From Verrucomicrobiales bacterium (lineage in GTDB: Bacteria > Verrucomicrobiota > Verrucomicrobiia > Verrucomicrobiales > DEV007): a stretch of DNA of 57,868 nt. The notes under the pieces are model-generated. The model ran no database searches and was not told the origin of the DNA. It saw nothing but the letters and a program-made list of their open reading frames with translations. The stretch spans positions 1 to 57,868 of the forward strand of contig JARGNI010000036.1 of assembly GCA_029213195.1 (NCBI GenBank), written 5' to 3'. A program made the position numbers and the translations under genes. Of this stretch, positions 1 to 57,868 are shown in pieces (the stretch's first letter is position 1; each line of letters starts with the position of its first letter).

Positions 1-71
1 AGGCGAGGGCGGGAATCGAACCCGCGATAGAGCTTTTGCAGAGCCCGGCCTTACCACTTGGCTACCTCGCC
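1..71 (-). tRNA. tRNA-Cys (anticodon GCA)
   Basis: Read on the minus strand, a complete 71-nt cloverleaf is present. The acceptor GGCGAGG pairs with CCTCGCC, the anticodon loop CTGCAAA carries GCA, and a GGTTCGAATCC-type T loop follows. The discriminator base is U (plus-strand position 1 is A, read as T), as is usual for tRNA-Cys. The 3' CCA is not visible because the window begins at the discriminator. Its nearest neighbour is the 3' end of cysN. Confidence 0.95.
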
Positions 72-157
72 GTCACTTTTCTGCCTCGAAAGGAAGCAGG
101 GCGGTATTTAAAGGGCAATCCCCCATGCTGTCAATCGGTTAGAGACAGGCTTCTCAC

Positions 158-229
158 TCCTTTTTCTTTTCCTACTCTTTTCCCATTTCCGAGGGATTCA
201 AAAACCTTGGAAAAAGAAAAGGAAACGGG
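158..229. repeat. Polypyrimidine/polypurine inverted element without ORF
   Basis: The pyrimidine tract (about 158-190, containing CTCCTTTTTCTTTTC and CCTACTC) is followed after a short spacer by a purine tract (209-225, GGAAAAAGAAAAGGAAA) that can pair with it imperfectly. It lies between the cysN stop and tRNA-Cys. The words CTCCTTTTTCTTTTC and CCTACTC recur, complementary, at 20208-20241. It may act as a terminator-like hairpin after cysN, but the shared words point to a dispersed repeat family. Confidence 0.45.
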
Positions 230-236
230 TATTCGA

Positions 237-1520
237 TCAGATGATCATTCCTGCCGCAACGGTCTCATTGGTCTGAGAGTCGATGAGAATGAAACTTCCG
301 GTCTGACGGTTCTTCCGGTAGGAATCATAGAGCAATGGCGCGGAAGTGCGGATACTTACCCGACCGATCTCATTGAGCCCAAAATTGCTCGTGTCTTCGA
401 TCTTGTGAAGCGTGTTGATATCGACCTTGTATTTCACCTCCTGGACGATGGCCTTCACTTCCTTGGTCGTGTGCCGAAGATAATATTTTCCTCGCGGCTG
501 CAGCTGCTTGCTGTCGGAGAACCAGCAGATCATGGCCTCAATCTCCTGATCCTTCTTGGGCGGATTATTCGGTTTGGCGATCATGTCGCCCCGGCTGATA
601 TCGATCTCATCCTCCAAGGTCATGGTGCAGGAGAGAGGAGCGAAGGCCTCCCTTTGCGGCCCATCGAGAGATTCGATCGCCTTGATCTTCGTCGTGAATC
701 CGGATGGTTGAACCACCACTTCATCCCCGGGCTTGAAAACTCCTCCGGCGACCCGGCCCGCAAATCCGCGAAAGTCGTGGTACTCGTCGGAATGTGGGCG
801 AACCACCCACTGCACCGGAAACCGCGCGTCGACGTGATTCTGGTCGGACCCGATATACACGTTCTCGAGCTGATACAGCATGGTCGGACCCTGATACCAG
901 TCCATCTTCTCCGATTTGTCGACGACGTTGTCGCCATGGAGTGCACTGATCGGAATCGCCGTCATATCGACGATGTTGTTGAGGCGGGAGGCAAATTTCT
1001 TGAAGTCCTCGGTGATTTCGTTGAATCGATCCTCGCTGTAGTCAGCAAGGTCCATCTTGTTCACCGCAAGGATGACATGACGGATCCGGAGCAGGTCAGC
1101 AATGAAGGCATGACGGCAGGTCTGCTCGATCACTCCGGTTCGAGCGTCGACGAGGATGATCGCAAGATTCGCGGTCGAGGCTCCTGTCACCATGTTCCGA
1201 GTGTATTGGATATGGCCCGGAGTATCTGCGATGATGAACTTCCGCTTCGGGGTCGCAAAGTAACGATAAGCCACGTCGATGGTGATGCCCTGCTCTCGCT
1301 CGGCGCGGAGACCGTCCGTGAGGAGAGCGAGGTTCACATTCTCGTCTCCACGTTTCTTCGAAGTCGCTTCGACCGCTTCGATCTGGTCTTCGAACGTGTT
1401 CTTGGAATCGTAGAGAAGACGCCCAATGAGAGTGGATTTTCCGTCGTCGACACTACCCGCAGTAGTGAAGCGCAACAGGTCCATTTCAAGATAACCTTCG
1501 TCGTAGGGAACTTCGTGCAT
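237..1520 (-). CDS. cysN: Sulfate adenylyltransferase subunit 1 (GTPase subunit, CysN)
   Basis: This 427-residue protein is the regulatory GTPase subunit of ATP sulfurylase. It couples GTP hydrolysis to formation of adenosine 5'-phosphosulfate from sulfate and ATP together with CysD in the cytoplasm. EF-Tu-like motifs are visible: P-loop GSVDDGKST at 22-30, DTPGH at 99-103 and NKMD at 154-157. The beta-barrel domains 2 and 3 follow. There is no C-terminal APS-kinase domain, consistent with the separate cysC. The start was placed at MHEVPYDEG because upstream in-frame sequence runs back into the intergenic repeat and four-helix-bundle gene and resembles no CysN. No Shine-Dalgarno is evident, and a GCGCC-TTT-GGCGC hairpin lies just upstream (1530-1542). 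It is the last gene of the operon, split from cysD by an inserted ORF. Confidence 0.95.
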   Translation of the reverse strand: MHEVPYDEGYLEMDLLRFTTAGSVDDGKSTLIGRLLYDSKNTFEDQIEAVEATSKKRGDENVNLALLTDGLRAEREQGITIDVAYRYFATPKRKFIIADTPGHIQYTRNMVTGASTANLAIILVDARTGVIEQTCRHAFIADLLRIRHVILAVNKMDLADYSEDRFNEITEDFKKFASRLNNIVDMTAIPISALHGDNVVDKSEKMDWYQGPTMLYQLENVYIGSDQNHVDARFPVQWVVRPHSDEYHDFRGFAGRVAGGVFKPGDEVVVQPSGFTTKIKAIESLDGPQREAFAPLSCTMTLEDEIDISRGDMIAKPNNPPKKDQEIEAMICWFSDSKQLQPRGKYYLRHTTKEVKAIVQEVKYKVDINTLHKIEDTSNFGLNEIGRVSIRTSAPLLYDSYRKNRQTGSFILIDSQTNETVAAGMII

Positions 1521-1543
1521 AATTTCGATGCGCCTTTGGCGCG

Positions 1544-1573
1544 GTAAAAGGTGGAAAGTGGAAAGGTAAGAAG
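1544..1573. repeat. Right inverted arm of the cysD/cysN four-helix-bundle cassette
   Basis: This purine-rich tract on the plus strand begins GTAAAAGGTGGAAAG and continues in about 7-bp steps. It is the imperfect inverted partner of 1999-2030. Its first 15 bases match the reverse complement of that arm at 13 of 15 positions. It lies between the stop of the four-helix-bundle gene and the cysN start, so in the operon transcript the two arms could pair and enclose the inserted ORF. Confidence 0.7.
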
Positions 1574-1578
1574 GCGGT

Positions 1579-1971
1579 TCAGGACAGCTCGCCCAATTTG
1601 GTTCGGATACTCTTTTCAAGCGCCGAAATGCTCTTGGAGAGTTTCTCGGCAGAACTTCGGTGAGCGCTTGCCTCTTCAGGACTGAGATATTCGAGGTCCT
1701 CGGCGAGATAAAGCATGAATCGCACTTCACCACAGGAGCCCTTCGCGATCTTCAGAAAGCGGGCAAATTCAGTTTGAAAACCTCCTTCAAAACCCTCTGC
1801 GATATTGTTCATCACGGATACTGCTGCACGCTGTATTTGATCGCGAAAACCAAAATCCCGCGAGCAGGCAGTGTCAGGACCAGTCACCGCATAGATTTCT
1901 CCAGCTTGCTTCCGTGCAGCCTGCCAAATCCTGAGGTCTTCAAATCGTTCTGCAAAGTTGTCGTTCTTCAT
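1579..1971 (-). CDS. Four-helix-bundle protein (23S rRNA intervening-sequence protein family)
   Basis: This 130-residue all-alpha protein has the family hallmarks: NIAEG at 56-60 and FLKIAKGS at 72-79, followed by GEVR. Known members were first found encoded by intervening sequences inside 23S rRNA genes; their biochemical function is not established. Start MKNDNF was chosen over an upstream in-frame ATG because it matches where the first helix (ERFEDLRIWQAAR) begins. The gene sits between cysD and cysN in the same orientation and is flanked by inverted repeats (1544-1573, 1999-2030), so it looks inserted into the operon and not part of sulfur metabolism. It is clearly a homologue, but not a near copy, of the one at 6698-7072. 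Confidence 0.88.
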   Translation of the reverse strand: MKNDNFAERFEDLRIWQAARKQAGEIYAVTGPDTACSRDFGFRDQIQRAAVSVMNNIAEGFEGGFQTEFARFLKIAKGSCGEVRFMLYLAEDLEYLSPEEASAHRSSAEKLSKSISALEKSIRTKLGELS

Positions 1972-1998
1972 TCCAAAAAAACGTCTGGCCAAAAATCA

Positions 1999-2030
1999 CT
2001 TTCCTACTTTCTCACCTTCCCACCTTTCAC
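1999..2030. repeat. Left inverted arm of the cysD/cysN cassette
   Basis: This is a pyrimidine-rich plus-strand tract, purine-rich in the operon mRNA. Its reverse complement starts GTGAAAGGTGGGAAG, matching 1544-1558 at 13 of 15 positions, and continues with GTGAGAAA and GTAGGAAAG steps. It separates the cysD stop region from the four-helix-bundle ORF. A perfect 16-bp palindrome, AATCGCCCGGGCGATT (2036-2051), lies between this arm and the cysD stop codon. Confidence 0.7.
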
Positions 2031-2035
2031 TCTAA

Positions 2036-2051
2036 AATCGCCCGGGCGATT
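2036..2051. repeat. 16-bp perfect palindrome abutting the cysD stop codon
   Basis: AATCGCCCGGGCGATT is its own reverse complement and touches the cysD TAG (2052-2054). It is the first sequence downstream of cysD in the operon direction and marks the outer edge of the inserted cassette. It could be the recognition or duplication site of the insertion, or a transcript-end stabiliser. No T-tract follows, so a terminator is unlikely. Confidence 0.5.
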
Positions 2052-2972
2052 CTAGAAATACCCTTCCTTCTTGCGATCCTCCATGGCGGTCTCGGAGCGC
2101 TTGTCGTCGGCGCGGGTTCCGCGTTCGGTTTGGCGGGCGGTGGCGACTTCCTGAATGATGGTATCCATGTCGGCGGCGTCCGAGTAAACCGCGCCGGTGC
2201 AGGTCATGTCGCCGATGGTCCGGAAACGAACCGTCGCATTCTTTTCGACCTCCTCGCCCTCCTGGGGAATGACCACATCCGAGATGGCGAGCATGGAGCC
2301 ATTCCGATGCACGACATCACGCTGGTGGGAAAAGTAGAGACTTGGGAGTGGGATCTTCTCGGCTTTGATGTATTGCCAGACATCCATCTCAGTCCAGTTC
2401 GAAAGCGGAAAGACTCGGAAGTGCTCCCCATGGTGCTTTCGTCCGTTGAAAATATTCCAGAGCTCAGGGCGCTGATTCTTCGGATCCCATTGTCCGAAGT
2501 CATCACGGTGAGAAAAGAAACGCTCCTTGGCGCGAGCCTTCTCTTCGTCTCGTCGACCACCACCAAGACAGGCATCGTATTGATTGTCCTCGATCGTATC
2601 GAGCAGGGTCACGGTTTGAAGGGCATTCCGGCTGGCGAATGGCCCCTTCTCCTCCTGGACCCGCCCCTGATCGATCGAGTCTTGGACGAGTCCCACCACA
2701 AGCTCCGCGCGGAGCTCGGCAACATAGCTGTCCCGATACTCGATCGTCTCATCGAAGTTGTGTCCCGTATCAACATGAACCAGGGGAAAAGGAATGCGCG
2801 CCGGGAAGAAGGCCTTCCTCGCGAGGTGAGCCATCACGATAGAATCCTTGCCTCCCGAGAAAAGAAGCGCTGGCTTTTCGAACTGGGCTGCCGTTTCCCG
2901 AAGAATGAAGATCGCCTCGGACTCGAGCTGGGCGAGGTGATTGACCCGGTAAGAGTTTCTTTCGTTTTCCAT
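2052..2972 (-). CDS. cysD: Sulfate adenylyltransferase subunit 2 (CysD)
   Basis: This 306-residue catalytic subunit of the two-subunit ATP sulfurylase makes APS and pyrophosphate from sulfate and ATP. The PP-loop SGGKDS is at 39-44, and the DTGHNF and GGGRRDEEKARAKER segments typical of CysD follow. Length matches the usual family size of about 300. Start MENERNSY is 15 bp after the cysC stop. Downstream, instead of cysN directly, there is a palindrome and a four-helix-bundle insertion. The C-terminus ends in the common GYF after an MEDRKKE stretch. It acts in the cytoplasm as a complex with CysN. Confidence 0.96.
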   Translation of the reverse strand: MENERNSYRVNHLAQLESEAIFILRETAAQFEKPALLFSGGKDSIVMAHLARKAFFPARIPFPLVHVDTGHNFDETIEYRDSYVAELRAELVVGLVQDSIDQGRVQEEKGPFASRNALQTVTLLDTIEDNQYDACLGGGRRDEEKARAKERFFSHRDDFGQWDPKNQRPELWNIFNGRKHHGEHFRVFPLSNWTEMDVWQYIKAEKIPLPSLYFSHQRDVVHRNGSMLAISDVVIPQEGEEVEKNATVRFRTIGDMTCTGAVYSDAADMDTIIQEVATARQTERGTRADDKRSETAMEDRKKEGYF

Positions 2973-2987
2973 GGTATCAAATTCTTT

Positions 2988-3605
2988 CTATGGGCTCGCA
3001 GGAGCTTCGATGCGCTTCGAGACCGCCTCCAACAATTGAGCGAGGCATTCGTCCTCGTTGTGAAGCTCGGTGTCAATGATGAGATCGGGACGATCCGGCT
3101 CTTCAAACCCGGAGTCCTTACCTGTGAAATTCTTTACCTCTCCCGCGTCGACTTTGGCATAAAGTCCCTTGGGATCTCTCTCTGCGCAGGTCTGGTAGGA
3201 GGCACTTACATAGACTTCGAGAAGGTCGTCATCTCCGAGAATGGAGCGAGCCAGCGAACGCAGCTCGTTGTTCGGGGTGATAAACGACGCGATCGTCACG
3301 ACCCCGGACTCGGCAAACAACTTGGCGACCTCGGCAACTCTCCGGATATTCTCGAGACGGTCCTCGTCGGAGAAGCCGAGATTCTGATTCAAACCCGATC
3401 GGACATTGTCCCCATCGAGGACTTTCACGAAATTCCCCTGCTCGTGGAGGCGACGCTCGAGGAGATTGGCGAGGGTCGATTTCCCGGAGCCCGACAGACC
3501 ATACATCCAGACGACAATTCCTCGCTGCGAAAGGAGCGACTCCTTGGCCTCTCGGGGCAGCATCTTGTCGAAGACGGGATAAATATGATCGAGATTCGAA
3601 CTCAT
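2988..3605 (-). CDS. cysC: Adenylylsulfate kinase (APS kinase, CysC)
   Basis: This 205-residue kinase phosphorylates the 3' hydroxyl of APS to give PAPS. The P-loop GLSGSGKS is at 36-43, and the DGDNVR and DPKGLYAK motifs of APS kinases follow. Start MSSNLDHIY was chosen because the in-frame extension upstream would overlap cysH and has no APS-kinase character. It lies between cysH (26 bp upstream) and cysD (15 bp downstream), so co-transcription is likely. Unlike many bacteria, where CysC is fused to CysN, it is a free-standing polypeptide here. Confidence 0.95.
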   Translation of the reverse strand: MSSNLDHIYPVFDKMLPREAKESLLSQRGIVVWMYGLSGSGKSTLANLLERRLHEQGNFVKVLDGDNVRSGLNQNLGFSDEDRLENIRRVAEVAKLFAESGVVTIASFITPNNELRSLARSILGDDDLLEVYVSASYQTCAERDPKGLYAKVDAGEVKNFTGKDSGFEEPDRPDLIIDTELHNEDECLAQLLEAVSKRIEAPASP

Positions 3606-3631
3606 CAGAAACAGAACAGTAGAAGTGGTGC

Positions 3632-4396
3632 TTAGATCACGAAATCGAGATCTTCGTGCAATCCACACTCCCGCTTCAACCCAAAGAAGCGAGTTTCCTC
3701 GGCCGACATACCATCGGTCAGTTTTCGCGAGGTGTGCCAGTCTCCGATGGAAACATAGCCCTCTTCCCAGAGGGGATGATAGGGCAGATCATGTTTTACG
3801 AGGTATTCACCGACATTCTGATCGGTCCAATCGATGATGGGGTGAACCTTGAGACGTCCTTTCTGGCGAGCCACCACGGGTAGATTTTCGCGAGAACTGC
3901 TTTGTTGGCGACGAATCCCACTCAGCGTGATTTCCGGATCGAGTTCCGTCATGGCTCGGTCCATGGGCTCGACTTTGTTCATCTGGTTGTATTTCTCGAT
4001 CCCTTCGACTCCGTCCTCCCAGAGTTTTCCGAATCGTGCCTCCTGCCAGGCGGGGCTGAGATCGCTGCGATACACCTTCAGATTCAGATCGAGCTTCTCT
4101 CGCAGGCTGTCGATGAAATGATAAGTCTCGGTGAAGAGATACCCGGTATCGATGAGAACCACAGGTAAATCGGCTTTCTGTCGGGTCGCAAGATGCAAGA
4201 GAACGGCGGACTGGGCTCCAAAACTCGAGGTCATGATGACCCGGTCTTCCGAATGCTCCAATGCCCAGGCAACTCGATCCTCTGCCGAAGCGTTTTCGAG
4301 TCGACGCGACGCTTCGGACAGTTCCTCGGAGCTTTCACTGGAAGTGGAAGTCGGGACTGCGGTCGCGCTGGCTGTCTGGGGAAGGTCTTCACTCAT
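3632..4396 (-). CDS. cysH: Phosphoadenylylsulfate (PAPS) reductase (CysH)
   Basis: This 254-residue cytoplasmic enzyme reduces PAPS to sulfite with thioredoxin or glutaredoxin as donor. A PP-loop-like [10 protein letters not shown] segment, the [10 protein letters not shown] substrate loop and the catalytic C-terminal ECGLH (243-247) are visible. The CC and CxxC cysteines that ligate the iron-sulfur cluster of APS reductases are absent, so the PAPS-specific type is favoured; this agrees with cysC in the same operon. An N-terminal Ser/Thr/Glu-rich tail of about 30 residues precedes the domain. It is the first gene of the operon and has a palindrome 9 bp upstream of its start. Confidence 0.94.
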
Positions 4397-4404
4397 CTAA
4401 AATA

Positions 4405-4419
4405 CCTATTCTTGATAGG
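4405..4419. promoter_or_regulatory. Candidate operator of the cys operon
   Basis: CCTAT-TCTTG-ATAGG is a 5-5-5 inverted repeat 9-23 bp upstream of the cysH ATG. Its position across the expected ribosome-binding and leader region suits a repressor. CCTAT/ATAGG-type half sites resemble those of Rrf2-family cysteine or iron-sulfur regulators (CymR, IscR); that assignment is inference. No regulator gene is nearby. Confidence 0.4.
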
Positions 4420-4655
4420 ATTTGTCGACTTTTGACGTTCCGTAACTAAGATCCCTTACGATCCAGCGTCAACTATTTCTTTGGATCCTCGACCGGGAAT
4501 CCATCGCAACGGGCCACCCTCGCCTCCGGTCCCAAGCCCAGGGATCTCTATGTTCGGGAATGCCTCCACATCGCTCGCTGATCCGTAGTTGACTCCTAGA
4601 CAGCATTCTCCATCTTTCGCTTGTCAATTTCATTGAATCCCAACACACACCTACC

Positions 4656-5291
4656 ATGTCAGTTCTCGTCGGAAAACCCGCCCCCAGCTTCAGCGCCAAC
4701 GCCATCGTCGATGGCCAGGTCGTCGAAAACTTCTCTCTCGATCAGTATCGTGGCGAGAAATACGTGATCCTCTTTTTCTATCCCAAAGATTTCACCTTCG
4801 TCTGCCCTACTGAGCTCCACGCTTTCCAGGACGCGCTCGCCGAGTTCGAGTCCCGCGATGTTGTCATTGTCGGTTGTTCGACCGACACCGAGATGTCTCA
4901 CTGGGGATGGCTCCAGGTCCCGCGGGACAAGGGCGGTATCGGCGGGGTAACCTATCCCCTCGTCGCAGACACCAACAAGACGATCTCCGCTGCCTACGAT
5001 GTTCTCGTCGGCGACTACGATCTCGACGAATACGGCGACCTCATCGTCGAAGGAGAGCTGATCGCCTATCGCGGGCTCTTCCTGATCGACAAGGAAGGCA
5101 CCGTGCAGCACCAGCTCGTCAACAACCTTCCCCTGGGACGCTCCATCAAGGAAGCGATCCGTATGGTCGACGCCCTCCAGCATTTCGAAGAAAACGGAGA
5201 AGTCTGCCCGATGGACTGGGAGAAAGGCGCTGACGCCATGCAGGCCAATCACGAAAGCACCGCTGAGTATCTCGCAAAGAGCAGCTCCTAG
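4656..5291 (+). CDS. Typical 2-Cys peroxiredoxin (AhpC/Prx1 type)
   Basis: This 211-residue thiol peroxidase reduces hydrogen peroxide, organic hydroperoxides and probably peroxynitrite. The peroxidatic cysteine is C50 in FTFVCPTEL, and the resolving cysteine is C184 in EVCPMDW. The GGIGG and C-terminal YL segments associated with the oxidation-sensitive Prx1 class are recognisable (GGIGGV; EYLAKS). No signal peptide is present. The start follows a pyrimidine/adenine leader with no Shine-Dalgarno. A strong terminator follows (5332-5363), so it is probably monocistronic. Divergence from the cys operon may reflect linked thiol and redox physiology, but no shared control is visible. Confidence 0.95.
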   Translation: MSVLVGKPAPSFSANAIVDGQVVENFSLDQYRGEKYVILFFYPKDFTFVCPTELHAFQDALAEFESRDVVIVGCSTDTEMSHWGWLQVPRDKGGIGGVTYPLVADTNKTISAAYDVLVGDYDLDEYGDLIVEGELIAYRGLFLIDKEGTVQHQLVNNLPLGRSIKEAIRMVDALQHFEENGEVCPMDWEKGADAMQANHESTAEYLAKSSS

Positions 5292-5331
5292 CCTCCTTTT
5301 CTCCAAAGAATTTGAGATTCCAGATCCCAGG

Positions 5332-5363
5332 AAAGCTCCTCGAAGTTTCGAGGAGCTTTTTTT
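5332..5363 (+). terminator. Rho-independent terminator of the peroxiredoxin gene
   Basis: AAAGCTCCTCGAA (5332-5344) pairs perfectly with TTCGAGGAGCTTT (5347-5359), and a run of T continues to 5363. The flanking A tract on the left would also make it work weakly in reverse. Confidence 0.85.
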
Positions 5364-5417
5364 GTGTCCGCCTCCGCCGTTTGGCCCCTTCGCGTTGGGG
5401 ATTTCTGAGGTTCCATC

Positions 5418-5464
5418 TTGACCAGTGAAACCGCCGCCGTAAGTTGGCGCGCTCGACGTCGAGC
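5418..5464 (+). promoter_or_regulatory. Candidate sucC promoter with a palindrome at the predicted start site
   Basis: A sigma70-like -35 TTGACC (5418-5423) and -10 TAAGTT (5440-5445) are separated by 16 bp. The predicted start site falls on the perfect 14-bp palindrome GCTCGACGTCGAGC (5451-5464), which ends 15 bp before the sucC ATG. The palindrome could be an operator or a 5'-UTR hairpin. Confidence 0.5.
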
Positions 5465-5479
5465 CCCCACTCTCTTTCC

Positions 5480-6658
5480 ATGAATATCCACGAATACCAG
5501 GCCAAGGAACTGTTTGAAAAATTTGGGGTTGCGACCCCGAAAGGCAAAGTCGCCGACACCGCCGAAGAAGCTCGCGCCGCAGCCGCGGAATTGGGAGACG
5601 AAATCGTGGTGAAAGCCCAGGTCCACGCCGGTGGCCGAGGCAAGGGGACCTTCAAGAATGGTTTTCAGGGCGGGGTCCATCTGGTCAAGAATGCGGACGA
5701 GGCTGCCGATGTCGCTTCGAAGATGCTGGGACAAACCCTTGTCACTCACCAAACGGGAGAAGAAGGAAAGCTCGTCAGCAAAATCATGGTCGCAGATGCG
5801 GTCGACATCGAAAAGGAATACTACCTCGCGATCCTCATGGACCGGGAAAGTCGCTCTCCTGTCATCGTCGCCAGTACCGAGGGCGGGGTGAACATCGAGG
5901 ATGTCGCCGAGAATACTCCGGACAAGATCTTCAACGAGGTAATTCACCCGCTCCTTGGGCTCCAGCCCTACGAAATCCGAAACCTCGCCTCCAAGCTTGG
6001 TTTCGCTGGAGACACCGCGAAGCAATTCGCAAAGTTGCTCAAGGGTCTCTATCAGCTTTTCATGTCCTGCGACTGCTCCATGGTCGAGGTCAATCCGCTG
6101 GTGACAACACCGGACGGAAACGTTCTCGCCCTCGACGCCAAATTCGATTTCGACGACAACGCTCTCTATCGTCATCCTGAGATCGCCGAGCTCCATGACC
6201 CGACCGAGGAAGATCCTCGCGAGGTGGAAGCCGCCAAGTTCGATCTCAACTACATCGGACTCGACGGCAACATCGCCTGCCTCGTGAATGGTGCCGGACT
6301 CGCCATGGCGACGATGGACATCATCAAGCAGAGCGGCGGCGAACCAGCGAACTTCCTCGACGTGGGAGGAGGCGCGACGCAAGAGCAGGTCCGAAACGCC
6401 TTCAAGATCATTCTCAGCGACCCGAACGTGAAAGGCATTCTCGTGAATATCTTCGGAGGCATCATGGACTGCGACGTGATCGCCAAGGGCATCGTCGCTG
6501 CCTGTGGCGAAGTCGACCTGAGCATCCCTCTCGTGGTTCGCCTCGAAGGCAACAACGTCGAAGCTGGAAAAGCCACGCTCGCGAGTTCCGACGTCGATCT
6601 TATTCCCGCCGACACCCTTGCCGATGCCGCTCAGAAAGCAGTCGCGGCGATCGCCTGA
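5480..6658 (+). CDS. sucC: Succinyl-CoA synthetase (ADP-forming) beta subunit
   Basis: This 392-residue beta subunit, with an ATP-grasp N-terminal domain, partners SucD in the TCA-cycle conversion of succinyl-CoA to succinate with substrate-level phosphorylation. It starts with the near-universal [12 protein letters not shown] and contains [12 protein letters not shown] (the ATP-grasp lysine loop), EVNPLV and the C-terminal [10 protein letters not shown] segment that contacts the alpha subunit. An in-frame ATG 12 codons upstream is not used by homologues. The stop codon directly abuts an inverted repeat, and a four-helix-bundle ORF separates it from sucD. Confidence 0.96.
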
Positions 6659-6683
6659 AGTTTCAGGTTCTCAGTTTCAAGTT
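6659..6683. repeat. Left inverted arm of the sucC/sucD cassette
   Basis: The tract starts at the base after the sucC stop: AGTTTCAGG, then TTCTCAG, then TTTCAAGTT, in about 7-bp steps. It matches the reverse complement of 7060-7084 at 19 of 25 positions, so it could fold the inserted ORF into a loop of the sucC-sucD mRNA. Confidence 0.65.
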
Positions 6684-6697
6684 ACTAGTCCGATCTA

Positions 6698-7072
6698 ATG
6701 GCATACCAAAGTTTTGAACAGCTGCACGTGTTGCAACGTGCCATTCAACTCGCTGAATATGTCTATCGATCCGTAGAGTCGATGAAACGATTTTCGCTGA
6801 AAGACCAGATGGAACGCTCTTCTCTTTCTATTCCCTCCAACATTGCGGAAGGGCAGGAACGAGATGCTCCCAAGGATTTTCGTCGTTTCCTTCGAATCGC
6901 GAAAGGCTCTTCGGGAGAACTTCGCACTCAAAGCCTCCTCTCGAAACGCTTAGGACTCCTATCCGAAGAAGCCGCAGAACACATCGTTAACGAAACTCGG
7001 GAAATCTCGGCGATGATCCAAGGGCTGATTCGCTCAATCGACAGCAAACTTGGAGCAAAAACTTCAAACTAA
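6698..7072 (+). CDS. Four-helix-bundle protein (23S rRNA intervening-sequence protein family), second copy
   Basis: This 124-residue all-alpha protein has NIAEG at 48-52 and FLRIAKGS at 64-71 followed by SGELR, the same signature as the gene between cysD and cysN. It starts at MAYQSFEQL; the first helix has the family's LxVxQxAxxL-like spacing. It lies between sucC and sucD, co-directional, and flanked by inverted repeats. The last codons and the stop lie inside a 14-bp tandem repeat (7061-7093), so the C-terminus (KTSN) is encoded by repeat sequence. Function is unknown; it is very unlikely to be a TCA-cycle component. Confidence 0.88.
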   Translation: MAYQSFEQLHVLQRAIQLAEYVYRSVESMKRFSLKDQMERSSLSIPSNIAEGQERDAPKDFRRFLRIAKGSSGELRTQSLLSKRLGLLSEEAAEHIVNETREISAMIQGLIRSIDSKLGAKTSN

Positions 7073-7093
7073 ACACTTCAAACTAAACACTTC
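7060..7093. repeat. Right inverted arm with a 14-bp tandem repeat before sucD
   Basis: ACTTCAAACTAAAC occurs at 7061-7074 and exactly again at 7075-7088, followed by ACTTC. The first unit contains the stop of the four-helix-bundle ORF; the last is 3 bp before the sucD ATG. It is the imperfect inverted partner of 6659-6683. Confidence 0.75.
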
Positions 7094-7096
7094 CTC

Positions 7097-7990
7097 ATGG
7101 CTATCCTTGTTGACGAAAACACCAAGATCCTGATCCAGGGTATCACCGGCTCCTTTGGCGGACGCCACGCACAACTGAGCCTCGACTACGGCACGCAACT
7201 CGTTGCCGGGGTGACCCCTGGCAAGGGCGGTCAGAAATTCGCGGACACGGTTCCCATCTTCGACACCGTCGGTGACGCGGTTTCCGAAACGGGCGCGACC
7301 GTGAGTGCCATCTTTGTTCCACCTCCCTTTGCAGGCGATGCGATCCTCGAAGCCGTCGACGCAGGCGTCGATCTGGTCGTCGCGATCACCGAAGGAATTC
7401 CCGTCATGGACATGATGAAAGTCCGCGCGGCGATGAAAGACTCGGGCGCCCGTCTCATCGGCCCCAATTGCCCAGGAATCGTGACCCCCGGAACGGGAGA
7501 GAATTCTCACGGTGGCTGCCGAATCGGAATCGCCCCGGGTTACATCCACAAGCGGGGAAAAGTCGGCGTCGTTTCTCGAAGCGGCACCCTGACCTACGAG
7601 GCTGTCTACCAGTTGACCAGCCTGGGACTTGGCCAGAGTACCTGCGTCGGGATCGGAGGCGACCCCATCAACGGGACGTCTCACCTCGACGTTCTCAAGA
7701 TGTTCAATGACGATCCTGAAACCGAAGCCATCATCATGATCGGTGAAATCGGTGGAACCGCGGAAGAAGAAGCAGCCGAGTGGGCCAAGGAGAATTGTGA
7801 CAAGCCGATTGCCGGTTTCATCGCTGGAGCGACAGCGCCTCCGGGACGTCGCATGGGTCACGCCGGAGCGATTGTTTCCGGTGGAAAAGGCACCGCCGAA
7901 GCGAAAATCGCTGCGATGCGCGATGCGGGCATCGAGGTTGCAGAAAACCCCTCGGACATGGGAGACGCCCTCGTCCGGGCCATGGGCTGA
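7097..7990 (+). CDS. sucD: Succinyl-CoA synthetase alpha subunit
   Basis: This 297-residue alpha subunit binds CoA and carries the phosphohistidine. The N-terminal CoA-binding Rossmann motif GITGSFGG (about 15-22), GPNCPG at 122-127 and H255 in MGHAGAIV, the phosphorylated histidine, are visible. Length is normal. Start [10 protein letters not shown] is standard. The upstream gap to sucC is filled by the four-helix-bundle cassette, so translational coupling to sucC has been lost. Citrate synthase follows 91 bp downstream, suggesting a small TCA operon. Confidence 0.96.
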
Positions 7991-8081
7991 TCAGAAAAGC
8001 CCTTCCGAATCGATACCGGAATCGCGGAATTCCGCATCTCGGGTTGATTTTGCTGATCGTATTTGTTTAGAAAGAGTAATC

Positions 8082-9218
8082 ATGTCGGAGAAACCGGAAT
8101 ACGCCAAAGGACTCGCAGGAGTCATCGCCAACGAGTCATGCCTCAGTGACGTCCAGGGACAGGAGGGAATCCTTCGCTACCTGGGTTACAACATCGATGA
8201 CCTGGTCGAGAACTGCACGTTCGAGGAAGTCATGTTTCTCCTCCATCGTCGGAAGCTCCCCACCCAGGCAGAACTCGATGAGTTCACGAAGAAACTCCGC
8301 TCCGAGCGCCACCTGCCCGACGGAGTCATCGACTTCATCAAGGCAGCACCGAAGGATGCCCTTCCCATGGAAGTTCTTCGGACGGGAGTGAGCATGCTCG
8401 GCCTCTACGACAATCGTGGTCACGACCAGGACTACGAACTCAACGAGGAGCGTGCCATCGCGATCTGTGCCCAGATGCCGCTCATTGTTGCCTACTACCA
8501 TCGCGCACGCCAGGGCCTCGACCTTCCGCCTGTCCGCGAAGATCTTTCCGAAGCAGCCCACTTTCTCTACCTCATCAACGGAGAAGAACCGGGAGCGGAA
8601 GCGACGAAGACCCTCGATGTCGCTTACATCATTCATGCCGACCACGGGATGAATGCATCGACCTTTAGTTCCCGTGTCACCGTCGCCACACTCTCCGATA
8701 TGTATTCCGCAATCACATCGGCGATCGGAACTCTCAAAGGACCTCTTCACGGAGGGGCGAATGAGGGAGTCATTCACATGCTCCAGGAAATCGGCGACCT
8801 CGACAAAGTCGACGCTTACGTCGAAGACTGCCTGGCCAATAAAAAGAAGATCATGGGAATCGGACACCGCGTCTATCGCGTCCTCGATCCTCGTGCTCCT
8901 CATCTTCGGAAGATGGCCATCAAGCTTACGGAAGAGCTCGGCGAAACGAAATGGATCAAGATGTCCGAACGTATCGCAGAGATCATGCGCGAGCGTAAGG
9001 GGCTCAATGCAAATGTCGACTTCTACTCGGCAACGGTCTATTACTCCCTCGGCATTCCAACCGACCTTTTCACGCCGATCTTTGCGATCTCTCGAGCCGC
9101 AGGATGGACCGCTCAGGTCCTGGAGCAGCTGGAAGACAATCGCCTCTACCGTCCGCTCACGCTTTACACTGGGCCGCACGAAGATCAGCCGATCAGTCCG
9201 ATCGGGGATCGAGGTTGA
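8082..9218 (+). CDS. gltA: Citrate synthase
   Basis: This 378-residue enzyme condenses acetyl-CoA with oxaloacetate. The catalytic histidines are H223 in GPLHGGANEG and H262 in MGIGHRVYR, and the aspartate lies in NANVDFYSA. The length fits the shorter Gram-positive/archaeal-type citrate synthases (about 370-380) and not the NADH-sensitive type of enterobacteria. Start MSEKPEYAKG has an AAGAG-like ribosome site; the open frame extends far upstream inside sucD but has no homologous character. It could be a methylcitrate synthase in principle, but the context with sucCD favours citrate synthase. Confidence 0.93.
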   Translation: MSEKPEYAKGLAGVIANESCLSDVQGQEGILRYLGYNIDDLVENCTFEEVMFLLHRRKLPTQAELDEFTKKLRSERHLPDGVIDFIKAAPKDALPMEVLRTGVSMLGLYDNRGHDQDYELNEERAIAICAQMPLIVAYYHRARQGLDLPPVREDLSEAAHFLYLINGEEPGAEATKTLDVAYIIHADHGMNASTFSSRVTVATLSDMYSAITSAIGTLKGPLHGGANEGVIHMLQEIGDLDKVDAYVEDCLANKKKIMGIGHRVYRVLDPRAPHLRKMAIKLTEELGETKWIKMSERIAEIMRERKGLNANVDFYSATVYYSLGIPTDLFTPIFAISRAAGWTAQVLEQLEDNRLYRPLTLYTGPHEDQPISPIGDRG

Positions 9219-9301
9219 TTCGGACTCGTTGCTGATCGGAATCGCTACTCAGGTGAGATTTTGTTCACTTGAGGCGATTGGGGTGGGGCGTAGAATGGGG
9301 A

Positions 9302-9739
9302 ATGGATGCCCCACCGGTCACTGTCTCGATTTCCCTCACCGTGAGCGACGGCCATCGCGCCCTCGACTTCTACCGTGACGCTTTCGGTGCCAAGGAGGAA
9401 TTCCGCATGGACACTCCGGACGGAGGCATCGGACATGCCGAGTTTCTGATTGGTGAATCACGAATTTTTCTGTCCGAGGAGTCCGAGGATTGGAATGCCT
9501 ACGCCATGCCCGAGGGGACCATGGCCTCTTGCCTGTTCAGCGTCATGACCTCCGACTGCGACGGTTCCATGGAAAAGGCGGAGAAAGCCGGGGCCAGGAT
9601 CCTTTCCCCGGCCGCTGATCAATTCTGGGGTGCCCGCTCCGGGGTCATCCTCGATCCCTTCGGTTATCGCTGGTCGTTCGTGCAACCCACCGAGAAGCTG
9701 ACCGCGGAAGAAGTCCGAAAGAGAGCGGAACAGCTCTGA
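9302..9739 (+). CDS. VOC (glyoxalase/PhnB-like) family protein
   Basis: This 145-residue single-unit vicinal-oxygen-chelate fold protein contains the paired VSISLTVSDGHRALDFYRDAF opening (about 5-24) and the closing DPFGYRWSFVQP motif shared by PhnB-like proteins. Members include dioxygenases, resistance proteins and enzymes of unknown substrate; no substrate can be assigned. The start was set at ATG 9302; an upstream in-frame TTG is possible. It is followed by the tRNA-Phe region on the opposite strand. It is probably monocistronic. Confidence 0.82.
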   Translation: MDAPPVTVSISLTVSDGHRALDFYRDAFGAKEEFRMDTPDGGIGHAEFLIGESRIFLSEESEDWNAYAMPEGTMASCLFSVMTSDCDGSMEKAEKAGARILSPAADQFWGARSGVILDPFGYRWSFVQPTEKLTAEEVRKRAEQL

Positions 9740-9768
9740 AAAGAAAAACGACGCCGAAAGGCGCCGTT
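9740..9768 (-). terminator. Rho-independent terminator downstream of tRNA-Phe
   Basis: On the minus strand AACGGCGCC-TTTC-GGCGTCGTT (9768 to 9747, one G-U pair) is followed by TTTTCTT. It lies 14 bp beyond the 3' end of tRNA-Phe and just past the VOC stop on the other strand. Confidence 0.75.
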
Positions 9769-9781
9769 GGGAAGTGGAAAG

Positions 9782-9854
<73 letters not shown>

Positions 9855-9960
9855 ATTCCACCCATTGCGACCTCCGAAAATCGGAAAATCGCGGGGAGGA
9901 AAGTAATACCAGTCAAAATCGGAAAAACAACCGGAAAATGACAGGTTTTGAGGAAGTAGC

Positions 9961-10698
9961 CTAGAGCGGCTTTACCGCGAAGCGTTCGTAATGAACTTCG
10001 CTATCGGGATCGTGGGCCTGAATGCCGAAGGTGCCGCTGTCCAACTTGCGGCCTGGAGATTTCTCGATCCCGGGACCACCGTCCGGCTCCGTGTATTCGA
10101 CCGTCGTTTCCCCGTTCACCTGGATGGTAATCTGCTTGCCCTTCACGATGATGTCGTAGTCGAACCACTCCCCATCCGTGCTGGGCGCGGCCTCCCGCTT
10201 CTCGTGATCTCCTCCTTTCGGAGGTTCCTGACCTTCCTTGAGAACGATGATGTTCTTTACCCCGTAAAGGCTCCCCGTTTTCTTGGGATCCTTGTGGGTG
10301 GAATTGACCTGGCACTCATATCCCTTGGAGGGCCATCCCTCGTCCTGGTATTCGGTGTGAAAATAGACACCGCTGTTGGCATTGGGAAAAGTCTTGGCGC
10401 GAACCTTGAGATGGAAATCTTTGAAATTGGCTCCCTCGACCTCGCCAGCATAAAAGAGATGGCTCTTCCCGCCTTTGACGATGAGCTTGCCATCCGCGAT
10501 CGAAAACGATTCTGGATTCTCCTTCGATGCGGTCCAACCGTCGAGATTCTCACCGTTGAGCAGTTCGACAAATCCGTCGCCTTCCGCGGCCGGTGCCTCG
10601 GGTGCTTTGGTTTCCTCGGAGGGTTGCTCGTCGGTGCAGGCGGCTCCGAGTCCGGCCGCAAGCAGGAGGCTGAGGTAAAAGGGGGCTTTCTCTTTCAT
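9961..10698 (-). CDS. DUF1080 (3-keto-disaccharide hydrolase family) secreted protein
   Basis: This 245-residue exported protein has an N-terminal hydrophobic signal (about 6-20) ending in GLGAAC, a weak lipobox, then an acidic Pro/Ala-rich linker. The rest is one DUF1080 jelly-roll domain with the typical FVELLNGENLDGW opening, SGVYFHTEYQ, a GEWFDYDIIVKG segment and the closing SGTFGIQAHDPDSEVHYER. Family members are abundant in Verrucomicrobiota and Planctomycetota and include 3-keto-glycoside hydrolases; the exact substrate is unknown. Start MKEKAPFYLS was chosen because it begins the signal sequence. It is divergent from hom. Confidence 0.88.
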   Translation of the reverse strand: MKEKAPFYLSLLLAAGLGAACTDEQPSEETKAPEAPAAEGDGFVELLNGENLDGWTASKENPESFSIADGKLIVKGGKSHLFYAGEVEGANFKDFHLKVRAKTFPNANSGVYFHTEYQDEGWPSKGYECQVNSTHKDPKKTGSLYGVKNIIVLKEGQEPPKGGDHEKREAAPSTDGEWFDYDIIVKGKQITIQVNGETTVEYTEPDGGPGIEKSPGRKLDSGTFGIQAHDPDSEVHYERFAVKPL

Positions 10699-10827
10699 GG
10701 CTTTCAGTAGAATCTCGGTCGACGAGGTTGCAAGAGGGAATCGTGGTCGCGTTTGCGGATCACGGGAACGTCGAATCATTCAAATATCCGTTTGCGGAAA
10801 AGCCTCCTACGAACTTCTTTTGCAGTC

Positions 10828-12129
10828 ATGTCGGCCCCCTCCTTACAGATCGGTCTCGCGGGCTTCGGTAACGTTGGTGCCGGAGTCTACAAGAACATCC
10901 AGAAGAACTCACATCTCCTTCTAGAGAGGTCAGGACGCGACCTGGTCGTTCGTCGGATCGCGGTCCGGGATCCCGCCAAAGCACGCGAGGTGAAACTCCC
11001 TCCCGAGCTAGTGACAACGAATCTCGACGATCTCGTTCTCGATCCCGAGATCGACATGATCATTGAACTGATCGGCGGGATCGATCGTGCCTTTGCCTTT
11101 GTGAAGGCAGCACTGGAGAACGGCAAGGCAGTCGTCACCGGGAATAAGGCTCTTCTCGCCGAGCGAGGTCAGGAACTTTTCGCCATCGCGGAAGAACATG
11201 GTCGTCCCATCTACTACGAAGCGGCCGTGGCCGGCGGGATCCCCATCATCAAGACCGTCCAGGAATCGCTGATCGGTAATCACATTCAGTCCGTGGTCGG
11301 AATCATCAACGGTACCTGCAACTACATCCTCACCCGGATGACGGAGGCCAACCTTCGATATGAAGAGGCTCTCGAGGAAGCACAGAAACTCGGGTACGCC
11401 GAGGCCGATCCGACTCTCGATGTGAACGGTTGGGATGCCGCCCACAAGGCCATCATCCTCGCTTCGCTGAGCTACGGTTGCTGGGTCCCCTGCGACAAGA
11501 TCTATGTGGAAGGAGTCGAGAGTGTCCGTGCAGAGGACATCGCCTTCGCGGACAAGCTCGGATATACCATCAAACTTCTCGGAGTCATCAAGCTCCATGA
11601 AGAATCCAAGGCAATCGAAGTTCGCGTGCAGCCTTCTCTCGTCGCCAAGGATCACATTCTTTCCTCGGTCAAAGGGGTCTTCAATGCAATCCTCGTGCAA
11701 GGCGACGTCGTCGGGGAGACGCTTTTCTACGGGTCGGGCGCCGGACAGGATCCGACCTCCAGCTCCGTGATCGCCGACATCGCCGATGCCGCGGCGAATA
11801 TCGATGCGCGCGACGGATCCGGTTTCATTACTCACGGACTGTATGGAAAACCGCTCCCGATTGAAGAGAGCGTTTCCAAATACTATCTCCGCGTCGAGGC
11901 CGAAGACCGGCCGGGTGTTCTCGCAAGAATCGCAACGGTCCTGGGGGATCACGGCATCGGAATCCTCTCGCTGATTCAGCCTGAAGACCACAACGAAGAA
12001 TATGCCCCCATCGTGCTGATGCTTCATTTCGCGCCTTTCGGCAGAGTTCGCGAAGCTCTCAAAGTCATCCGCGCCATGGATTGCATTCGTGACGAGCCGG
12101 CCCTGCTTCGAGTCGAGGATCTCGGCTGA
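10828..12129 (+). CDS. hom: Homoserine dehydrogenase
   Basis: This 433-residue monofunctional enzyme reduces aspartate semialdehyde to homoserine in the threonine/methionine pathway. An N-terminal NAD(P)-binding GLAGFGNVGAG (9-19), the catalytic-domain stretch NGTCNYILTRM with EADPTLDVNGWDAAHK, and a C-terminal ACT domain starting YYLRVEAEDRPGVLARIA are present. The ACT domain suggests feedback control by threonine. No aspartokinase domain is fused. Start MSAPSLQIG was chosen where homology begins. thrC follows 64 bp downstream in the same direction, so they form a threonine pair lacking thrB in this window. Confidence 0.96.
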   Translation: MSAPSLQIGLAGFGNVGAGVYKNIQKNSHLLLERSGRDLVVRRIAVRDPAKAREVKLPPELVTTNLDDLVLDPEIDMIIELIGGIDRAFAFVKAALENGKAVVTGNKALLAERGQELFAIAEEHGRPIYYEAAVAGGIPIIKTVQESLIGNHIQSVVGIINGTCNYILTRMTEANLRYEEALEEAQKLGYAEADPTLDVNGWDAAHKAIILASLSYGCWVPCDKIYVEGVESVRAEDIAFADKLGYTIKLLGVIKLHEESKAIEVRVQPSLVAKDHILSSVKGVFNAILVQGDVVGETLFYGSGAGQDPTSSSVIADIADAAANIDARDGSGFITHGLYGKPLPIEESVSKYYLRVEAEDRPGVLARIATVLGDHGIGILSLIQPEDHNEEYAPIVLMLHFAPFGRVREALKVIRAMDCIRDEPALLRVEDLG

Positions 12130-12193
12130 GCTTCGTTTTCGATCAAAAGATCATTTCTCGTTTTCATCATTCAAAAAGCCCTTACGCTACCTC

Positions 12194-13552
12194 ATGCAAT
12201 TTGTCTCGACACGTGGAGGAACCGAACCGGTCGGTTTTTATGAAGCTTTTTCCCAAGGCCTCGCACCCGACGGCGGCCTCTATGTTCCCAAAAACCTTCC
12301 CCTGCTTCCCAGCGATCTCCTGATCGACGATGCCCTGCCCTATCCAGCCTTGGCCTGGGACTTTCTTGGGCTTTTCAACGACGATCACGATCCCGATCAC
12401 CTCATTGAGCTTGTCGACAAGAGCTACGGCGACTTCAGCGACACGATGAGCGCGCCCCTGCAGCAGGTCGGAGAAAACATCTTCGTTCTCGAGCTCTTCC
12501 ATGGTCCCACGCTTTCCTTCAAGGATTTTGGCCTCCAGTTGATCGGAAACCTCTTCGAGGAGCAGATCGAGAGAACGGGAGAAACCATCAATGTCCTCGG
12601 GGCAACCTCCGGTGACACCGGTTCTGCCGCGATTCACGGTCTCGCCGGGAAGAAAGGCGTGAATGCCTTTGTTCTCTACCCGAAGGGCCGGATCTCTCCC
12701 TTGCAGGAGCGGCAAATGACCTGCACCGGAGCCGACAATATCTTCCCCATTCCCATCGACGGAACCTTCGATGATGCCCAGGCCATCGTGAAGGAGCTGA
12801 TGGGCGATCTCAAGACCAAGGAGGATCTTCGCCTCTCCGCGATCAATTCGATCAACATCGTTCGAGTGCTGGCCCAGGCCGTCTACTACGTGCACGCCTA
12901 TATGCAACTCCCCCCGGAGAGCCGGGACGATGTGAACTTCGTCGTTCCAACAGGAAACTTCGGGAACATCTTTGCGGGCTGGATGGTTCACCAGATGGGT
13001 CTCCCGGTAGATCAGTTCGTCATCGCCACCAACCAGAACGATATTCTCTACCGTCTCTTCAATACCGGGAAGTATGCTCCCGAGAAGGTCCACCCGAGTC
13101 ATGCGCCAAGCATGGACATCCAGGTGGCTTCCAACTTCGAGAGGTTTCTCTACTACCACAACGAGAAGAACGCCGATGCCACTCTTTCCCAGATGGCTGA
13201 GTTTCAGGCCAATGGAGCCATCGAGATCGCAAATTTCAACGCGAGCAACTTCCGGGCAACCCGTACCGACGACAAGCAGATCCTCGAGAACATTCGCGAC
13301 GTGAAAGAGTGCTTCGACTACGTCGTCGATCCTCATACCGCCTGCGGCTTTCAGGATATCGACGAGGACAAGACCCATGTGGTCCTCGCCACCGCGCATC
13401 CCGCGAAGTTCCCCGAGATCATGAAGAAGGCGATCGGTACCGTGCCAACCGACGATTCGCTGGAGGCGCTCAAGAAGAAGAAGCAGGTGAACTACCCCGT
13501 CGAGGCAACTCCCGAAGCGGTGAAGGCCTTCATCACGGAGCACTCCGCTTAG
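12194..13552 (+). CDS. thrC: Threonine synthase
   Basis: This 452-residue PLP enzyme converts O-phosphohomoserine to threonine. It has the N-terminal MQFVSTRG followed by APDGGLYVP of the long (fungal/E. coli-like) subfamily, the PLP lysine K110 in LSFKDFG, the GATSGDTGSAA phosphate loop and VVPTGNFGN. Length matches the long class. Start MQFVSTRG is strongly conserved; the upstream in-frame extension overlaps the hom 3' end and is not credible. A perfect hairpin (13568-13588) follows the stop and separates it from a convergent gene. Confidence 0.96.
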   Translation: MQFVSTRGGTEPVGFYEAFSQGLAPDGGLYVPKNLPLLPSDLLIDDALPYPALAWDFLGLFNDDHDPDHLIELVDKSYGDFSDTMSAPLQQVGENIFVLELFHGPTLSFKDFGLQLIGNLFEEQIERTGETINVLGATSGDTGSAAIHGLAGKKGVNAFVLYPKGRISPLQERQMTCTGADNIFPIPIDGTFDDAQAIVKELMGDLKTKEDLRLSAINSINIVRVLAQAVYYVHAYMQLPPESRDDVNFVVPTGNFGNIFAGWMVHQMGLPVDQFVIATNQNDILYRLFNTGKYAPEKVHPSHAPSMDIQVASNFERFLYYHNEKNADATLSQMAEFQANGAIEIANFNASNFRATRTDDKQILENIRDVKECFDYVVDPHTACGFQDIDEDKTHVVLATAHPAKFPEIMKKAIGTVPTDDSLEALKKKKQVNYPVEATPEAVKAFITEHSA

Positions 13553-13567
13553 GATCTCCTCTGCCAA

Positions 13568-13588
13568 GGCCACCGGAACCCGGTGGCC
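13568..13588. terminator. Hairpin between convergent thrC and a membrane-protein gene
   Basis: GGCCACCGG-AAC-CCGGTGGCC is a perfect 9-bp stem with a 3-nt loop, 16 bp after the thrC stop and 10 bp from the stop of the convergent gene. No T tract follows on either side, so it may act as a transcript-end stabiliser or a factor-assisted terminator. Confidence 0.6.
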
Positions 13589-13597
13589 CGATCTTAC

Positions 13598-14578
13598 CTA
13601 CTCTTGCCTACCGCCTGAGCTTGGAATCTTCTTGGGTGTCTCGGGGGGAGCTTTCGGTGTTGCGGCCTGCTCTTCCAATAAGAGTCGAGGTTGTCGCATC
13701 TCAGTGGATCGCTGAAAAGGAAAGGCAATCCCGATCCATGCGAGGAGCAGCAAGGCAGCTGCTCCCAGGGCGCCTTTCGGGGCATCCCCCTTCTTCCAGG
13801 TAAAGAATCCCCGCCCTCTTTGCTCCTTACCCATGGGGCAACAAATGCCTACCAGTGCCACGATTCCGATCCAGAACGAAGCTACGATGATCATGTCGTA
13901 GGCAGCACTCTTGAATTCCTGAGTCGGCGTGAGTTCGGCTCCACCCATGATCCCGACGACATCGAGGGATTTCACGATCGAGGCGAAGAACGTGATGACG
14001 GCGAGCGGAAACATCACCCCAAAAATGATCTTCCAGACCGGTGCCTTGGTAATGACCTGAACCAACCGGATCGTCAACACCACTCGCCAGAGAGAAACGA
14101 TAGCAAGAAGTAGGATGTTTCCCTGCGCGCTGCGCAATGGATCCGAATCGAAAAACTGCTCGATGGGGATGGCATAGAGCCATGCGATCGGTGCCGTCAT
14201 GAGAAAGGCACCATAGAACGAGGCATACTGAGCAAAGAAATTTGGAGTTCTCTTCCCCGAGAACGCGAGAATGGACAGGAAAACGAAAAAGAATACGAGA
14301 AGTGAACTCACCACTGCGACGAGAAACGGCGCCCAGATCCATTTCGTGACCGAATGCAGCTCATGAAGGTCGTAGTGTCGTGCGATCCCTGCTGTCCAGA
14401 CAAAAAACATTCCGATGAGGAGAGACCAGGGAGAGTGAACCACCCGGCGTATTGACTCGCGATCTCCGAGAAGAAAAAGGAAAAGGTCACGAATTCGGAT
14501 GGGACCGACGTCTTCTGGTCCGACGTCTTCTGCCTTTTCTGATTCGGGTTTTTCAGAAAGGGGTGCCTCTTCACTCAT
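13598..14578 (-). CDS. Multi-pass membrane protein of unknown function
   Basis: This 326-residue protein starts with an acidic cytoplasmic-looking tail containing a doubled EDVGP (19-28), then IRIRDLFLFLLGDRESIRRVV. Roughly six or seven hydrophobic segments follow, including LLIGMFFVWTAGIA, VVSSLLVFFFVFLSILAF, NILLLAIVSLWRVVLTI, MFPLAVITFFASIV and IIVASFWIGIVALVGICC. A Pro/Lys/Gln-rich cytoplasmic tail closes the protein. The overall arrangement recalls Yip1-like membrane domains, but this is not secure. It converges on thrC, with only a hairpin between them. No neighbour suggests a role. Confidence 0.75.
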   Translation of the reverse strand: MSEEAPLSEKPESEKAEDVGPEDVGPIRIRDLFLFLLGDRESIRRVVHSPWSLLIGMFFVWTAGIARHYDLHELHSVTKWIWAPFLVAVVSSLLVFFFVFLSILAFSGKRTPNFFAQYASFYGAFLMTAPIAWLYAIPIEQFFDSDPLRSAQGNILLLAIVSLWRVVLTIRLVQVITKAPVWKIIFGVMFPLAVITFFASIVKSLDVVGIMGGAELTPTQEFKSAAYDMIIVASFWIGIVALVGICCPMGKEQRGRGFFTWKKGDAPKGALGAAALLLLAWIGIAFPFQRSTEMRQPRLLLEEQAATPKAPPETPKKIPSSGGRQE

Positions 14579-15432
14579 GCTGCTTCGCGTTGTCGGTCTA
14601 GGATTCGGTTTTGGAGATGATCAAAATTGCGCCGCCGCGTCGGTGTAGATTCGCGACACCCGGTATCCGTTTCCTTCACTTGCAGGGAATCGAGTTCGCA
14701 GCCGGGATCGAGGAGCGTGCAATGCTCCGTTGCATCGACGAAGAGAATACTCACGGCCTCCCAGACCCAAGTAACGGAAACCGACCCTTCGGAGACTCGA
14801 TTCGTCTACACTGAGAACCCCGATCGCGTGAAAGCCGATTTGCATGAACGCAGTAGACCGGATTCCCATGACCGGTTCGAGCAAAATCGAGTCTTCTCCT
14901 CCGGTGAAAAGAACAATACGAGATCTGTCTAGACACCAAGGAGACATCGGCTCCTTGTCACCCGGCTTTTCGAAACGGGTGTGAATGAAACCGAAGGACG
15001 AGAATGGCGCTGCCAAGCGCGAGGGAAGGGAATCCCCAGCTCGGCCCTTTCGGCCGAATGGAGCTGTAGCCGGAACGCCGGCCCCCGGTCGCTGCGAGGC
15101 CGGGGAGGAAGCGTGGTGTTTCCCAACAAGACGCGTCCTTCCGGAATCGTTGCCGCTTCCGCTACAGAGACGTAGCCGCCTTCGCAAGAAGGTGGACTCG
15201 ACACGCAAGGCACGCTGATCTTCCACGTTCTCTCGAGCGCGGCTACGCCCCAAGGCAGCCGCTTCCGTGGGCTCCCGGAGTCGGGGGAACCTTTGACTCG
15301 AACAGGAGGATTTTCCTGGATACACTGCCCGCGTTTCCCAAACCCCTTGCATGCCAGAAACCAACACCGCCACACCCCTCTTCCGGCTCGGCTCGATCGG
15401 CGCGAAAGGGGCCCGTCATCACGGTTTGCCTA
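14579..15432. other. Long non-coding interval with REP-like hairpins
   Basis: About 850 bp lack a convincing gene. Open frames here have no domain, are rich in Arg/Ser/Pro and run across repeats. 15066-15100 contains a GTAG followed by a CCGG-rich imperfect palindrome, and 15142-15195 is a clear inverted REP doublet. The 5' half (14600-14940) shows no recognisable structure; a decayed gene cannot be excluded. Confidence 0.6.
15142..15195. repeat. Inverted REP doublet (GTAG type)
   Basis: Two 24-nt hairpin units stand back to back with a 6-bp spacer. The minus-strand unit (15165 to 15142) has head GTAG, stem CGGAAGCG with CGATTCCG, loop GCAA. The plus-strand unit (15172-15195) has head GTAG, stem CCGCCTTC with GAAGGTGG, loop GCAA. 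Geometry is identical to 53307-53365. Confidence 0.75.
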
Positions 15433-15756
15433 TTGATGTTCGCTTCGGCGCCTCTTGCTTTGAGCGTATTCCTTGCCGTCGTCTATGCCGTGGTCCCGCT
15501 TTCGATCTGGCGACGGAAAAGGAGCCTTCGTTGGCGCATTCCCATCGGGATCACTTTCGTTTTCGGCTATGGATGGATAATTCTTGGATTCGTTTTCGCC
15601 TTTCCATCCACCGGGGGCCTCGAATCGCAAATGCCGTGGTACATTCCGCTCTTCTTCAGCCTGACTGCGGGATTCTTCTTCCTACCGCTAGCCGCGATCG
15701 GAAGTATCACGATGCTTCGAGAACGTCTCGAAACTCGTTCCCAGCAGAATTCCTAG
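15433..15756 (+). CDS. Small membrane protein, hypothetical, start uncertain
   Basis: This frame of about 107 residues has three clear hydrophobic segments: APLALSVFLAVVYAVVPLSI, IPIGITFVFGYGWIILGF, and WYIPLFFSLTAGFFFLPLAA. They are separated by charged turns (RRKRSLRWR; LRERLETRSQQ), a pattern unlike the noise frames around it. The first membrane segment seems to begin a few residues before the ATG (VITVCLLMFAS), so the true start may be a non-ATG codon upstream; an AGGAGG at 15303-15308 is in the right area. It is followed at once by the recA terminator. No family was recognised. Confidence 0.5.
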   Translation: MMFASAPLALSVFLAVVYAVVPLSIWRRKRSLRWRIPIGITFVFGYGWIILGFVFAFPSTGGLESQMPWYIPLFFSLTAGFFFLPLAAIGSITMLRERLETRSQQNS

Positions 15757-15767
15757 TCCCCAAAAAC

Positions 15768-15799
15768 AAAAGAATCGGATCGAAGGATCCGATTCTTTT
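15768..15799. terminator. Bidirectional terminator between the small membrane gene and recA
   Basis: AAAAGAATCGGATC (15768-15781) pairs perfectly with GATCCGATTCTTTT (15786-15799) around a GAAG loop. On the minus strand the stem runs into TTTTGTTTTTG, a good U tract for recA; on the plus strand it ends the short upstream gene. Confidence 0.85.
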
Positions 15800-15843
15800 C
15801 ACTTCTCTTCCGGTAACAGGAAGAGATCGTCTGTTTGCCCGAA

Positions 15844-17046
15844 TTACTCCGCGTCCGCCTGATCCATCGCGGCCTTGACCTCGGCTTCGACCTCGGCGTA
15901 GAGCGCCTCGTCTTCTTTGAGGGCTTCCTTGGCCGCATCCCGCCCCTGGGCGAGCTGGGAACCTTTGTAGCTGATCCAGGAACCTCGCTTCTGAAGAATG
16001 TCGTGTTCGATCGCGAGATCGAGCAGGGATCCTACCGCAGAAATTCCTTCGTTGAACATGATGTCGAACTCGGCCTCGCCATACGGAGGAGCGACCTTGT
16101 TCTTGACTACCTTGAGGCGAGTGCGGTTCCCAGAGACGCTGCCATCCGAACTCTTGATGCTTCCCGTGCGGCGAATATCGCAGCGAACCGAGCTGTAAAA
16201 CTTGAGGGCGCGACCACCAGGCTGGGTCTCGGGGTTTCCAAACATGACCCCGACCTTCTCCCGGATCTGGTTGGTGAAAATGACAACCGTGCGAGCCTTG
16301 GAAATGATCGCAGTGAGCTTTCGCAGGGCCGCACTCATGAGACGAGCCTGAGCACCCACGGTAGCATCCCCGATCTCTCCATCGAGTTCCTGCTTGGTCA
16401 CGAGGGCGGCCACGGAATCGAGGACGATGACATCGAGGGCATTGGAGCGGACGAGCGTCTCGACGATCCGGAGTGCTTCTTCTCCGGAACTGGGCTGAGA
16501 AAGGAGCAGATTATCGAGATCGACGCCGAGACGACGGGCATACTGAGGGTCGAGGGCGTGCTCGACATCAACGAATGCGGCCAAACCGCCGGCTTTCTGC
16601 GCTTGAGCCACCGCCGTGAGGGTTAGGGTCGTTTTACCGGAAGATTCCGGGCCGTAGACTTCCACGATTCGTCCTCGTGGAAAACCACCGGCTCCCAGGG
16701 CCCGATCGATGATGAGATTCCCGGTAGGAATCACCTCGACATCCATGTGGTTGTCGGTGCCAAGGCGCATGATTGCTGCCTCGCCAAAATCTTTCTGAAT
16801 CTGGGAAATCGCGAGGTCGAGATTCTTCGCTCGCGCTTCGGCAATGCGGTTGTTTTCCTTATCGGTGCTCTTGGACGCCATGGGTGAAGTCGCAGGTTTG
16901 GTTTTGGATTTCTTGCTCCCCGAAGACTTCGCCTTGCCGGTGGAGTTTGTCGAGGATTTTGAGGAAGGTTCCGCAACCGCTTTTGCTTCACTCGTTGCTT
17001 CGGTTTTCGCCTCTTCGTTTTCTTTGGGGGATAGCACTTCGACCAT
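15844..17046 (-). CDS. recA: Recombinase RecA with N-terminal extension
   Basis: This 400-residue DNA recombinase and SOS coprotease has Walker [10 protein letters not shown] at 132-140, [11 protein letters not shown] as Walker B, loop L1/L2 features ([31 protein letters not shown]) and an acidic C-terminus. Compared with typical RecA (about 350), it carries about 60 extra N-terminal residues rich in Lys, Ser, Thr, Glu and Ala. An internal Met at codon 56 ([10 protein letters not shown]) is an alternative start (16881). The longer start is preferred because the SOS-like box lies only 22 bp upstream of it. It is monocistronic, with a terminator at 15768-15799. Confidence 0.95.
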
Positions 17047-17067
17047 GATGATGTGGGGTAATTATTT

Positions 17068-17089
17068 GAACAGTATTCGAACAGTGTTC
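17068..17089 (-). promoter_or_regulatory. SOS (LexA-like) box in front of recA
   Basis: Two adjacent 11-mers, GAACAGTATTC and GAACAGTGTTC, lie 22 bp upstream of the recA start. Read as a palindrome the second is GAAC-N3-GTTC; read across both, GAAC-N7-GAAC is formed, equal to the direct-repeat LexA box of alphaproteobacteria. Another GAACAGC half site is at 17109-17115. Its position next to recA makes SOS control likely; which reading LexA uses is unknown. Confidence 0.65.
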
Positions 17090-17215
17090 ACACGTCCAGT
17101 AAAAAAGTGAACAGCTCGGATATTTCTTTCTCCGCGCCTTGATTTGATTTCACTCGCCTCCTGTAGAATGATAGCCCGATCCGGGCAGCCTTGATCCGGT
17201 CAAACTTTTACGAAC

Positions 17216-18181
17216 ATGCGAATCCTTTCCGGCATTCAACCCAGTGGGCGCCCCCACCTGGGCAATTACTTCGGCATGATGCAGCCTTCCATCCTCCTCC
17301 AGGAGCAGGGAGACGCGTTTTACTTCATCGCCGACTATCATGCGCTGACCTCGACCCACGATCCGGAGGTGCTGCGACAGAATGTCCGTGACCTCGCCAT
17401 CGATTTCCTCGCCTGTGGTCTCGATCCTGAGAAATCCACTTTCTGGGTGCAGTCCGATGTTCCCGAAGTTACGGAGCTCGCCTGGATCCTCAGCTGTGTC
17501 ACCCCGATGGGATTCCTCGAGCGCTGTGTTTCCTACAAGGACAAGATCGCCCAGGGGATCTCGCCCTCTCACGGTCTCTTTGCCTACCCCGTTCTCCAGG
17601 CAGCGGACATCCTCCTCTTCGACTCCAACGTCGTCCCCGTCGGGAAGGATCAGAAACAGCATCTCGAGCTGACCCGCGACGTCGCTTCCAAGTTCAACGA
17701 TCGCTATGGCGAAGACCTCCTCGTCATTCCGGAACCCCAGATCCGTGAAGTTGCCGCCACCGTGCCCGGTCTCGACGGTCGCAAGATGAGCAAGAGCTAC
17801 GACAACTCGATCGAGATTTTCGAAGAAACCGAAAAAAAGCTCCGGAAGAAGGTGATGAAAATCGTCACCGACACCACGGCAGTCGAGGATCCAAAAGATC
17901 CCACCGACAGTTACCTGATCCAGCTCTACTCACTGGTCGCCACCCCGGAAGAAGTCGCGGAAATGGAAGACTCGTTTCGCGCCGGTGGAACCGGGTATGG
18001 GCACTACAAGCAGCAGATCTTCGAAGGGATCCGGGATCACTTTGCCCCGATGCGGGAAAAGCGTGAAAAACTCGTCGAGGACTCCGCCTATGTCGACGGC
18101 GTGCTGGAGGACGGTGCCAGGAAAGCCCGCGCCAAGGCTCGCGAGGTCATCGACCGGGTCCGGAATGCGGTCGGGTGCTGA
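17216..18181 (+). CDS. trpS: Tryptophanyl-tRNA synthetase
   Basis: This 321-residue class I aminoacyl-tRNA synthetase charges tRNA-Trp. The HIGH-equivalent HLGN is at 14-17 after the typical IQPSGRP, and KMSKS is at 190-194. It also contains PVGKDQKQHLELTRD, which lines the ATP and tryptophan site. Length matches bacterial TrpRS (about 330). It starts at MRILSGIQPSG, divergent from recA; no leader peptide or T-box was seen. It is followed directly by a 111-bp tandem repeat region. Confidence 0.97.
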   Translation: MRILSGIQPSGRPHLGNYFGMMQPSILLQEQGDAFYFIADYHALTSTHDPEVLRQNVRDLAIDFLACGLDPEKSTFWVQSDVPEVTELAWILSCVTPMGFLERCVSYKDKIAQGISPSHGLFAYPVLQAADILLFDSNVVPVGKDQKQHLELTRDVASKFNDRYGEDLLVIPEPQIREVAATVPGLDGRKMSKSYDNSIEIFEETEKKLRKKVMKIVTDTTAVEDPKDPTDSYLIQLYSLVATPEEVAEMEDSFRAGGTGYGHYKQQIFEGIRDHFAPMREKREKLVEDSAYVDGVLEDGARKARAKAREVIDRVRNAVGC

Positions 18182-18197
18182 GGCGTATCTGTAAGAG

Positions 18198-18446
18198 CCG
18201 GAGGGACCGCGTCCTCGCGGTCCGTTTACGCCACACCGTGTTCGATATCGCTTCTTTAGCGGACGTCGGGGGCGCGGACATCGGGGACGATGTCCCTCCT
18301 TTTCCCATCCGGAGGGACCGCGTCCTCGCGGCCCGTTTGCGCCACACCGTGTTCGATATCGCTTCTTTAGCGGACATGAGGGGCGCGGACATCGGGGACG
18401 ATGTCCCTCCTTTGCCCCTCCGGAGGGACCGCGTCCTCGCGGTCCG
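18198..18446. repeat. 111-bp tandem repeat made of inverted REP units
   Basis: The unit starting CCGGAGGGACC repeats with a period of exactly 111 bp (18198, 18309, and a partial third at 18420). Each unit has a plus-strand hairpin (head GGAG, stem GGACCGCG with CGCGGTCC, loop TCCT) and a minus-strand hairpin (head GGAG, stem GGACATCG with CGATGTCC, loop TCCC) separated by about 52 bp of shared spacer. The hairpins are at 18200-18223, 18276-18299, 18311-18334, 18387-18410 and 18422-18445. The rest of the trpS-to-kinase gap (18182-18485) holds nothing else. Confidence 0.9.
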
Positions 18447-18485
18447 TTCTTCGCTCTTACTTACCCAGACCCGCTTTCACTCCCC

Positions 18486-19397
18486 TTACGAGAAGTCGCA
18501 GTAGTCGCGGAACTGCTGGAGACGCTCTTCGAACTTCTCCTCGGTCAACGCCTGGAGAGCGTGGGTGCTGAAACTCTCGCAGGTGAAGCTGGCGAGAATG
18601 GTGCCACGTGCAATCGCGCTGGTGAGGTTGTCGAAAGAATACTCCTGCTGTCCCAGAGAGGCGAGATAGCCGGCGAATCCACCGATGAACGAATCCCCTG
18701 CTCCGGTCGGGTCAAAGACATCGTCGAGGGGGAATGCCGGGCACATGAAAAAGTCGTTCTCGGCAAAGAGCATGGCTCCGTGCTCCCCTTTCTTCACGAT
18801 GACATACTTGGGACCCATCTCGCGGAGTTGTTTGCCGGCCGCAACGATGTTCGACGTATCCATCATGAGCTTGGCCTCGCTGTCATTGAGAACGAGGAGG
18901 TCGATCCGGTGGAGGAGTCGCTCGAGCTCGTCACGCGAGATCTGGATCCAGAGATCCATCGTGTCGGCAATGGTGAAGCCAGGACCTTCCAGCACCTGGT
19001 CGATGACATCGTGCTGATTGATCGGGTGGGCATTGGCAAGAAGATTGATCTTGGCGCCCTTCTGGGATTCGGCGACGGAGGGTTTCCAGGACTCGAGCAC
19101 ATTGAGCGCGACCTCGAGAGTCTCCCGCTCGTTCATGTCCTCCATGTATTCTCCACTCCAACGGAAGGTCTCTCCTTCGGAAACCTCGATGCCTTCGAGA
19201 TTGATCTCGCGACTCTTCAGCAGATCGAGATGCTCCTGCGGAAAATCATGACCGACAACACCGACGATGTGAGCCGGAGAAAAGAAGCTCGCAGCAATCG
19301 CAGCGTAGGACGCAGAGCCACCGAGAAGGTTTTCCTCGGAAGCTTTCTGGGTTTTGACATTGTCGATGGCGATGGAGCCGGATACGAGGACGCTCAT
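18486..19397 (-). CDS. PfkB/ribokinase-family carbohydrate or nucleoside kinase
   Basis: This 303-residue cytoplasmic kinase has the N-terminal LVSGSIAIDNV and LLGGSASYAAIAA of the PfkB fold, then the signature DPTGAGDSF at 229-237 with catalytic D235. The short substrate lid and overall length are compatible with adenosine-kinase-like or sugar-kinase members; the substrate cannot be assigned. The start is at MSVLVSGSIA; a long in-frame upstream extension overlaps thiE in another frame and is spurious. It lies 44 bp downstream of thiE in the same direction, so co-transcription with thiE is possible. Confidence 0.88.
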   Translation of the reverse strand: MSVLVSGSIAIDNVKTQKASEENLLGGSASYAAIAASFFSPAHIVGVVGHDFPQEHLDLLKSREINLEGIEVSEGETFRWSGEYMEDMNERETLEVALNVLESWKPSVAESQKGAKINLLANAHPINQHDVIDQVLEGPGFTIADTMDLWIQISRDELERLLHRIDLLVLNDSEAKLMMDTSNIVAAGKQLREMGPKYVIVKKGEHGAMLFAENDFFMCPAFPLDDVFDPTGAGDSFIGGFAGYLASLGQQEYSFDNLTSAIARGTILASFTCESFSTHALQALTEEKFEERLQQFRDYCDFS

Positions 19398-19441
19398 GAG
19401 AGAAGTAGTTGAGGAGTAGAGAATGAAAGTAGGAAAGAATC

Positions 19442-20080
19442 TCAGCCGATGAGAAGCTGCTTTGAGTCGCGGACATAAGCAGCAATATCGGGTGCTTGCA
19501 AGATCCCAGAGACGATCACGGCTCTTTTCGCCCCTGCGGAAACGACCTGATCGAGGTTCTCTTTCTTGATTCCTCCGATGCAGAAGATGGGGAGATCCGG
19601 GTGTTCCCGATGAACCGTCTCGATCTCCTGAATCCCGATCGGGGTGTAGGTCGGCTTCGTCGGGGTCGCGAAAAGAGGCCCGAATCCGATGCAATCCGTG
19701 CGTGGATCGGCAGCAGCGAGAGCCGCCTGCTCGACGCTGTGGGTGGATCGACCGACGAGCATTTCGTTCCCGACAATTGCCCGGACATCGTCCATCGAGG
19801 CATCGTCCTGACCGACATGAACTCCATCGGCTCCCACAGCTGCCGCGATCTCCGCATGATCGTTCACGATGAAGGGAACCCCTCCATCCCGGCAGAGCGG
19901 AAGGATCTCGCGACTCCACGCCTCGATCTGTTGCGGAGTCGCTCCCTTGGCCCGCAACTGGATGACGTCGATCCCGCCCGCAATCATCTGGCGGACGACC
20001 TCCGCAAAGTTCTCCGGCTTGGCATAGCCAAGATCAAGAATGCCATAAAGTCGGGCAGGAAAAAGAGTGGAACGCGCCAT
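19442..20080 (-). CDS. thiE: Thiamine-phosphate synthase
   Basis: This 212-residue TIM-barrel enzyme couples hydroxymethylpyrimidine pyrophosphate with thiazole phosphate to give thiamine monophosphate. Characteristic segments are IQLRAKG (diphosphate lysine region), FIVNDHAEIAAAVGADGVHVGQDD, the GRSTHS serine loop, GFGPLFATPTKP and FCIGGIKKENL. Length is normal. No other thiamine gene and no TPP riboswitch is visible upstream. A repeat region with two CAACAGGGTT copies and a purine/pyrimidine inverted element lies between it and the next upstream gene. Confidence 0.93.
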   Translation of the reverse strand: MARSTLFPARLYGILDLGYAKPENFAEVVRQMIAGGIDVIQLRAKGATPQQIEAWSREILPLCRDGGVPFIVNDHAEIAAAVGADGVHVGQDDASMDDVRAIVGNEMLVGRSTHSVEQAALAAADPRTDCIGFGPLFATPTKPTYTPIGIQEIETVHREHPDLPIFCIGGIKKENLDQVVSAGAKRAVIVSGILQAPDIAAYVRDSKQLLIG

Positions 20081-20090
20081 GAAATGGACT

Positions 20091-20122
20091 CAACAGGGTT
20101 TGGTCTCGGAGTCAACAGGGTT
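20091..20122. repeat. Two copies of CAACAGGGTT upstream of thiE
   Basis: CAACAGGGTT lies at 20091-20100 and 20113-20122, each preceded by T or GT. An identical word with the same flank (TTCAACAGGGTTGG) is at 31971-31980. These are short dispersed words of unknown role. Confidence 0.4.
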
Positions 20123-20144
20123 GGGTGGACTGCTCTACCGACTG

Positions 20145-20241
20145 TTTCCTTTTCTTGCTCTTTTTCATTTTCCTGAGAAACGGTAGCGAAACCAGGAAGT
20201 GCTGTTCGGAGAAAAGAAAAAGGAGTAGGAAAAAGAAAAAG
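20145..20241. repeat. Polypyrimidine/polypurine inverted element without ORF
   Basis: The pyrimidine arm (20145-20173) and purine arm (20208-20241) are imperfectly complementary and are separated by a 34-bp spacer. The purine arm's complement contains CTCCTTTTTCTTTTC and CCTACTC, also found at 158-176. The roughly 7-base phrasing resembles the arms around the two four-helix-bundle genes. It is located between thiE and the PQQ-propeller gene. Confidence 0.6.
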
Positions 20242-20252
20242 ACTTCGGGTAG

Positions 20253-21515
20253 CTACTCCACTCGATAGAGATGGGTCTTCGTCCGCAGGATGAGAGCCCC
20301 ATCCGCGGTCACCGCAGGCGAGGCCATGAAGCCACCCTCGAGCTGATTCTCGGCGACGACTTCGAACTCGCGGGCCGCCTTGACGACGGTGCAGAGTCCA
20401 TCCTCGTCGAAATGATAGACAAGCTTCCCATTACTGATCGAGGAAGCGGAGTATTCTCCCCCACCCCGCTCGGCCCAGACGACTTCGCCGTTCTTGGTAT
20501 CGACAGCGCTGAGCACCCCTCCGTTGGCCATGAAGAGAAGCTCGTTCGCAATCACGGGTGACATTCGCTTCGGGGTTCGCTGAAAGATCTTCCACTCGAC
20601 GTGAGACTCGGAGACATCCCCCTTCATTTCGGGATCCAGTTTCACCGCCCAGATCTCCGCCTTTCCGAGACCCGTGTTGACGTAGACCATTCCGGTCTCC
20701 TCGCTGTAGACCGTTCGGGACGAGGGAGAGTGCGTGGGATAATGGATATTCCAGATCTCTTCTCCATTCTCGACATCGTAAGCCCAGGCAGCCTTGGCTC
20801 CGTTGCTGATCATCTGGACGACATCGCCAACTTTCACGAAGATGGGAGTGCTGTAGGCTTTCCGCATGTCTCCGCTGTTTGCCGGGATCCCCTCTTTCTC
20901 ATCCGCGTAGTGGGTCGAGCGATCGCGCCGCCAGAGGGTTTCCCCGGTAGCCTTGTCGAGCGCGACAAAATACTGCTGGTCGGCTCCCTCAAGAGTGAGG
21001 ACGAGACGATCCTCCCACATCACCAGCGAAGAGGCCGGCCCACGCCAGTGGCTGCAGGTCAGGTCGCGGCGCTGCCAGATCATCTCGAAGTTCTCGGTAT
21101 CGAGACAGATCGTACCGTAGGCACCAAAATGAAGATAGACCCGCCCCTCTTCGACGACACCAGTCGACGAAGCGTAGGTGTTCATCTTGTTGGCCAACGG
21201 CTCGGGATTGTCGTTGGTGATGAACACTCGATCGAGCAGGACCTCGCCGGATTTCTCCTCGAGGCAGAGGATGGACATCTCGCGCCCATTTTCCGTCGCC
21301 GTCGTCAGCCAGATTTTCCCTTCCGAAAGGAGCGGGGTCGACCAGCCGAGTCCGTGGATCTCCTTTTTCCAGGTCACATTCTCTTCCTCGGACCACTCGG
21401 ACGGAAGATCGCCCTCGACCGTGCCATCAGCATGGGGACCCCGAAATTCGGGCCACTGGGCCTGGGAAAGACTGACAGTGCCTACAAGAAGCACAAAGAG
21501 CGGGAGAAATTTCAT
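20253..21515 (-). CDS. Secreted PQQ-like beta-propeller protein
   Basis: This 420-residue exported protein has a signal peptide MKFLPLFVLLVGTVSLSQAQ (1-20) followed by WPEFRGPHADG, the opening of PVC-type PQQ-repeat propellers. Repeated blade motifs are visible: GKIWLTTATENG, GRVYLHFGAYG, ATGETLWRRD, ENGEEIWNIHYP, KNGEVVWAERGGG and DGALILRTKTHLYRV. Such proteins occur next to degradative or lipoprotein genes and may act as scaffolds or BamB-like factors; no quinoprotein catalytic residues were identified. It stands alone, with a REPIN-like element upstream. Confidence 0.85.
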   Translation of the reverse strand: MKFLPLFVLLVGTVSLSQAQWPEFRGPHADGTVEGDLPSEWSEEENVTWKKEIHGLGWSTPLLSEGKIWLTTATENGREMSILCLEEKSGEVLLDRVFITNDNPEPLANKMNTYASSTGVVEEGRVYLHFGAYGTICLDTENFEMIWQRRDLTCSHWRGPASSLVMWEDRLVLTLEGADQQYFVALDKATGETLWRRDRSTHYADEKEGIPANSGDMRKAYSTPIFVKVGDVVQMISNGAKAAWAYDVENGEEIWNIHYPTHSPSSRTVYSEETGMVYVNTGLGKAEIWAVKLDPEMKGDVSESHVEWKIFQRTPKRMSPVIANELLFMANGGVLSAVDTKNGEVVWAERGGGEYSASSISNGKLVYHFDEDGLCTVVKAAREFEVVAENQLEGGFMASPAVTADGALILRTKTHLYRVE

Positions 21516-21596
21516 GAGGAGAACATGAAGAATCCCGAGATCTGGTCAACCACGCAAGCGAGCGGAGATCCGGCTCATCAAGCCGAGCTCGCATTT

Positions 21597-21740
21597 GGAA
21601 TGCGGTGGATCGAGACCGCTTTGGGATACGGGGTCGGGCAGAGAAACGCTTTACGATCGAGAAAGACAGCGGCCCTCGGGGTCTCCTGGTAGATCGGTCA
21701 CACAGGACCGATGAAAAGCGGTGTCGAGCCACCGCACTCC
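21597..21740. repeat. REPIN-like element A (inverted GGAG-type arms)
   Basis: The right arm (21715-21740) is AAAGCGGTGTCGAG followed by CCACCGCACTCC; the left arm (21597-21622) is its inverted partner with 3 mismatches in 26. Each arm contains the inner palindrome GCGGTG/CACCGC. The inner 92 bp are unrelated to those of the second copy at 25003-25158. It ends 6 bp from the tautomerase stop codon. Confidence 0.8.
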
Positions 21741-21746
21741 AAAGAA

Positions 21747-22091
21747 CTAGAATACCTTGTGATTGCTTCCCCATCGCCCGCGCGGGACATCGTGAAGCTT
21801 CACAAAGGTGCGGGTGGGGTCGACGCCGAGGACTCGCTGCCCCAGCTCGCAGAACGCATCCGTGAGCCCCTGCGTAGCCGAGTCGCTGGCACCCAGGCCT
21901 TCGACCTCGACGAGAAAAGTGGGGGCGGTCGTTCCCGCCATCGCCATGGGTTCCCCCAGGCGAGCCCGGGCCATGACAATGGACTCCGGCTTTTCCAGTT
22001 CCTGCGCGGTGATCGTCGTCGCTTCCTGGAGGAGACCGGCAACGGTCTCGGGCGCGGGATCGGCATTCGAGTAGAGAGTGACCAGTGGCAT
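21747..22091 (-). CDS. MIF-like tautomerase superfamily protein
   Basis: This 114-residue protein begins MPLVTLYSNAD, exposing the N-terminal proline (Pro-1 after Met removal) used as catalytic base in the tautomerase superfamily. It resembles macrophage migration inhibitory factor along its length: KPESIVMARARLGEPMAMAGTT in the middle, then GVDPTRTFVKLHDV and a terminal GSN-F. The length of about 115 is that of MIF (the short 4-OT type is about 62). The start is at MPLV; a 13-residue extension exists but would bury the proline. Substrate is unknown. It lies 35 bp beyond the alaS stop in the same direction. Confidence 0.82.
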   Translation of the reverse strand: MPLVTLYSNADPAPETVAGLLQEATTITAQELEKPESIVMARARLGEPMAMAGTTAPTFLVEVEGLGASDSATQGLTDAFCELGQRVLGVDPTRTFVKLHDVPRGRWGSNHKVF

Positions 22092-22126
22092 AGCGATCAG
22101 GTTACGTTTGCAGAAAGAGAATCGAA

Positions 22127-24955
22127 TCAACCCATCAACTCGCGCGCCTTCTCGAGAATCGCTTCGACCTGATCGGCGGCTCCGGGAGCAGCCCCACGAG
22201 CCATTTCCGGTTTACCTCCCCCTTTTCCACCCGCCACGGCGAGAGATTCACGAACGATCGTTCCGGCCTGGAATCGATCTGTCACATCGGAAGAAACCAC
22301 GGACCCGAAATGCACCGTCCCATCGGCGACGAGAGCGAGGGCCACGCCTCCGGAAAAGCCGCGTGCTTTGACGACATTCATCGCCTCCTGCAGCAGGGCG
22401 GGAGAATCGCCAGGCAGGACACCGGCATAAGTGTCGCCTTCATAGTCGGCGAGTGTTTCCTGAAACCAGTCGGATGCGATCGATGCGGCCGCTCCGGCAG
22501 AAGCTTTCTTCACGGCCTTCTCGGCCTGGATCGCAGCTGCCTTGACCTCATCACGCTGGGATTCCAACTGACGCAGGAGAGCGTTCGCATTCGAGAGCTC
22601 CCCCTTCGAAATCACCTTCTCGATCTGGGTAGGTAGATCACTTCCGACCTCCACCGCCACGGGATCCTTTTTCAAAGAGGTCAGCTTCTGGTTCGCCGCC
22701 TCGAGCTTGGCCTGGGCCTCTTCGAGGTCGTCGGCAACCGCCGCCCCCTGTTCCGCGATCAACTCCGCAGCCGCCTTTCCACAAACGGCCTCGACACGAC
22801 GAATCCCGGCCGCAACGGCACCTTCGCTTTTCACTTTGAAGAATCCGATCGATCCGGTCGACGGGGTGTGGGTTCCGCCACAGAGTTCCATCGAGTATCC
22901 GTCGAGCTCGTTCGCTCTTCCTCCGATCTGGACGACACGGACTTCGTCGCCGTATTTGTCTCCGAAGAACTGCATGATGTCCTCGTTGTCCTTGATCTCG
23001 GAATGCGGCACTTCGGAAACCGAAACAGGATCATCGGAGGTGATGCAGCTGTTGACCTCGGATTCGATCTTCTGGATCTGATCCTCGTTCAGCGCCGAGG
23101 AGTTGAAATCGAAACGAAGACGATCCGGTGCGACGAGAGATCCCTGCTGCGTGGCATCGGGATCGACGACCTGGTGAAGCGCCCAGTGGAAGAGGTGCGT
23201 CGCGGTGTGGTGCTTCTCGATCTCCCGTCGTCGACCGGTGTCGATCGTCAGGATCACATGAGTCTCCTCCGTATCGGGACGACTCGAAACTTGGAGCAAA
23301 GTGGCGTCGCCCACGCCGAGAACCGAACTCACCGTAAGCGTTTCCTCACCGAGCGTCAGGGTGCCCAGGTCCCCGAGCTGCCCCCCTTTCTCGATGTAGA
23401 ACGGGCTGCGATCGACCACCGCGAAAACCCCGTTGTCATTCTCGATCCATTCCACGATCTCGGCTTCGCAGGTATCTTGCTCGAACCCGACGAATTCGGT
23501 TTTCACATCGGTATGGATATTCACGGCTTCGACCACCGTCGTCTTCCGGCCCTCGGCGCCCTTGGCCTTGTGGACTTCGACGAGACGCTCGACTTCTTCG
23601 GGATCCACGTGAAGCGAACGCTCGTCGAGCAGCAACTCGGTCAGGTCGGTGGGAAATCCGTAGGTCTCCCAGAGCTTGACCACGGTTTCCGCAGGGAAGT
23701 CTTCTCCTTCCGCGACGGCACCGGCCGCGTCGTCGAACAACTTCAGCCCTCGGTCGAGGGTGCGATTGAATTGCTCCTCTTCTTTCCGCAGCGTGTCCTC
23801 GATCTTCTCGCGGCGGGATACCAGCTCCGGAAACACCTCGCCCATCTCTTCGATCAGGGTCGGGACGAGACGATGCAGGAACGGATTCTCGGCATCGAAT
23901 CCGAGGATCCGCCCGAAACGCACGGCCCGCCGCAGGATGTTTCGGATGACGTAGTTCCGCCCTCCATTTCCAGGTTCGATGCCATCGGCAATGGCAAAAC
24001 TGGTCGTGCGCAGGTGGTCCCCGATGACTCGGTAGGCGATGTCGATCTGCTCCTGCTCGGAGAGACCGCTTCGTTTGCCGCCTTCGGGAACGGTCGACTG
24101 ATACGAGGTATCGGTCAGGTCCGAGAGCACTTGGAAGATGGGAGAAAAGACATCCGTGTCGTAGTTGGAAGCGAGTCGGCTGAAGTCCGTGAGCCCCTGG
24201 GTGCACTGGATGATGGAACAGATCCGTTCGAATCCCATCCCGGTATCGACATGGCAGGCCGGGAGAGGACGAAACGATCCGTCCTCGTTCGCATTGAACT
24301 GGATAAAGACGAGATTCCAAATCTCGATACAGCGAGCGTCGTCGGCATTGACGAGGGACCCCTGGGTGTCGCCTTCCGGGGTGAGATCGATGTGAAGCTC
24401 GGAGCACGGACCGCAGGGCCCGGTCTCGCCCATCATCCAGAAATTGTCCTTCTTGTTTCCGTTCACGATATGAACGGAAGGATCGAGTCCGGCTTTCTCG
24501 AAAATCTCGGCCCAGAAATCGTAAGCTTCCTGGTCGAATTCCGCGGGATCGCCCTCCTCGGGAGAATAGACCGTCGCATACAGCCGAGAGGGCGGCAGCT
24601 TCCATCGTTCCGTGAGGAGTTCCCAGGCCCAGGCGATCGCCTCTTTCTTGAAATAGTCGCCAAAGCTCCAGTTGCCCAGCATCTCGAACATCGTGTGATG
24701 ATAGGTATCGTATCCGACATCCTCGAGATCGTTGTGTTTCCCCCCGGCGCGAATGCACTTCTGCGTATCAGCGGCACGCGGAGGATCATAGGGCGCAGAC
24801 TCGGTCCCGAGAAAGTAGGGGATGAACTGATTCATTCCCGCGTTCGTGAACAGCAGGTTCGGCGACGTCGGCATGAGACTGGCCGAGGGCACGATGGTAT
24901 GCTGTTTCTCCGAGAAGAAATCGAGGAATGACTGCCGTATTTCGCGTGAGGTCAT
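22127..24955 (-). CDS. alaS: Alanyl-tRNA synthetase
   Basis: This 942-residue class II synthetase has MTSREIRQSFLDFF, class II motif 1-3 segments (LLFTNAGMNQF; HHTMFEMLGNWSFGDY), the editing-domain zinc motif HHTATHLFHW with CGGTHTP, and a C-terminal C-Ala domain (GGGKPEMARGAA, VEAILEKARELM). All domains appear intact. The start is at MTSREIRQS. A GCGCC-TT-GGCGC hairpin (24973-24984) sits in the 5' leader, much like that before cysN. The gene plus the downstream tautomerase are bracketed by two REPIN-like elements. Confidence 0.97.
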   Translation of the reverse strand: MTSREIRQSFLDFFSEKQHTIVPSASLMPTSPNLLFTNAGMNQFIPYFLGTESAPYDPPRAADTQKCIRAGGKHNDLEDVGYDTYHHTMFEMLGNWSFGDYFKKEAIAWAWELLTERWKLPPSRLYATVYSPEEGDPAEFDQEAYDFWAEIFEKAGLDPSVHIVNGNKKDNFWMMGETGPCGPCSELHIDLTPEGDTQGSLVNADDARCIEIWNLVFIQFNANEDGSFRPLPACHVDTGMGFERICSIIQCTQGLTDFSRLASNYDTDVFSPIFQVLSDLTDTSYQSTVPEGGKRSGLSEQEQIDIAYRVIGDHLRTTSFAIADGIEPGNGGRNYVIRNILRRAVRFGRILGFDAENPFLHRLVPTLIEEMGEVFPELVSRREKIEDTLRKEEEQFNRTLDRGLKLFDDAAGAVAEGEDFPAETVVKLWETYGFPTDLTELLLDERSLHVDPEEVERLVEVHKAKGAEGRKTTVVEAVNIHTDVKTEFVGFEQDTCEAEIVEWIENDNGVFAVVDRSPFYIEKGGQLGDLGTLTLGEETLTVSSVLGVGDATLLQVSSRPDTEETHVILTIDTGRRREIEKHHTATHLFHWALHQVVDPDATQQGSLVAPDRLRFDFNSSALNEDQIQKIESEVNSCITSDDPVSVSEVPHSEIKDNEDIMQFFGDKYGDEVRVVQIGGRANELDGYSMELCGGTHTPSTGSIGFFKVKSEGAVAAGIRRVEAVCGKAAAELIAEQGAAVADDLEEAQAKLEAANQKLTSLKKDPVAVEVGSDLPTQIEKVISKGELSNANALLRQLESQRDEVKAAAIQAEKAVKKASAGAAASIASDWFQETLADYEGDTYAGVLPGDSPALLQEAMNVVKARGFSGGVALALVADGTVHFGSVVSSDVTDRFQAGTIVRESLAVAGGKGGGKPEMARGAAPGAADQVEAILEKARELMG

Positions 24956-24972
24956 AGGGCGAGGACGGTAAC

Positions 24973-24984
24973 GCGCCTTGGCGC
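24973..24984. promoter_or_regulatory. GC hairpin in the alaS leader
   Basis: GCGCC-TT-GGCGC is a perfect 5-bp stem 18 bp upstream of the alaS start. A sister hairpin, GCGCC-TTT-GGCGC with the same flanking CGG, precedes cysN at 1530-1542. Both are on the sense side of a leftward gene; the role is unknown. Confidence 0.35.
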
Positions 24985-25002
24985 GGACGCAAGAGGAGCT
25001 AT

Positions 25003-25158
25003 GGAGTGCGGTGGCTCGACACCGCTTTCCACGCGGGCAGGAAAGGTAGACAGGCGGGAAAGGACTTGGGCTTCGAGCCTGCGCTCACAGCGAACCCCAA
25101 GTCGGGGTCGTTTCTTCGACCGGTCACGTTTCAAAGCGGTGTCGAGCCACCGCACTCC
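25003..25158. repeat. REPIN-like element B (perfect 26-bp inverted arms)
   Basis: The left arm (25003-25028), GGAGTGCGGTGGC followed by TCGACACCGCTTT, and the right arm (25133-25158) are exact reverse complements. Each arm holds GCGGTG/CACCGC. The inner 104 bp differ from element A. It lies between alaS and transaldolase. GGAG at the outer ends is the head seen in the 18.2-18.4 kb hairpins. Confidence 0.88.
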
Positions 25159-25172
25159 AGAAACTCGGACCT

Positions 25173-26132
25173 CTACCCGAGTTTCTCCTCGATCAATTTC
25201 TCCATCTTCCCGATGTCGGCGGAAAAGGCGCGGATTCCCTGGGCGGTCTTCTCGGTCGCCATGGCATCCTCGTTGAGAAGAAATCGGAAAGTTTTCTCAT
25301 CGAGATCGAGACGGGAAATCTCCGCGGTCTCGGCCGACTCGGGATCGAGCTTCCGCTCCACGGTCCCCTCGGTGTTCTGGAGATCCTCGAGAAGATCCGG
25401 TCCGATCGTGAGCAGGTCGCAGCCGGCCAGCTCGAGAATCTGTCCCGTGTTCCGAAAGCTGGCGCCCATGACCTCGGTCTCGTAGCCGAACTTCCGGTAG
25501 TAGGTGTAGATTTCCTGGACGGACTGGACCCCGGGATCGTTCGGACCGGAATACTCCTGGCCCGTGTCTTTTTTGTACCAGTCGTAAATACGCCCGACAA
25601 AAGGAGAAATCAGCTGGATCCCTCCCTCGGCGCAGGCCACCGCCTGGGCGAGACAGAACATCAGGGTGAGGTTGCAGTTGATCCCTTCATCCTGGAGCTG
25701 GGAAGCCGCTTCGATCCCTTCCCAGGTCGAGGCGATCTTGATGAGGATGCGTTCGCGATCGATTCCATTCTCTTCGTAGATCCCGATGAGCTGGCGGGCT
25801 TTTTCAATCGTCCCAACTTGGTCAAAGGAGAGCCGGGCGTCGACCTCGGTGGAAACTCGCCCCGGAACGATCTCGAGAATTTCTTTTCCAAATGCAATCA
25901 GGACCTGATCGATGATGGACTCGGTCAAGGCCGCGCCGGAAAGACCGGTGCTCTTTTGATCTTCGATCGCCTTGTCGAGGAGATGGGCGTATTGCTCCTG
26001 CTGGGAGGCTTTGAGGATGAGCGAGGGATTGGTCGTCGCGTCCTGCGGTTGGTATTCCCGCATCGCTTCGAAGTCTCCGGTATCGGCTACGACAGTGGTG
26101 AATTGCTTGAGTTGTTCGAGTTGATTCGCCAT
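25173..26132 (-). CDS. tal: Transaldolase
   Basis: This 319-residue pentose-phosphate enzyme transfers a dihydroxyacetone unit between sugar phosphates. DATTNPSL (D31) and the Schiff-base lysine K132 in [11 protein letters not shown] match the TalB (class 1, about 317 residues) family; [11 protein letters not shown] and [13 protein letters not shown] follow. Start [11 protein letters not shown] was chosen as in TalB; an 8-residue extension is possible. No Shine-Dalgarno is obvious. It is separated from alaS by REPIN-like element B and is probably its own unit. Confidence 0.96.
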
Positions 26133-26245
26133 GGAATCACTTTGCGGGCGAACCACCAGCCTGTCTACCCGGAACCAGGAAGGGGAATGTCACAAGCTTG
26201 TCAGGAGGCCTCGCCATCGGGAGAGCGCGAACCACCTGGCTCTGT

Positions 26246-26725
26246 CTACAGGACGAGACCGGTGACTTCTCCCTCGAAGACCAGCTTGTCGTCGACGAAT
26301 CCCTGGGTGTCGAAGATGGCCATTCTCGATCGCAAGGCCTTCGCCCGCACCACCATGATCAACTCGGCCCCCGGTTCGACCGTCCCGCGAAACTTGACCT
26401 TGCTGACCCCGCCAAAACCAAAGAATTTTTCACCCCCGGTCTCGAACTTCAGGTGGTAGATCACGGAACTGATCTGGGCCGCCATTTCGATCATGAGAAC
26501 TCCGGGCATGATGGGGCGTCCGGGGATATGGCCTCGAGTCCAGAACTCATCCGGACGCTGGGTCTTGACTCCCACTCCCAGCCCCTCTTCGAGATCGACC
26601 AGGACGATGCGGTCGACCTGTTCGAATTCGTCCCGCTGTGGATTCAACACGAGGATCTCTTCTTTGGAGACCGCCACGTTGTCCGTGTCGATCGTGCTGA
26701 GGTCGATAAGGGGGTCGGATGCCAT
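26246..26725 (-). CDS. FabZ-like hotdog-fold dehydratase
   Basis: This 159-residue protein has the FabA/FabZ active-site helix region GHIPGRPIMPGVLMIEMAAQ with H66 and E80, followed by a second hotdog strand set (GVSKVKFRGTVEPGAEL). It probably dehydrates a 3-hydroxyacyl-ACP. The N-terminal PHRYPFLLVDR box of true FabZ is replaced by NPQRDEFEQVDRIV, so it may be a divergent FabZ paralogue acting on a specialised acyl chain. Start ATG 26725 was chosen; a TTG 18 codons upstream (26779) is possible. The 3' neighbour is tal; upstream lies the large lipoprotein. Confidence 0.8.
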   Translation of the reverse strand: MASDPLIDLSTIDTDNVAVSKEEILVLNPQRDEFEQVDRIVLVDLEEGLGVGVKTQRPDEFWTRGHIPGRPIMPGVLMIEMAAQISSVIYHLKFETGGEKFFGFGGVSKVKFRGTVEPGAELIMVVRAKALRSRMAIFDTQGFVDDKLVFEGEVTGLVL

Positions 26726-26879
26726 GCGTTTGGGTTCGATTGATCCCGGGATGGTTCCTTTCTCCACCGCTTCTGTCAATCCCCATCATCCGGTGGGCAC
26801 GCTCTGGCGCCCCCCCCAACGTCGTAACGACTTTCGCTGCCGCGAGGAAGGAAGACTGAACCCGGGCCTGCCGAGCCGC

Positions 26880-29800
26880 CTACGGCTGCGCCGCCTCGGC
26901 CTGACGTCGCGCGGCTTCCATTGCGGCACGCTGGGCTTCCGCTTGCGCACGGGCCTGCTCCTCGGCCTGGCGTCGCGCTGCTTCTTCGGCTGCTCGTCGT
27001 GCTGCTTCCTGGCGGGCTCGTTCTTCGGCCTGCTGTTTCGCCGCTTCCATTGCGGCACGCTGGGCCTCGGCCTGGGCTCGGGCTCGTTCCTCCGCTTCGC
27101 GCTTCGCCGTTTCCATCGCTGCAGCTCTCTGAGCCTGCTCCTCGGCCTGCTGTCTCGCGGCTTCCATTGCGGCACGCTGTGCCTCGGCCTGGGCTCGGGC
27201 TTGTTCTTCCGCTTCGCGCTTCGCCGTTTCCATGGCGGCTGCTCTCCGGGCTTGCTCTTCGGCCTGCTGTTTCGCCAATTCCATCGCGGCACGCTGCGCT
27301 TCTGCTTCTGCCTTGGCACGCTCCTCGGCTTGCAATTTCGCTGCCTCCATTGCCGCCTGCTGAGCCTGCGTCGCCTCGGCTCGCATTTTCTCTTCCGCCT
27401 CGCGTTGCATGGCGGCCTGCTGTGCCGCCTCGACCTTGGCGCGTTCTTCGGCCTCGAGTTTTGCGTTCTCCATCGCAGCCTGTTGCGCAGCTGCGGCTTC
27501 GGCCTGCAACCTGGCAGCCTTCATCTCGGCTTGTTGAGCGGCGAGGGCCTCTGTCTTGGCGCGTTCTTCCATCTGCAACTTCTCCGCGGCCATGGCTGCC
27601 TGCTGGGCGGCAACAGCTTCCGCCTGAGCCCGCTCCTCCGCCTCACTCCTTGCCGCTTTCTCCGCGGCTTCGGCCCTGGCTTGCGCCAATTCTTTCGCTT
27701 GGCGCTCGGCGGCTTCCCTGGCCACTGGCTGAGTCGCCGCGGCATCTACTTGAACCGGCTCCGGTATCGCTGGGTTGCTCACACTCATGGAACCTCGACG
27801 TGCCGAACCGGGACCAGACCGAGGGCGCTCTTCCCCTGCGAGTTTCGGCATCTCCCCTGGGGTGGCTCGATCCTCTCCAGCGACCTCTGGTCTGCGAAGG
27901 CCGCGTCCCTTGCCCGTCCGTTCCGACAAACCGGAACCTACAAGTCTACGAGTCGGGCTTTCTGTCTCCGATGGATTGGCTTGCGGAACGGGTTCCGCGG
28001 TGGAGGTTTCCGCTCCAATCGTCCCAGGCTCCGCAGACATGGCGACCTCGGGAGACGTCGATTCTCCACTCGGAGTGGCCACACTTCCTGTCGCTTCAGC
28101 GACAACGGTCTCGACCGTCGGGTCAACCGGCATCGCCACGGCAGGGTGCGTCGCGGGTTCGGCGCCCTGGGTTTCTTCCGCAGGAGTCGTCGCCGGTTCG
28201 ACAGGCATCGCGACGACCGGTTCGGTGGCGCGTTCCGCAATTTCCGCCTCTTCTCCCGTCGAGACCTCCGCCACGACCACTTCGGCCTCGGGTTCTGCCG
28301 GAGCGGTTCCCACTGGCTCTGTTGCCGGTTCAGCAGGCATCGCCACCTCGGATGCCACCGTGGGCTCGGTAGCCGACGGCTCTTCTGCAGATTCCGGGGA
28401 AGGCTCCGCAGGCATGGCGACGACCGGGTGGGACGGGGTATCGGCATTCTGAGCGACCCCGCCCTCCGGGACCTCCGCCACGACCGCTTCCGCCACGGGA
28501 TCCGCGGGCATCACTACCTCAGATACCACGTCAGGCTCGGCAGCTGCGGCCTCCCCCGTAGATTCCGTGCTGGATTCAGAAGGCATGGCCACAACTGGTC
28601 CTCCGGAAGAATCGGGACCTTGAGCTTCCGGTTCCTCCGGGACCTCGGCCACGACGGCTTCGACCCCAGGTTCCGCAGGATCCACTACCACGGGCTGGGG
28701 CGCAGGTTCGGTCGGCATCGCTACTTCCGTTTCCGTCACCGGCTCCGTCGTCTCGGTTTCTTCGCCTTCCGGAGCTTCGCTGGTTCCCGGTTCCACCCCT
28801 GGGTCGGCAGGGTTCACTTCCGCAAGCTCAGTTGCAGGTTCGGGAGTCTCGGGAATCTCAGGAACGGCTGCGATGGCGGCTTCCTCCATCGCTTCGACCT
28901 TGGCAACATCCTCCGTAATTTCCTTTTTGATCTCGGCAATTTCCGTCTTCGGAACCTCGGAGAAAGCATCGACCGGGGTGACGTCACGCAGTCGCTTCCG
29001 GATCCTGGGCGCGACAACCGCAGCGCCGGTCGCGACGGCAGGAAGAGTGATCCGAGGAACATGAGCCGTCCCTCCCGTAGGTTTCACCCCATGCCCATGC
29101 GTGCCCCTTTCTCCAGGGGCCAAACGGATCGGCTTATGAGGAACCTGGGCCCGACAGGCGCGCTCGACCTGGTGTCTCGAGGGGCCGCCTCTCTGAACAA
29201 AACACTGGGCGCGGTCCCGGCGATGATGAGGAACGATCCGGGTCGTGTTGACGCTGCTTCGGAAGAGAACCGTGTTCTGGGTCACCGGGGCATAGACGTG
29301 CGTGTAGTTGTTGCTGACGAACCGGTTGGTCGTAATGAAAACATAGCTCGAGGGCCCGAGATCGTACTTCAGATCGCAGTTGCGATCGGCTCCACGGAAG
29401 TTGTCTCGACGGGGAGGTAGAGGCGCCCACCCCACGTGGTCACTGGTCTGACGCCAGGAAACCCAGGCTGGCGCCCACTCGGAACCCGGAACCCATACCC
29501 AGCCAACTCGATTCAGATTGACCCATCGACCGTAGTGATAGGTCGCCCAGCCAAAAGGCTCGTTGGAATTCCAGGCCCAGCCGTCATCCGTCCACGCCCA
29601 GGAGCCATCGCAATACGGGCGCCAGTCACGGCCCGCGGCCACGTAAGGTTGCCAGGAATAGCCATATTCCTCGATGTCGATCCAGCTGCCATGGGGGGCC
29701 AGGCCTTCGTAAAAAACGGAATAGTCGAGAACTGCGGATGAGTCCTGCTGCGGTGAAGCGGAAATACCAGAAGGGTTTTGCGAATCCGGAATCGGAACGG

Positions 29801-30206
29801 CTCGCAGCGTCGGTGTCGCTTCGAGCTGGCGCGCGAGGGTTTCACTTTCCACTCGGGCCTCGATCGCCTTCTCCTTCAATTCTTCATTCTGTCTCGCAAG
29901 CGCATCGAGTGACTCCCTCAGTTCCGCATTCTCCTGTTCCGCCAGGGCCGCCTTCATCTCCACAAGCTGCTTCTCGACGAGGGCACTGCGGTTCTCCATC
30001 TCGAACGCCTGTCGCTCCATGAGATCCTGCGCCTCGGCCAACTCCTCCTGCGCCCGAAGAAGCTCGGCCTGTGTGCGCTCCGCATGGAGGCGCTCTGCAT
30101 GAATTCGCTCTGCATCACTGCGGGCTTCCGGATCCGGACCCCGTTCGCAAGAGACCAGGAAGAGGAGAGAAGACGGAAAAACAAAGAGGCGCCAAAAGGG
30201 TTTCAT
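26880..30206 (-). CDS. Giant DUF6600-type lipoprotein with two coiled coils
   Basis: This 1,108-residue protein starts MKPFWRLFVF and has a lipobox ending LVSC (C20), so it is probably a membrane-anchored lipoprotein. Order of regions: N-terminal coiled coil rich in AER/EEL (about 25-130); a Trp/Tyr-rich block with repeats of the type GYSWQPY, DWRPYCDGSW, DDGWAWNSNEPFGWATYHYG and VGWVWVPGSEWAP (about 170-300), as in DUF6600; a basic linker; a long Pro/Ala/Glu region with many VAMPxEP units (about 430-800); and a C-terminal coiled coil of about 270 residues built from AE-R-AQAEAQRAAMEAA repeats, TolA-like. Function is unknown; a surface or envelope-spanning structural role is an inference. It stands alone. 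Confidence 0.8.
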   Translation of the reverse strand: MKPFWRLFVFPSSLLFLVSCERGPDPEARSDAERIHAERLHAERTQAELLRAQEELAEAQDLMERQAFEMENRSALVEKQLVEMKAALAEQENAELRESLDALARQNEELKEKAIEARVESETLARQLEATPTLRAVPIPDSQNPSGISASPQQDSSAVLDYSVFYEGLAPHGSWIDIEEYGYSWQPYVAAGRDWRPYCDGSWAWTDDGWAWNSNEPFGWATYHYGRWVNLNRVGWVWVPGSEWAPAWVSWRQTSDHVGWAPLPPRRDNFRGADRNCDLKYDLGPSSYVFITTNRFVSNNYTHVYAPVTQNTVLFRSSVNTTRIVPHHRRDRAQCFVQRGGPSRHQVERACRAQVPHKPIRLAPGERGTHGHGVKPTGGTAHVPRITLPAVATGAAVVAPRIRKRLRDVTPVDAFSEVPKTEIAEIKKEITEDVAKVEAMEEAAIAAVPEIPETPEPATELAEVNPADPGVEPGTSEAPEGEETETTEPVTETEVAMPTEPAPQPVVVDPAEPGVEAVVAEVPEEPEAQGPDSSGGPVVAMPSESSTESTGEAAAAEPDVVSEVVMPADPVAEAVVAEVPEGGVAQNADTPSHPVVAMPAEPSPESAEEPSATEPTVASEVAMPAEPATEPVGTAPAEPEAEVVVAEVSTGEEAEIAERATEPVVAMPVEPATTPAEETQGAEPATHPAVAMPVDPTVETVVAEATGSVATPSGESTSPEVAMSAEPGTIGAETSTAEPVPQANPSETESPTRRLVGSGLSERTGKGRGLRRPEVAGEDRATPGEMPKLAGEERPRSGPGSARRGSMSVSNPAIPEPVQVDAAATQPVAREAAERQAKELAQARAEAAEKAARSEAEERAQAEAVAAQQAAMAAEKLQMEERAKTEALAAQQAEMKAARLQAEAAAAQQAAMENAKLEAEERAKVEAAQQAAMQREAEEKMRAEATQAQQAAMEAAKLQAEERAKAEAEAQRAAMELAKQQAEEQARRAAAMETAKREAEEQARAQAEAQRAAMEAARQQAEEQAQRAAAMETAKREAEERARAQAEAQRAAMEAAKQQAEERARQEAARRAAEEAARRQAEEQARAQAEAQRAAMEAARRQAEAAQP

Positions 30207-30345
30207 AGGGAAACCGACGAGCCGCAGAATCCGTCTATTCAGATTCCTTTTCCAGGAAACGGAGGATCCCGCCTTCCCACGATCCATCTCTGTGCGGAGA
30301 CGGTTTTTCTCTCACTGCAATCAAATCAATACGCCCCTTTAAAAC

Positions 30346-30383
30346 ATCGACTGAATCGATACTCGATGAAGATCGAATCGATT
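30346..30383. promoter_or_regulatory. Cluster of ATCGA words upstream of the acyl ligase gene
   Basis: Within 38 bp the words ATCGACTGAATCGAT and GATCGAATCGATT give overlapping inverted and direct ATCGA/TCGAT motifs, 38 bp upstream of the ATG at 30421. A regulator site is possible. No -10/-35 pair is convincing. Confidence 0.3.
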
Positions 30384-30420
30384 TCTCTTTTTTCCTCTTT
30401 TCCGGGTATGTTGTTTCATC

Positions 30421-31959
30421 ATGAGCCGCAATACTCTTCAGGAAGCCATCGTTCAAACTTGTCGCCAGTACAGCGGCGACCATGCTCTCGCCGACTCCAG
30501 CGGTGCCAGCGTGACCTACGGGGAAGCCCTCGCCAAAACCCTCTTTCTCACCGGCAGGCTGAAACCGGTCTGGGAAGGTCAGGATAAAGTCGGAATCCTC
30601 GTTCCCCCTTCGGTTGGCGGAGCCCTGGTCAACTGGGCGGCACTCCTGATGGGCAAGATCCCGGTGAATCTCAACTACACGCTTTCCGAAGAAGGAATCG
30701 CGTCCTGTATCGAGCAATGTGGAATCACTGACATCGTCGTTTCCGGGAAGCTCATGGACCGTCTCAAGCTCACTCTTCCCGGGCGTGTGCACGTTCTCGA
30801 GGAACTGGTAAAAGAGCCACGTCTCGGAGAAAAGATCCGCGCGGGCTTCCTCGCAAAGCTGGCTTCACCCGAAGGCATCCTGAAAAAACTCGGAGGGGCC
30901 AACGCCAAACCTGACGATCTCGCCACCGTCATTTTCAGCAGCGGCAGCACGGGGCACCCCAAGGGCGTCATGCTGAGTCATCGCAACGTGATGACCAATG
31001 TCGAGCAAGTCGGCGACGTGTATCACTTTGTTCCCGAAGACGTCATGCTGGGCGTTCTGCCCTTCTTCCATTCCTTCGGATTCATGGCCACCATTGCCGG
31101 GCCCGCGGTCTGCGCCTTTGCCTGTGCCTATCATTTCAACCCCATGGAGTCGAAGGTGATCGGCCCCCTCGCCGAGGAGCATGGCGTGACCATCATGATT
31201 GCGACTCCGACGTTTCTTCAGTTTTACCTGAGAGGTCTCAAACCAGAACAACTCGAGAAACTGCGTCTCGTGGTTGTCGGAGCCGAAAAACTCCCCACCA
31301 AAGTCGCCGATTCCTTCGAAGAGAAATTCGGCGTTCGGCCCCTCGAGGCCTATGGCTGCACCGAGTGTTCCCCCGGTGTGGCGCTCAACGGACCCGATGC
31401 CTGCCGAGAAGGTTCGATCGGAAAAGTGATTCGCGACATGGAAGCTCGGATCGTGAATCCGGATACCGGAGAAGATCTCCCCGACGGCGAAGCCGGTCTC
31501 CTGCAGGTCAAAGGGCCGAACGTGATGCGAGGCTATCTCGGAATGGAGGAAAAGACCGCCGAGGTTCTCCAGGATGGCTGGTACGACACCGGTGACATCG
31601 TCCGCCGCGATGAAGAGGGCTTTCTCTGGATCGAAGGACGCCTGAGTCGGTTCAGCAAGATCGGAGGCGAGATGGTCCCTCACGGAAACGTCGAGGAAAC
31701 GCTCAACGATCTGGCCGGAGACGGAGAGCGAGTCTTTCTCGTCGTCGGTGTCCCCGATGAGAAGAAGGGTGAGAAACTCGTCGTCCTCCACACCGCAAGC
31801 GAAGACCTCCTCGCACAGGTTCTCGAGAAACTGAACGGTGCCTCGATTCCGAATCTCTGGAAACCCAAGGCCGGGCAATTTCAGAAAGTGGAAGAAATTC
31901 CGCTGCTCGGTTCCGGGAAAGTCGACCTGAAGACCGCGCAGACGATGGCGGAGGCCTAG
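30421..31959 (+). CDS. AMP-dependent acyl-CoA/acyl-ACP synthetase family ligase
   Basis: This 512-residue adenylate-forming enzyme has the P-loop IFSSGSTGHPKGVMLSH (171-187), the A5 region YGCTECSPG, A7 YDTGDIVRRDEEGFLWIEGR and the C-terminal catalytic lysine in LGSGKVDLK. It resembles the ligase half of Aas (2-acylglycerophosphoethanolamine acyltransferase/acyl-ACP synthetase), including GPNVMRGYLG and SKIGGEMV. It likely activates fatty acids to acyl-AMP for transfer to ACP or lysophospholipid. No acyltransferase domain is fused and none is adjacent. It diverges from the giant lipoprotein gene. Confidence 0.88.
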   Translation: MSRNTLQEAIVQTCRQYSGDHALADSSGASVTYGEALAKTLFLTGRLKPVWEGQDKVGILVPPSVGGALVNWAALLMGKIPVNLNYTLSEEGIASCIEQCGITDIVVSGKLMDRLKLTLPGRVHVLEELVKEPRLGEKIRAGFLAKLASPEGILKKLGGANAKPDDLATVIFSSGSTGHPKGVMLSHRNVMTNVEQVGDVYHFVPEDVMLGVLPFFHSFGFMATIAGPAVCAFACAYHFNPMESKVIGPLAEEHGVTIMIATPTFLQFYLRGLKPEQLEKLRLVVVGAEKLPTKVADSFEEKFGVRPLEAYGCTECSPGVALNGPDACREGSIGKVIRDMEARIVNPDTGEDLPDGEAGLLQVKGPNVMRGYLGMEEKTAEVLQDGWYDTGDIVRRDEEGFLWIEGRLSRFSKIGGEMVPHGNVEETLNDLAGDGERVFLVVGVPDEKKGEKLVVLHTASEDLLAQVLEKLNGASIPNLWKPKAGQFQKVEEIPLLGSGKVDLKTAQTMAEA

Positions 31960-32212
31960 GACAACGGATTCAACAGGGTTGGATCACTGGACCAACCGGG
32001 TCAAGTCGGAGCGGATTGAAAACCTTTCGGCAGGTTTCCGAAGCTCGTTGGGCTTGCGGGCGAGAGGTTCTTTCACAGATTACACACAGATGGTTGGGAT
32101 GGACACCGATGGAGGATTGCCGAGTTCACGTTCGCACACCCCTACAAACCAACACCTGCAGTCATTCCATTTCATCTCTGGCCCATCTGTGATCAACCGC
32201 AACAGCGGCGGC

Positions 32213-32236
32213 GGACAACGGGGACGTTGTCCCTCC
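32213..32236 (-). repeat. REP hairpin, GGAG type
   Basis: On the minus strand the unit has head GGAG, stem GGACAACG pairing with CGTTGTCC, and loop TCCC. It differs from the 18276 unit by compensatory stem changes (GGACATCG/CGATGTCC). Confidence 0.75.
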
Positions 32237-32312
32237 GGAACCATGCAGCCGAAACGAAGGGTATCCCGCAGACGGAAGACGGAGGCAACAGTCCCAGTCT
32301 TTCCGGAGCCTT

Positions 32313-32336
32313 GTAGCGGAAGATGCAAATCTTCCG
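32313..32336 (+). repeat. REP hairpin, GTAG type
   Basis: The unit has head GTAG, stem CGGAAGAT pairing perfectly with ATCTTCCG, and loop GCAA. It is closely similar to the units at 53307-53365. Confidence 0.8.
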
Positions 32337-32352
32337 CTCGTGTTCGAGGGCG

Positions 32353-33789
32353 TCAGGTCAACACTTCCTTCACCACTTTCCCGTGCACATCGGTGAGCCG
32401 GAAATCCCGCCCCTGGAATCGATAAGTGAGGCGCTCGTGATCGAACCCTAACTGGTGCAGAATCGTGGCGTGCAGATCGTGCACGTGGACTAGGCCATCG
32501 ACGACCTCGTATCCGAAGTCATCCGTCTTTCCATGGGTCACTCCGGCCCGGAATCCGCCCCCGGCGGCCCACATCGTGAAGGCATCGATGTGATGATCGC
32601 GTCCGCCAACCTTGTTGTTCCGCGTCTCTCCCATCGGGGTCCGGCCAAACTCTCCTCCCCAGACCACGATGGTGTCTTCGAGGAGTCCTCTCTGCTTCAA
32701 GTCGAGAACGAGGGCGGCCGAGGCCTGGTCGACTTCTTGGGCGACCTTTTCCAGATCCTTGCCCAGCGTCTGGCCGGGTCCTCCGTGGTGATCCCAATCG
32801 GTGTGATAGAGCTGGACGAAGCGAACCCCTCGCTCGACGAGTCGCCGGGCGAGGAGGCAGTTGTTGGCGTACGAGTTCCCTCCCGGCGTCGCGCCATAGA
32901 GGTCGAGCGTTGCCTGGCTTTCTCCGCTGAGATCCATGAGCTCGGGGGCACTGGACTGCATCCGGTAGGCCATCTCGTAGGCATTGATCCGAGTCGAGAT
33001 CTCGGGATCGCCGGTCACGGCGAGGCGGTCACGATTCAGCTTCCCGACGACGTCGACGAAGTCGCGCTGGCGTTCCGGAGTGATTCCGTCGGGACTGGTC
33101 AGGTTCAGGATCGGATCCCCACTGCCACGAAACGGGACGCCCTGGTAACTGGAAGGAAGGAAGCCACTCGACCAGAGGGCGTTGCCTGCCCGTGGTCCCC
33201 GAGGTCCGGACTGGAGAACGACAAAGCCGGGCAGGTCCTGTGACTCGCTGCCGATTCCATACGTGACCCAGGATCCGAGACTCGGTCGACCCGGAACCTG
33301 GAACCCGCTGTTCATGAAGAGCTTGGCCGGTCCGTGATTGAAGACATCGGTCTTCATTCCGCGAAGCCAGGTGACTTCATCGACGATCTTGCGATGATGG
33401 GGAAAGAGCTCGCTGAGATCCATCTGCGCATCGCCATGGCGGGAGAATTTTCTCTCCGACCCCAGCAGCTTGGCGCCCTCTCCAAGGAAGGCGAAACGCT
33501 TCCCCTCGACGAGAGAATCGGGTGGCAACTGCCCATGAAACTCGCGAAGGCGAGGCTTCTCCTCGAACAGGTCGAGATGACTCGGCCCTCCTGCCATGAA
33601 CATAAAGATCACGTTTTTCGCCTTTGCCTCATGATGCGATCGGCGCATTGCCATCGGATCGGCCGCGCGATTCGTCGCCGCGTAGCCATCCCGGGTCAGA
33701 AGGTCACCCAGCGCGATACCGCCGAGACCGAGACCGCATCTCTCGAAAAAATGACGTCGCGTTTGTTGCAGCAGGGGATCGTTTGTCAT
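32353..33789 (-). CDS. DUF1501 domain protein (Tat-exported, sulfatase-like fold)
   Basis: This 478-residue protein starts MTNDPLLQQTRRHFFERCG; the twin arginine followed by a hydrophobic LGLGGIALG predicts Tat export. The body shows DUF1501 hallmarks: VIFMFMAGGPSHLDLFEEKP, LRGMKTDVFNHGPAKL, RGVRFVQLYHTDWDHHG and VVWGGEFGRTP. The family has an alkaline-phosphatase-like fold with unproven activity and is nearly always paired with PSD1 proteins in this phylum. A start 9 codons upstream would overlap the PSD1 gene by 23 bp. It follows the PSD1 stop after 4 bp, so the two form an operon. Confidence 0.9.
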   Translation of the reverse strand: MTNDPLLQQTRRHFFERCGLGLGGIALGDLLTRDGYAATNRAADPMAMRRSHHEAKAKNVIFMFMAGGPSHLDLFEEKPRLREFHGQLPPDSLVEGKRFAFLGEGAKLLGSERKFSRHGDAQMDLSELFPHHRKIVDEVTWLRGMKTDVFNHGPAKLFMNSGFQVPGRPSLGSWVTYGIGSESQDLPGFVVLQSGPRGPRAGNALWSSGFLPSSYQGVPFRGSGDPILNLTSPDGITPERQRDFVDVVGKLNRDRLAVTGDPEISTRINAYEMAYRMQSSAPELMDLSGESQATLDLYGATPGGNSYANNCLLARRLVERGVRFVQLYHTDWDHHGGPGQTLGKDLEKVAQEVDQASAALVLDLKQRGLLEDTIVVWGGEFGRTPMGETRNNKVGGRDHHIDAFTMWAAGGGFRAGVTHGKTDDFGYEVVDGLVHVHDLHATILHQLGFDHERLTYRFQGRDFRLTDVHGKVVKEVLT

Positions 33790-33793
33790 CTTT

Positions 33794-36700
33794 CTACTCG
33801 CGGGTAATGAATTCATCCGTGTTCAGGAGGGCTCGGGCAACACTGGTCCACGACGCCGCCGTCGCCAGATCGAATCCCTCGAAGGGAGAAGCCGGGGCCA
33901 CGGCTTCCGCGCCGTCCGGATCCTCCTGGAAGCTGGCACGCTGTTTCTCCTGAAACGCCGTCACCAACTCCAATTCGGTCCCGCTCGGTTCCCGGGAAAA
34001 ACAAATCCGAAAGGCATGCCGAATCCGCTCGCGATTCGCGACGCTGTCGGTGCCCTCGACCTCCCGCATGAGCCGAGCCCCCAATCCCTGGGCCAACTCG
34101 AACATCGCTTCGTCGTTGGCGAGGGTGAGAGACTGAAGCGGCGTGTTGGAACGAACTCGCGCAGTGCAGACACTCTGAAAATCCGGAGAGTCGAACGTCG
34201 TCAGCAAAGGATACGGAGCGCTGCGAAAGAACTTGGTATACATCGCCCGCCGGTAGCGATCCTCGCCTTGGGCGGCGACCCAGTTGACCTTCCGCTGGGT
34301 AAAAGCATAGACCCCGTCCGGTTGGGGAGGCATGACCCCGGGGCCACCGATCCGCCGGGTCAGCAAACCGCTCGCAGAAAGGGCGGCATCGCGAACGATC
34401 TCAGCCTCGACGCGGATGCGATTCTGACGCGCGAGCTTGTGATTGAGCGGATCACTTTCGTTCAGTTCGGGTCGAATCACCGAGGCCTGTCGATACGTCG
34501 CCGAGGTCACGATAAGTTTGTGCAACCCTTTCATCGACCAACCACTTTCCACGAAACGGTGGGCCAACCAGTCGAGCAGGGCAGGGTGGGTCGGAAACGC
34601 ACCCTGGGTGCCGAAGTCGTTCTCGGTTTCGACGATCCCTTTTCCGAAGTAGCGCATCCAGACGCGGTTCACGGTGACCCGAGGGGTCAGGGGGTGATCG
34701 GCCCGCACCAGCCACTTCGCAAGATCGAGGCGGTTTCGCTGCGCGGGATCCTCCTCTGCCATCCCCGGAAACACGGCAGGCACTCCCGGTGAAAGCGGGC
34801 CCGACTCGGTATCGTTCCGCAGAAAATCCCCCCGGATCTGGAGAAAGGTTTCCCTCGGTTTCGCTCGATCGCGCATCACCATCATCGTGACTTCTCGCCC
34901 CAGTCCGAGCGCTTGCTCCGCCGCAGAGAGCCGTTGCTGTGCCTCTCGCTTCACGATGTCGACCTTGGCGAATTCAGCGGCGAGGAACTTCTTGTCATCT
35001 CCCGATCGCTTCTCGGGGTCGATCTGCAACTTGGTGAGCAAACGATCCTCGCCCAGGGTCATCGGCACGGTGGGGGAAAGATCGAAGGCAAAGCGACCGA
35101 TGTTGTAGTCGGGGTTCTTTTCGTGATGGAGAACGACCTCGACAGGTCCACCGCCTGCCGGAATCGGCTTTGCAAAAATGTAGTGCGCCTCGTGCTCCGC
35201 ATTCATCTTCACCCCTTTCGGTGTTCCACGCCCCACGTTGATCGCCCAACCGGTATCCGGGTCGCCATCGATCGTAGCAGCCGCCGAGAATCCGGGCTGC
35301 GCGTGAGTTTCCTGGGCCCACGCCACGGTCAGCGGTTTCCCGTCCTGGAAAAATTCGACACGTGTCAGGACGATGTTTCCATTCCCGGCTCGACCAGGAC
35401 CATTCGATGGCAGGGATTCGTGAGGGATCAGCTGGAGACGAATCGCGGACAATCCGGCCTTCGGAGCGGGCAGGCGGACTCGATAAACTTCCTTGGCGGC
35501 CCCGGCACCCGCGAGCAACGAATCATCCTCGAGAGTCCGCAGGGAAGCGCCGCCCTCGGCGGAGAAGGAGAGCGGCCTGGCACGTTCCCACGTGGCCCCG
35601 GCGCTCTCTTCCTTCTTCATGGAAAGTTGCTCCCGCTCCCAGGCAGTCTGTCGCTTTGCCGTTTCTCGACTCACGACCTCCAGTTCCTGCTTTGCTTTTT
35701 TCCACTCGTCGATCAGGTTTGGATCGGGGTTTTCGAGAAGCATTTCGCCTTCGCTCACCTTGAGGGTGGGTCCCGTGTTGTTGACGTCCTCGCCCTGGTT
35801 GAAAAAGGCGAACATCTCGTAGTATTCTCGCTGGGTGATGGGATCGAACTTGTGCGTGTGGCACTGGGCACAGCCCAGCGTCAGTCCGAGCCAGACTGCG
35901 CCGGTCGTGTTTACCCGGTCGACGACCTCCTCGTTTCGAAACTGCTCGTCATCGGTTCCGCCTTCCTGGTTGATGAGCGTGTTTCGGTGAAATCCGGAAG
36001 CGACGAGCTGCGCCTTCGTCGGGTTTTCGAGGAGATCTCCCGCGAGTTGTTCGATTGTGAATTGATCGAAGGGCTTGTCTTCGTTCAGCGCGCGGATCAC
36101 CCAGTCGCGGTAGGGCCACATGACCCGCTCGCCATCGATCGTATACCCGTTGGAATCGGCGTAGCGCGCCTGGTCGAGCCAGTGTCTTCCCCATCGCTCT
36201 CCGTAGTGCTTCGAAGCGAGCAACTCGTCGGCGAGCTCGTCGATGGCGACATCGGAATCCTCAGAGTAGGCAGACACAAAAGAAATGACCCGTTCCGGCT
36301 GGGGGAGCAACCCGGTGAGATCGAGCGACATGCGCCGGATCAGGATTTCGGGAACGGCTTCCGGAGAGGGCGCAATCCCCATTTGCTCCAGGTCGGCGAG
36401 AACAAAGGAATCGATCCCATTTCGGACCCAGCCCTTCTGCTCGACCTCGGGAACGCCCTCTTTCGCAATCGGTTCGAAGGACCAGTGCCCCTTGTATTCG
36501 GCCCCTTCGGCGATCCATTGCCGGAGGATTTTCGCCTCCTCGGCACTGACCGGTTTCTTCACCTTGGGAGGCGGCATGATTTCGTCGGGGTCGTCGGTGA
36601 AAAGGCGGGCGATCACCTCGCTGGTCTCCGGAGACGCCGGTACGATCGCTTGCTCAGCCAGGGCCGAGGCGCGCTGATCCAACCGCAAATCCGCTTTTCG

Positions 36701-36853
36701 AGTCTCCTCGTCAGGCCCGTGGCATTGGAAACACTTGTCCGAAAGGATGGGCCGCACATCACGATTGAAATCGATCTTCTTCTCGACCGCACCCGAAACT
36801 CCGGGGAGAAGGAGGAGACTCATCGCAACGATGCCTGGAAAATCTCGAAACAT
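33794..36853 (-). CDS. PSD1 domain-containing cytochrome c-like protein (DUF1549/DUF1553)
   Basis: This 1,019-residue secreted protein has a signal peptide (about 1-22), then a cytochrome-c-type heme motif CFQCH at 41-45 in the Planctomycete cytochrome C domain, the DUF1549 domain ([35 protein letters not shown], and a second CAQCH near 330), a central discoidin-like region ([22 protein letters not shown]), and a C-terminal DUF1553 ([41 protein letters not shown]). Length and order are standard for the family. Function is unknown but is associated with extracytoplasmic polymer breakdown. It is the first gene of the PSD1-DUF1501 pair. Confidence 0.93.
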
Positions 36854-37049
36854 AGACGGGGAGGATGCGATGAATCCACCGAATCGCCAAGGACGCGTCT
36901 GCGTTTCTCCAAGAGCGGGAAGAAGCCGAATCGAGGAGTGAGAAATCGAAAAATGGGCTCCCTGAACCGTTGAAAATCATTAAGTTTCCCGAAATTTCTC
37001 GGCCAGATTTTCGGTGGAAAACGTGTCAGGAGGCGGATAGCCTTGCCAT

Positions 37050-37883
37050 ATGGCAGCACCGGTATTCGAAATGGAGGATGTGACCGTTCAGCGGAGCGGA
37101 AAGAAAATTCTCAACGGTATTTCTCTTCGCGTCGAGCGAGGTCAGAACTGGGTCATCCTCGGTGGAAACGGCTCGGGCAAGACCTCGCTGCTCAACGTTC
37201 TCATGGGATATCTCACGCCAACCTCGGGCGAAGTCACGATGCGGGGCCGCGAAGATGCCGTGAACTCCGCCTCCCAGAGCTGGGATGACTGGAGAAAGCG
37301 GATCGGATTTGTCAGCAGCAGCATTTCTCAGCAGATCGACGAGGGAGAAACCGCGATCGAGATCGTCCTCGCCGGGCGTCATGCCATGGTCAATTACTGG
37401 CAGAAGACGGACGATCCCAAGGAGATCAAGGCCGCCGAGAAGATTCTCGAGAAAGTGAACTGCACCGAACTGCGGGATCAACACTGGGCGACGATGTCGC
37501 AGGGAGAACGCCAGCGAGTCCTCATCGGACGTGCCCTCATGGCGCCCCGCATGGATGTTCTCGTTCTAGACGAACCCTGTGCGGGACTCGATCCCGTGGC
37601 GCGCGAGCATTTCCTCCAGTTTGTCGAGGAGCTCACCGAGAAGGGTTCCTTTCGTTCTCTCATTCTCGTGACCCACCATGTCGAAGAGATCATTCCCGCG
37701 ATCACTCATGCGCTCGTCCTCAAGGGGGGCGAAGTCATCTCCCAGGGGGAAAAGCGTCGGGCGTTGAATTCGCTCAGCATGTCTCGCGCCTTCGACAGCG
37801 AACTCAAGTTGCGATCCCGTCTCGGTCGCTACCGCCTCTACTACGGCGATGAGTTTGTCCCCGAAGGCGGACAGGTCGTCTAG
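37050..37883 (+). CDS. ABC transporter ATP-binding protein
   Basis: This 277-residue cytoplasmic ATPase has Walker A GGNGSGKTS (38-46), signature MSQGERQRV, Walker B VLVLDEPCAGLD, and the switch histidine in LVTHHVEEI. It resembles the soluble YlmA/molybdate-type ABC ATPases (ILGGNGSGKTSLLNVLMGY). No permease gene is adjacent, so the partner is unknown; the next gene is a membrane protein but does not look like an ABC permease. An AGGAGG (37028-37033) lies 16 bp before the ATG, farther than usual. Confidence 0.88.
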   Translation: MAAPVFEMEDVTVQRSGKKILNGISLRVERGQNWVILGGNGSGKTSLLNVLMGYLTPTSGEVTMRGREDAVNSASQSWDDWRKRIGFVSSSISQQIDEGETAIEIVLAGRHAMVNYWQKTDDPKEIKAAEKILEKVNCTELRDQHWATMSQGERQRVLIGRALMAPRMDVLVLDEPCAGLDPVAREHFLQFVEELTEKGSFRSLILVTHHVEEIIPAITHALVLKGGEVISQGEKRRALNSLSMSRAFDSELKLRSRLGRYRLYYGDEFVPEGGQVV

Positions 37884-38008
37884 AGGTCGGGAAGAAGTTC
37901 GACTCCTCGGGCTTCGCCTGATACAAACGAGCCTCACGCAGAGGGGCGGGACCGAAAAGCCGTTTGCGGTTTCCCGTGGCGCCCTCCGTCTCTGGGTGAG
38001 GTTTGCCG

Positions 38009-38647
38009 ATGACCCTTCCCCGAACCGCTGTCGCCCTGCTGACCCGATCCCCACTGCTGGGTCTCGTGGGGCTGTCTTTCCTCCTCGCCTTCCTCTGGCG
38101 ACTCGAAATCGAGTTGCGCGGGTGGCAATCGCTGGGGTGGATCACCTATTTTCATCTCGCCGTTCCCGTGGGCGGGGCAATCTTCCTGGGCTGGGTCGCT
38201 TTGCTTTCCGAACGTGCTCCCCTGCCGAGGCGTCTCATTCTCTGGGTCGCGACCTGGGGCGGAATATCGATCTTCACCCTCGAGGTGCTGCTCAAGACCT
38301 GGTTCGACCCATGGCGGATGATGCTCTTCACCGGATCCCTGCCCGAACCTTCCTGGGAAGGATTGGCAGTGCTCATCCTCGGTCTATTCTGGTTTTTCTG
38401 GGCGGCCCACCTTCTCATCCTCTACATCGGCTACCGAAAAAATTTTGCCTTTCCCAAACGAATCTGGCTGATCGGTGGCGGCCTGTGGACGTTCAGCTGG
38501 GTCCTTGGATTGCTCTTGATTACCCTGCTCCCCGAACGAGGCTCTCATGACTTTGTCCACGCCCTGAAAACGGGCTGGATGATCCCCTTTTGCGTTTTCG
38601 CGGTAGGTCTTCCCATCGCAGTGTCAGCCAACCACAGAGCCTCATGA
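38009..38647 (+). CDS. Multi-pass membrane protein, hypothetical
   Basis: This 212-residue protein has about six predicted transmembrane segments (LLGLVGLSFLLAFLW, ITYFHLAVPVGGAIFLGWVAL, LILWVATWGGISIFTLEVLL, GLAVLILGLFWFFWAAHLLI, LIGGGLWTFSWVLGLLLITLL, MIPFCVFAVGLPIAV). ATG 38009 was chosen with GAGG 7 nt upstream; a TTG two codons earlier is possible. The stop overlaps the next gene's start as ATGA, so the secreted PLA2-like protein is translationally coupled. No family was recognised. Confidence 0.75.
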   Translation: MTLPRTAVALLTRSPLLGLVGLSFLLAFLWRLEIELRGWQSLGWITYFHLAVPVGGAIFLGWVALLSERAPLPRRLILWVATWGGISIFTLEVLLKTWFDPWRMMLFTGSLPEPSWEGLAVLILGLFWFFWAAHLLILYIGYRKNFAFPKRIWLIGGGLWTFSWVLGLLLITLLPERGSHDFVHALKTGWMIPFCVFAVGLPIAVSANHRAS

Positions 38648-39054
38648 TCCGCCTCTCCTTTCTTCCCATCGTTCTTCTGCTATTCCTCACTCCCTCCCTT
38701 TCCGAGGCTGGCCCAAAGAAACTGTTCCCACTCCCACGTGGCCCCTTCCTCGAGAAATGCCCTTGTGGACCCGACTCGGTCCGGGGACCGATCCGCCTCC
38801 TCCTGATGCAAGGCTTCCGCGGAGCCGATTTCCGAGAAGCTTGCCGAAAACACGACGCCTGCTACGACACCATCGGTGCCTGCCGGAAACGTTGTGACGA
38901 CGAATTTCTCAAAGCGCTCCTCGCCGAGTGCCGCAATTCGAAAAACCCGAAACGCTGCGAGCGAAAGGCACGTCGCTATCACCGGCTGGTGGAACGCTTC
39001 GGGGAAGGCGCGTTTCAATCGGCGCAGGACCTGGCCCGATCCCAGGGCAAGTGA
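38644..39054 (+). CDS. Secreted phospholipase A2-like protein
   Basis: This 136-residue protein has a signal peptide MIRLSFLPIVLLLFLTPSLS (1-20) and the PLA2 catalytic helix CRKHDACYD with H70/D71 and flanking cysteines C67 and C73. CRKRCDDEFL follows (C80, C84, D85), where the paired aspartate of the catalytic dyad is expected, and then C96 and C105. N-terminal CPCGPDS may provide part of the calcium loop. It likely hydrolyses the sn-2 acyl ester of phospholipids outside the cytoplasm; activity is inferred from motifs only. It overlaps the preceding membrane gene by 4 bp and precedes a glycosyltransferase and mlaEFD. Confidence 0.78.
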   Translation: MIRLSFLPIVLLLFLTPSLSEAGPKKLFPLPRGPFLEKCPCGPDSVRGPIRLLLMQGFRGADFREACRKHDACYDTIGACRKRCDDEFLKALLAECRNSKNPKRCERKARRYHRLVERFGEGAFQSAQDLARSQGK

Positions 39055-39084
39055 GGAAGTTCAGTTGAAGCCGGCGACCGTTTC

Positions 39085-39762
39085 GTGTTTGCTGTCTCCG
39101 TGCTTTCTCTGTCCGTGATTCTCCCGACCTTGAATGAGGCTGACACGATTGCTTCGACCCTTCACTCGCTCGAGTCGGTCGCAAGCATCTCGGTCGTCGA
39201 TGGCGGTAGCACGGACGAAACCCTCGCTCACATCGCCCCGGGGCAGGCCTCGGTCATTCGTTGCGAGGAACCCGGACGCGCTCGCCAGATGAATCGAGGA
39301 GCGGCCGAGTCGGAAGGAGAACTTCTCCTGTTTCTTCACGCCGACACCCGCGTTCCCGCGGAAGCCCTCGAGAGAATGCAAAGAGAGATGTCGGACCGTC
39401 CCGAACTCGTTGGCGGTGGTTTTCTGAGACGATTCGATTCAGATTCGCTTTTCTTGCGAATGACCTGCCGTCTCGCCGATTGGCGCAGTCGCCGACTCGG
39501 ACTCTTTCTCGGCGACCAGGGAATTTTCGTCCGGCGATCCGTCTTCGAAACGATGGGAGGCTTCGACGAAACGATGACCGTCGGAGAAGATCTCGATTTT
39601 TCATATCGGATGACCCGCCTTGGTCCCACTCTCGCAGCAGCCCCCCCGGTGAGGAGTTCCGCTCGCCGCTTCGAGGAGAAAGGCGCGATCCGACAGACCT
39701 GGGAAGACTATCGCACCGCCCGCAACCTGCTTCGGGAGATCCGACAAAAGGAGGAAGCGTGA
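39085..39762 (+). CDS. Family 2 glycosyltransferase (TIGR04283 type)
   Basis: This protein of about 225 residues has SVILPTLNEAD at its N-terminus, VVDGGSTDET, FLHADTRVP (the DxD-like region), and GDQGIFVRRSVFETMGGF then EDLDFSYRM typical of TIGR04283 enzymes. The compact size lacks membrane anchors. The start codon is uncertain: GTG at 39085 is given, but GTG at 39100 begins closer to the conserved core. The stop codon overlaps the mlaE GTG start (GTGA). The acceptor is unknown. Confidence 0.84.
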   Translation: MFAVSVLSLSVILPTLNEADTIASTLHSLESVASISVVDGGSTDETLAHIAPGQASVIRCEEPGRARQMNRGAAESEGELLLFLHADTRVPAEALERMQREMSDRPELVGGGFLRRFDSDSLFLRMTCRLADWRSRRLGLFLGDQGIFVRRSVFETMGGFDETMTVGEDLDFSYRMTRLGPTLAAAPPVRSSARRFEEKGAIRQTWEDYRTARNLLREIRQKEEA

Positions 39763-40556
39763 AGATCCTCTTTCAAAAGCTCGGCGCCATCTTTTTCGGC
39801 GTGACGGTTTACCTCGGCCAAGTCGCCCGATTGCTCTGGGAGATCCTCTCGTGCATTTTTCGGGGACGCATCCGGTTTCGACTCGTGCTACAGCAGATCG
39901 TTGCGATCGGCTTTGGCTCGCAGCCCGTCGTCATGGTCACGGGAGCCTTCACCGGAGCCGTCTTTGCCGCGCAGTGTTTTTTCAAATTCAGCGAGATCGG
40001 ACTGGCCACGGCAACGGGACCGGTCGTGTCCATCGCGATGTGTCGCGAGCTCGGACCCGTCATGGCCGGACTCATGGTCACAGGTCGGATGGGAGCAGCC
40101 ATGGCCGCAGAGATCGCGACGATGAAAGTCACCGAGCAGATCGATGCCCTCCGCTCGATGGGAATCGCCCCAGTCGAATACCTCGTCGTCCCGCGAATGA
40201 TCGCGATCCTGATCTCGATGCCCATTCTCGTCGCCGAAGCCATCGCCCTCGGCATCGTCGCCTCCGATCTCCTCACGACAGGAATTTTCGGAGTTCCCCA
40301 GGTCTGGTTTCGCGACCAGGTAATTGCCCAGACGGGGCTCGGCGACGTCGCCAGCGGACTGGTCAAGGGGGCTGTTTTCGGAGCATTGATCGTTCTCCTT
40401 TCCTGTCGCCAGGGGCTTGAAACCCGGGGAGGGGCGGTCGGAGTCGGAACCTCGACGACTCGAGCGGTCGTCGATTCCAGCCTCGCCATTCTCATCGCCA
40501 ACCTTTTCCTCACCCTGCTCCTCAACGAATGGCTCCCCATGGTCTCTCTTCTATGA
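39759..40556 (+). CDS. mlaE: MlaE-type ABC permease (phospholipid transport)
   Basis: This 265-residue integral membrane permease of an MCE/Mla transporter has the conserved MlaE stretch ATGPVVSIAMCRELGPVMAGLMVTGRMGAA and TEQIDALRSMGI, and C-terminal LLNEWLPM. The start is GTG 39759, preceded by a strong AAGGAGG 6-7 nt upstream and overlapping the previous stop as GTGA. Together with MlaF and MlaD it should move phospholipids between inner and outer membranes. Its stop overlaps the mlaF ATG (ATGA). Confidence 0.93.
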   Translation: MKILFQKLGAIFFGVTVYLGQVARLLWEILSCIFRGRIRFRLVLQQIVAIGFGSQPVVMVTGAFTGAVFAAQCFFKFSEIGLATATGPVVSIAMCRELGPVMAGLMVTGRMGAAMAAEIATMKVTEQIDALRSMGIAPVEYLVVPRMIAILISMPILVAEAIALGIVASDLLTTGIFGVPQVWFRDQVIAQTGLGDVASGLVKGAVFGALIVLLSCRQGLETRGGAVGVGTSTTRAVVDSSLAILIANLFLTLLLNEWLPMVSLL

Positions 40557-41308
40557 GTGCGGATTCACCCGCCTATTTTCGTCTCACCGATCTCCACAAG
40601 GATTTCGAAGGCAAACGCGTGCTGAAAGGAGTCTCCCTCGCGATTCCCGAGGGACAAACCACCGTCGTTCTCGGGGGAAGCGGCACTGGGAAGAGTGTTC
40701 TCCTGAAACACCTCAACGGTCTCATCCGACCCGATCGAGGCACCATCGAAATGCAGTCCCAGGAACTCACCGGTCGCAACGAATCAGAACTCACTCCACT
40801 CCGGCGGAAAATCGGATTCGTCTTCCAGGACGGAGCGCTCTTCGATTCTCTGTCCGTCGGAGAAAACATTCTCTTTCCCCTTCTCGAACTAGGAGAAAGG
40901 GATCCTGCAATTCTCGAGAAACGGCTCCAGTCGGTCCTCGAAAAAGTCGATCTTGAAGACGAAGCGCAGAAAATGCCGAGCCGACTTTCCGGCGGGATGA
41001 AGAAACGGGTCGCCCTGGCCCGATCCCTCATCATGGAACCGGAGTGCCTGCTCTGTGACGAACCCACCGCCGGGCTCGATCCCATTCTCTCGGAAACTGT
41101 CGCCCATCTCATCCACAAGATGACTCGCGAACAGGATCTCACCGCCGTCGTCGTCACCCACGATCTCGCCGCGATGCGCATCATGGCCGATCGGGTGGTT
41201 TTTCTTTTCGAGGGCGAGGTCATTTACGAGGGAACACTCGCCGGCCTCGACCAGACCGGCGATGCGAGGATCGACTCCTTTCTTCGCGCTTCCGGGGGCG
41301 GGGGATAG
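40553..41308 (+). CDS. mlaF: MlaF-type ABC ATPase
   Basis: This 251-residue ATPase has Walker A GGSGTGKS at 41-48, signature LSGGMKKRVALARS, Walker B CLLCDEPTAGLDP and the switch in VVTHDLAA. The LSGGMKKR signature is typical of Mla/Mkl ATPases. The start overlaps mlaE by 4 bp; an in-frame ATG 8 codons earlier lies inside mlaE and lacks homology. mlaD follows 82 bp downstream. Confidence 0.94.
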   Translation: MSADSPAYFRLTDLHKDFEGKRVLKGVSLAIPEGQTTVVLGGSGTGKSVLLKHLNGLIRPDRGTIEMQSQELTGRNESELTPLRRKIGFVFQDGALFDSLSVGENILFPLLELGERDPAILEKRLQSVLEKVDLEDEAQKMPSRLSGGMKKRVALARSLIMEPECLLCDEPTAGLDPILSETVAHLIHKMTREQDLTAVVVTHDLAAMRIMADRVVFLFEGEVIYEGTLAGLDQTGDARIDSFLRASGGGG

Positions 41309-41390
41309 CATTGGACGGTTCATCCAAAATTCGGAGATCCAGCAAACCCGTTGCCGCGAATCGTTTCCGGCTCGATAGTAGCGACTCGAA

Positions 41391-42458
41391 ATGGCGGTCG
41401 CGAAACAGAGAACAGAGCTCCTCGTCGGAGTTTTTCTTTTCTTCGGACTTCTTCTGCTCGCCGCACTGATCTTTCAGTTCGGTCGATTCAGCGGGAGGAG
41501 CGCCGAGAGCTATCCACTCTACCTGATTGTCCGGGATGCCGCCGGGCTGCGAGTCGGGGCTCCCGTTCGTCTCGGCGGTGTCGAAATCGGACAGGTTGGC
41601 TCCGAACCGGTCCTCAGCAGCGACTTTTCCCGGCTCTCCGTGGAACTCCTCATCGAAGCGAATCAACGAATTCCCAAGGGATCGAAACTCTCCCTGTCCA
41701 CCAGCGGCCTCCTCGGAGATGCCTTCGTCCGGATCGAACCGCCCGAAAAACGGGCGACGGAATTTTACGAGAAAGGCGAAAGCCTTACCGCCGGGAGCGG
41801 GGTCCAGTCACTCGACGACCTCGCCACCGGAGCGGTCGAGACCCTCGACCAGGCCAGTGATGTGCTCGTCGAAGTGGGAGCCTCCGTGGAAGCGATCAAC
41901 AAGATCTTTGACCGCTTCGACGAGGAAGTCCTCGATCCGGAGAATCTCGGAAACGTGCGCAGCATTCTCGCCGATCTCCAGAAATCGAGCGAACGCATCG
42001 AGATAGCGAGTCGGCGTATCGATCCCATCCTCGCCGAAGTCGAGGCCGCCACGGCAGACACTCGAGGTGCCGCCACCAGTGCGACCGAAGCCTTCACCTA
42101 CATTCAGGACGAAGTCGGAGAAATCACGGATAGCCTTTCCCGCGCCGAACCGGTCATCACCGAGCTCGATGGCTCTCTCGATGACCTACGCGAAACCCTG
42201 CAGGCGCTCAATTCTCTCATCAACGAGGTGGAACACGGCGGCGGCCTCACCAGCGCTCTCATCCAGGACACCGAGTTGCGTCGCGACCTCGAAAGCTTTC
42301 TCGACAAGCTCGAACGAAATGGCATCCTTCGATATCCCCGAGAGGGTTCGGGAGGACTCGGTTCCGGAAACTCGACAAGCCGCCCCTCTACGAATCGAAA
42401 CGAAACGCCGAGCGAGACAAAGCCCCGCAAGAAACTCTTTCCTCTCCTCAAACCCTGA
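41391..42458 (+). CDS. mlaD: MlaD/MCE-domain substrate-binding protein
   Basis: This 355-residue protein has one N-terminal transmembrane anchor (about 10-30), one MCE domain (YPLYLIVRDAAGLRVGAPVRLGGVEIGQV through TSGLLGDAFVRIEPP, about 40-115), and a long helical region (about 140-310) that would form the periplasmic needle or barrel. A basic, polar tail ends in KKLFPLLKP. It is the hexameric lipid-handling component working with MlaE and MlaF. No mlaC or mlaB gene is adjacent, as in many non-proteobacterial sets. Confidence 0.92.
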   Translation: MAVAKQRTELLVGVFLFFGLLLLAALIFQFGRFSGRSAESYPLYLIVRDAAGLRVGAPVRLGGVEIGQVGSEPVLSSDFSRLSVELLIEANQRIPKGSKLSLSTSGLLGDAFVRIEPPEKRATEFYEKGESLTAGSGVQSLDDLATGAVETLDQASDVLVEVGASVEAINKIFDRFDEEVLDPENLGNVRSILADLQKSSERIEIASRRIDPILAEVEAATADTRGAATSATEAFTYIQDEVGEITDSLSRAEPVITELDGSLDDLRETLQALNSLINEVEHGGGLTSALIQDTELRRDLESFLDKLERNGILRYPREGSGGLGSGNSTSRPSTNRNETPSETKPRKKLFPLLKP

Positions 42459-42473
42459 ACCCTGCGACTTCGC

Positions 42474-43010
42474 ATGCCTTTCCTCGTCCTCTTCAAGCGA
42501 ATCGAAATCTGGCTCCTTCTCGGTGTCGTGATCGCGATCCTCGTCTTTGCTTTCTCCTCGGAAGAATCTTCGGTCGAAGAAATCGTACAAACGGAACCAG
42601 GGGCAGAAACTGAGGTGGCGCCGGAACCTGCACCACTCCAGGTGCTCCCGGAACCGGTCGTGGAGGAACCCGCAATCGAGGAGGCGCCTCCGGCCCTCAT
42701 CGTCGAAGACATTCGGACCGAACCCACCGATGGCGGGAAGATCATCGCCCTGACTCTCCGTGCCCGATCGCTCGATGGGGAGAAAATCGTCATCAACGAT
42801 CGCTCCCTCCAGGTCTCGACGGACACCGGTGCGACAGTTCCGAGATTCTTCGCCCCCTTTCAAAACGAACCGGTAATCACCTCGGAAGAACCAACGGAGG
42901 TCGAAGTGCGATACTGGCTCGCTACCGATCCTTCGGACACCGTTGCCAAGACCCTCTGGCTCGACTTTCAGGGCGAGAAAACGGAAGCAAAAATTCCCGG
43001 GAATGGCTGA
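42474..43010 (+). CDS. Single-pass anchored protein of unknown function
   Basis: This 178-residue protein has an N-terminal membrane segment (IEIWLLLGVVIAILVFAF, about 10-28), an extracytoplasmic Pro/Glu-rich linker (36-75), and a C-terminal beta-rich domain of about 100 residues (EDIRTEPTDGGKIIALTLRA and EVEVRYWLATD segments). It lies 15 bp after mlaD and overlaps coaX by 8 bp, so it is likely co-expressed with the Mla set; a role as accessory lipid-transport factor is only a guess. Confidence 0.7.
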   Translation: MPFLVLFKRIEIWLLLGVVIAILVFAFSSEESSVEEIVQTEPGAETEVAPEPAPLQVLPEPVVEEPAIEEAPPALIVEDIRTEPTDGGKIIALTLRARSLDGEKIVINDRSLQVSTDTGATVPRFFAPFQNEPVITSEEPTEVEVRYWLATDPSDTVAKTLWLDFQGEKTEAKIPGNG

Positions 43011-43752
43011 TCAGGCGGCGGATTTTCTGCTCATCAACAACAACAACACGAGGACAAAATTCGCCCTCGCGGATCGCTCCTCGGTGCGGGACCATCGTTC
43101 CATTCTGTCCGAAGATGTTTCGGCCGACTCGGTTCAGTCGCTTCTCGAAGGATGGAACTACGGTCAGGTGATGATGGCCTCGGTGGTTCCCCGTGACCAA
43201 CCCTCTCTCCGCGATTCCCAGGCCGGAATTCCCCTCCTCGAAATCTCTCCCGAGATCCCCCTCGGTATCGAAATTGATTTTCCCGACCCCACCATGATCG
43301 GAGCCGACCGACTCGCCAACGCCGCGGCGGTTGCCGACCGATGCGAAGGCCGACCCATCATTGTCGTCGACTTTGGGACCGCGGTCACCTTTGACATCAT
43401 CGACCCCCGTCCCGCCTATGTCGGCGGAGTCATTGCTCCCGGTCTCGACGCGATGCGTCACTACCTGCATCAGCGAACCGCGTTGCTTCCCGAGATCGAG
43501 ATCGTCCATCCGGATTCCGCGATTGGAAAGTCGACCGAACACGCGATGCAATCCGGCGCTTTCCATGGCTACCGAGGCCTCGTCCGCGAGATTCTCTCCC
43601 AGATCGAATCCGAGCTCGAATCTCCCGCAAAAGTGATTGCGACCGGGGGATATGCGGCTTTGCTAGCGGACAAATTCGAGGAGATCTCCTCGGTCGAACC
43701 TTACCTCACCATGGAGGGGCTGCGACGAGTCGCTCTCCTCAACTTTTCCTGA
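43003..43752 (+). CDS. coaX: Type III pantothenate kinase (CoaX), variant first motif
   Basis: This 249-residue ASKHA-fold kinase for the first step of CoA synthesis has GADRLANAAAV, the second phosphate motif VVDFGTAVTFD, GGVIAPGLDAM and the ATP-site ATGGYAALL. The N-terminal DxGNT-type motif reads INNNNTRTK, four AAC codons in a row, so the usual first Asp and Gly are replaced by Asn. Activity is therefore uncertain though the rest is intact. Start MADQAADF overlaps the previous gene by 8 bp; the stop shares one base with the next start (TGATG). Confidence 0.85.
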   Translation: MADQAADFLLINNNNTRTKFALADRSSVRDHRSILSEDVSADSVQSLLEGWNYGQVMMASVVPRDQPSLRDSQAGIPLLEISPEIPLGIEIDFPDPTMIGADRLANAAAVADRCEGRPIIVVDFGTAVTFDIIDPRPAYVGGVIAPGLDAMRHYLHQRTALLPEIEIVHPDSAIGKSTEHAMQSGAFHGYRGLVREILSQIESELESPAKVIATGGYAALLADKFEEISSVEPYLTMEGLRRVALLNFS

Positions 43753-44681
43753 TGGACAATCCCCAAGTGATCGGAATTGATTTCGGAGGCACCTCCGTGA
43801 AACTGGCTGTCGTCGAGGGCTCCGAGCTCCTCACCGATATCCACCGTATCCCGACCCAGGAATTCGTCGGACCGGATCCTCTCATCAAGGTCATCGTCGA
43901 CCATGTCGTCGAGATTCGCAGCGACTACCCCGGGATCCAGGCCATCGGTATTGGCGTCCCTGGTGCTGTCGATTTCTCCAAGGGAGTGACCTACAATCTC
44001 ACCAATGTCCAAGGCTGGGACGACGTTCCGCTTCGCGATCTCATCGCCGAGAAAACCGGGTTGCCCACCATTCTCGACAACGACGCCAACTGCATGGCCT
44101 ATGCCGAGTACAAGTTCGGGGCCGGACAGGGCTGCCGCAATGTCATTTGCGTCACCCTTGGAACGGGAGTCGGAGGAGGTCTCATTCTCAACGGGGATCT
44201 CTATCGTGGCAGCACCTATGCCGCCGGCGAGATCGGGCAGATGAGCATCGACCTGAACGGAGTCGAAGGCCCCTACGGAAACTCCGGAGCCTTGGAGCGC
44301 TACATCGGCAACCGCCAGATCGAAGAGCTTGCCGCCGCGACCTACACCGAGCGTGGAGAAGAACTTCCTGCCGATCACACCCCCGAAGGCATTGCGATTC
44401 TTGCACGCTCCGGTGACCTCACCGCCAAGGCAATCTGGAAACAGGTCGCGGAGTATCTCGGAGCCTGCCTCATGAGCACGGTCTACCTGCTCAACCCCGA
44501 CGCCATTGTCGTGGGTGGAGGCGTCGCCCATGCGGGAGATGTTCTTTTTGATCCCCTCAAGAAAAACCTCCAGGCCAGCCTGACCGGAGAATGCTTTCAT
44601 CATCTCCGAATCGTTCCGGCCCGTTTCGGAAACACGGCCGGCATCATCGGGTCCTCGGCGCTGGCGTCAGAGCTGGTTTAA
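43752..44681 (+). CDS. ROK-family sugar kinase lacking the zinc site
   Basis: This 309-residue kinase has the N-terminal ATP motif IDFGGTSVKLAVV (DFGGT 10-14), catalytic Asp in LDNDAN (109-113), and GTGVGGGLILNGDLY. ROK proteins usually have GEIGH followed by a CxCG...GC zinc motif; here it is GEIGQ (159-163) and EGPYGNSGALERY with no cysteine, so the structural zinc is absent. It probably phosphorylates glucose or a related hexose. It starts on the last base of coaX, so it is translationally coupled. Confidence 0.88.
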   Translation: MDNPQVIGIDFGGTSVKLAVVEGSELLTDIHRIPTQEFVGPDPLIKVIVDHVVEIRSDYPGIQAIGIGVPGAVDFSKGVTYNLTNVQGWDDVPLRDLIAEKTGLPTILDNDANCMAYAEYKFGAGQGCRNVICVTLGTGVGGGLILNGDLYRGSTYAAGEIGQMSIDLNGVEGPYGNSGALERYIGNRQIEELAAATYTERGEELPADHTPEGIAILARSGDLTAKAIWKQVAEYLGACLMSTVYLLNPDAIVVGGGVAHAGDVLFDPLKKNLQASLTGECFHHLRIVPARFGNTAGIIGSSALASELV

Positions 44682-44813
44682 GGAAATGTTGAACCGACGG
44701 GTCGGATGCCTCGGCGACTGCCCGACCACAATGAGATGAACTCGAGAGGATAGGAAACCGCCCCCGACACTTTCTGAGCTGGTGGAAACCATGCTTCGCC
44801 CTACAATGAAGCG

Positions 44814-46397
44814 ATGAGAACTGCCGGACTCCACCTCCCCATCTTCCTTTTCTGCCTGGGCCTCTCGATCTTCCAGGCCAACGCTGCCGAAATCCTCTGG
44901 ACGCAGTATTGTCAGCACCAGGGCAAGATGAAGCTACTCGTTCATCTCGATGTCGATCCCACAGCCCCGACCGCTGGAGATCCCGAGACAGTGACACTCT
45001 GGCTGCGAAACGATGAAGGGAGCGAGTGGGCAGAAGCCGGATCGGAAGTGGTTGATTCTCTCACCTCGACTTCGCTGTTCACCATCGATTCGTGGCCTCG
45101 CTACGAACAGAAACTCTTCCGCGTTGTCTGCGGGAACTCCGGCTGGGAGGGAACCTTCCGTGCCGAACCGAAAAAAGGATCTGTGCTGAAACTGGCCGGC
45201 CTTTCCTGCCACAAAGACATCGCGTGGCCCTGGAAGGAAGCGATCGAGGAACTGATCGCGCACGATCCTGATCTCGTCTTTTTCTCTGGCGATCAGATCT
45301 ACGAGAACGACTACGGGAGCCCCATGTTCCAAGCCAGAACCGCCGAGGAAGTCCCGAAGGGAATGAAGAACTATCTCGAGAAGTATCGCAAATTCGGGGA
45401 AGCCTTTCGCGAGCTGATGAGAGATCGACCCACGATCATGATCACCGACGATCACGATGTCTTCGCCAACGATCTCTGGGGCCGAGGAGGCGTCGTCATG
45501 AAAGGCGATCGCACCACCGGCGGTTACCCGACTCATCCCGACTGGGTCAATGCCGCGGAGTTCACGCAAACCGGCAATCTCCCCGACCCGGTCCATCCGG
45601 GTCCTCATGGGGACGGAGTCCTCGCCTACTACACCGCGCTCGAATATGGCGGAGTCCACTTTGCGATCCTCGAAGACCGGAAATTCAAGAGTGCTCCCTC
45701 CGAAGTCATCACCGAGCTCATCGCTCCTCCCGGATTCCAGTGGCCCAACCCCCGCAAGACCGATTTCGAGATCGAAGTTGTTCTCGATCCGGAGTACGAC
45801 TGCACCCAACTGGATCGTCCCGATCTTCAACTCCTTGGCGCAGAGCAGGAAGCCTTCCTCAAGAACTGGGCAGACGAGCTAAAGCAGGCCGACACTGTCG
45901 GGGCAGTTCTATCGCAGAGTCCCTGGGTGCATGTCGCGATGTACTCCCCAACTTCTGCGGACACGGATTCCAACGCCTGGCCCCAATCGGGGAGAAACCG
46001 GGCTTTGAAAGCGATCGGCGACGCTCCCGTCGTCATGCTTCACGGCGATGTTCATCTCGGAACCCTGGGTCGCCATGGTGTCGAGAACTTCGATGATGGT
46101 CCCGTGACCTACTCCCTGCCCTCCTTTTCCTCCCGCGCGAGCCGGAAATGGGAGCCTCTCGAACCGGGCGAGAACCGTGAGCGTGGTGCTCCCGAAAACA
46201 CCGGGGAATTCCACGACCGGTTCGGAAACAAGGTCACCATGTATGGAGCCGGCAACGGGCTCAACGGATATGGCATCATCCTCTTCGATACGGAGACGAA
46301 GAGCATCGAACTGCAGTTTCACCCCATGAACGAAGAACGAGTTCCCATCGATGTCGAAGTCCCCGGCTGGCCGCATACCGTCACCTTCGGCAAATAG
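44814..46397 (+). CDS. Secreted PhoD-like metallophosphatase
   Basis: This 527-residue exported protein has a signal peptide (about 1-24, ending QANAAEI). Metal-site blocks are SGDQIYENDYG, MITDDHDVFANDLWG, LSQSPWVHVAMY and HGDVHLGTLGRHG, the arrangement of the PhoD/metallophosphatase family that hydrolyses phosphodiesters or phosphomonoesters. An N-terminal Ig-like region (about 30-125) precedes the catalytic domain. It probably scavenges phosphate or acts on polymers. It starts a run of co-directional genes; the next begins 41 bp later. Confidence 0.86.
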   Translation: MRTAGLHLPIFLFCLGLSIFQANAAEILWTQYCQHQGKMKLLVHLDVDPTAPTAGDPETVTLWLRNDEGSEWAEAGSEVVDSLTSTSLFTIDSWPRYEQKLFRVVCGNSGWEGTFRAEPKKGSVLKLAGLSCHKDIAWPWKEAIEELIAHDPDLVFFSGDQIYENDYGSPMFQARTAEEVPKGMKNYLEKYRKFGEAFRELMRDRPTIMITDDHDVFANDLWGRGGVVMKGDRTTGGYPTHPDWVNAAEFTQTGNLPDPVHPGPHGDGVLAYYTALEYGGVHFAILEDRKFKSAPSEVITELIAPPGFQWPNPRKTDFEIEVVLDPEYDCTQLDRPDLQLLGAEQEAFLKNWADELKQADTVGAVLSQSPWVHVAMYSPTSADTDSNAWPQSGRNRALKAIGDAPVVMLHGDVHLGTLGRHGVENFDDGPVTYSLPSFSSRASRKWEPLEPGENRERGAPENTGEFHDRFGNKVTMYGAGNGLNGYGIILFDTETKSIELQFHPMNEERVPIDVEVPGWPHTVTFGK

Positions 46398-46438
46398 AGG
46401 AAACTCTTTTCCCGCAGCTCGACTGATACAAACCTCTT

Positions 46439-47860
46439 ATGAATCGAAGACAGTTCCAGTCCAGCCTCGCCGCGACCGCATTCGGAGGGGGTGGACTCCT
46501 TGGGGCAACCCGACTCCTCGGCGCCACAGCTGATCAGCGCGATACCTACGGCGGTTGGACCGAAAAAAAGTTCGAAGCAACCGGCTTTTTCCGCACGGAG
46601 AAGTCGGACCGTTGGTGGCTCGTCACCCCGGAAGGAAACGCGTTCTTCACTTTTGGCGTCAACCACCTCTATCCCGATCTTTTCCGCCAGCCTTTCAATA
46701 AGCAGGCCTGGCAGAAGAAACTCGGGATGAAAGACCTGGCCGACAATTCTCAGTTCTACCCCGCGCTACGTGACTGGTTCGAAGAGACCTGCCAGGACTA
46801 TGGATTCAACACGGTCGGAGTTCACAACGCGCTCCGGATCACCAACCAGCCCAAACCAGTGCTGCCCTACATGCAGCCTATCAAGTTCGTCGAGACTCCT
46901 CACTGGAAATCCGACATACCCGATGAGAATTTCGTCGACATCTTTGCCCAAACATTCTCCACCCACTGCAACAGCCTCGCCAAAGAGTTCGCCGAGCCAC
47001 TTCGGAACGACCCTTTTCTACTTGGGTATTCCATGACCGATTGCACGCTCTTCACCGAGGAAGACCTGCGTGAACGGACCGACGTGATCGGAGGAGCTCG
47101 ACGAGGTTCCCGCATCGGGTGGCCACGTCGTCTCCGCAATCTCGGATCCGAAGCTCCCGGCAAGAAGGCCTATGTGGAAACCGTGAGAGAGCTCTATCAA
47201 AACAATATCGAAGGATTTAATTCGACCTACGCCACCCGCTTCGACTCCTTCGACGCCCTTGCCAGCGCCGCCGATTGGCGTCCCGATACCGATCTATCCA
47301 ACGCCAACGAAACCCGCGACAACATCGTGTTCCTCCAGGCCTGCGTTGCAAAATACTACGAGACAGCCAGAGATGCGATTCATCGATACGATCCCAATCA
47401 CCTCTTTTTTGGCGACAAGCTCAATGCCAATACCGACTCGCTCGATACCGTTCTGCCAGTTACAGCGCAGTACACCGACGCCCTATTCTACCAGATGTAT
47501 GCCCGCTACGAAGTGCAGGCACCCGGCCTCGATCGATGGAAAAAGGTCGCCGATCTACCAGTCGTGAACGGTGACTCCGCCTTCACCATGGTCACCGAGA
47601 CGATGCCTCGCCCTTTTGGTCCGGTAGCCGACTCCCTGGCACAGCGAGTCGAGTGGACTGAGGAGTTCTTCCGCGCGGCGTTCGCCCGTCCCGAGTTTGT
47701 CGGCTGGCACTACTGCGGCCTCATCGACGCAACCAATCTCATCCGCCGAAAGCAGGACCGTCAACATTCCGGCCTCCTCGACAGCTTTGGAGAACCCTAC
47801 ATCGAGCTCAGGGAAGCGCTGAAACAATGCGCTGAAGAAATCTACAAGATCGCCAGCTGA
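46439..47860 (+). CDS. Agarase-like (GH-A clan TIM-barrel) secreted protein, copy 1
   Basis: This 473-residue protein has a Tat-like signal MNRRQFQSSLAATAFGGGG. The body begins with WWLVTPEGNAFFTFGVNHLYPD, as in proteins annotated as agarase-like, and has GYSMTDCTLF, DPNHLFFGDKLNANT, YTDALFYQMYA and EFVGWHYCGLID, matching block by block with the next gene. A TIM-barrel glycosidase fold is likely, but the catalytic acids could not be assigned and the substrate is open. It precedes copy 2 by 23 bp. Confidence 0.72.
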   Translation: MNRRQFQSSLAATAFGGGGLLGATRLLGATADQRDTYGGWTEKKFEATGFFRTEKSDRWWLVTPEGNAFFTFGVNHLYPDLFRQPFNKQAWQKKLGMKDLADNSQFYPALRDWFEETCQDYGFNTVGVHNALRITNQPKPVLPYMQPIKFVETPHWKSDIPDENFVDIFAQTFSTHCNSLAKEFAEPLRNDPFLLGYSMTDCTLFTEEDLRERTDVIGGARRGSRIGWPRRLRNLGSEAPGKKAYVETVRELYQNNIEGFNSTYATRFDSFDALASAADWRPDTDLSNANETRDNIVFLQACVAKYYETARDAIHRYDPNHLFFGDKLNANTDSLDTVLPVTAQYTDALFYQMYARYEVQAPGLDRWKKVADLPVVNGDSAFTMVTETMPRPFGPVADSLAQRVEWTEEFFRAAFARPEFVGWHYCGLIDATNLIRRKQDRQHSGLLDSFGEPYIELREALKQCAEEIYKIAS

Positions 47861-47883
47861 ACCCATTTTGCCCTCTCCTGATT

Positions 47884-49014
47884 ATGAAGCCTTTACTCGT
47901 CCTACTGCCCATTCTTCTCCTCTGCACCTCCGCTACCCAGCAGGAGGCCCGGTGCGAAGACGAAAAATACATCACCCTCACCCAGATCGAGAACCGAGAC
48001 TGGCTCGTCGGACCCGACGGAAAGCCTTTCTTTCCCCATGGCATCACCCATGCCGGAAACCGACAGGCGGGCCTCGACTTCGATCAGTTTTCCAAGGCCT
48101 GCAAAGAACTGGGGTTCAATGCCTACGGCTATGGTTGCCCACCCGAGCTTCGACAGGACATGCCCTACATCGAGAGCTGGAATCATCTCGTCAACAGTTC
48201 CACCTACCGCGGCAAGAACGGGGTCACCTTTGTCGACATCTTCGATCCTGTGCAGCAAAAACGCCTCGAAGCCGGGGTCAAATTCTCCTGTACGAAGAGC
48301 CGGAACAATCCCAACTGCATCGGCTACACCTGGACCGATCTCGGAGCCTGGCCACTGGAGAATTCTTCAGGAACGAACTGGGTCGAGTTCATCCGCCGCC
48401 TTCCGAAGAAGGCTCCAGGACGAGAAGCTTACGAGACCTTTCTGAGTTCCTGGGAAGGAGACGACGACACCGCTCGAGACCTCGCCTTTCTCCGCATCAT
48501 TGCCCGGGAATACTTCCGCGTTGTCGGAGAAGCCAATCGCAAATTCGCTCCCGACCAACTCATCTTCGGCGATCGTTTCGCCTTCAACACGATCGAGCCC
48601 GTCGTCCTTGAAGAAATGCTGCCCTATGTCGATGCGATCGCAATTCAGCCGCCTTTTCAAGGCACCTTCCCCAAGGCAAAATACGAGGAGATTCATCAAC
48701 TCACCGGCAAGCCCATCCTTCTCTGTGACTATGCGGTGCGCTTCAAAGATGGTGACAAGGACGTTCGGAGTTGGAAACCCGCTGCCGACTCCGTGGAAGC
48801 CGGAAAGCAGTATTACGACTACGTTCGCTCTGCGCTGGACACCGACTACATCATCGGTGTCTTCTGGTGCAATCCCGTCGACACGCCCAAGGGATTTGGA
48901 AACCCCGGGGTCAAGCAGGGATTCTTCGGAGAAGGAATGTCCGTTCGCCCGGGCCTGGGCGAGGCGGTAAAGAAGGTGAACGCGTATCGGGATGAGGTGA
49001 CGCCGGAGGGGTAA
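47884..49014 (+). CDS. Agarase-like (GH-A clan TIM-barrel) secreted protein, copy 2
   Basis: This 376-residue protein has a standard signal peptide (MKPLLVLLPILLLCTSA). It shares ordered blocks with the upstream gene: WLVGPDGKPFFPHGITHAG, IGYTWTDLGAWP, PDQLIFGDRFAFNT, YVDAIAIQPPF, GKPILLCDYAVRF and IIGVFWCNPVD. It is shorter and more compact, so the pair arose by old duplication or paired recruitment. Sugar hydrolysis of an extracellular glycan is likely, but agarose specificity is not shown. Confidence 0.72.
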   Translation: MKPLLVLLPILLLCTSATQQEARCEDEKYITLTQIENRDWLVGPDGKPFFPHGITHAGNRQAGLDFDQFSKACKELGFNAYGYGCPPELRQDMPYIESWNHLVNSSTYRGKNGVTFVDIFDPVQQKRLEAGVKFSCTKSRNNPNCIGYTWTDLGAWPLENSSGTNWVEFIRRLPKKAPGREAYETFLSSWEGDDDTARDLAFLRIIAREYFRVVGEANRKFAPDQLIFGDRFAFNTIEPVVLEEMLPYVDAIAIQPPFQGTFPKAKYEEIHQLTGKPILLCDYAVRFKDGDKDVRSWKPAADSVEAGKQYYDYVRSALDTDYIIGVFWCNPVDTPKGFGNPGVKQGFFGEGMSVRPGLGEAVKKVNAYRDEVTPEG

Positions 49015-49193
49015 CGATCCTACCCAAGTCTTCATTCTGCCGTTGGCGACCCGCGAATGCCGTATGACATGGTCCGCTCTCTCGCCAGTTGATGCGGTGC
49101 CGAAAAGATCTATAAAAGAGGGCAGTTTTCGATCCCCAGGAAATTGAGTCGATCTTCCGTTCTCAAAATTCTTTTCTCCCCAAGCCCCTCAAA

Positions 49194-50594
49194 ATGAACC
49201 TTTGCCCTCAATGTCCTCCCCCCCTGGATTCCCGTTTTGTTCCTGCAGCGCTCTGGAATCGGGCCTTTCGAAAGATGGTAGAAGATTCCGGATCGGACGG
49301 CCGCCCCTTTGGCATCGCACTGGAACAACCGGACGGTAGCATCTCGGTCTACGAGACTAAGCTCCTCCCCGCGCAAAACGCGGGATCGGAGGGTTTGAAT
49401 TTTCGCTACGTAGAACGGCTCGTGAAATTCCTGCTCTGGCAGCGGGGAGGATTCCGGGTCCACCTCGGCGGAGATCCCGAACTCTCCCGCGAGGTTGCGG
49501 AATTGTATCAGCCCGGGGGCACACTGGCCTTCGATTCTGAATTCATGGGCAAAAAAGCCTACCGGCAGCCGTTTGAAATCGTCGTCGTCGATACTGTCGA
49601 TGAGTTGCCCTCGGAGAACGAATCAGTGATCTCCCTCGGTGGCCATCTCGACGGTTGCCGTATCGGATTCGACCTCGGAGGCAGTGATCGGAAATGTGCG
49701 GCCGTGATCGACGGAGAAGTCGTCTTTTCCGAGGAAGTGGTCTGGGATCCCTATTTCCAAAGCGACCCGCAGTATCATCTCGATGGTATTCAACACAGCC
49801 TCGAGCGAGCCGCCGAGCATCTTCCGCGTGTTGATGCGATCGGAGGAAGTGCGGCAGGGATTTATGTGAACAACGAGGCACGGGTCGGATCCCTCTTTCG
49901 CGGGGTTCCAGACGATGTCTTCGACAAGGAAGTGAGACGATTGTTTTTCAAGGTCCAGGAAAAGTGGGGCGGAGTCCCCTTCGAAATCGTCAACGACGGT
50001 GAGGTCACCGCACTGGCCGGTTCGATGGCCAGCGGCGACACCGGCGTACTCGGCGTGGCGATGGGAACCAGCGAAGCCGTCGGCTATGTGACCCCGGGAG
50101 GAAACATCACCTCCTGGCTGAACGAACTCGCCTTTGCTCCGCTGGACTACCGGGAAAACGCACCCGCCGACGAATGGTCCGGCGGTGTCGGTGTCGGTGC
50201 ACAGTATCTTTGTCAACAGGGCGTCGCACGACTGGCGACGCCGGAGATCGGATTCGATTTCCCGACCGAGATGGGCTTTCCGGATCGGCTCAAGGAAGTG
50301 CAGAAACGGGCCGAGTCCGGCGACCGGACCAGCGAGCAGATCTTCGAATCGATTGGACGCTATTTCGGGTACGCCGTGGCCCACTACGCCGACTTCTATG
50401 AAATCAAGCAGGTGCTCGCTCTCGGCAGGGTGACCTCCGGCACCGGCGGCGACATCCTCTTACGCGAAGCCAAACATGTCCTCGAAACCGAGTTCCCTGC
50501 GCTGTTCGAATCGATTCAGTTTCGGACACCCGGCGAGAAAGAAAAACGCCATGGCCAGGCCGTCGCCGCAGCGAGTCTCCCAGCCATTCCATGA
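49194..50594 (+). CDS. ROK/ASKHA-like kinase with N-terminal extension
   Basis: This 466-residue protein has an N-terminal region of about 150 residues (MNLCPQCPPPLDS...) not found in usual ROK kinases, followed by RIGFDLGGSDRKCAAVIDG (DLGGS 160-164), IGGSAAGIYVNNEARV, IVNDGEVTALAG and AMGTSEAVGYVTPGGN, consistent with an actin-like ATPase kinase fold. It overlaps the PIG-L deacetylase gene by 4 bp (ATGA), implying a joint pathway. A phosphorylation step on a (perhaps amino) sugar is plausible. The 179 bp upstream show no feature. Confidence 0.75.
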   Translation: MNLCPQCPPPLDSRFVPAALWNRAFRKMVEDSGSDGRPFGIALEQPDGSISVYETKLLPAQNAGSEGLNFRYVERLVKFLLWQRGGFRVHLGGDPELSREVAELYQPGGTLAFDSEFMGKKAYRQPFEIVVVDTVDELPSENESVISLGGHLDGCRIGFDLGGSDRKCAAVIDGEVVFSEEVVWDPYFQSDPQYHLDGIQHSLERAAEHLPRVDAIGGSAAGIYVNNEARVGSLFRGVPDDVFDKEVRRLFFKVQEKWGGVPFEIVNDGEVTALAGSMASGDTGVLGVAMGTSEAVGYVTPGGNITSWLNELAFAPLDYRENAPADEWSGGVGVGAQYLCQQGVARLATPEIGFDFPTEMGFPDRLKEVQKRAESGDRTSEQIFESIGRYFGYAVAHYADFYEIKQVLALGRVTSGTGGDILLREAKHVLETEFPALFESIQFRTPGEKEKRHGQAVAAASLPAIP

Positions 50595-51442
50595 AATATC
50601 ATCAATCTGCCGCCCAGGTTTTCGTTCCCGATTCGGCTCCGGAACCGGAGGCTTTTTCCCGTGTCACCCATCTCGGCATCGGCGCACACCAGGACGATCT
50701 CGAGTTCATGGCCTTCCATGGCATTCTGAATTGCTACCACAGCAAAACGGAATGGTTCGGCGGGATCACCTGTACGGACGGAGGAGGCAGCCCGCGTTCC
50801 GGCCCCTATGCCGAGATGAGTGACGAAGAGATGAAACGCGTCCGCATTCAGGAACAGAACGATGCCGCCCAGGTGGGCCATTTCGCCGCGATGTGGCAGC
50901 TCGCCCATCCTAGCCGCGAGATCAAGGACCCTGCGAATGATGCGCTCGCAGAGGAATTGGAAGCCCTCCTCCAGATTTGTCGCCCAAAGGTCGTCTACAC
51001 TCACAACCTTGCCGACAAACACGACACCCACATCGCCGTGACCCTGGCCGCAATCCAGGCGATGCGATCACTGCCCGAATCGGATCGCCCCGAAAAAGTG
51101 CTCGGTTGTGAAGTCTGGCGTGGTCTCGACTGGATGAATGACTCGGAGAAAGTCGTCCTCGACGTGTCGGCGCACGAGAACCTGGCCATGGCTCTCAACG
51201 GGGTTTTTGATTCGCAGATTGCGGGTGGCAAACGCTACGACCTCGCGACCCTGGGTCGGCGACGGGCCAACGCGACCTTTTTCGAAAGCCATGCCACCGA
51301 CGAAGCCGACCAGCTCTCCTTTGCGGTGGACCTCACCCCGCTGGTGCAGGATCCCTCCCTCGATCCCATCGAGTTCACGACCGATGCGATCCGTCGATTC
51401 AGCGAAGACGTGAAAGATCGGATTGCAAAATTTTTGCCCTGA
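50591..51442 (+). CDS. PIG-L/LmbE family N-acetyl sugar deacetylase
   Basis: This 283-residue zinc-dependent deacetylase-like protein has the family AHPDD motif as AHQDD (H33, D35, D36), and YTHNLADKHDTHIA supplies the further histidine(s). Members remove acetyl from GlcNAc-type sugars (mycothiol/bacillithiol precursors, GPI or glycans). No signal peptide is present, so it acts in the cytoplasm. It is coupled to the upstream kinase by an overlapping start, which suggests intracellular processing of an N-acetylated sugar from the nearby glycan genes. Confidence 0.85.
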   Translation: MKYHQSAAQVFVPDSAPEPEAFSRVTHLGIGAHQDDLEFMAFHGILNCYHSKTEWFGGITCTDGGGSPRSGPYAEMSDEEMKRVRIQEQNDAAQVGHFAAMWQLAHPSREIKDPANDALAEELEALLQICRPKVVYTHNLADKHDTHIAVTLAAIQAMRSLPESDRPEKVLGCEVWRGLDWMNDSEKVVLDVSAHENLAMALNGVFDSQIAGGKRYDLATLGRRRANATFFESHATDEADQLSFAVDLTPLVQDPSLDPIEFTTDAIRRFSEDVKDRIAKFLP

Positions 51443-51510
51443 CCCCCACTACCGCTCGCGCTGGGGATGTCATCCGCTCGCGAGTAACCCCTACCGTAAA
51501 CGCAGGCAGC

Positions 51511-52062
51511 ATGGAAGAATCCGCCGAAGCCCCTGTGTGCCATTCGCAGCGAGCCCTATTCGACAAAGGGAAAACGGGTCTGCAAACGATCATCCTCATG
51601 ATGTGTGCGGCGCTCTCCGTTACGGCGATTGGGGCCGACCCGCAAAGACTTGAAGTACGAGAGACGAGTCTGAAGCTCGGGGACATCAGCCTGCAGGACC
51701 ACGTTTGCGGTCCCGCCATCGATCTTTCGGAGTCCGATGGCAAACTGACGGTGCTCTATTTCTGGGGTATGCGATGTGCGCCGTGCCTGCAGACCTTGCC
51801 GAAATTGGGCGAGCTCCAGAAGAAACTGCGCAACGAAGGGCTCATCATGATCGGCATTCATGCCGCCACGGGGGATGCCGATCAGATCCGCGAATTTTGC
51901 CGCAAGCAAGGCGTGGAATTTGCCATCTATCGGAGTTTCAAGGCTCCAAAAACTTTCCGAATCGGTACGCTACCGCATGCGCGGATCTTCGACGCCAGCG
52001 GCAAGCAGATCTTTGATGGACATGTATCGCAACTCACGGATGCAATCGAAGGCCACTTCTGA
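51511..52062 (+). CDS. Thioredoxin-like (TlpA-type) exported protein
   Basis: This 183-residue protein has a short polar N-region and hydrophobic segment (TGLQTIILMMCAALSVTAIGA, about 23-42) as signal or anchor. The thioredoxin fold starts VLYFWGMRCAPCLQTLPKLGEL with the CxxC pair C-AP-C, and cis-Pro is in GTLPHARIFD. It likely reduces or isomerises periplasmic disulfides or cytochrome apoproteins. The ATG at 51511 was kept because the internal Met pair (51598) would shorten the signal. It follows the deacetylase by 68 bp. Confidence 0.8.
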   Translation: MEESAEAPVCHSQRALFDKGKTGLQTIILMMCAALSVTAIGADPQRLEVRETSLKLGDISLQDHVCGPAIDLSESDGKLTVLYFWGMRCAPCLQTLPKLGELQKKLRNEGLIMIGIHAATGDADQIREFCRKQGVEFAIYRSFKAPKTFRIGTLPHARIFDASGKQIFDGHVSQLTDAIEGHF

Positions 52063-52266
52063 ACCTCTACATCGAATCGCGACAAAACTCTCGAGCCCGG
52101 GTCGAATTGAACCCGCAGCAGCCTGCTCAACGGCAGCCATTTCTCCCCATTTCTGCCGGGGTCAGGTTCGATTTCGCTCTTGCCCAGGAACTGCCGGGCT
52201 CTCTAGGCTCTTTCCCAGTTGAATCACTCAGCGTCATCTCAAGAATCCCCAAATCTTCCCATTCGT

Positions 52267-53277
52267 ATGAAAATCCTATCGTTCCTCCTCCTCGCGCTCG
52301 CTGCCGTGGTCCCCTTGTCCGCACACGCCGAAACCCAGCCTGTACGAATGGGGGCCGGCCTCATGACCTTCGACACCGTCCCTGGTTGGGGGTTGGGAGA
52401 CGATGGGAAATCGGTTCTTGGAGCGACCCACGGTGGCGTGGTCATCGACAAGGCGGGAAATGTCTATGTCAGTGCAAACAAGGGCGTCGTCGTCTTTTCG
52501 CCCGATGGAAAGGTTCTTCGAGAATTCGTGACCGAAGATCACTCCAGCCTGCATGATATCGAGATCCGCGAGGAAGAAGGCGTCGAGTATATCTACGGTG
52601 CCCGAAACAAGAACCGCGAGGGGATCAAGTTTCGCGCCGACAATGGCGAAGTCGTGCTGCGACTTCCTTTTCCGAAAGCCTCCCGGCTCAACCCCCTCGC
52701 GAAGTTCAGCCCCACGGCGATTACGGTAGCTCCGAACGGAGACATCTACCTGGCAGACGGCTACGCGAGCAACGTCATCTTTCGCTTCGACAAGACCGGG
52801 AAATACCTGAGCCACTTCGGAGAAAAGGGAAATGAGTTGAAGCAGTTCAACACCGCCCATGGCATGACGATCGACAACCGATACGATCCCCCGCGCCTTC
52901 TCATCTGTGATCGGAATCACAAGCCGAAGGGACGCCTGCTTCACTACAGCCTCGAAGGCGAGTTCATCGAGGTGGTGATCACCGGACTGGGCATGCCGAC
53001 CTCCGTGTCGATCCAGGGTGACTACGTCTCCGTTCCCGACCTCCACGGTCGCGTTGTCATTCTCGACAAGAGCAACACCATCATGGCCGTTCTCGGACAC
53101 AACCCGAATCCCAAGACACGCGGTGCCCACGGGGTAAAGCAGGAAGACTGGATCGAAGGCGTCTTCAGCGGGACCCACGGTTCCTACTGGGACAAGAACG
53201 GCGATCTCTTCGTGCAGGATTGGAACATCGACGGCCGCATCATGAAGCTGGCGCGAGTGAAGCTGGGCGGGCTGTAG
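52267..53277 (+). CDS. Secreted NHL-type six-bladed beta-propeller protein
   Basis: This 336-residue protein has a signal peptide MKILSFLLLALAAVVPLSAHA (1-21). Repeated blades of the NHL type are visible: GGVVIDKAGNVYVSANKGVVVFSPDGKVLREF, AITVAPNGDIYLADGYASNVIFRFDKTGKYLSHFG, and HGSYWDKNGDLFVQDWNIDGRIMKL. This fold is found in lyases and binding proteins; no catalytic call is possible. Start MKILSF was chosen over an upstream ATG because it begins the signal. It is preceded by a 204-bp gap with nothing notable. Confidence 0.85.
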   Translation: MKILSFLLLALAAVVPLSAHAETQPVRMGAGLMTFDTVPGWGLGDDGKSVLGATHGGVVIDKAGNVYVSANKGVVVFSPDGKVLREFVTEDHSSLHDIEIREEEGVEYIYGARNKNREGIKFRADNGEVVLRLPFPKASRLNPLAKFSPTAITVAPNGDIYLADGYASNVIFRFDKTGKYLSHFGEKGNELKQFNTAHGMTIDNRYDPPRLLICDRNHKPKGRLLHYSLEGEFIEVVITGLGMPTSVSIQGDYVSVPDLHGRVVILDKSNTIMAVLGHNPNPKTRGAHGVKQEDWIEGVFSGTHGSYWDKNGDLFVQDWNIDGRIMKLARVKLGGL

Positions 53278-53306
53278 CTTTGACGGACGATTTCTCCCCA
53301 GACGAT

Positions 53307-53365
53307 CGGAAGATCTGAATCTTCCGCTACGAACTCCTCTTGTAGCGGGACCTGCAAAGGTTCCG
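53307..53365. repeat. Inverted REP doublet (GTAG type)
   Basis: The minus-strand unit 53330 to 53307 has head GTAG, stem CGGAAGAT/ATCTTCCG, loop TCAG. The plus-strand unit 53342-53365 has head GTAG, stem CGGGACCT/AGGTTCCG (one G-U), loop GCAA. They are 11 bp apart, with heads facing each other as in 15142-15195. It lies between the NHL protein and the aminopeptidase. Confidence 0.8.
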
Positions 53366-53440
53366 AGCCAAACGCGCTCTCCTCCTGCCGAAACGCCATT
53401 CTGAGCTGGCGAACTCGGATATTCACTCGTAGAGAAAACC

Positions 53441-55249
53441 ATGCTCAACCAAGGCGAAGACCCCAAGCAAACCGTTCGCGAACGCGTCGCCGCACTCCGG
53501 CGGTGGATGGAAAGGAACGATATGGCAGCGGCCATCCTTGCGAACTCCGATCCCCACACGAATGAATACTCGGCGGAGCGCTGGATGGGGCGCGAATGGA
53601 TCACCGGGTTTCACGGTTCGAACGGAACCGTGGTCGTGACCACCGACAAGGCTGGTTTGTGGACCGACTCCCGCTACTTCCTGATCGCAGAGATGGCCGT
53701 GGAGGAGACCGGCATCGAGCTTTTCCGGATGAACGAGCCCGACGTTCCGAAGCTGGAAGAGTGGCTCGCCAGCGAATTGGACGAAGGACGGTCCGTCGCC
53801 GTGATGGGCGAGGAAGTTTCGGTTCTCAATGTCGAAACCTGGTCTGAAGCCCTGAAAGGGAACGGAATCGAAATCGCAACCGACCGCCCCTTTCTCGATG
53901 AGATCTGGGAGGATCGACCGGCAGCTCCAAAGGGACAGATCTATCCCGTACCAGTTGATTTTGCAGGCGTCGGGGTCGCCGACAAGATCGAGCAGGTGCG
54001 CGAGAAGATGCGGGAGCAACAGGTCGATACCTACCTTCTCGGTCGAACCGATGAATCGGCGTGGCTGCTGAACTTCAAGGGCACCGATGTCACGAACCGT
54101 ACCACGACCTTTTGCTATACCCTCGTCACCCTCGAGGACGTCCGCTTCTTCATTGATCCTGACAAAGTAACCACGGAGCATCGCGATGCGCTTGAGCAGG
54201 CTGGAGTGACCCTCTGTGACTACGAAACCGTTGGTGATACCGTCGGCGCCCTGGACGAGGAAGCTCGCGTTCTGATCGTTCCCTTCTACCTGAACCAGGC
54301 CCTTTACCAGAAACTCTCCCATACTCGGGTGAATCGCGGCCGCGCCATCGTGACGGATCTGAAAGGACGCAAGAATGCGACCGAGATGAAGCATCTTCGC
54401 GAGTGCCTGGTGAGGGATGGAGCCGCTCTCGTCAAAACCTATGTGTGGATCTACGACCAGCTCCGCACCGGGGCCCCACTCTCCGAATGGACAGTCTACC
54501 AGAAGCTCGAAGAGATGCGGGCGCGGGAAGATGATTTCGCTCACGTGAGCTTCGAGTCCATCGTCGGATACAATGGCACCGGCGCGCTCAATCACTACAC
54601 CGTCACCGAGGAAAACGATGTCGAAATTCACCCGGAAGGTGTCCTCCTGATCGACTCGGGAGGAACCTTTTTATCCGGAACAACCGACACGACGCGAGTC
54701 ATCCCGATGGGGAAGATTCACGCCGGGCACAAGACAGATTACACCCTGGTCTTCAAATCCTTCTTGAAGCTGATGCGGGCGAAGTTTCCCCAAGGCACGA
54801 CCGGGGCGCAACTCGATGGGATTTGCCGGGAGCCGATGTGGCAGCATGGACGCACCTACAAGCATGGCACCGGTCACGGCGTAGGCTTTGGTCTCGAAGT
54901 GCACGAGGGACCCCAGAATATCTCGGGGATTTCCGCCGAGAAAATGGAGAAAGGCATGGTCAGCACGGTCGAGCCCGGAATCTATCGACCCGACGAGTAC
55001 GGAATCCGGCTCGAGAACATGGTCTTCACCATCGACGCGGAGTCGAACGCCTTCGGCGATTTCTACCAGTTCGAAAACCTGACCTTCTGTCCCTTCAATC
55101 CGGATCTGTTCGATCTGGACCTACTCACGGATGACGAACTGAACTGGCTCAACGACTACCATCGCGAGGTGCTGGAACGGTTGACACCCCATCTCGAGGA
55201 GCCCGAGGTGGAATGGCTCCGCCACGAGTGTCGCGAGCTTGTTCGCTGA
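53441..55249 (+). CDS. Xaa-Pro aminopeptidase (M24B, three-domain type)
   Basis: This 602-residue metallopeptidase cleaves N-terminal residues before proline. Two creatinase-like domains (about 1-150 and 165-315) precede the pita-bread catalytic domain with IDSGGTFLSGTTDTTR (two metal Asp), GHGVGFGLEVHEGP (His), MVSTVEPGIYRPDEYGIRLENM (two Glu). Length fits the long eukaryote-like XPNPEP1 class found in several bacteria. No signal peptide is present; it is cytoplasmic. It is monocistronic by spacing. Confidence 0.94.
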   Translation: MLNQGEDPKQTVRERVAALRRWMERNDMAAAILANSDPHTNEYSAERWMGREWITGFHGSNGTVVVTTDKAGLWTDSRYFLIAEMAVEETGIELFRMNEPDVPKLEEWLASELDEGRSVAVMGEEVSVLNVETWSEALKGNGIEIATDRPFLDEIWEDRPAAPKGQIYPVPVDFAGVGVADKIEQVREKMREQQVDTYLLGRTDESAWLLNFKGTDVTNRTTTFCYTLVTLEDVRFFIDPDKVTTEHRDALEQAGVTLCDYETVGDTVGALDEEARVLIVPFYLNQALYQKLSHTRVNRGRAIVTDLKGRKNATEMKHLRECLVRDGAALVKTYVWIYDQLRTGAPLSEWTVYQKLEEMRAREDDFAHVSFESIVGYNGTGALNHYTVTEENDVEIHPEGVLLIDSGGTFLSGTTDTTRVIPMGKIHAGHKTDYTLVFKSFLKLMRAKFPQGTTGAQLDGICREPMWQHGRTYKHGTGHGVGFGLEVHEGPQNISGISAEKMEKGMVSTVEPGIYRPDEYGIRLENMVFTIDAESNAFGDFYQFENLTFCPFNPDLFDLDLLTDDELNWLNDYHREVLERLTPHLEEPEVEWLRHECRELVR

Positions 55250-55344
55250 GCTGAATCGAGCGAGCGAGAACGGGCCGCCTTATTCCCGCGGCCGCACTCG
55301 CGAAACCCTGCTCCTCACAGGTGTTTCCGCCCTATCGGGCTACC

Positions 55345-56037
55345 CTACTCGAATTCGTCCAGCTTTGCGGAAGCCGCTTCGATCCGCTCTTTGAATCCTT
55401 CGAAAATCTTGGTGTTTTCTTCGTTCCGCTGCGGCTTCGTCGCGATCCAGTCGTCCAGTTCCTGCTTTACCCCTTCGAGCTCTTGGATCGCTGCCTTGAA
55501 GGCGTCCGCTTTCTCAGGATTCGCCTTGGCATACGCCTCGATCCCGGCAGGACTCGTCAGGACGACTCGTTTGAACTCCTTCACAAATGACTCCGGGGTT
55601 TTGCCTTTCCCCGCACCGAGCTGACCGATCTTCGTTTCTCCATCGCTGTCGAGCACGACGTACGTCGGGTAGCCGCGCACTCCGAATTTGTTTTTCAGCT
55701 CCTCGTTCTGGCCAACGAACTTCTCAGGGACGATCGATTTGTCCTGGGGGAAATCAATCGTCACGAGAACGACATTCTCTGCCGCAAAGGACTTCCATTC
55801 TTCCCCGGCAAAGACCGTCTTATCCATCAACTTGCACCAGCCGCACCAATCCGAGCCCGTGAAGTTCATCATGATGGGAACTTTCTTCTCCGTAGCGAGC
55901 TTCACCGCGGCATCGTAGTCCATCGTCCACTTCCCGACCTCGGCGCCCTCGGTGGCGACTTCGTCGGCAGTAGCCGCAGTGGTAATCAGGCATCCGAGGA
56001 TGAGCGAAAAAGTGAGTGTGAATGGGTTTGTTTTCAT
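55345..56037 (-). CDS. Exported thioredoxin-fold protein (DUF255/thioredoxin_7-like)
   Basis: This 230-residue protein has a signal peptide MKTNPFTLTFSLILGCLITT then ATADE (about 1-24) and thioredoxin fold with WCGWC (C65, C68) in MMNFTGSDWCGWCKLM, VTIDFPQD, and cis-Pro in GVRGYPTYVVLD. A C-terminal helical extension (about 165-230, QELEGVKQELDDW, FKERIEAASAKLDEFE) is unusual and may dimerise. It acts in the periplasm on disulfides. It converges with the aminopeptidase gene. Confidence 0.87.
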   Translation of the reverse strand: MKTNPFTLTFSLILGCLITTAATADEVATEGAEVGKWTMDYDAAVKLATEKKVPIMMNFTGSDWCGWCKLMDKTVFAGEEWKSFAAENVVLVTIDFPQDKSIVPEKFVGQNEELKNKFGVRGYPTYVVLDSDGETKIGQLGAGKGKTPESFVKEFKRVVLTSPAGIEAYAKANPEKADAFKAAIQELEGVKQELDDWIATKPQRNEENTKIFEGFKERIEAASAKLDEFE

Positions 56038-56247
56038 AAAAGGGTATGGGGTTCCACGTATTGAGACGTGCGAAAAGAGGATTTCTTAACAAGTCCTCGG
56101 ACTCATCGCGAGGAAAATGGGGGAAAGCGACGAAGATCGAAGAACCAAACTGGTTCCATTTTCACAAATCCGCCCGCTCAGGTAGATTCGTTATTCGACC
56201 CTCCTTCGAGCTTGGATCCCTGGGTATTTCGGTTATCGAGCCCCGGC

Positions 56248-57699
56248 TCACTCCGCTCCAGGCCGCCAGGGCATCTTCCCATCTTTCTCCTGGAGAAACT
56301 GGGCGTCGACTTCTTTATACCACTCGTGGAGTCGGCTTCTCATCTCCTTGACGAGGTCCGGATTTTGCTCTGCGAGGTCATTCCGTTCCCCGGGATCCTT
56401 CTCGAGATCGTAGAGATGGACTCGTCCATCCTCGTAGCGTTCGAAGAGCTTGTAGTTGCCTTCGCGAATCGCGCCACCGGGAATCCCGCCCTGGTTGCTG
56501 TAGTGGGGGTAGTGCCAGTAGAGGGACTTGCGATCGAGCTTCTCTCCCTTCAGCGCAGGAGTCAGGTCGATGCCGTCGACCAGATGATCGACCGAAATTC
56601 CGGCGGCGGCGGCGACGGTGGGAAAGAGATCGATGGAGCAGATCGGTTCGCCACTCTCCGATCCGGGTTCGGTGACCCCGGGATAGCGAATGATCCACGG
56701 TTCGCGAATACCGCCTTCATAGACCCATCCCTTGCCACCTCGCAGCGGTAGATTGCTCGTTGGAGAACCCTCCGAAGTGGAGAGCCCGCCATTGTCCGAG
56801 GTGAAGACCACGATGGTATGGTCCGCGACTCCGGATTTTTCCAACTGATCCAGAACCGTCCCGACCGCTTCGTCCATCGCTTCGACCATCGCGGCGTAGA
56901 CGGCATGCTTTTGCAGGATCCTGACCTTTCGCGGCTTGTCGCCAAAGATCTGCTCTTCATCGGCAAATTCCGGCCCATTGATCTCTGCGGCCTTGGCCTT
57001 GTATTTTTTGACCAGGTCAGGCCGTCCGATCAGGGGCGTGTGGACAGAGTAGAACGAAAGGTAGGCGAGGAAAGGTTGCTCCTTGTTCGATTCGATAAAG
57101 CTCGCCGTGTCGCGGGCCAACCGTGCCGGAAGATGCTCCCCATCGGGGCTCTCCACTTCCATCTGGGGATTCTGGAAGGGGGCGAAATACTTCTTCCCGG
57201 TGTAGGGACCACCACGGGAGTGCCCTCCGATGTTGATGTCAAATCCCTGGTTCTGTGGATAGAATTCCTCGCTGCCTCCGAGATGCCATTTTCCGGCAAA
57301 GAAGGTCGCGTATCCTTTCGACTTGAGGGCTTCCGCGATCGTGATCTCCTCGAGCGGCATCTCGTCGTTCAACGGTGCCGGGTTGAACTTCCCACCCCGT
57401 TTCCCGGAGAAGAAATTCGTCGCCCGAACCCGGGTCGGGTACTTCCCGGTCATCAGGCTATAGCGGGTCGGTGAGCAGACGGGATTCGCTGCATAGCCAT
57501 CGGTAAACCGCATCCCCGACTTGGCGAGCCGGTCGATGTTGGGAGTCTCGTAGAAACAATCCGGATTGTTCGCGCCAATGTCCATGAAGCCAAGGTCATC
57601 GACGAGGAAAACCACGACGTTGGGAGTCTCAGCATTGGCACTGCAGGCTAGCATTGCGACAACGGAGAGAAGAGAAATGAGGAAGGATTTAAATTTCAT
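56248..57699 (-). CDS. Secreted sulfatase (arylsulfatase A-like)
   Basis: This 483-residue sulfatase has a signal peptide MKFKSFLISLLSVVAMLACS to ANA (1-23), N-terminal metal site VVVFLVDDLGFMD, the formylglycine motif CSPTR with C75 (NPVCSPTRYSLMTG), GKWHLGG, SFYSVHTPL, FTSDNGG and RGGKGWVYEGGIREP. It should hydrolyse sulfate esters of a glycan or steroid and needs formylglycine maturation; no FGE is in the window. The start is at the signal; the in-frame extension upstream is rejected. Released sulfate could feed the cys operon elsewhere in the window, but no link is shown. Confidence 0.93.
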   Translation of the reverse strand: MKFKSFLISLLSVVAMLACSANAETPNVVVFLVDDLGFMDIGANNPDCFYETPNIDRLAKSGMRFTDGYAANPVCSPTRYSLMTGKYPTRVRATNFFSGKRGGKFNPAPLNDEMPLEEITIAEALKSKGYATFFAGKWHLGGSEEFYPQNQGFDINIGGHSRGGPYTGKKYFAPFQNPQMEVESPDGEHLPARLARDTASFIESNKEQPFLAYLSFYSVHTPLIGRPDLVKKYKAKAAEINGPEFADEEQIFGDKPRKVRILQKHAVYAAMVEAMDEAVGTVLDQLEKSGVADHTIVVFTSDNGGLSTSEGSPTSNLPLRGGKGWVYEGGIREPWIIRYPGVTEPGSESGEPICSIDLFPTVAAAAGISVDHLVDGIDLTPALKGEKLDRKSLYWHYPHYSNQGGIPGGAIREGNYKLFERYEDGRVHLYDLEKDPGERNDLAEQNPDLVKEMRSRLHEWYKEVDAQFLQEKDGKMPWRPGAE

Positions 57700-57797
57700 G
57701 GGGGTGGAAAAGGGTTCCGGAACTTGATCTTCGAAGGTCGGTCCCGCACGTGCGGGATGGCATCTTCCGCTTCCATGAGAAGGAATGTCAAGACAAT

Positions 57798-57821
57798 GTA
57801 GCGGGGGTCGCAAGAGCCCGA
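57798..57821 (+). repeat. Degenerate REP unit upstream of the sulfatase
   Basis: GTAG is followed at exactly 8 bp by GCAA, as in the intact GTAG-type units, but the arms (CGGGGGTC/GAGCCCGA) pair only in part. A separate perfect palindrome CCCGCACGTGCGGG (57753-57766) lies closer to the gene. The rest of 57700-57868 has no clear feature. Confidence 0.4.
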
Positions 57822-57868
57822 ATTGAGCCAAAATAAATGACACCCGAGCCGAAAAGCTGAGAGAAGGC

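Follow-up and report, generated by a model that had tools for sequence, protein, structure and literature searches.

The small gene that separates cysD from cysN in the stretch of Verrucomicrobiales DNA analyzed here (57,868 nt in all, hereafter the window) belongs to the S23 (23S_rRNA_IVP) family, which is familiar chiefly from insertions in rRNA genes and the genes of which prove mostly to be flanked, in genomes of many phyla, by inverted arrays of a seven-base repeat. In our judgment, the chances are about even that the unit formed by gene and arrays is a mobile cassette that acts at the DNA level, that is related to the intervening sequences (IVSs) of 23S rRNA and in which the S23 protein partners its heptamer arrays. 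It seems to be a type of mobile element that has been overlooked.

The locus is read from the minus strand in the order cysD (2972-2052), S23 (1971-1579) and cysN (1520-237), and the S23 gene is thus co-directional with both host genes. The latter were named by NCBIfam profiles above cut-off (the NF009214 equivalog for cysD and TIGR02034 for cysN), and the 130-aa product of the ORF between them exceeded the cut-offs of PF05635 (3.6e-31; 108 bits, cut-off 33.8) and TIGR02436 (98.8 bits, cut-off 24), as expected from the initial annotation, which had placed an S23-family ORF at 1579-1971 and described it as splitting the two subunit genes. The names sucC and sucD, used below, were likewise assigned by NCBIfam, while gene names elsewhere were mostly read by eye from translations. 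In transcript order, the 5′ arm is a degenerate array with a mixed step of 7 and 8 bp (1996-2031, minus strand), and the 3′ arm is an array with a 7-bp step and the inverse of the 5′ arm (1544-1574, minus strand); the cassette is about 0.5 kb in size. Imperfect inverted flanks with 13 of the outer 15 bases matched, as first described, were recovered at 1544-1558 and 2016-2030, whereas the accompanying claim of steps of about 7 bp held for the cysN-side arm (lag-7 identity 0.59) and failed for the cysD-side arm, which is nearer to 8 bp (lag-8 identity 0.64, lag-7 identity 0.41). The two arms of this copy scored 12.0 against each other, compared with 10.0 for the 95% level of arms from different loci, although one of 12 mismatched arm partners reached 17.5.

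Two short structures that had been seen at the outer edges of the arms were also located. The perfect 16-bp palindrome AATCGCCCGGGCGATT occupies exactly 2036-2051 and abuts the cysD stop at 2052, and a GCGCC-TTT-GGCGC hairpin lies ahead of cysN at 1530-1542. Short GC-rich hairpins between host gene and array, as in these two cases, also occur at L063, L066 and L344-L346 and, as judged by eye, at sites without S23. At the position of the palindrome itself, short hairpins recur by eye in some relatives, with S23 either present or absent.

The S23 protein encoded between cysD and cysN is predicted to fold into a four-helix bundle (AlphaFold, pLDDT 93.3), for which the top Foldseek match was 2gsc (Xanthomonas XCC0516; E 9.1e-6, TMq 0.81), followed by 2rld (Bacteroides BT_0352). 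It is the only sensible ORF between the cysD-cysN arms, where neither a transposase nor a recombinase was found, and a PADLOC search for defence systems gave no match for either of the two S23 proteins in the window. Elsewhere, an S23 subfamily with an altered core was observed (L051, L057, L058, L068, L074), in which the motifs AEAW or AEDW and RRY or KRLY replace NIAEG and the arrays are of several types.

A total of four TIGR02436 genes were identified in the window's genome, each of which splits the subunit genes of one enzyme. The second cassette (6659-7096 in the window, plus strand) is located 5 kb from the cysD-cysN copy and carries a gene for a 124-aa S23 protein between sucC and sucD (6698-7072; PF05635 2.9e-32). 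Its 5′ arm (6659-6697; lag-14 identity 0.58) begins at the sucC stop, and its 3′ arm (7057-7093), which overlaps the end of the S23 ORF, is a 14-bp (2 x 7) tandem repeat with 95% matches according to TRF (lag-14 identity 0.79). The third copy is situated between gyrB and gyrA (L003, 1440-1861) and the fourth between the B and A subunit genes of a topoisomerase-IV-like enzyme (L004, 1383-1920). A preference for subunit pairs was considered as a general rule and rejected, the sites in other genomes being simply operon junctions (metK-ahcY, DUF1549-DUF1501, cas genes). The copies of the window's own genome are degenerate: two of the four pass the inverted-arm test (cysD-cysN with 12.0 and the topoisomerase-IV-like copy with 11.5), and the sucC-sucD (7.5) and gyrB-gyrA (8.5) copies remain below the 95% level. 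There was no strong array, defined by a score of 14 or more, in the window or in 80 kb sampled from its genome, nor a match to either of the two array patterns searched for. Long tandem repeats of 111 bp x 2.3 (18198-18448) and 117 bp x 2.5 (27013-27299) were observed in the window.

Within the family, S23 genes are present in 47 of the 74 genomes. The set examined comprised 96 S23 sites, drawn from L001-L093 as a part of the genome matches, with a duplicate removed and the window's two sites included; 130-nt flanks were usable at 93 of these, the other three having short or masked flanks. Self-identity of the flanks over these 93 sites peaked at lags of 7, 14 and 21 (0.35, 0.33 and 0.34 for the left flank, against about 0.26-0.27 in shuffles). 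The score of one flank against the inverse of the other had a median of 15.5, compared with 7.0 both for flanks of different sites and for the direct orientation, and exceeded the 95% level of mismatched pairs at 79 of the 93 sites (direct orientation: 11 of 93). Furthermore, a period-7 segment was found in 129 of 192 arm windows but in only 31 of 531 windows taken as controls at least 600 nt from S23, and was absent from 22 of the 96 sites. When the family, genome-collection and viral loci were pooled (199 loci, 398 arm windows), period 7 was detected in 235 arm windows and its multiple, period 14, in 195, with 6 to 23 windows for each of the periods 4-6 and 9-13. Period 8 was seen in 74 of the 398 windows, possibly due to lineages that use octamers or to mixtures of 7 and 8.

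The two arms share the same heptamer at 83 of the 94 loci with two readable arms, compared with 14.7% for mismatched loci. The aligned heptamers contain a near-invariant G preceded by a purine, a pattern that arises partly by construction because the alignment allowed free rotation, and the G-rich strand is directed inward in both arms (left 100/122, right 98/113). At the upstream border, lag-7 identity climbs from about 0.25 to 0.36-0.44 on the three bases of the stop codon (78 sites, one of which, L052, was mistakenly assigned the stop of a neighboring site), which is only suggestive of a stop codon that forms part of the heptamer. Some arrays overrun or provide the stop codon of the upstream gene, and TAG is the commonest stop upstream of the cassettes (38 TAG, 26 TGA and 14 TAA among the 78, one being misassigned).

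The position between cysD and cysN looks typical of the element rather than odd. Both neighbors were called within 400 nt at 78 sites, and 59 of the 96 sites were co-directional on both sides; taken separately, 75 of 86 upstream and 69 of 85 downstream neighbors run in the direction of S23, as against 95 of 134 background pairs (71%). Gene direction was assigned with a crude caller based on amino-acid composition, by which co-direction is only moderately above background, and the true share is higher because at least seven discordant sites, that of cysD-cysN in the window among them, are miscalls involving genes known by name or by eye. Insertion inside rRNA was not seen: a rough scan of the loci for a few 23S and 16S motifs gave one stray match (L056), and a search of positions 1-8000 of the window against Rfam at the gathering threshold returned a tRNA and no rRNA.

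The heptamer follows the S23 lineage and not the insertion site. In a tree of the 96 S23 proteins, the eight cysD-cysN copies that it includes from the window's own genus form one clade, and the cysD-cysN copies of G066 and G067 are placed elsewhere. Two S23 lineages that are not related to each other, and that differ in their heptamers, have entered the pheS-pheT junction. Across the 74 of the 96 sites with a readable array, heptamer similarity tracks S23 identity in pairs from different sites (Mantel r 0.43, 0 of 2000 permutations), with a mean cosine of 0.46 above 60% S23 identity and of about 0.02-0.04 below 45%. Unrelated lineages at the same site were not found to share a heptamer, and several pairs at 50-60% S23 identity have none in common. 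Physical linkage alone could be sufficient to explain the match between heptamer and lineage, and the S23 proteins may in addition be specific for their own heptamers.

The presence of the cassette varies between close relatives. The initial annotation had suggested a comparison of the cysD-cysN junction for empty sites, and 11 of the 27 junctions obtained from 30 loci in the genus are indeed short and empty; nine others are occupied, three contain a solo arm, one is odd (G009) and three are unclassed. In the genomes with a solo arm (G020, G028, G030), it is the cysN-side array that has been retained. The sucC-sucD junction is short in 24 of 30 cases, occupied in two and unclassed in four, and the short junctions include a clear solo array in G027 and a possible one in G031. 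As judged by eye, the sucC-sucD copy has replaced rather than split the spacer of the relatives, and no clean target-site duplication was visible when empty and occupied junctions were compared by eye. When mapped on a cysD tree, the occupied state at cysD-cysN changes five times, and three of these changes are forced by supported branches, the supports being weak.

Arrays also occur at other places. The pheS-pheT junctions of G012 and G005 contain a solo array that is, by eye, of the heptamer type of the cysD-cysN element in the same genome. None of the 15 array loci found by pattern contains S23, and four of them are inverted array pairs (L314, L315, L318, L320); the second array pattern led to S23 in two of six distinct loci, L328 being the same array as L316. 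A different insert was observed at pheS-pheT in L355 (G000:C50) and L360 (G024), with gaps of 746 and 649 nt, in which there was no heptamer array in the 140 nt read and no S23 reported.

We infer that the cassette is mobile. Near-identical S23 genes at different sites, the signature of a recent jump, were absent from the loci examined; the closest S23 genes are from the same site and pairs from different sites reach only about 76% nucleotide identity, which indicates that, among the loci sampled, the cassettes have moved rarely or long ago. We propose that the unit would consist of a single S23 gene with an array of a lineage-specific heptamer on either side, the two arrays being inverted relative to each other, and that a same-direction junction of co-transcribed genes would offer it transcription by the host operon without the need for a promoter of its own, in a place where deletions that spill into the neighbors would be punished. 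The arrays would act as DNA, in the manner of terminal inverted repeats, and not as a stem in the mRNA. An S23 oligomer may recognize its own heptamer and hold both arms together, and a host activity may then copy or move the arm-bound unit. Inverted arrays without S23 and solo arrays would represent non-autonomous derivatives and relics.

All 14 measurable same-site S23 pairs have dN/dS ratios of 0.02-0.17 (two further pairs were saturated), and although the ratios are rough because dS exceeds 1 in 13 of these pairs, they indicate that S23 is under purifying selection. This implies a benefit to the host or a tight coupling of S23 function to the persistence of the cassette, and a host function would also be compatible with so long a stay under purifying selection. 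We considered the possibility that S23 is a domesticated operon regulator, which binds the heptamer arrays of its operon, as DNA or RNA, tunes the downstream gene and is kept by the host. The strong selection at fixed sites, the co-directional position between subunit genes in the window's genome and the recurrence of the same junctions are all consistent with such a role, but a regulator would not be expected to be absent from the same junction in so many relatives (11 of 27 for cysD-cysN and 24 of the 26 classed for sucC-sucD). With sites as diverse as gyrase genes, cas genes and DUF1501 pairs, no common regulon is visible, and similar heptamers are found at unrelated operons. We consider domestication as a regulator to be unlikely.

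The initial annotation favored an mRNA counterpart of the rRNA IVS, in which the arms would pair in the operon transcript and be cut by RNase III, with release of the S23 segment and uncoupled expression of cysD and cysN. A selected stem in the sense RNA should contain more G-U pairs than A-C mismatches, and no such excess was found in the arms (182 vs. 210, p 0.17; 183 of 199 loci). It is true that rRNA IVSs are cut by RNase III, according to the available text of PMC4990558, and that pairing between the arms (12 or more pairs) is predicted for 155 of 188 sense transcripts; yet it is predicted equally often for the antisense strand (156 of 188), with duplexes that are slightly stronger than those of the sense strand (p 0.0007). 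The fold that had been suggested for the transcript of the cysD-cysN copy was reproduced insofar as the arms are predicted to form 36 pairs and are paired in the minimum free energy structure of the sense strand, but its z of only -1.71 was matched by 6 of 100 shuffles. The persistence of solo arms and of arrays without S23 also speaks against this mechanism. Stem formation is possible, but none of these results points to a role of the sense stem, and we find the mRNA-level mechanism distinctly improbable.

Arrays and S23 are associated, although not strictly. In the S23 loci, the 38.4 kb that lie no more than 200 nt from an S23 gene contain 61 strong arrays, with at least one at 44 of the 96 sites, and the more distant 326.9 kb contain 21; a few arrays are counted twice because two sites share one locus. 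Background DNA was sampled in stretches in which no S23 gene was found. The 397 kb taken from S23-bearing genomes contained 7 strong period-7 arrays and the 347 kb from five S23-less genomes 0, and strong arrays of periods 5, 8, 10 and 11 were absent from both samples. With a lower threshold, the S23-bearing and S23-less backgrounds gave 10 vs. 1 arrays for period 7 and 0-4 vs. 0-2 for the other periods. Arrays of the pattern GTTNNNA were found in 29 of 47 S23-bearing and 7 of 27 S23-less genomes (Fisher p 0.004) and a second array type in 6 of 47 and 0 of 27 (p 0.08), in a comparison where the S23-less genomes are generally smaller, some of them incomplete, and reversed control patterns, period-7 ones too, likewise matched a number of genomes. 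Two S23-less genomes (G002, G025) are positive for GTTNNNA, yet belong to the array-free background sample.

It might be argued that arrays grow anywhere by polymerase slippage and that S23 genes merely land alongside them. Passive growth of this kind would leave unexplained why the flanks of S23 are inverted and not direct, why arrays are concentrated within 200 nt of S23 and why the heptamer tracks the S23 lineage; we consider it very improbable, even though arrays without S23 occur and heptamers are described in the accessible part of PMC4692102 as over-represented among bacterial SSRs.

Hardly credible is the suggestion that an Avd-like S23 serves a reverse transcriptase encoded elsewhere, with heptamers written from a short template in the fashion of telomerase, since RVT_1 is absent both from the window's genome with its four S23 genes and from G066 with 16, and is present in 28 of 47 S23-bearing and 11 of 27 S23-less genomes, for all that the G-rich strands are directed inward in both arms, that the second copy's S23 matches PHROG Avd and that Foldseek placed Avd (4dwl; TMq 0.72, E 0.015) and complexes of diversity-generating retroelements (8ub7; E 0.035) below the S23 structures. 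The four-helix bundle is similar to that of Avd, and homology is noted in the available text of PMC10053308, but the cassette differs from the retroelements by the absence of RVT_1 from the window's genome and by Avd profile scores far below threshold (17.9 of 80 bits and 14.9 of 40 for P0002, no match listed for P0001).

The inverted flanks extend well beyond the family. A scan with one genome per species gave at least 584 relatives, the best 80 of which are from Bacteroidota, Acidobacteria, Planctomycetes, Proteobacteria, Firmicutes, Nitrospirae, CPR lineages, one Methanophagales archaeon and more. Significant inverted flanks were identified in 60 of the 78 usable loci among these best 80, compared with 12 for direct flanks, and 18 had no significant inverted match; the Methanophagales locus, which is cut off on the left and is not among the 60, has an array as its right flank. 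Among viral contigs, IMG/VR yielded 28 S23 matches, 23 after removal of near-duplicates and 22 of them usable, with inverted flanks in 18 and direct flanks in 3, while the named phages in INPHARED gave no tblastn match at 1e-5. Furthermore, S23 is carried by 40 plasmids in PLSDB, which are mostly cyanobacterial, and 8 of the 10 plasmid loci examined have inverted flanks (score 11 or more). The exceptions are L265, which has no scoring flanks, and L264, which has direct flanks plus an inverted array further upstream. In the latter, a cas6-cas4 locus on a Pseudanabaena plasmid, the combination of an inverted pair of arrays upstream and direct flanks around S23 has the appearance of one unit nested within another.

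The kinship with the 23S rRNA IVS that was suspected at the outset is supported by the IVS of Coxiella, which shares the anatomy of the cassette: an S23 ORF, enclosing complementary ends that are the target of RNase III, and tandem heptamers between the Shine-Dalgarno sequence and the S23 start (PMC4990558, available text). The cassette differs from the 23S rRNA IVSs of Coxiella and Leptospira by its location in protein operons, and we do not class it as a 23S IVS because it lies outside rRNA. Moreover, its S23 gene is under purifying selection, whereas the Coxiella ORF is described in the same text as undergoing reductive evolution. Insertions with IVP in both 16S and 23S rRNA are reported for CPR bacteria in the accessible part of PMC11270868. 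The best reading is that the 23S rRNA IVS is an rRNA-borne relative of the cassette.

The intergenic, G-rich heptamer arrays of Xanthomonas (GGGAATC) and Nostoc (GGGGAYT) also resemble the S23 arms, and those of Xanthomonas often form close inverted pairs (70 and 75 cases; PMC4692102, accessible part). Unlike the cassette, they were described without S23, of which there are 0 mentions in the main text of that paper, and the same holds for the TAACTGA arrays of the Beggiatoaceae in the available text of PMC4679880. A CRISPR-Cas-associated function was proposed for 18 genes for 23S_rRNA_IVP located between cmr2 and cmr3 or together with cas4 and cas6 (PMC3936711, available text). The same protein is encoded in our cas-locus examples, which have S23 between cas6 and cas4 (L264, L267) or between cas10 and cmr3 (L269), and inverted arms are present in L267 and L269, as opposed to the direct flanks of L264. 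For the cas-locus IVP genes, the inverted arms of these two loci make insertion between operon genes the simpler reading.

The cassette is similar to a DNA transposon in having terminal inverted repeats, which pass the test in two of the four copies of the window's genome, but no transposase is present. The cassette also resembles REPIN/RAYT and MITE systems, in which an autonomous gene-bearing unit is accompanied by gene-less inverted repeats. It differs from both by the lack of a transposase and by ends that are tandem heptamer arrays and differ between lineages. In a literature search that excluded preprints and covered few subscription papers, we found no paper that ties S23 genes generally to inverted heptamer arrays.

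We tentatively hypothesize, at somewhat less than even chances, that the S23 proteins found a class of mobile elements without transposase, reverse transcriptase or homing endonuclease, the ends of which would be lineage-specific heptamer arrays and the derivatives of which may lack the gene. Its traces would then be the rRNA IVSs, the IVP genes of cas loci and many heptamer repeats of Nostoc, Xanthomonas and other bacteria. Such a class would join three puzzles, namely the function of the S23/IVP protein, the origin of the rRNA IVSs and the excess of seven-base tandem repeats in bacteria, and if S23 partners the heptamer arrays, all three can be tested together. If this is true, IVP genes within cas or other operons are probably guests and do not reflect functions of the operons, a warning for those who annotate them.
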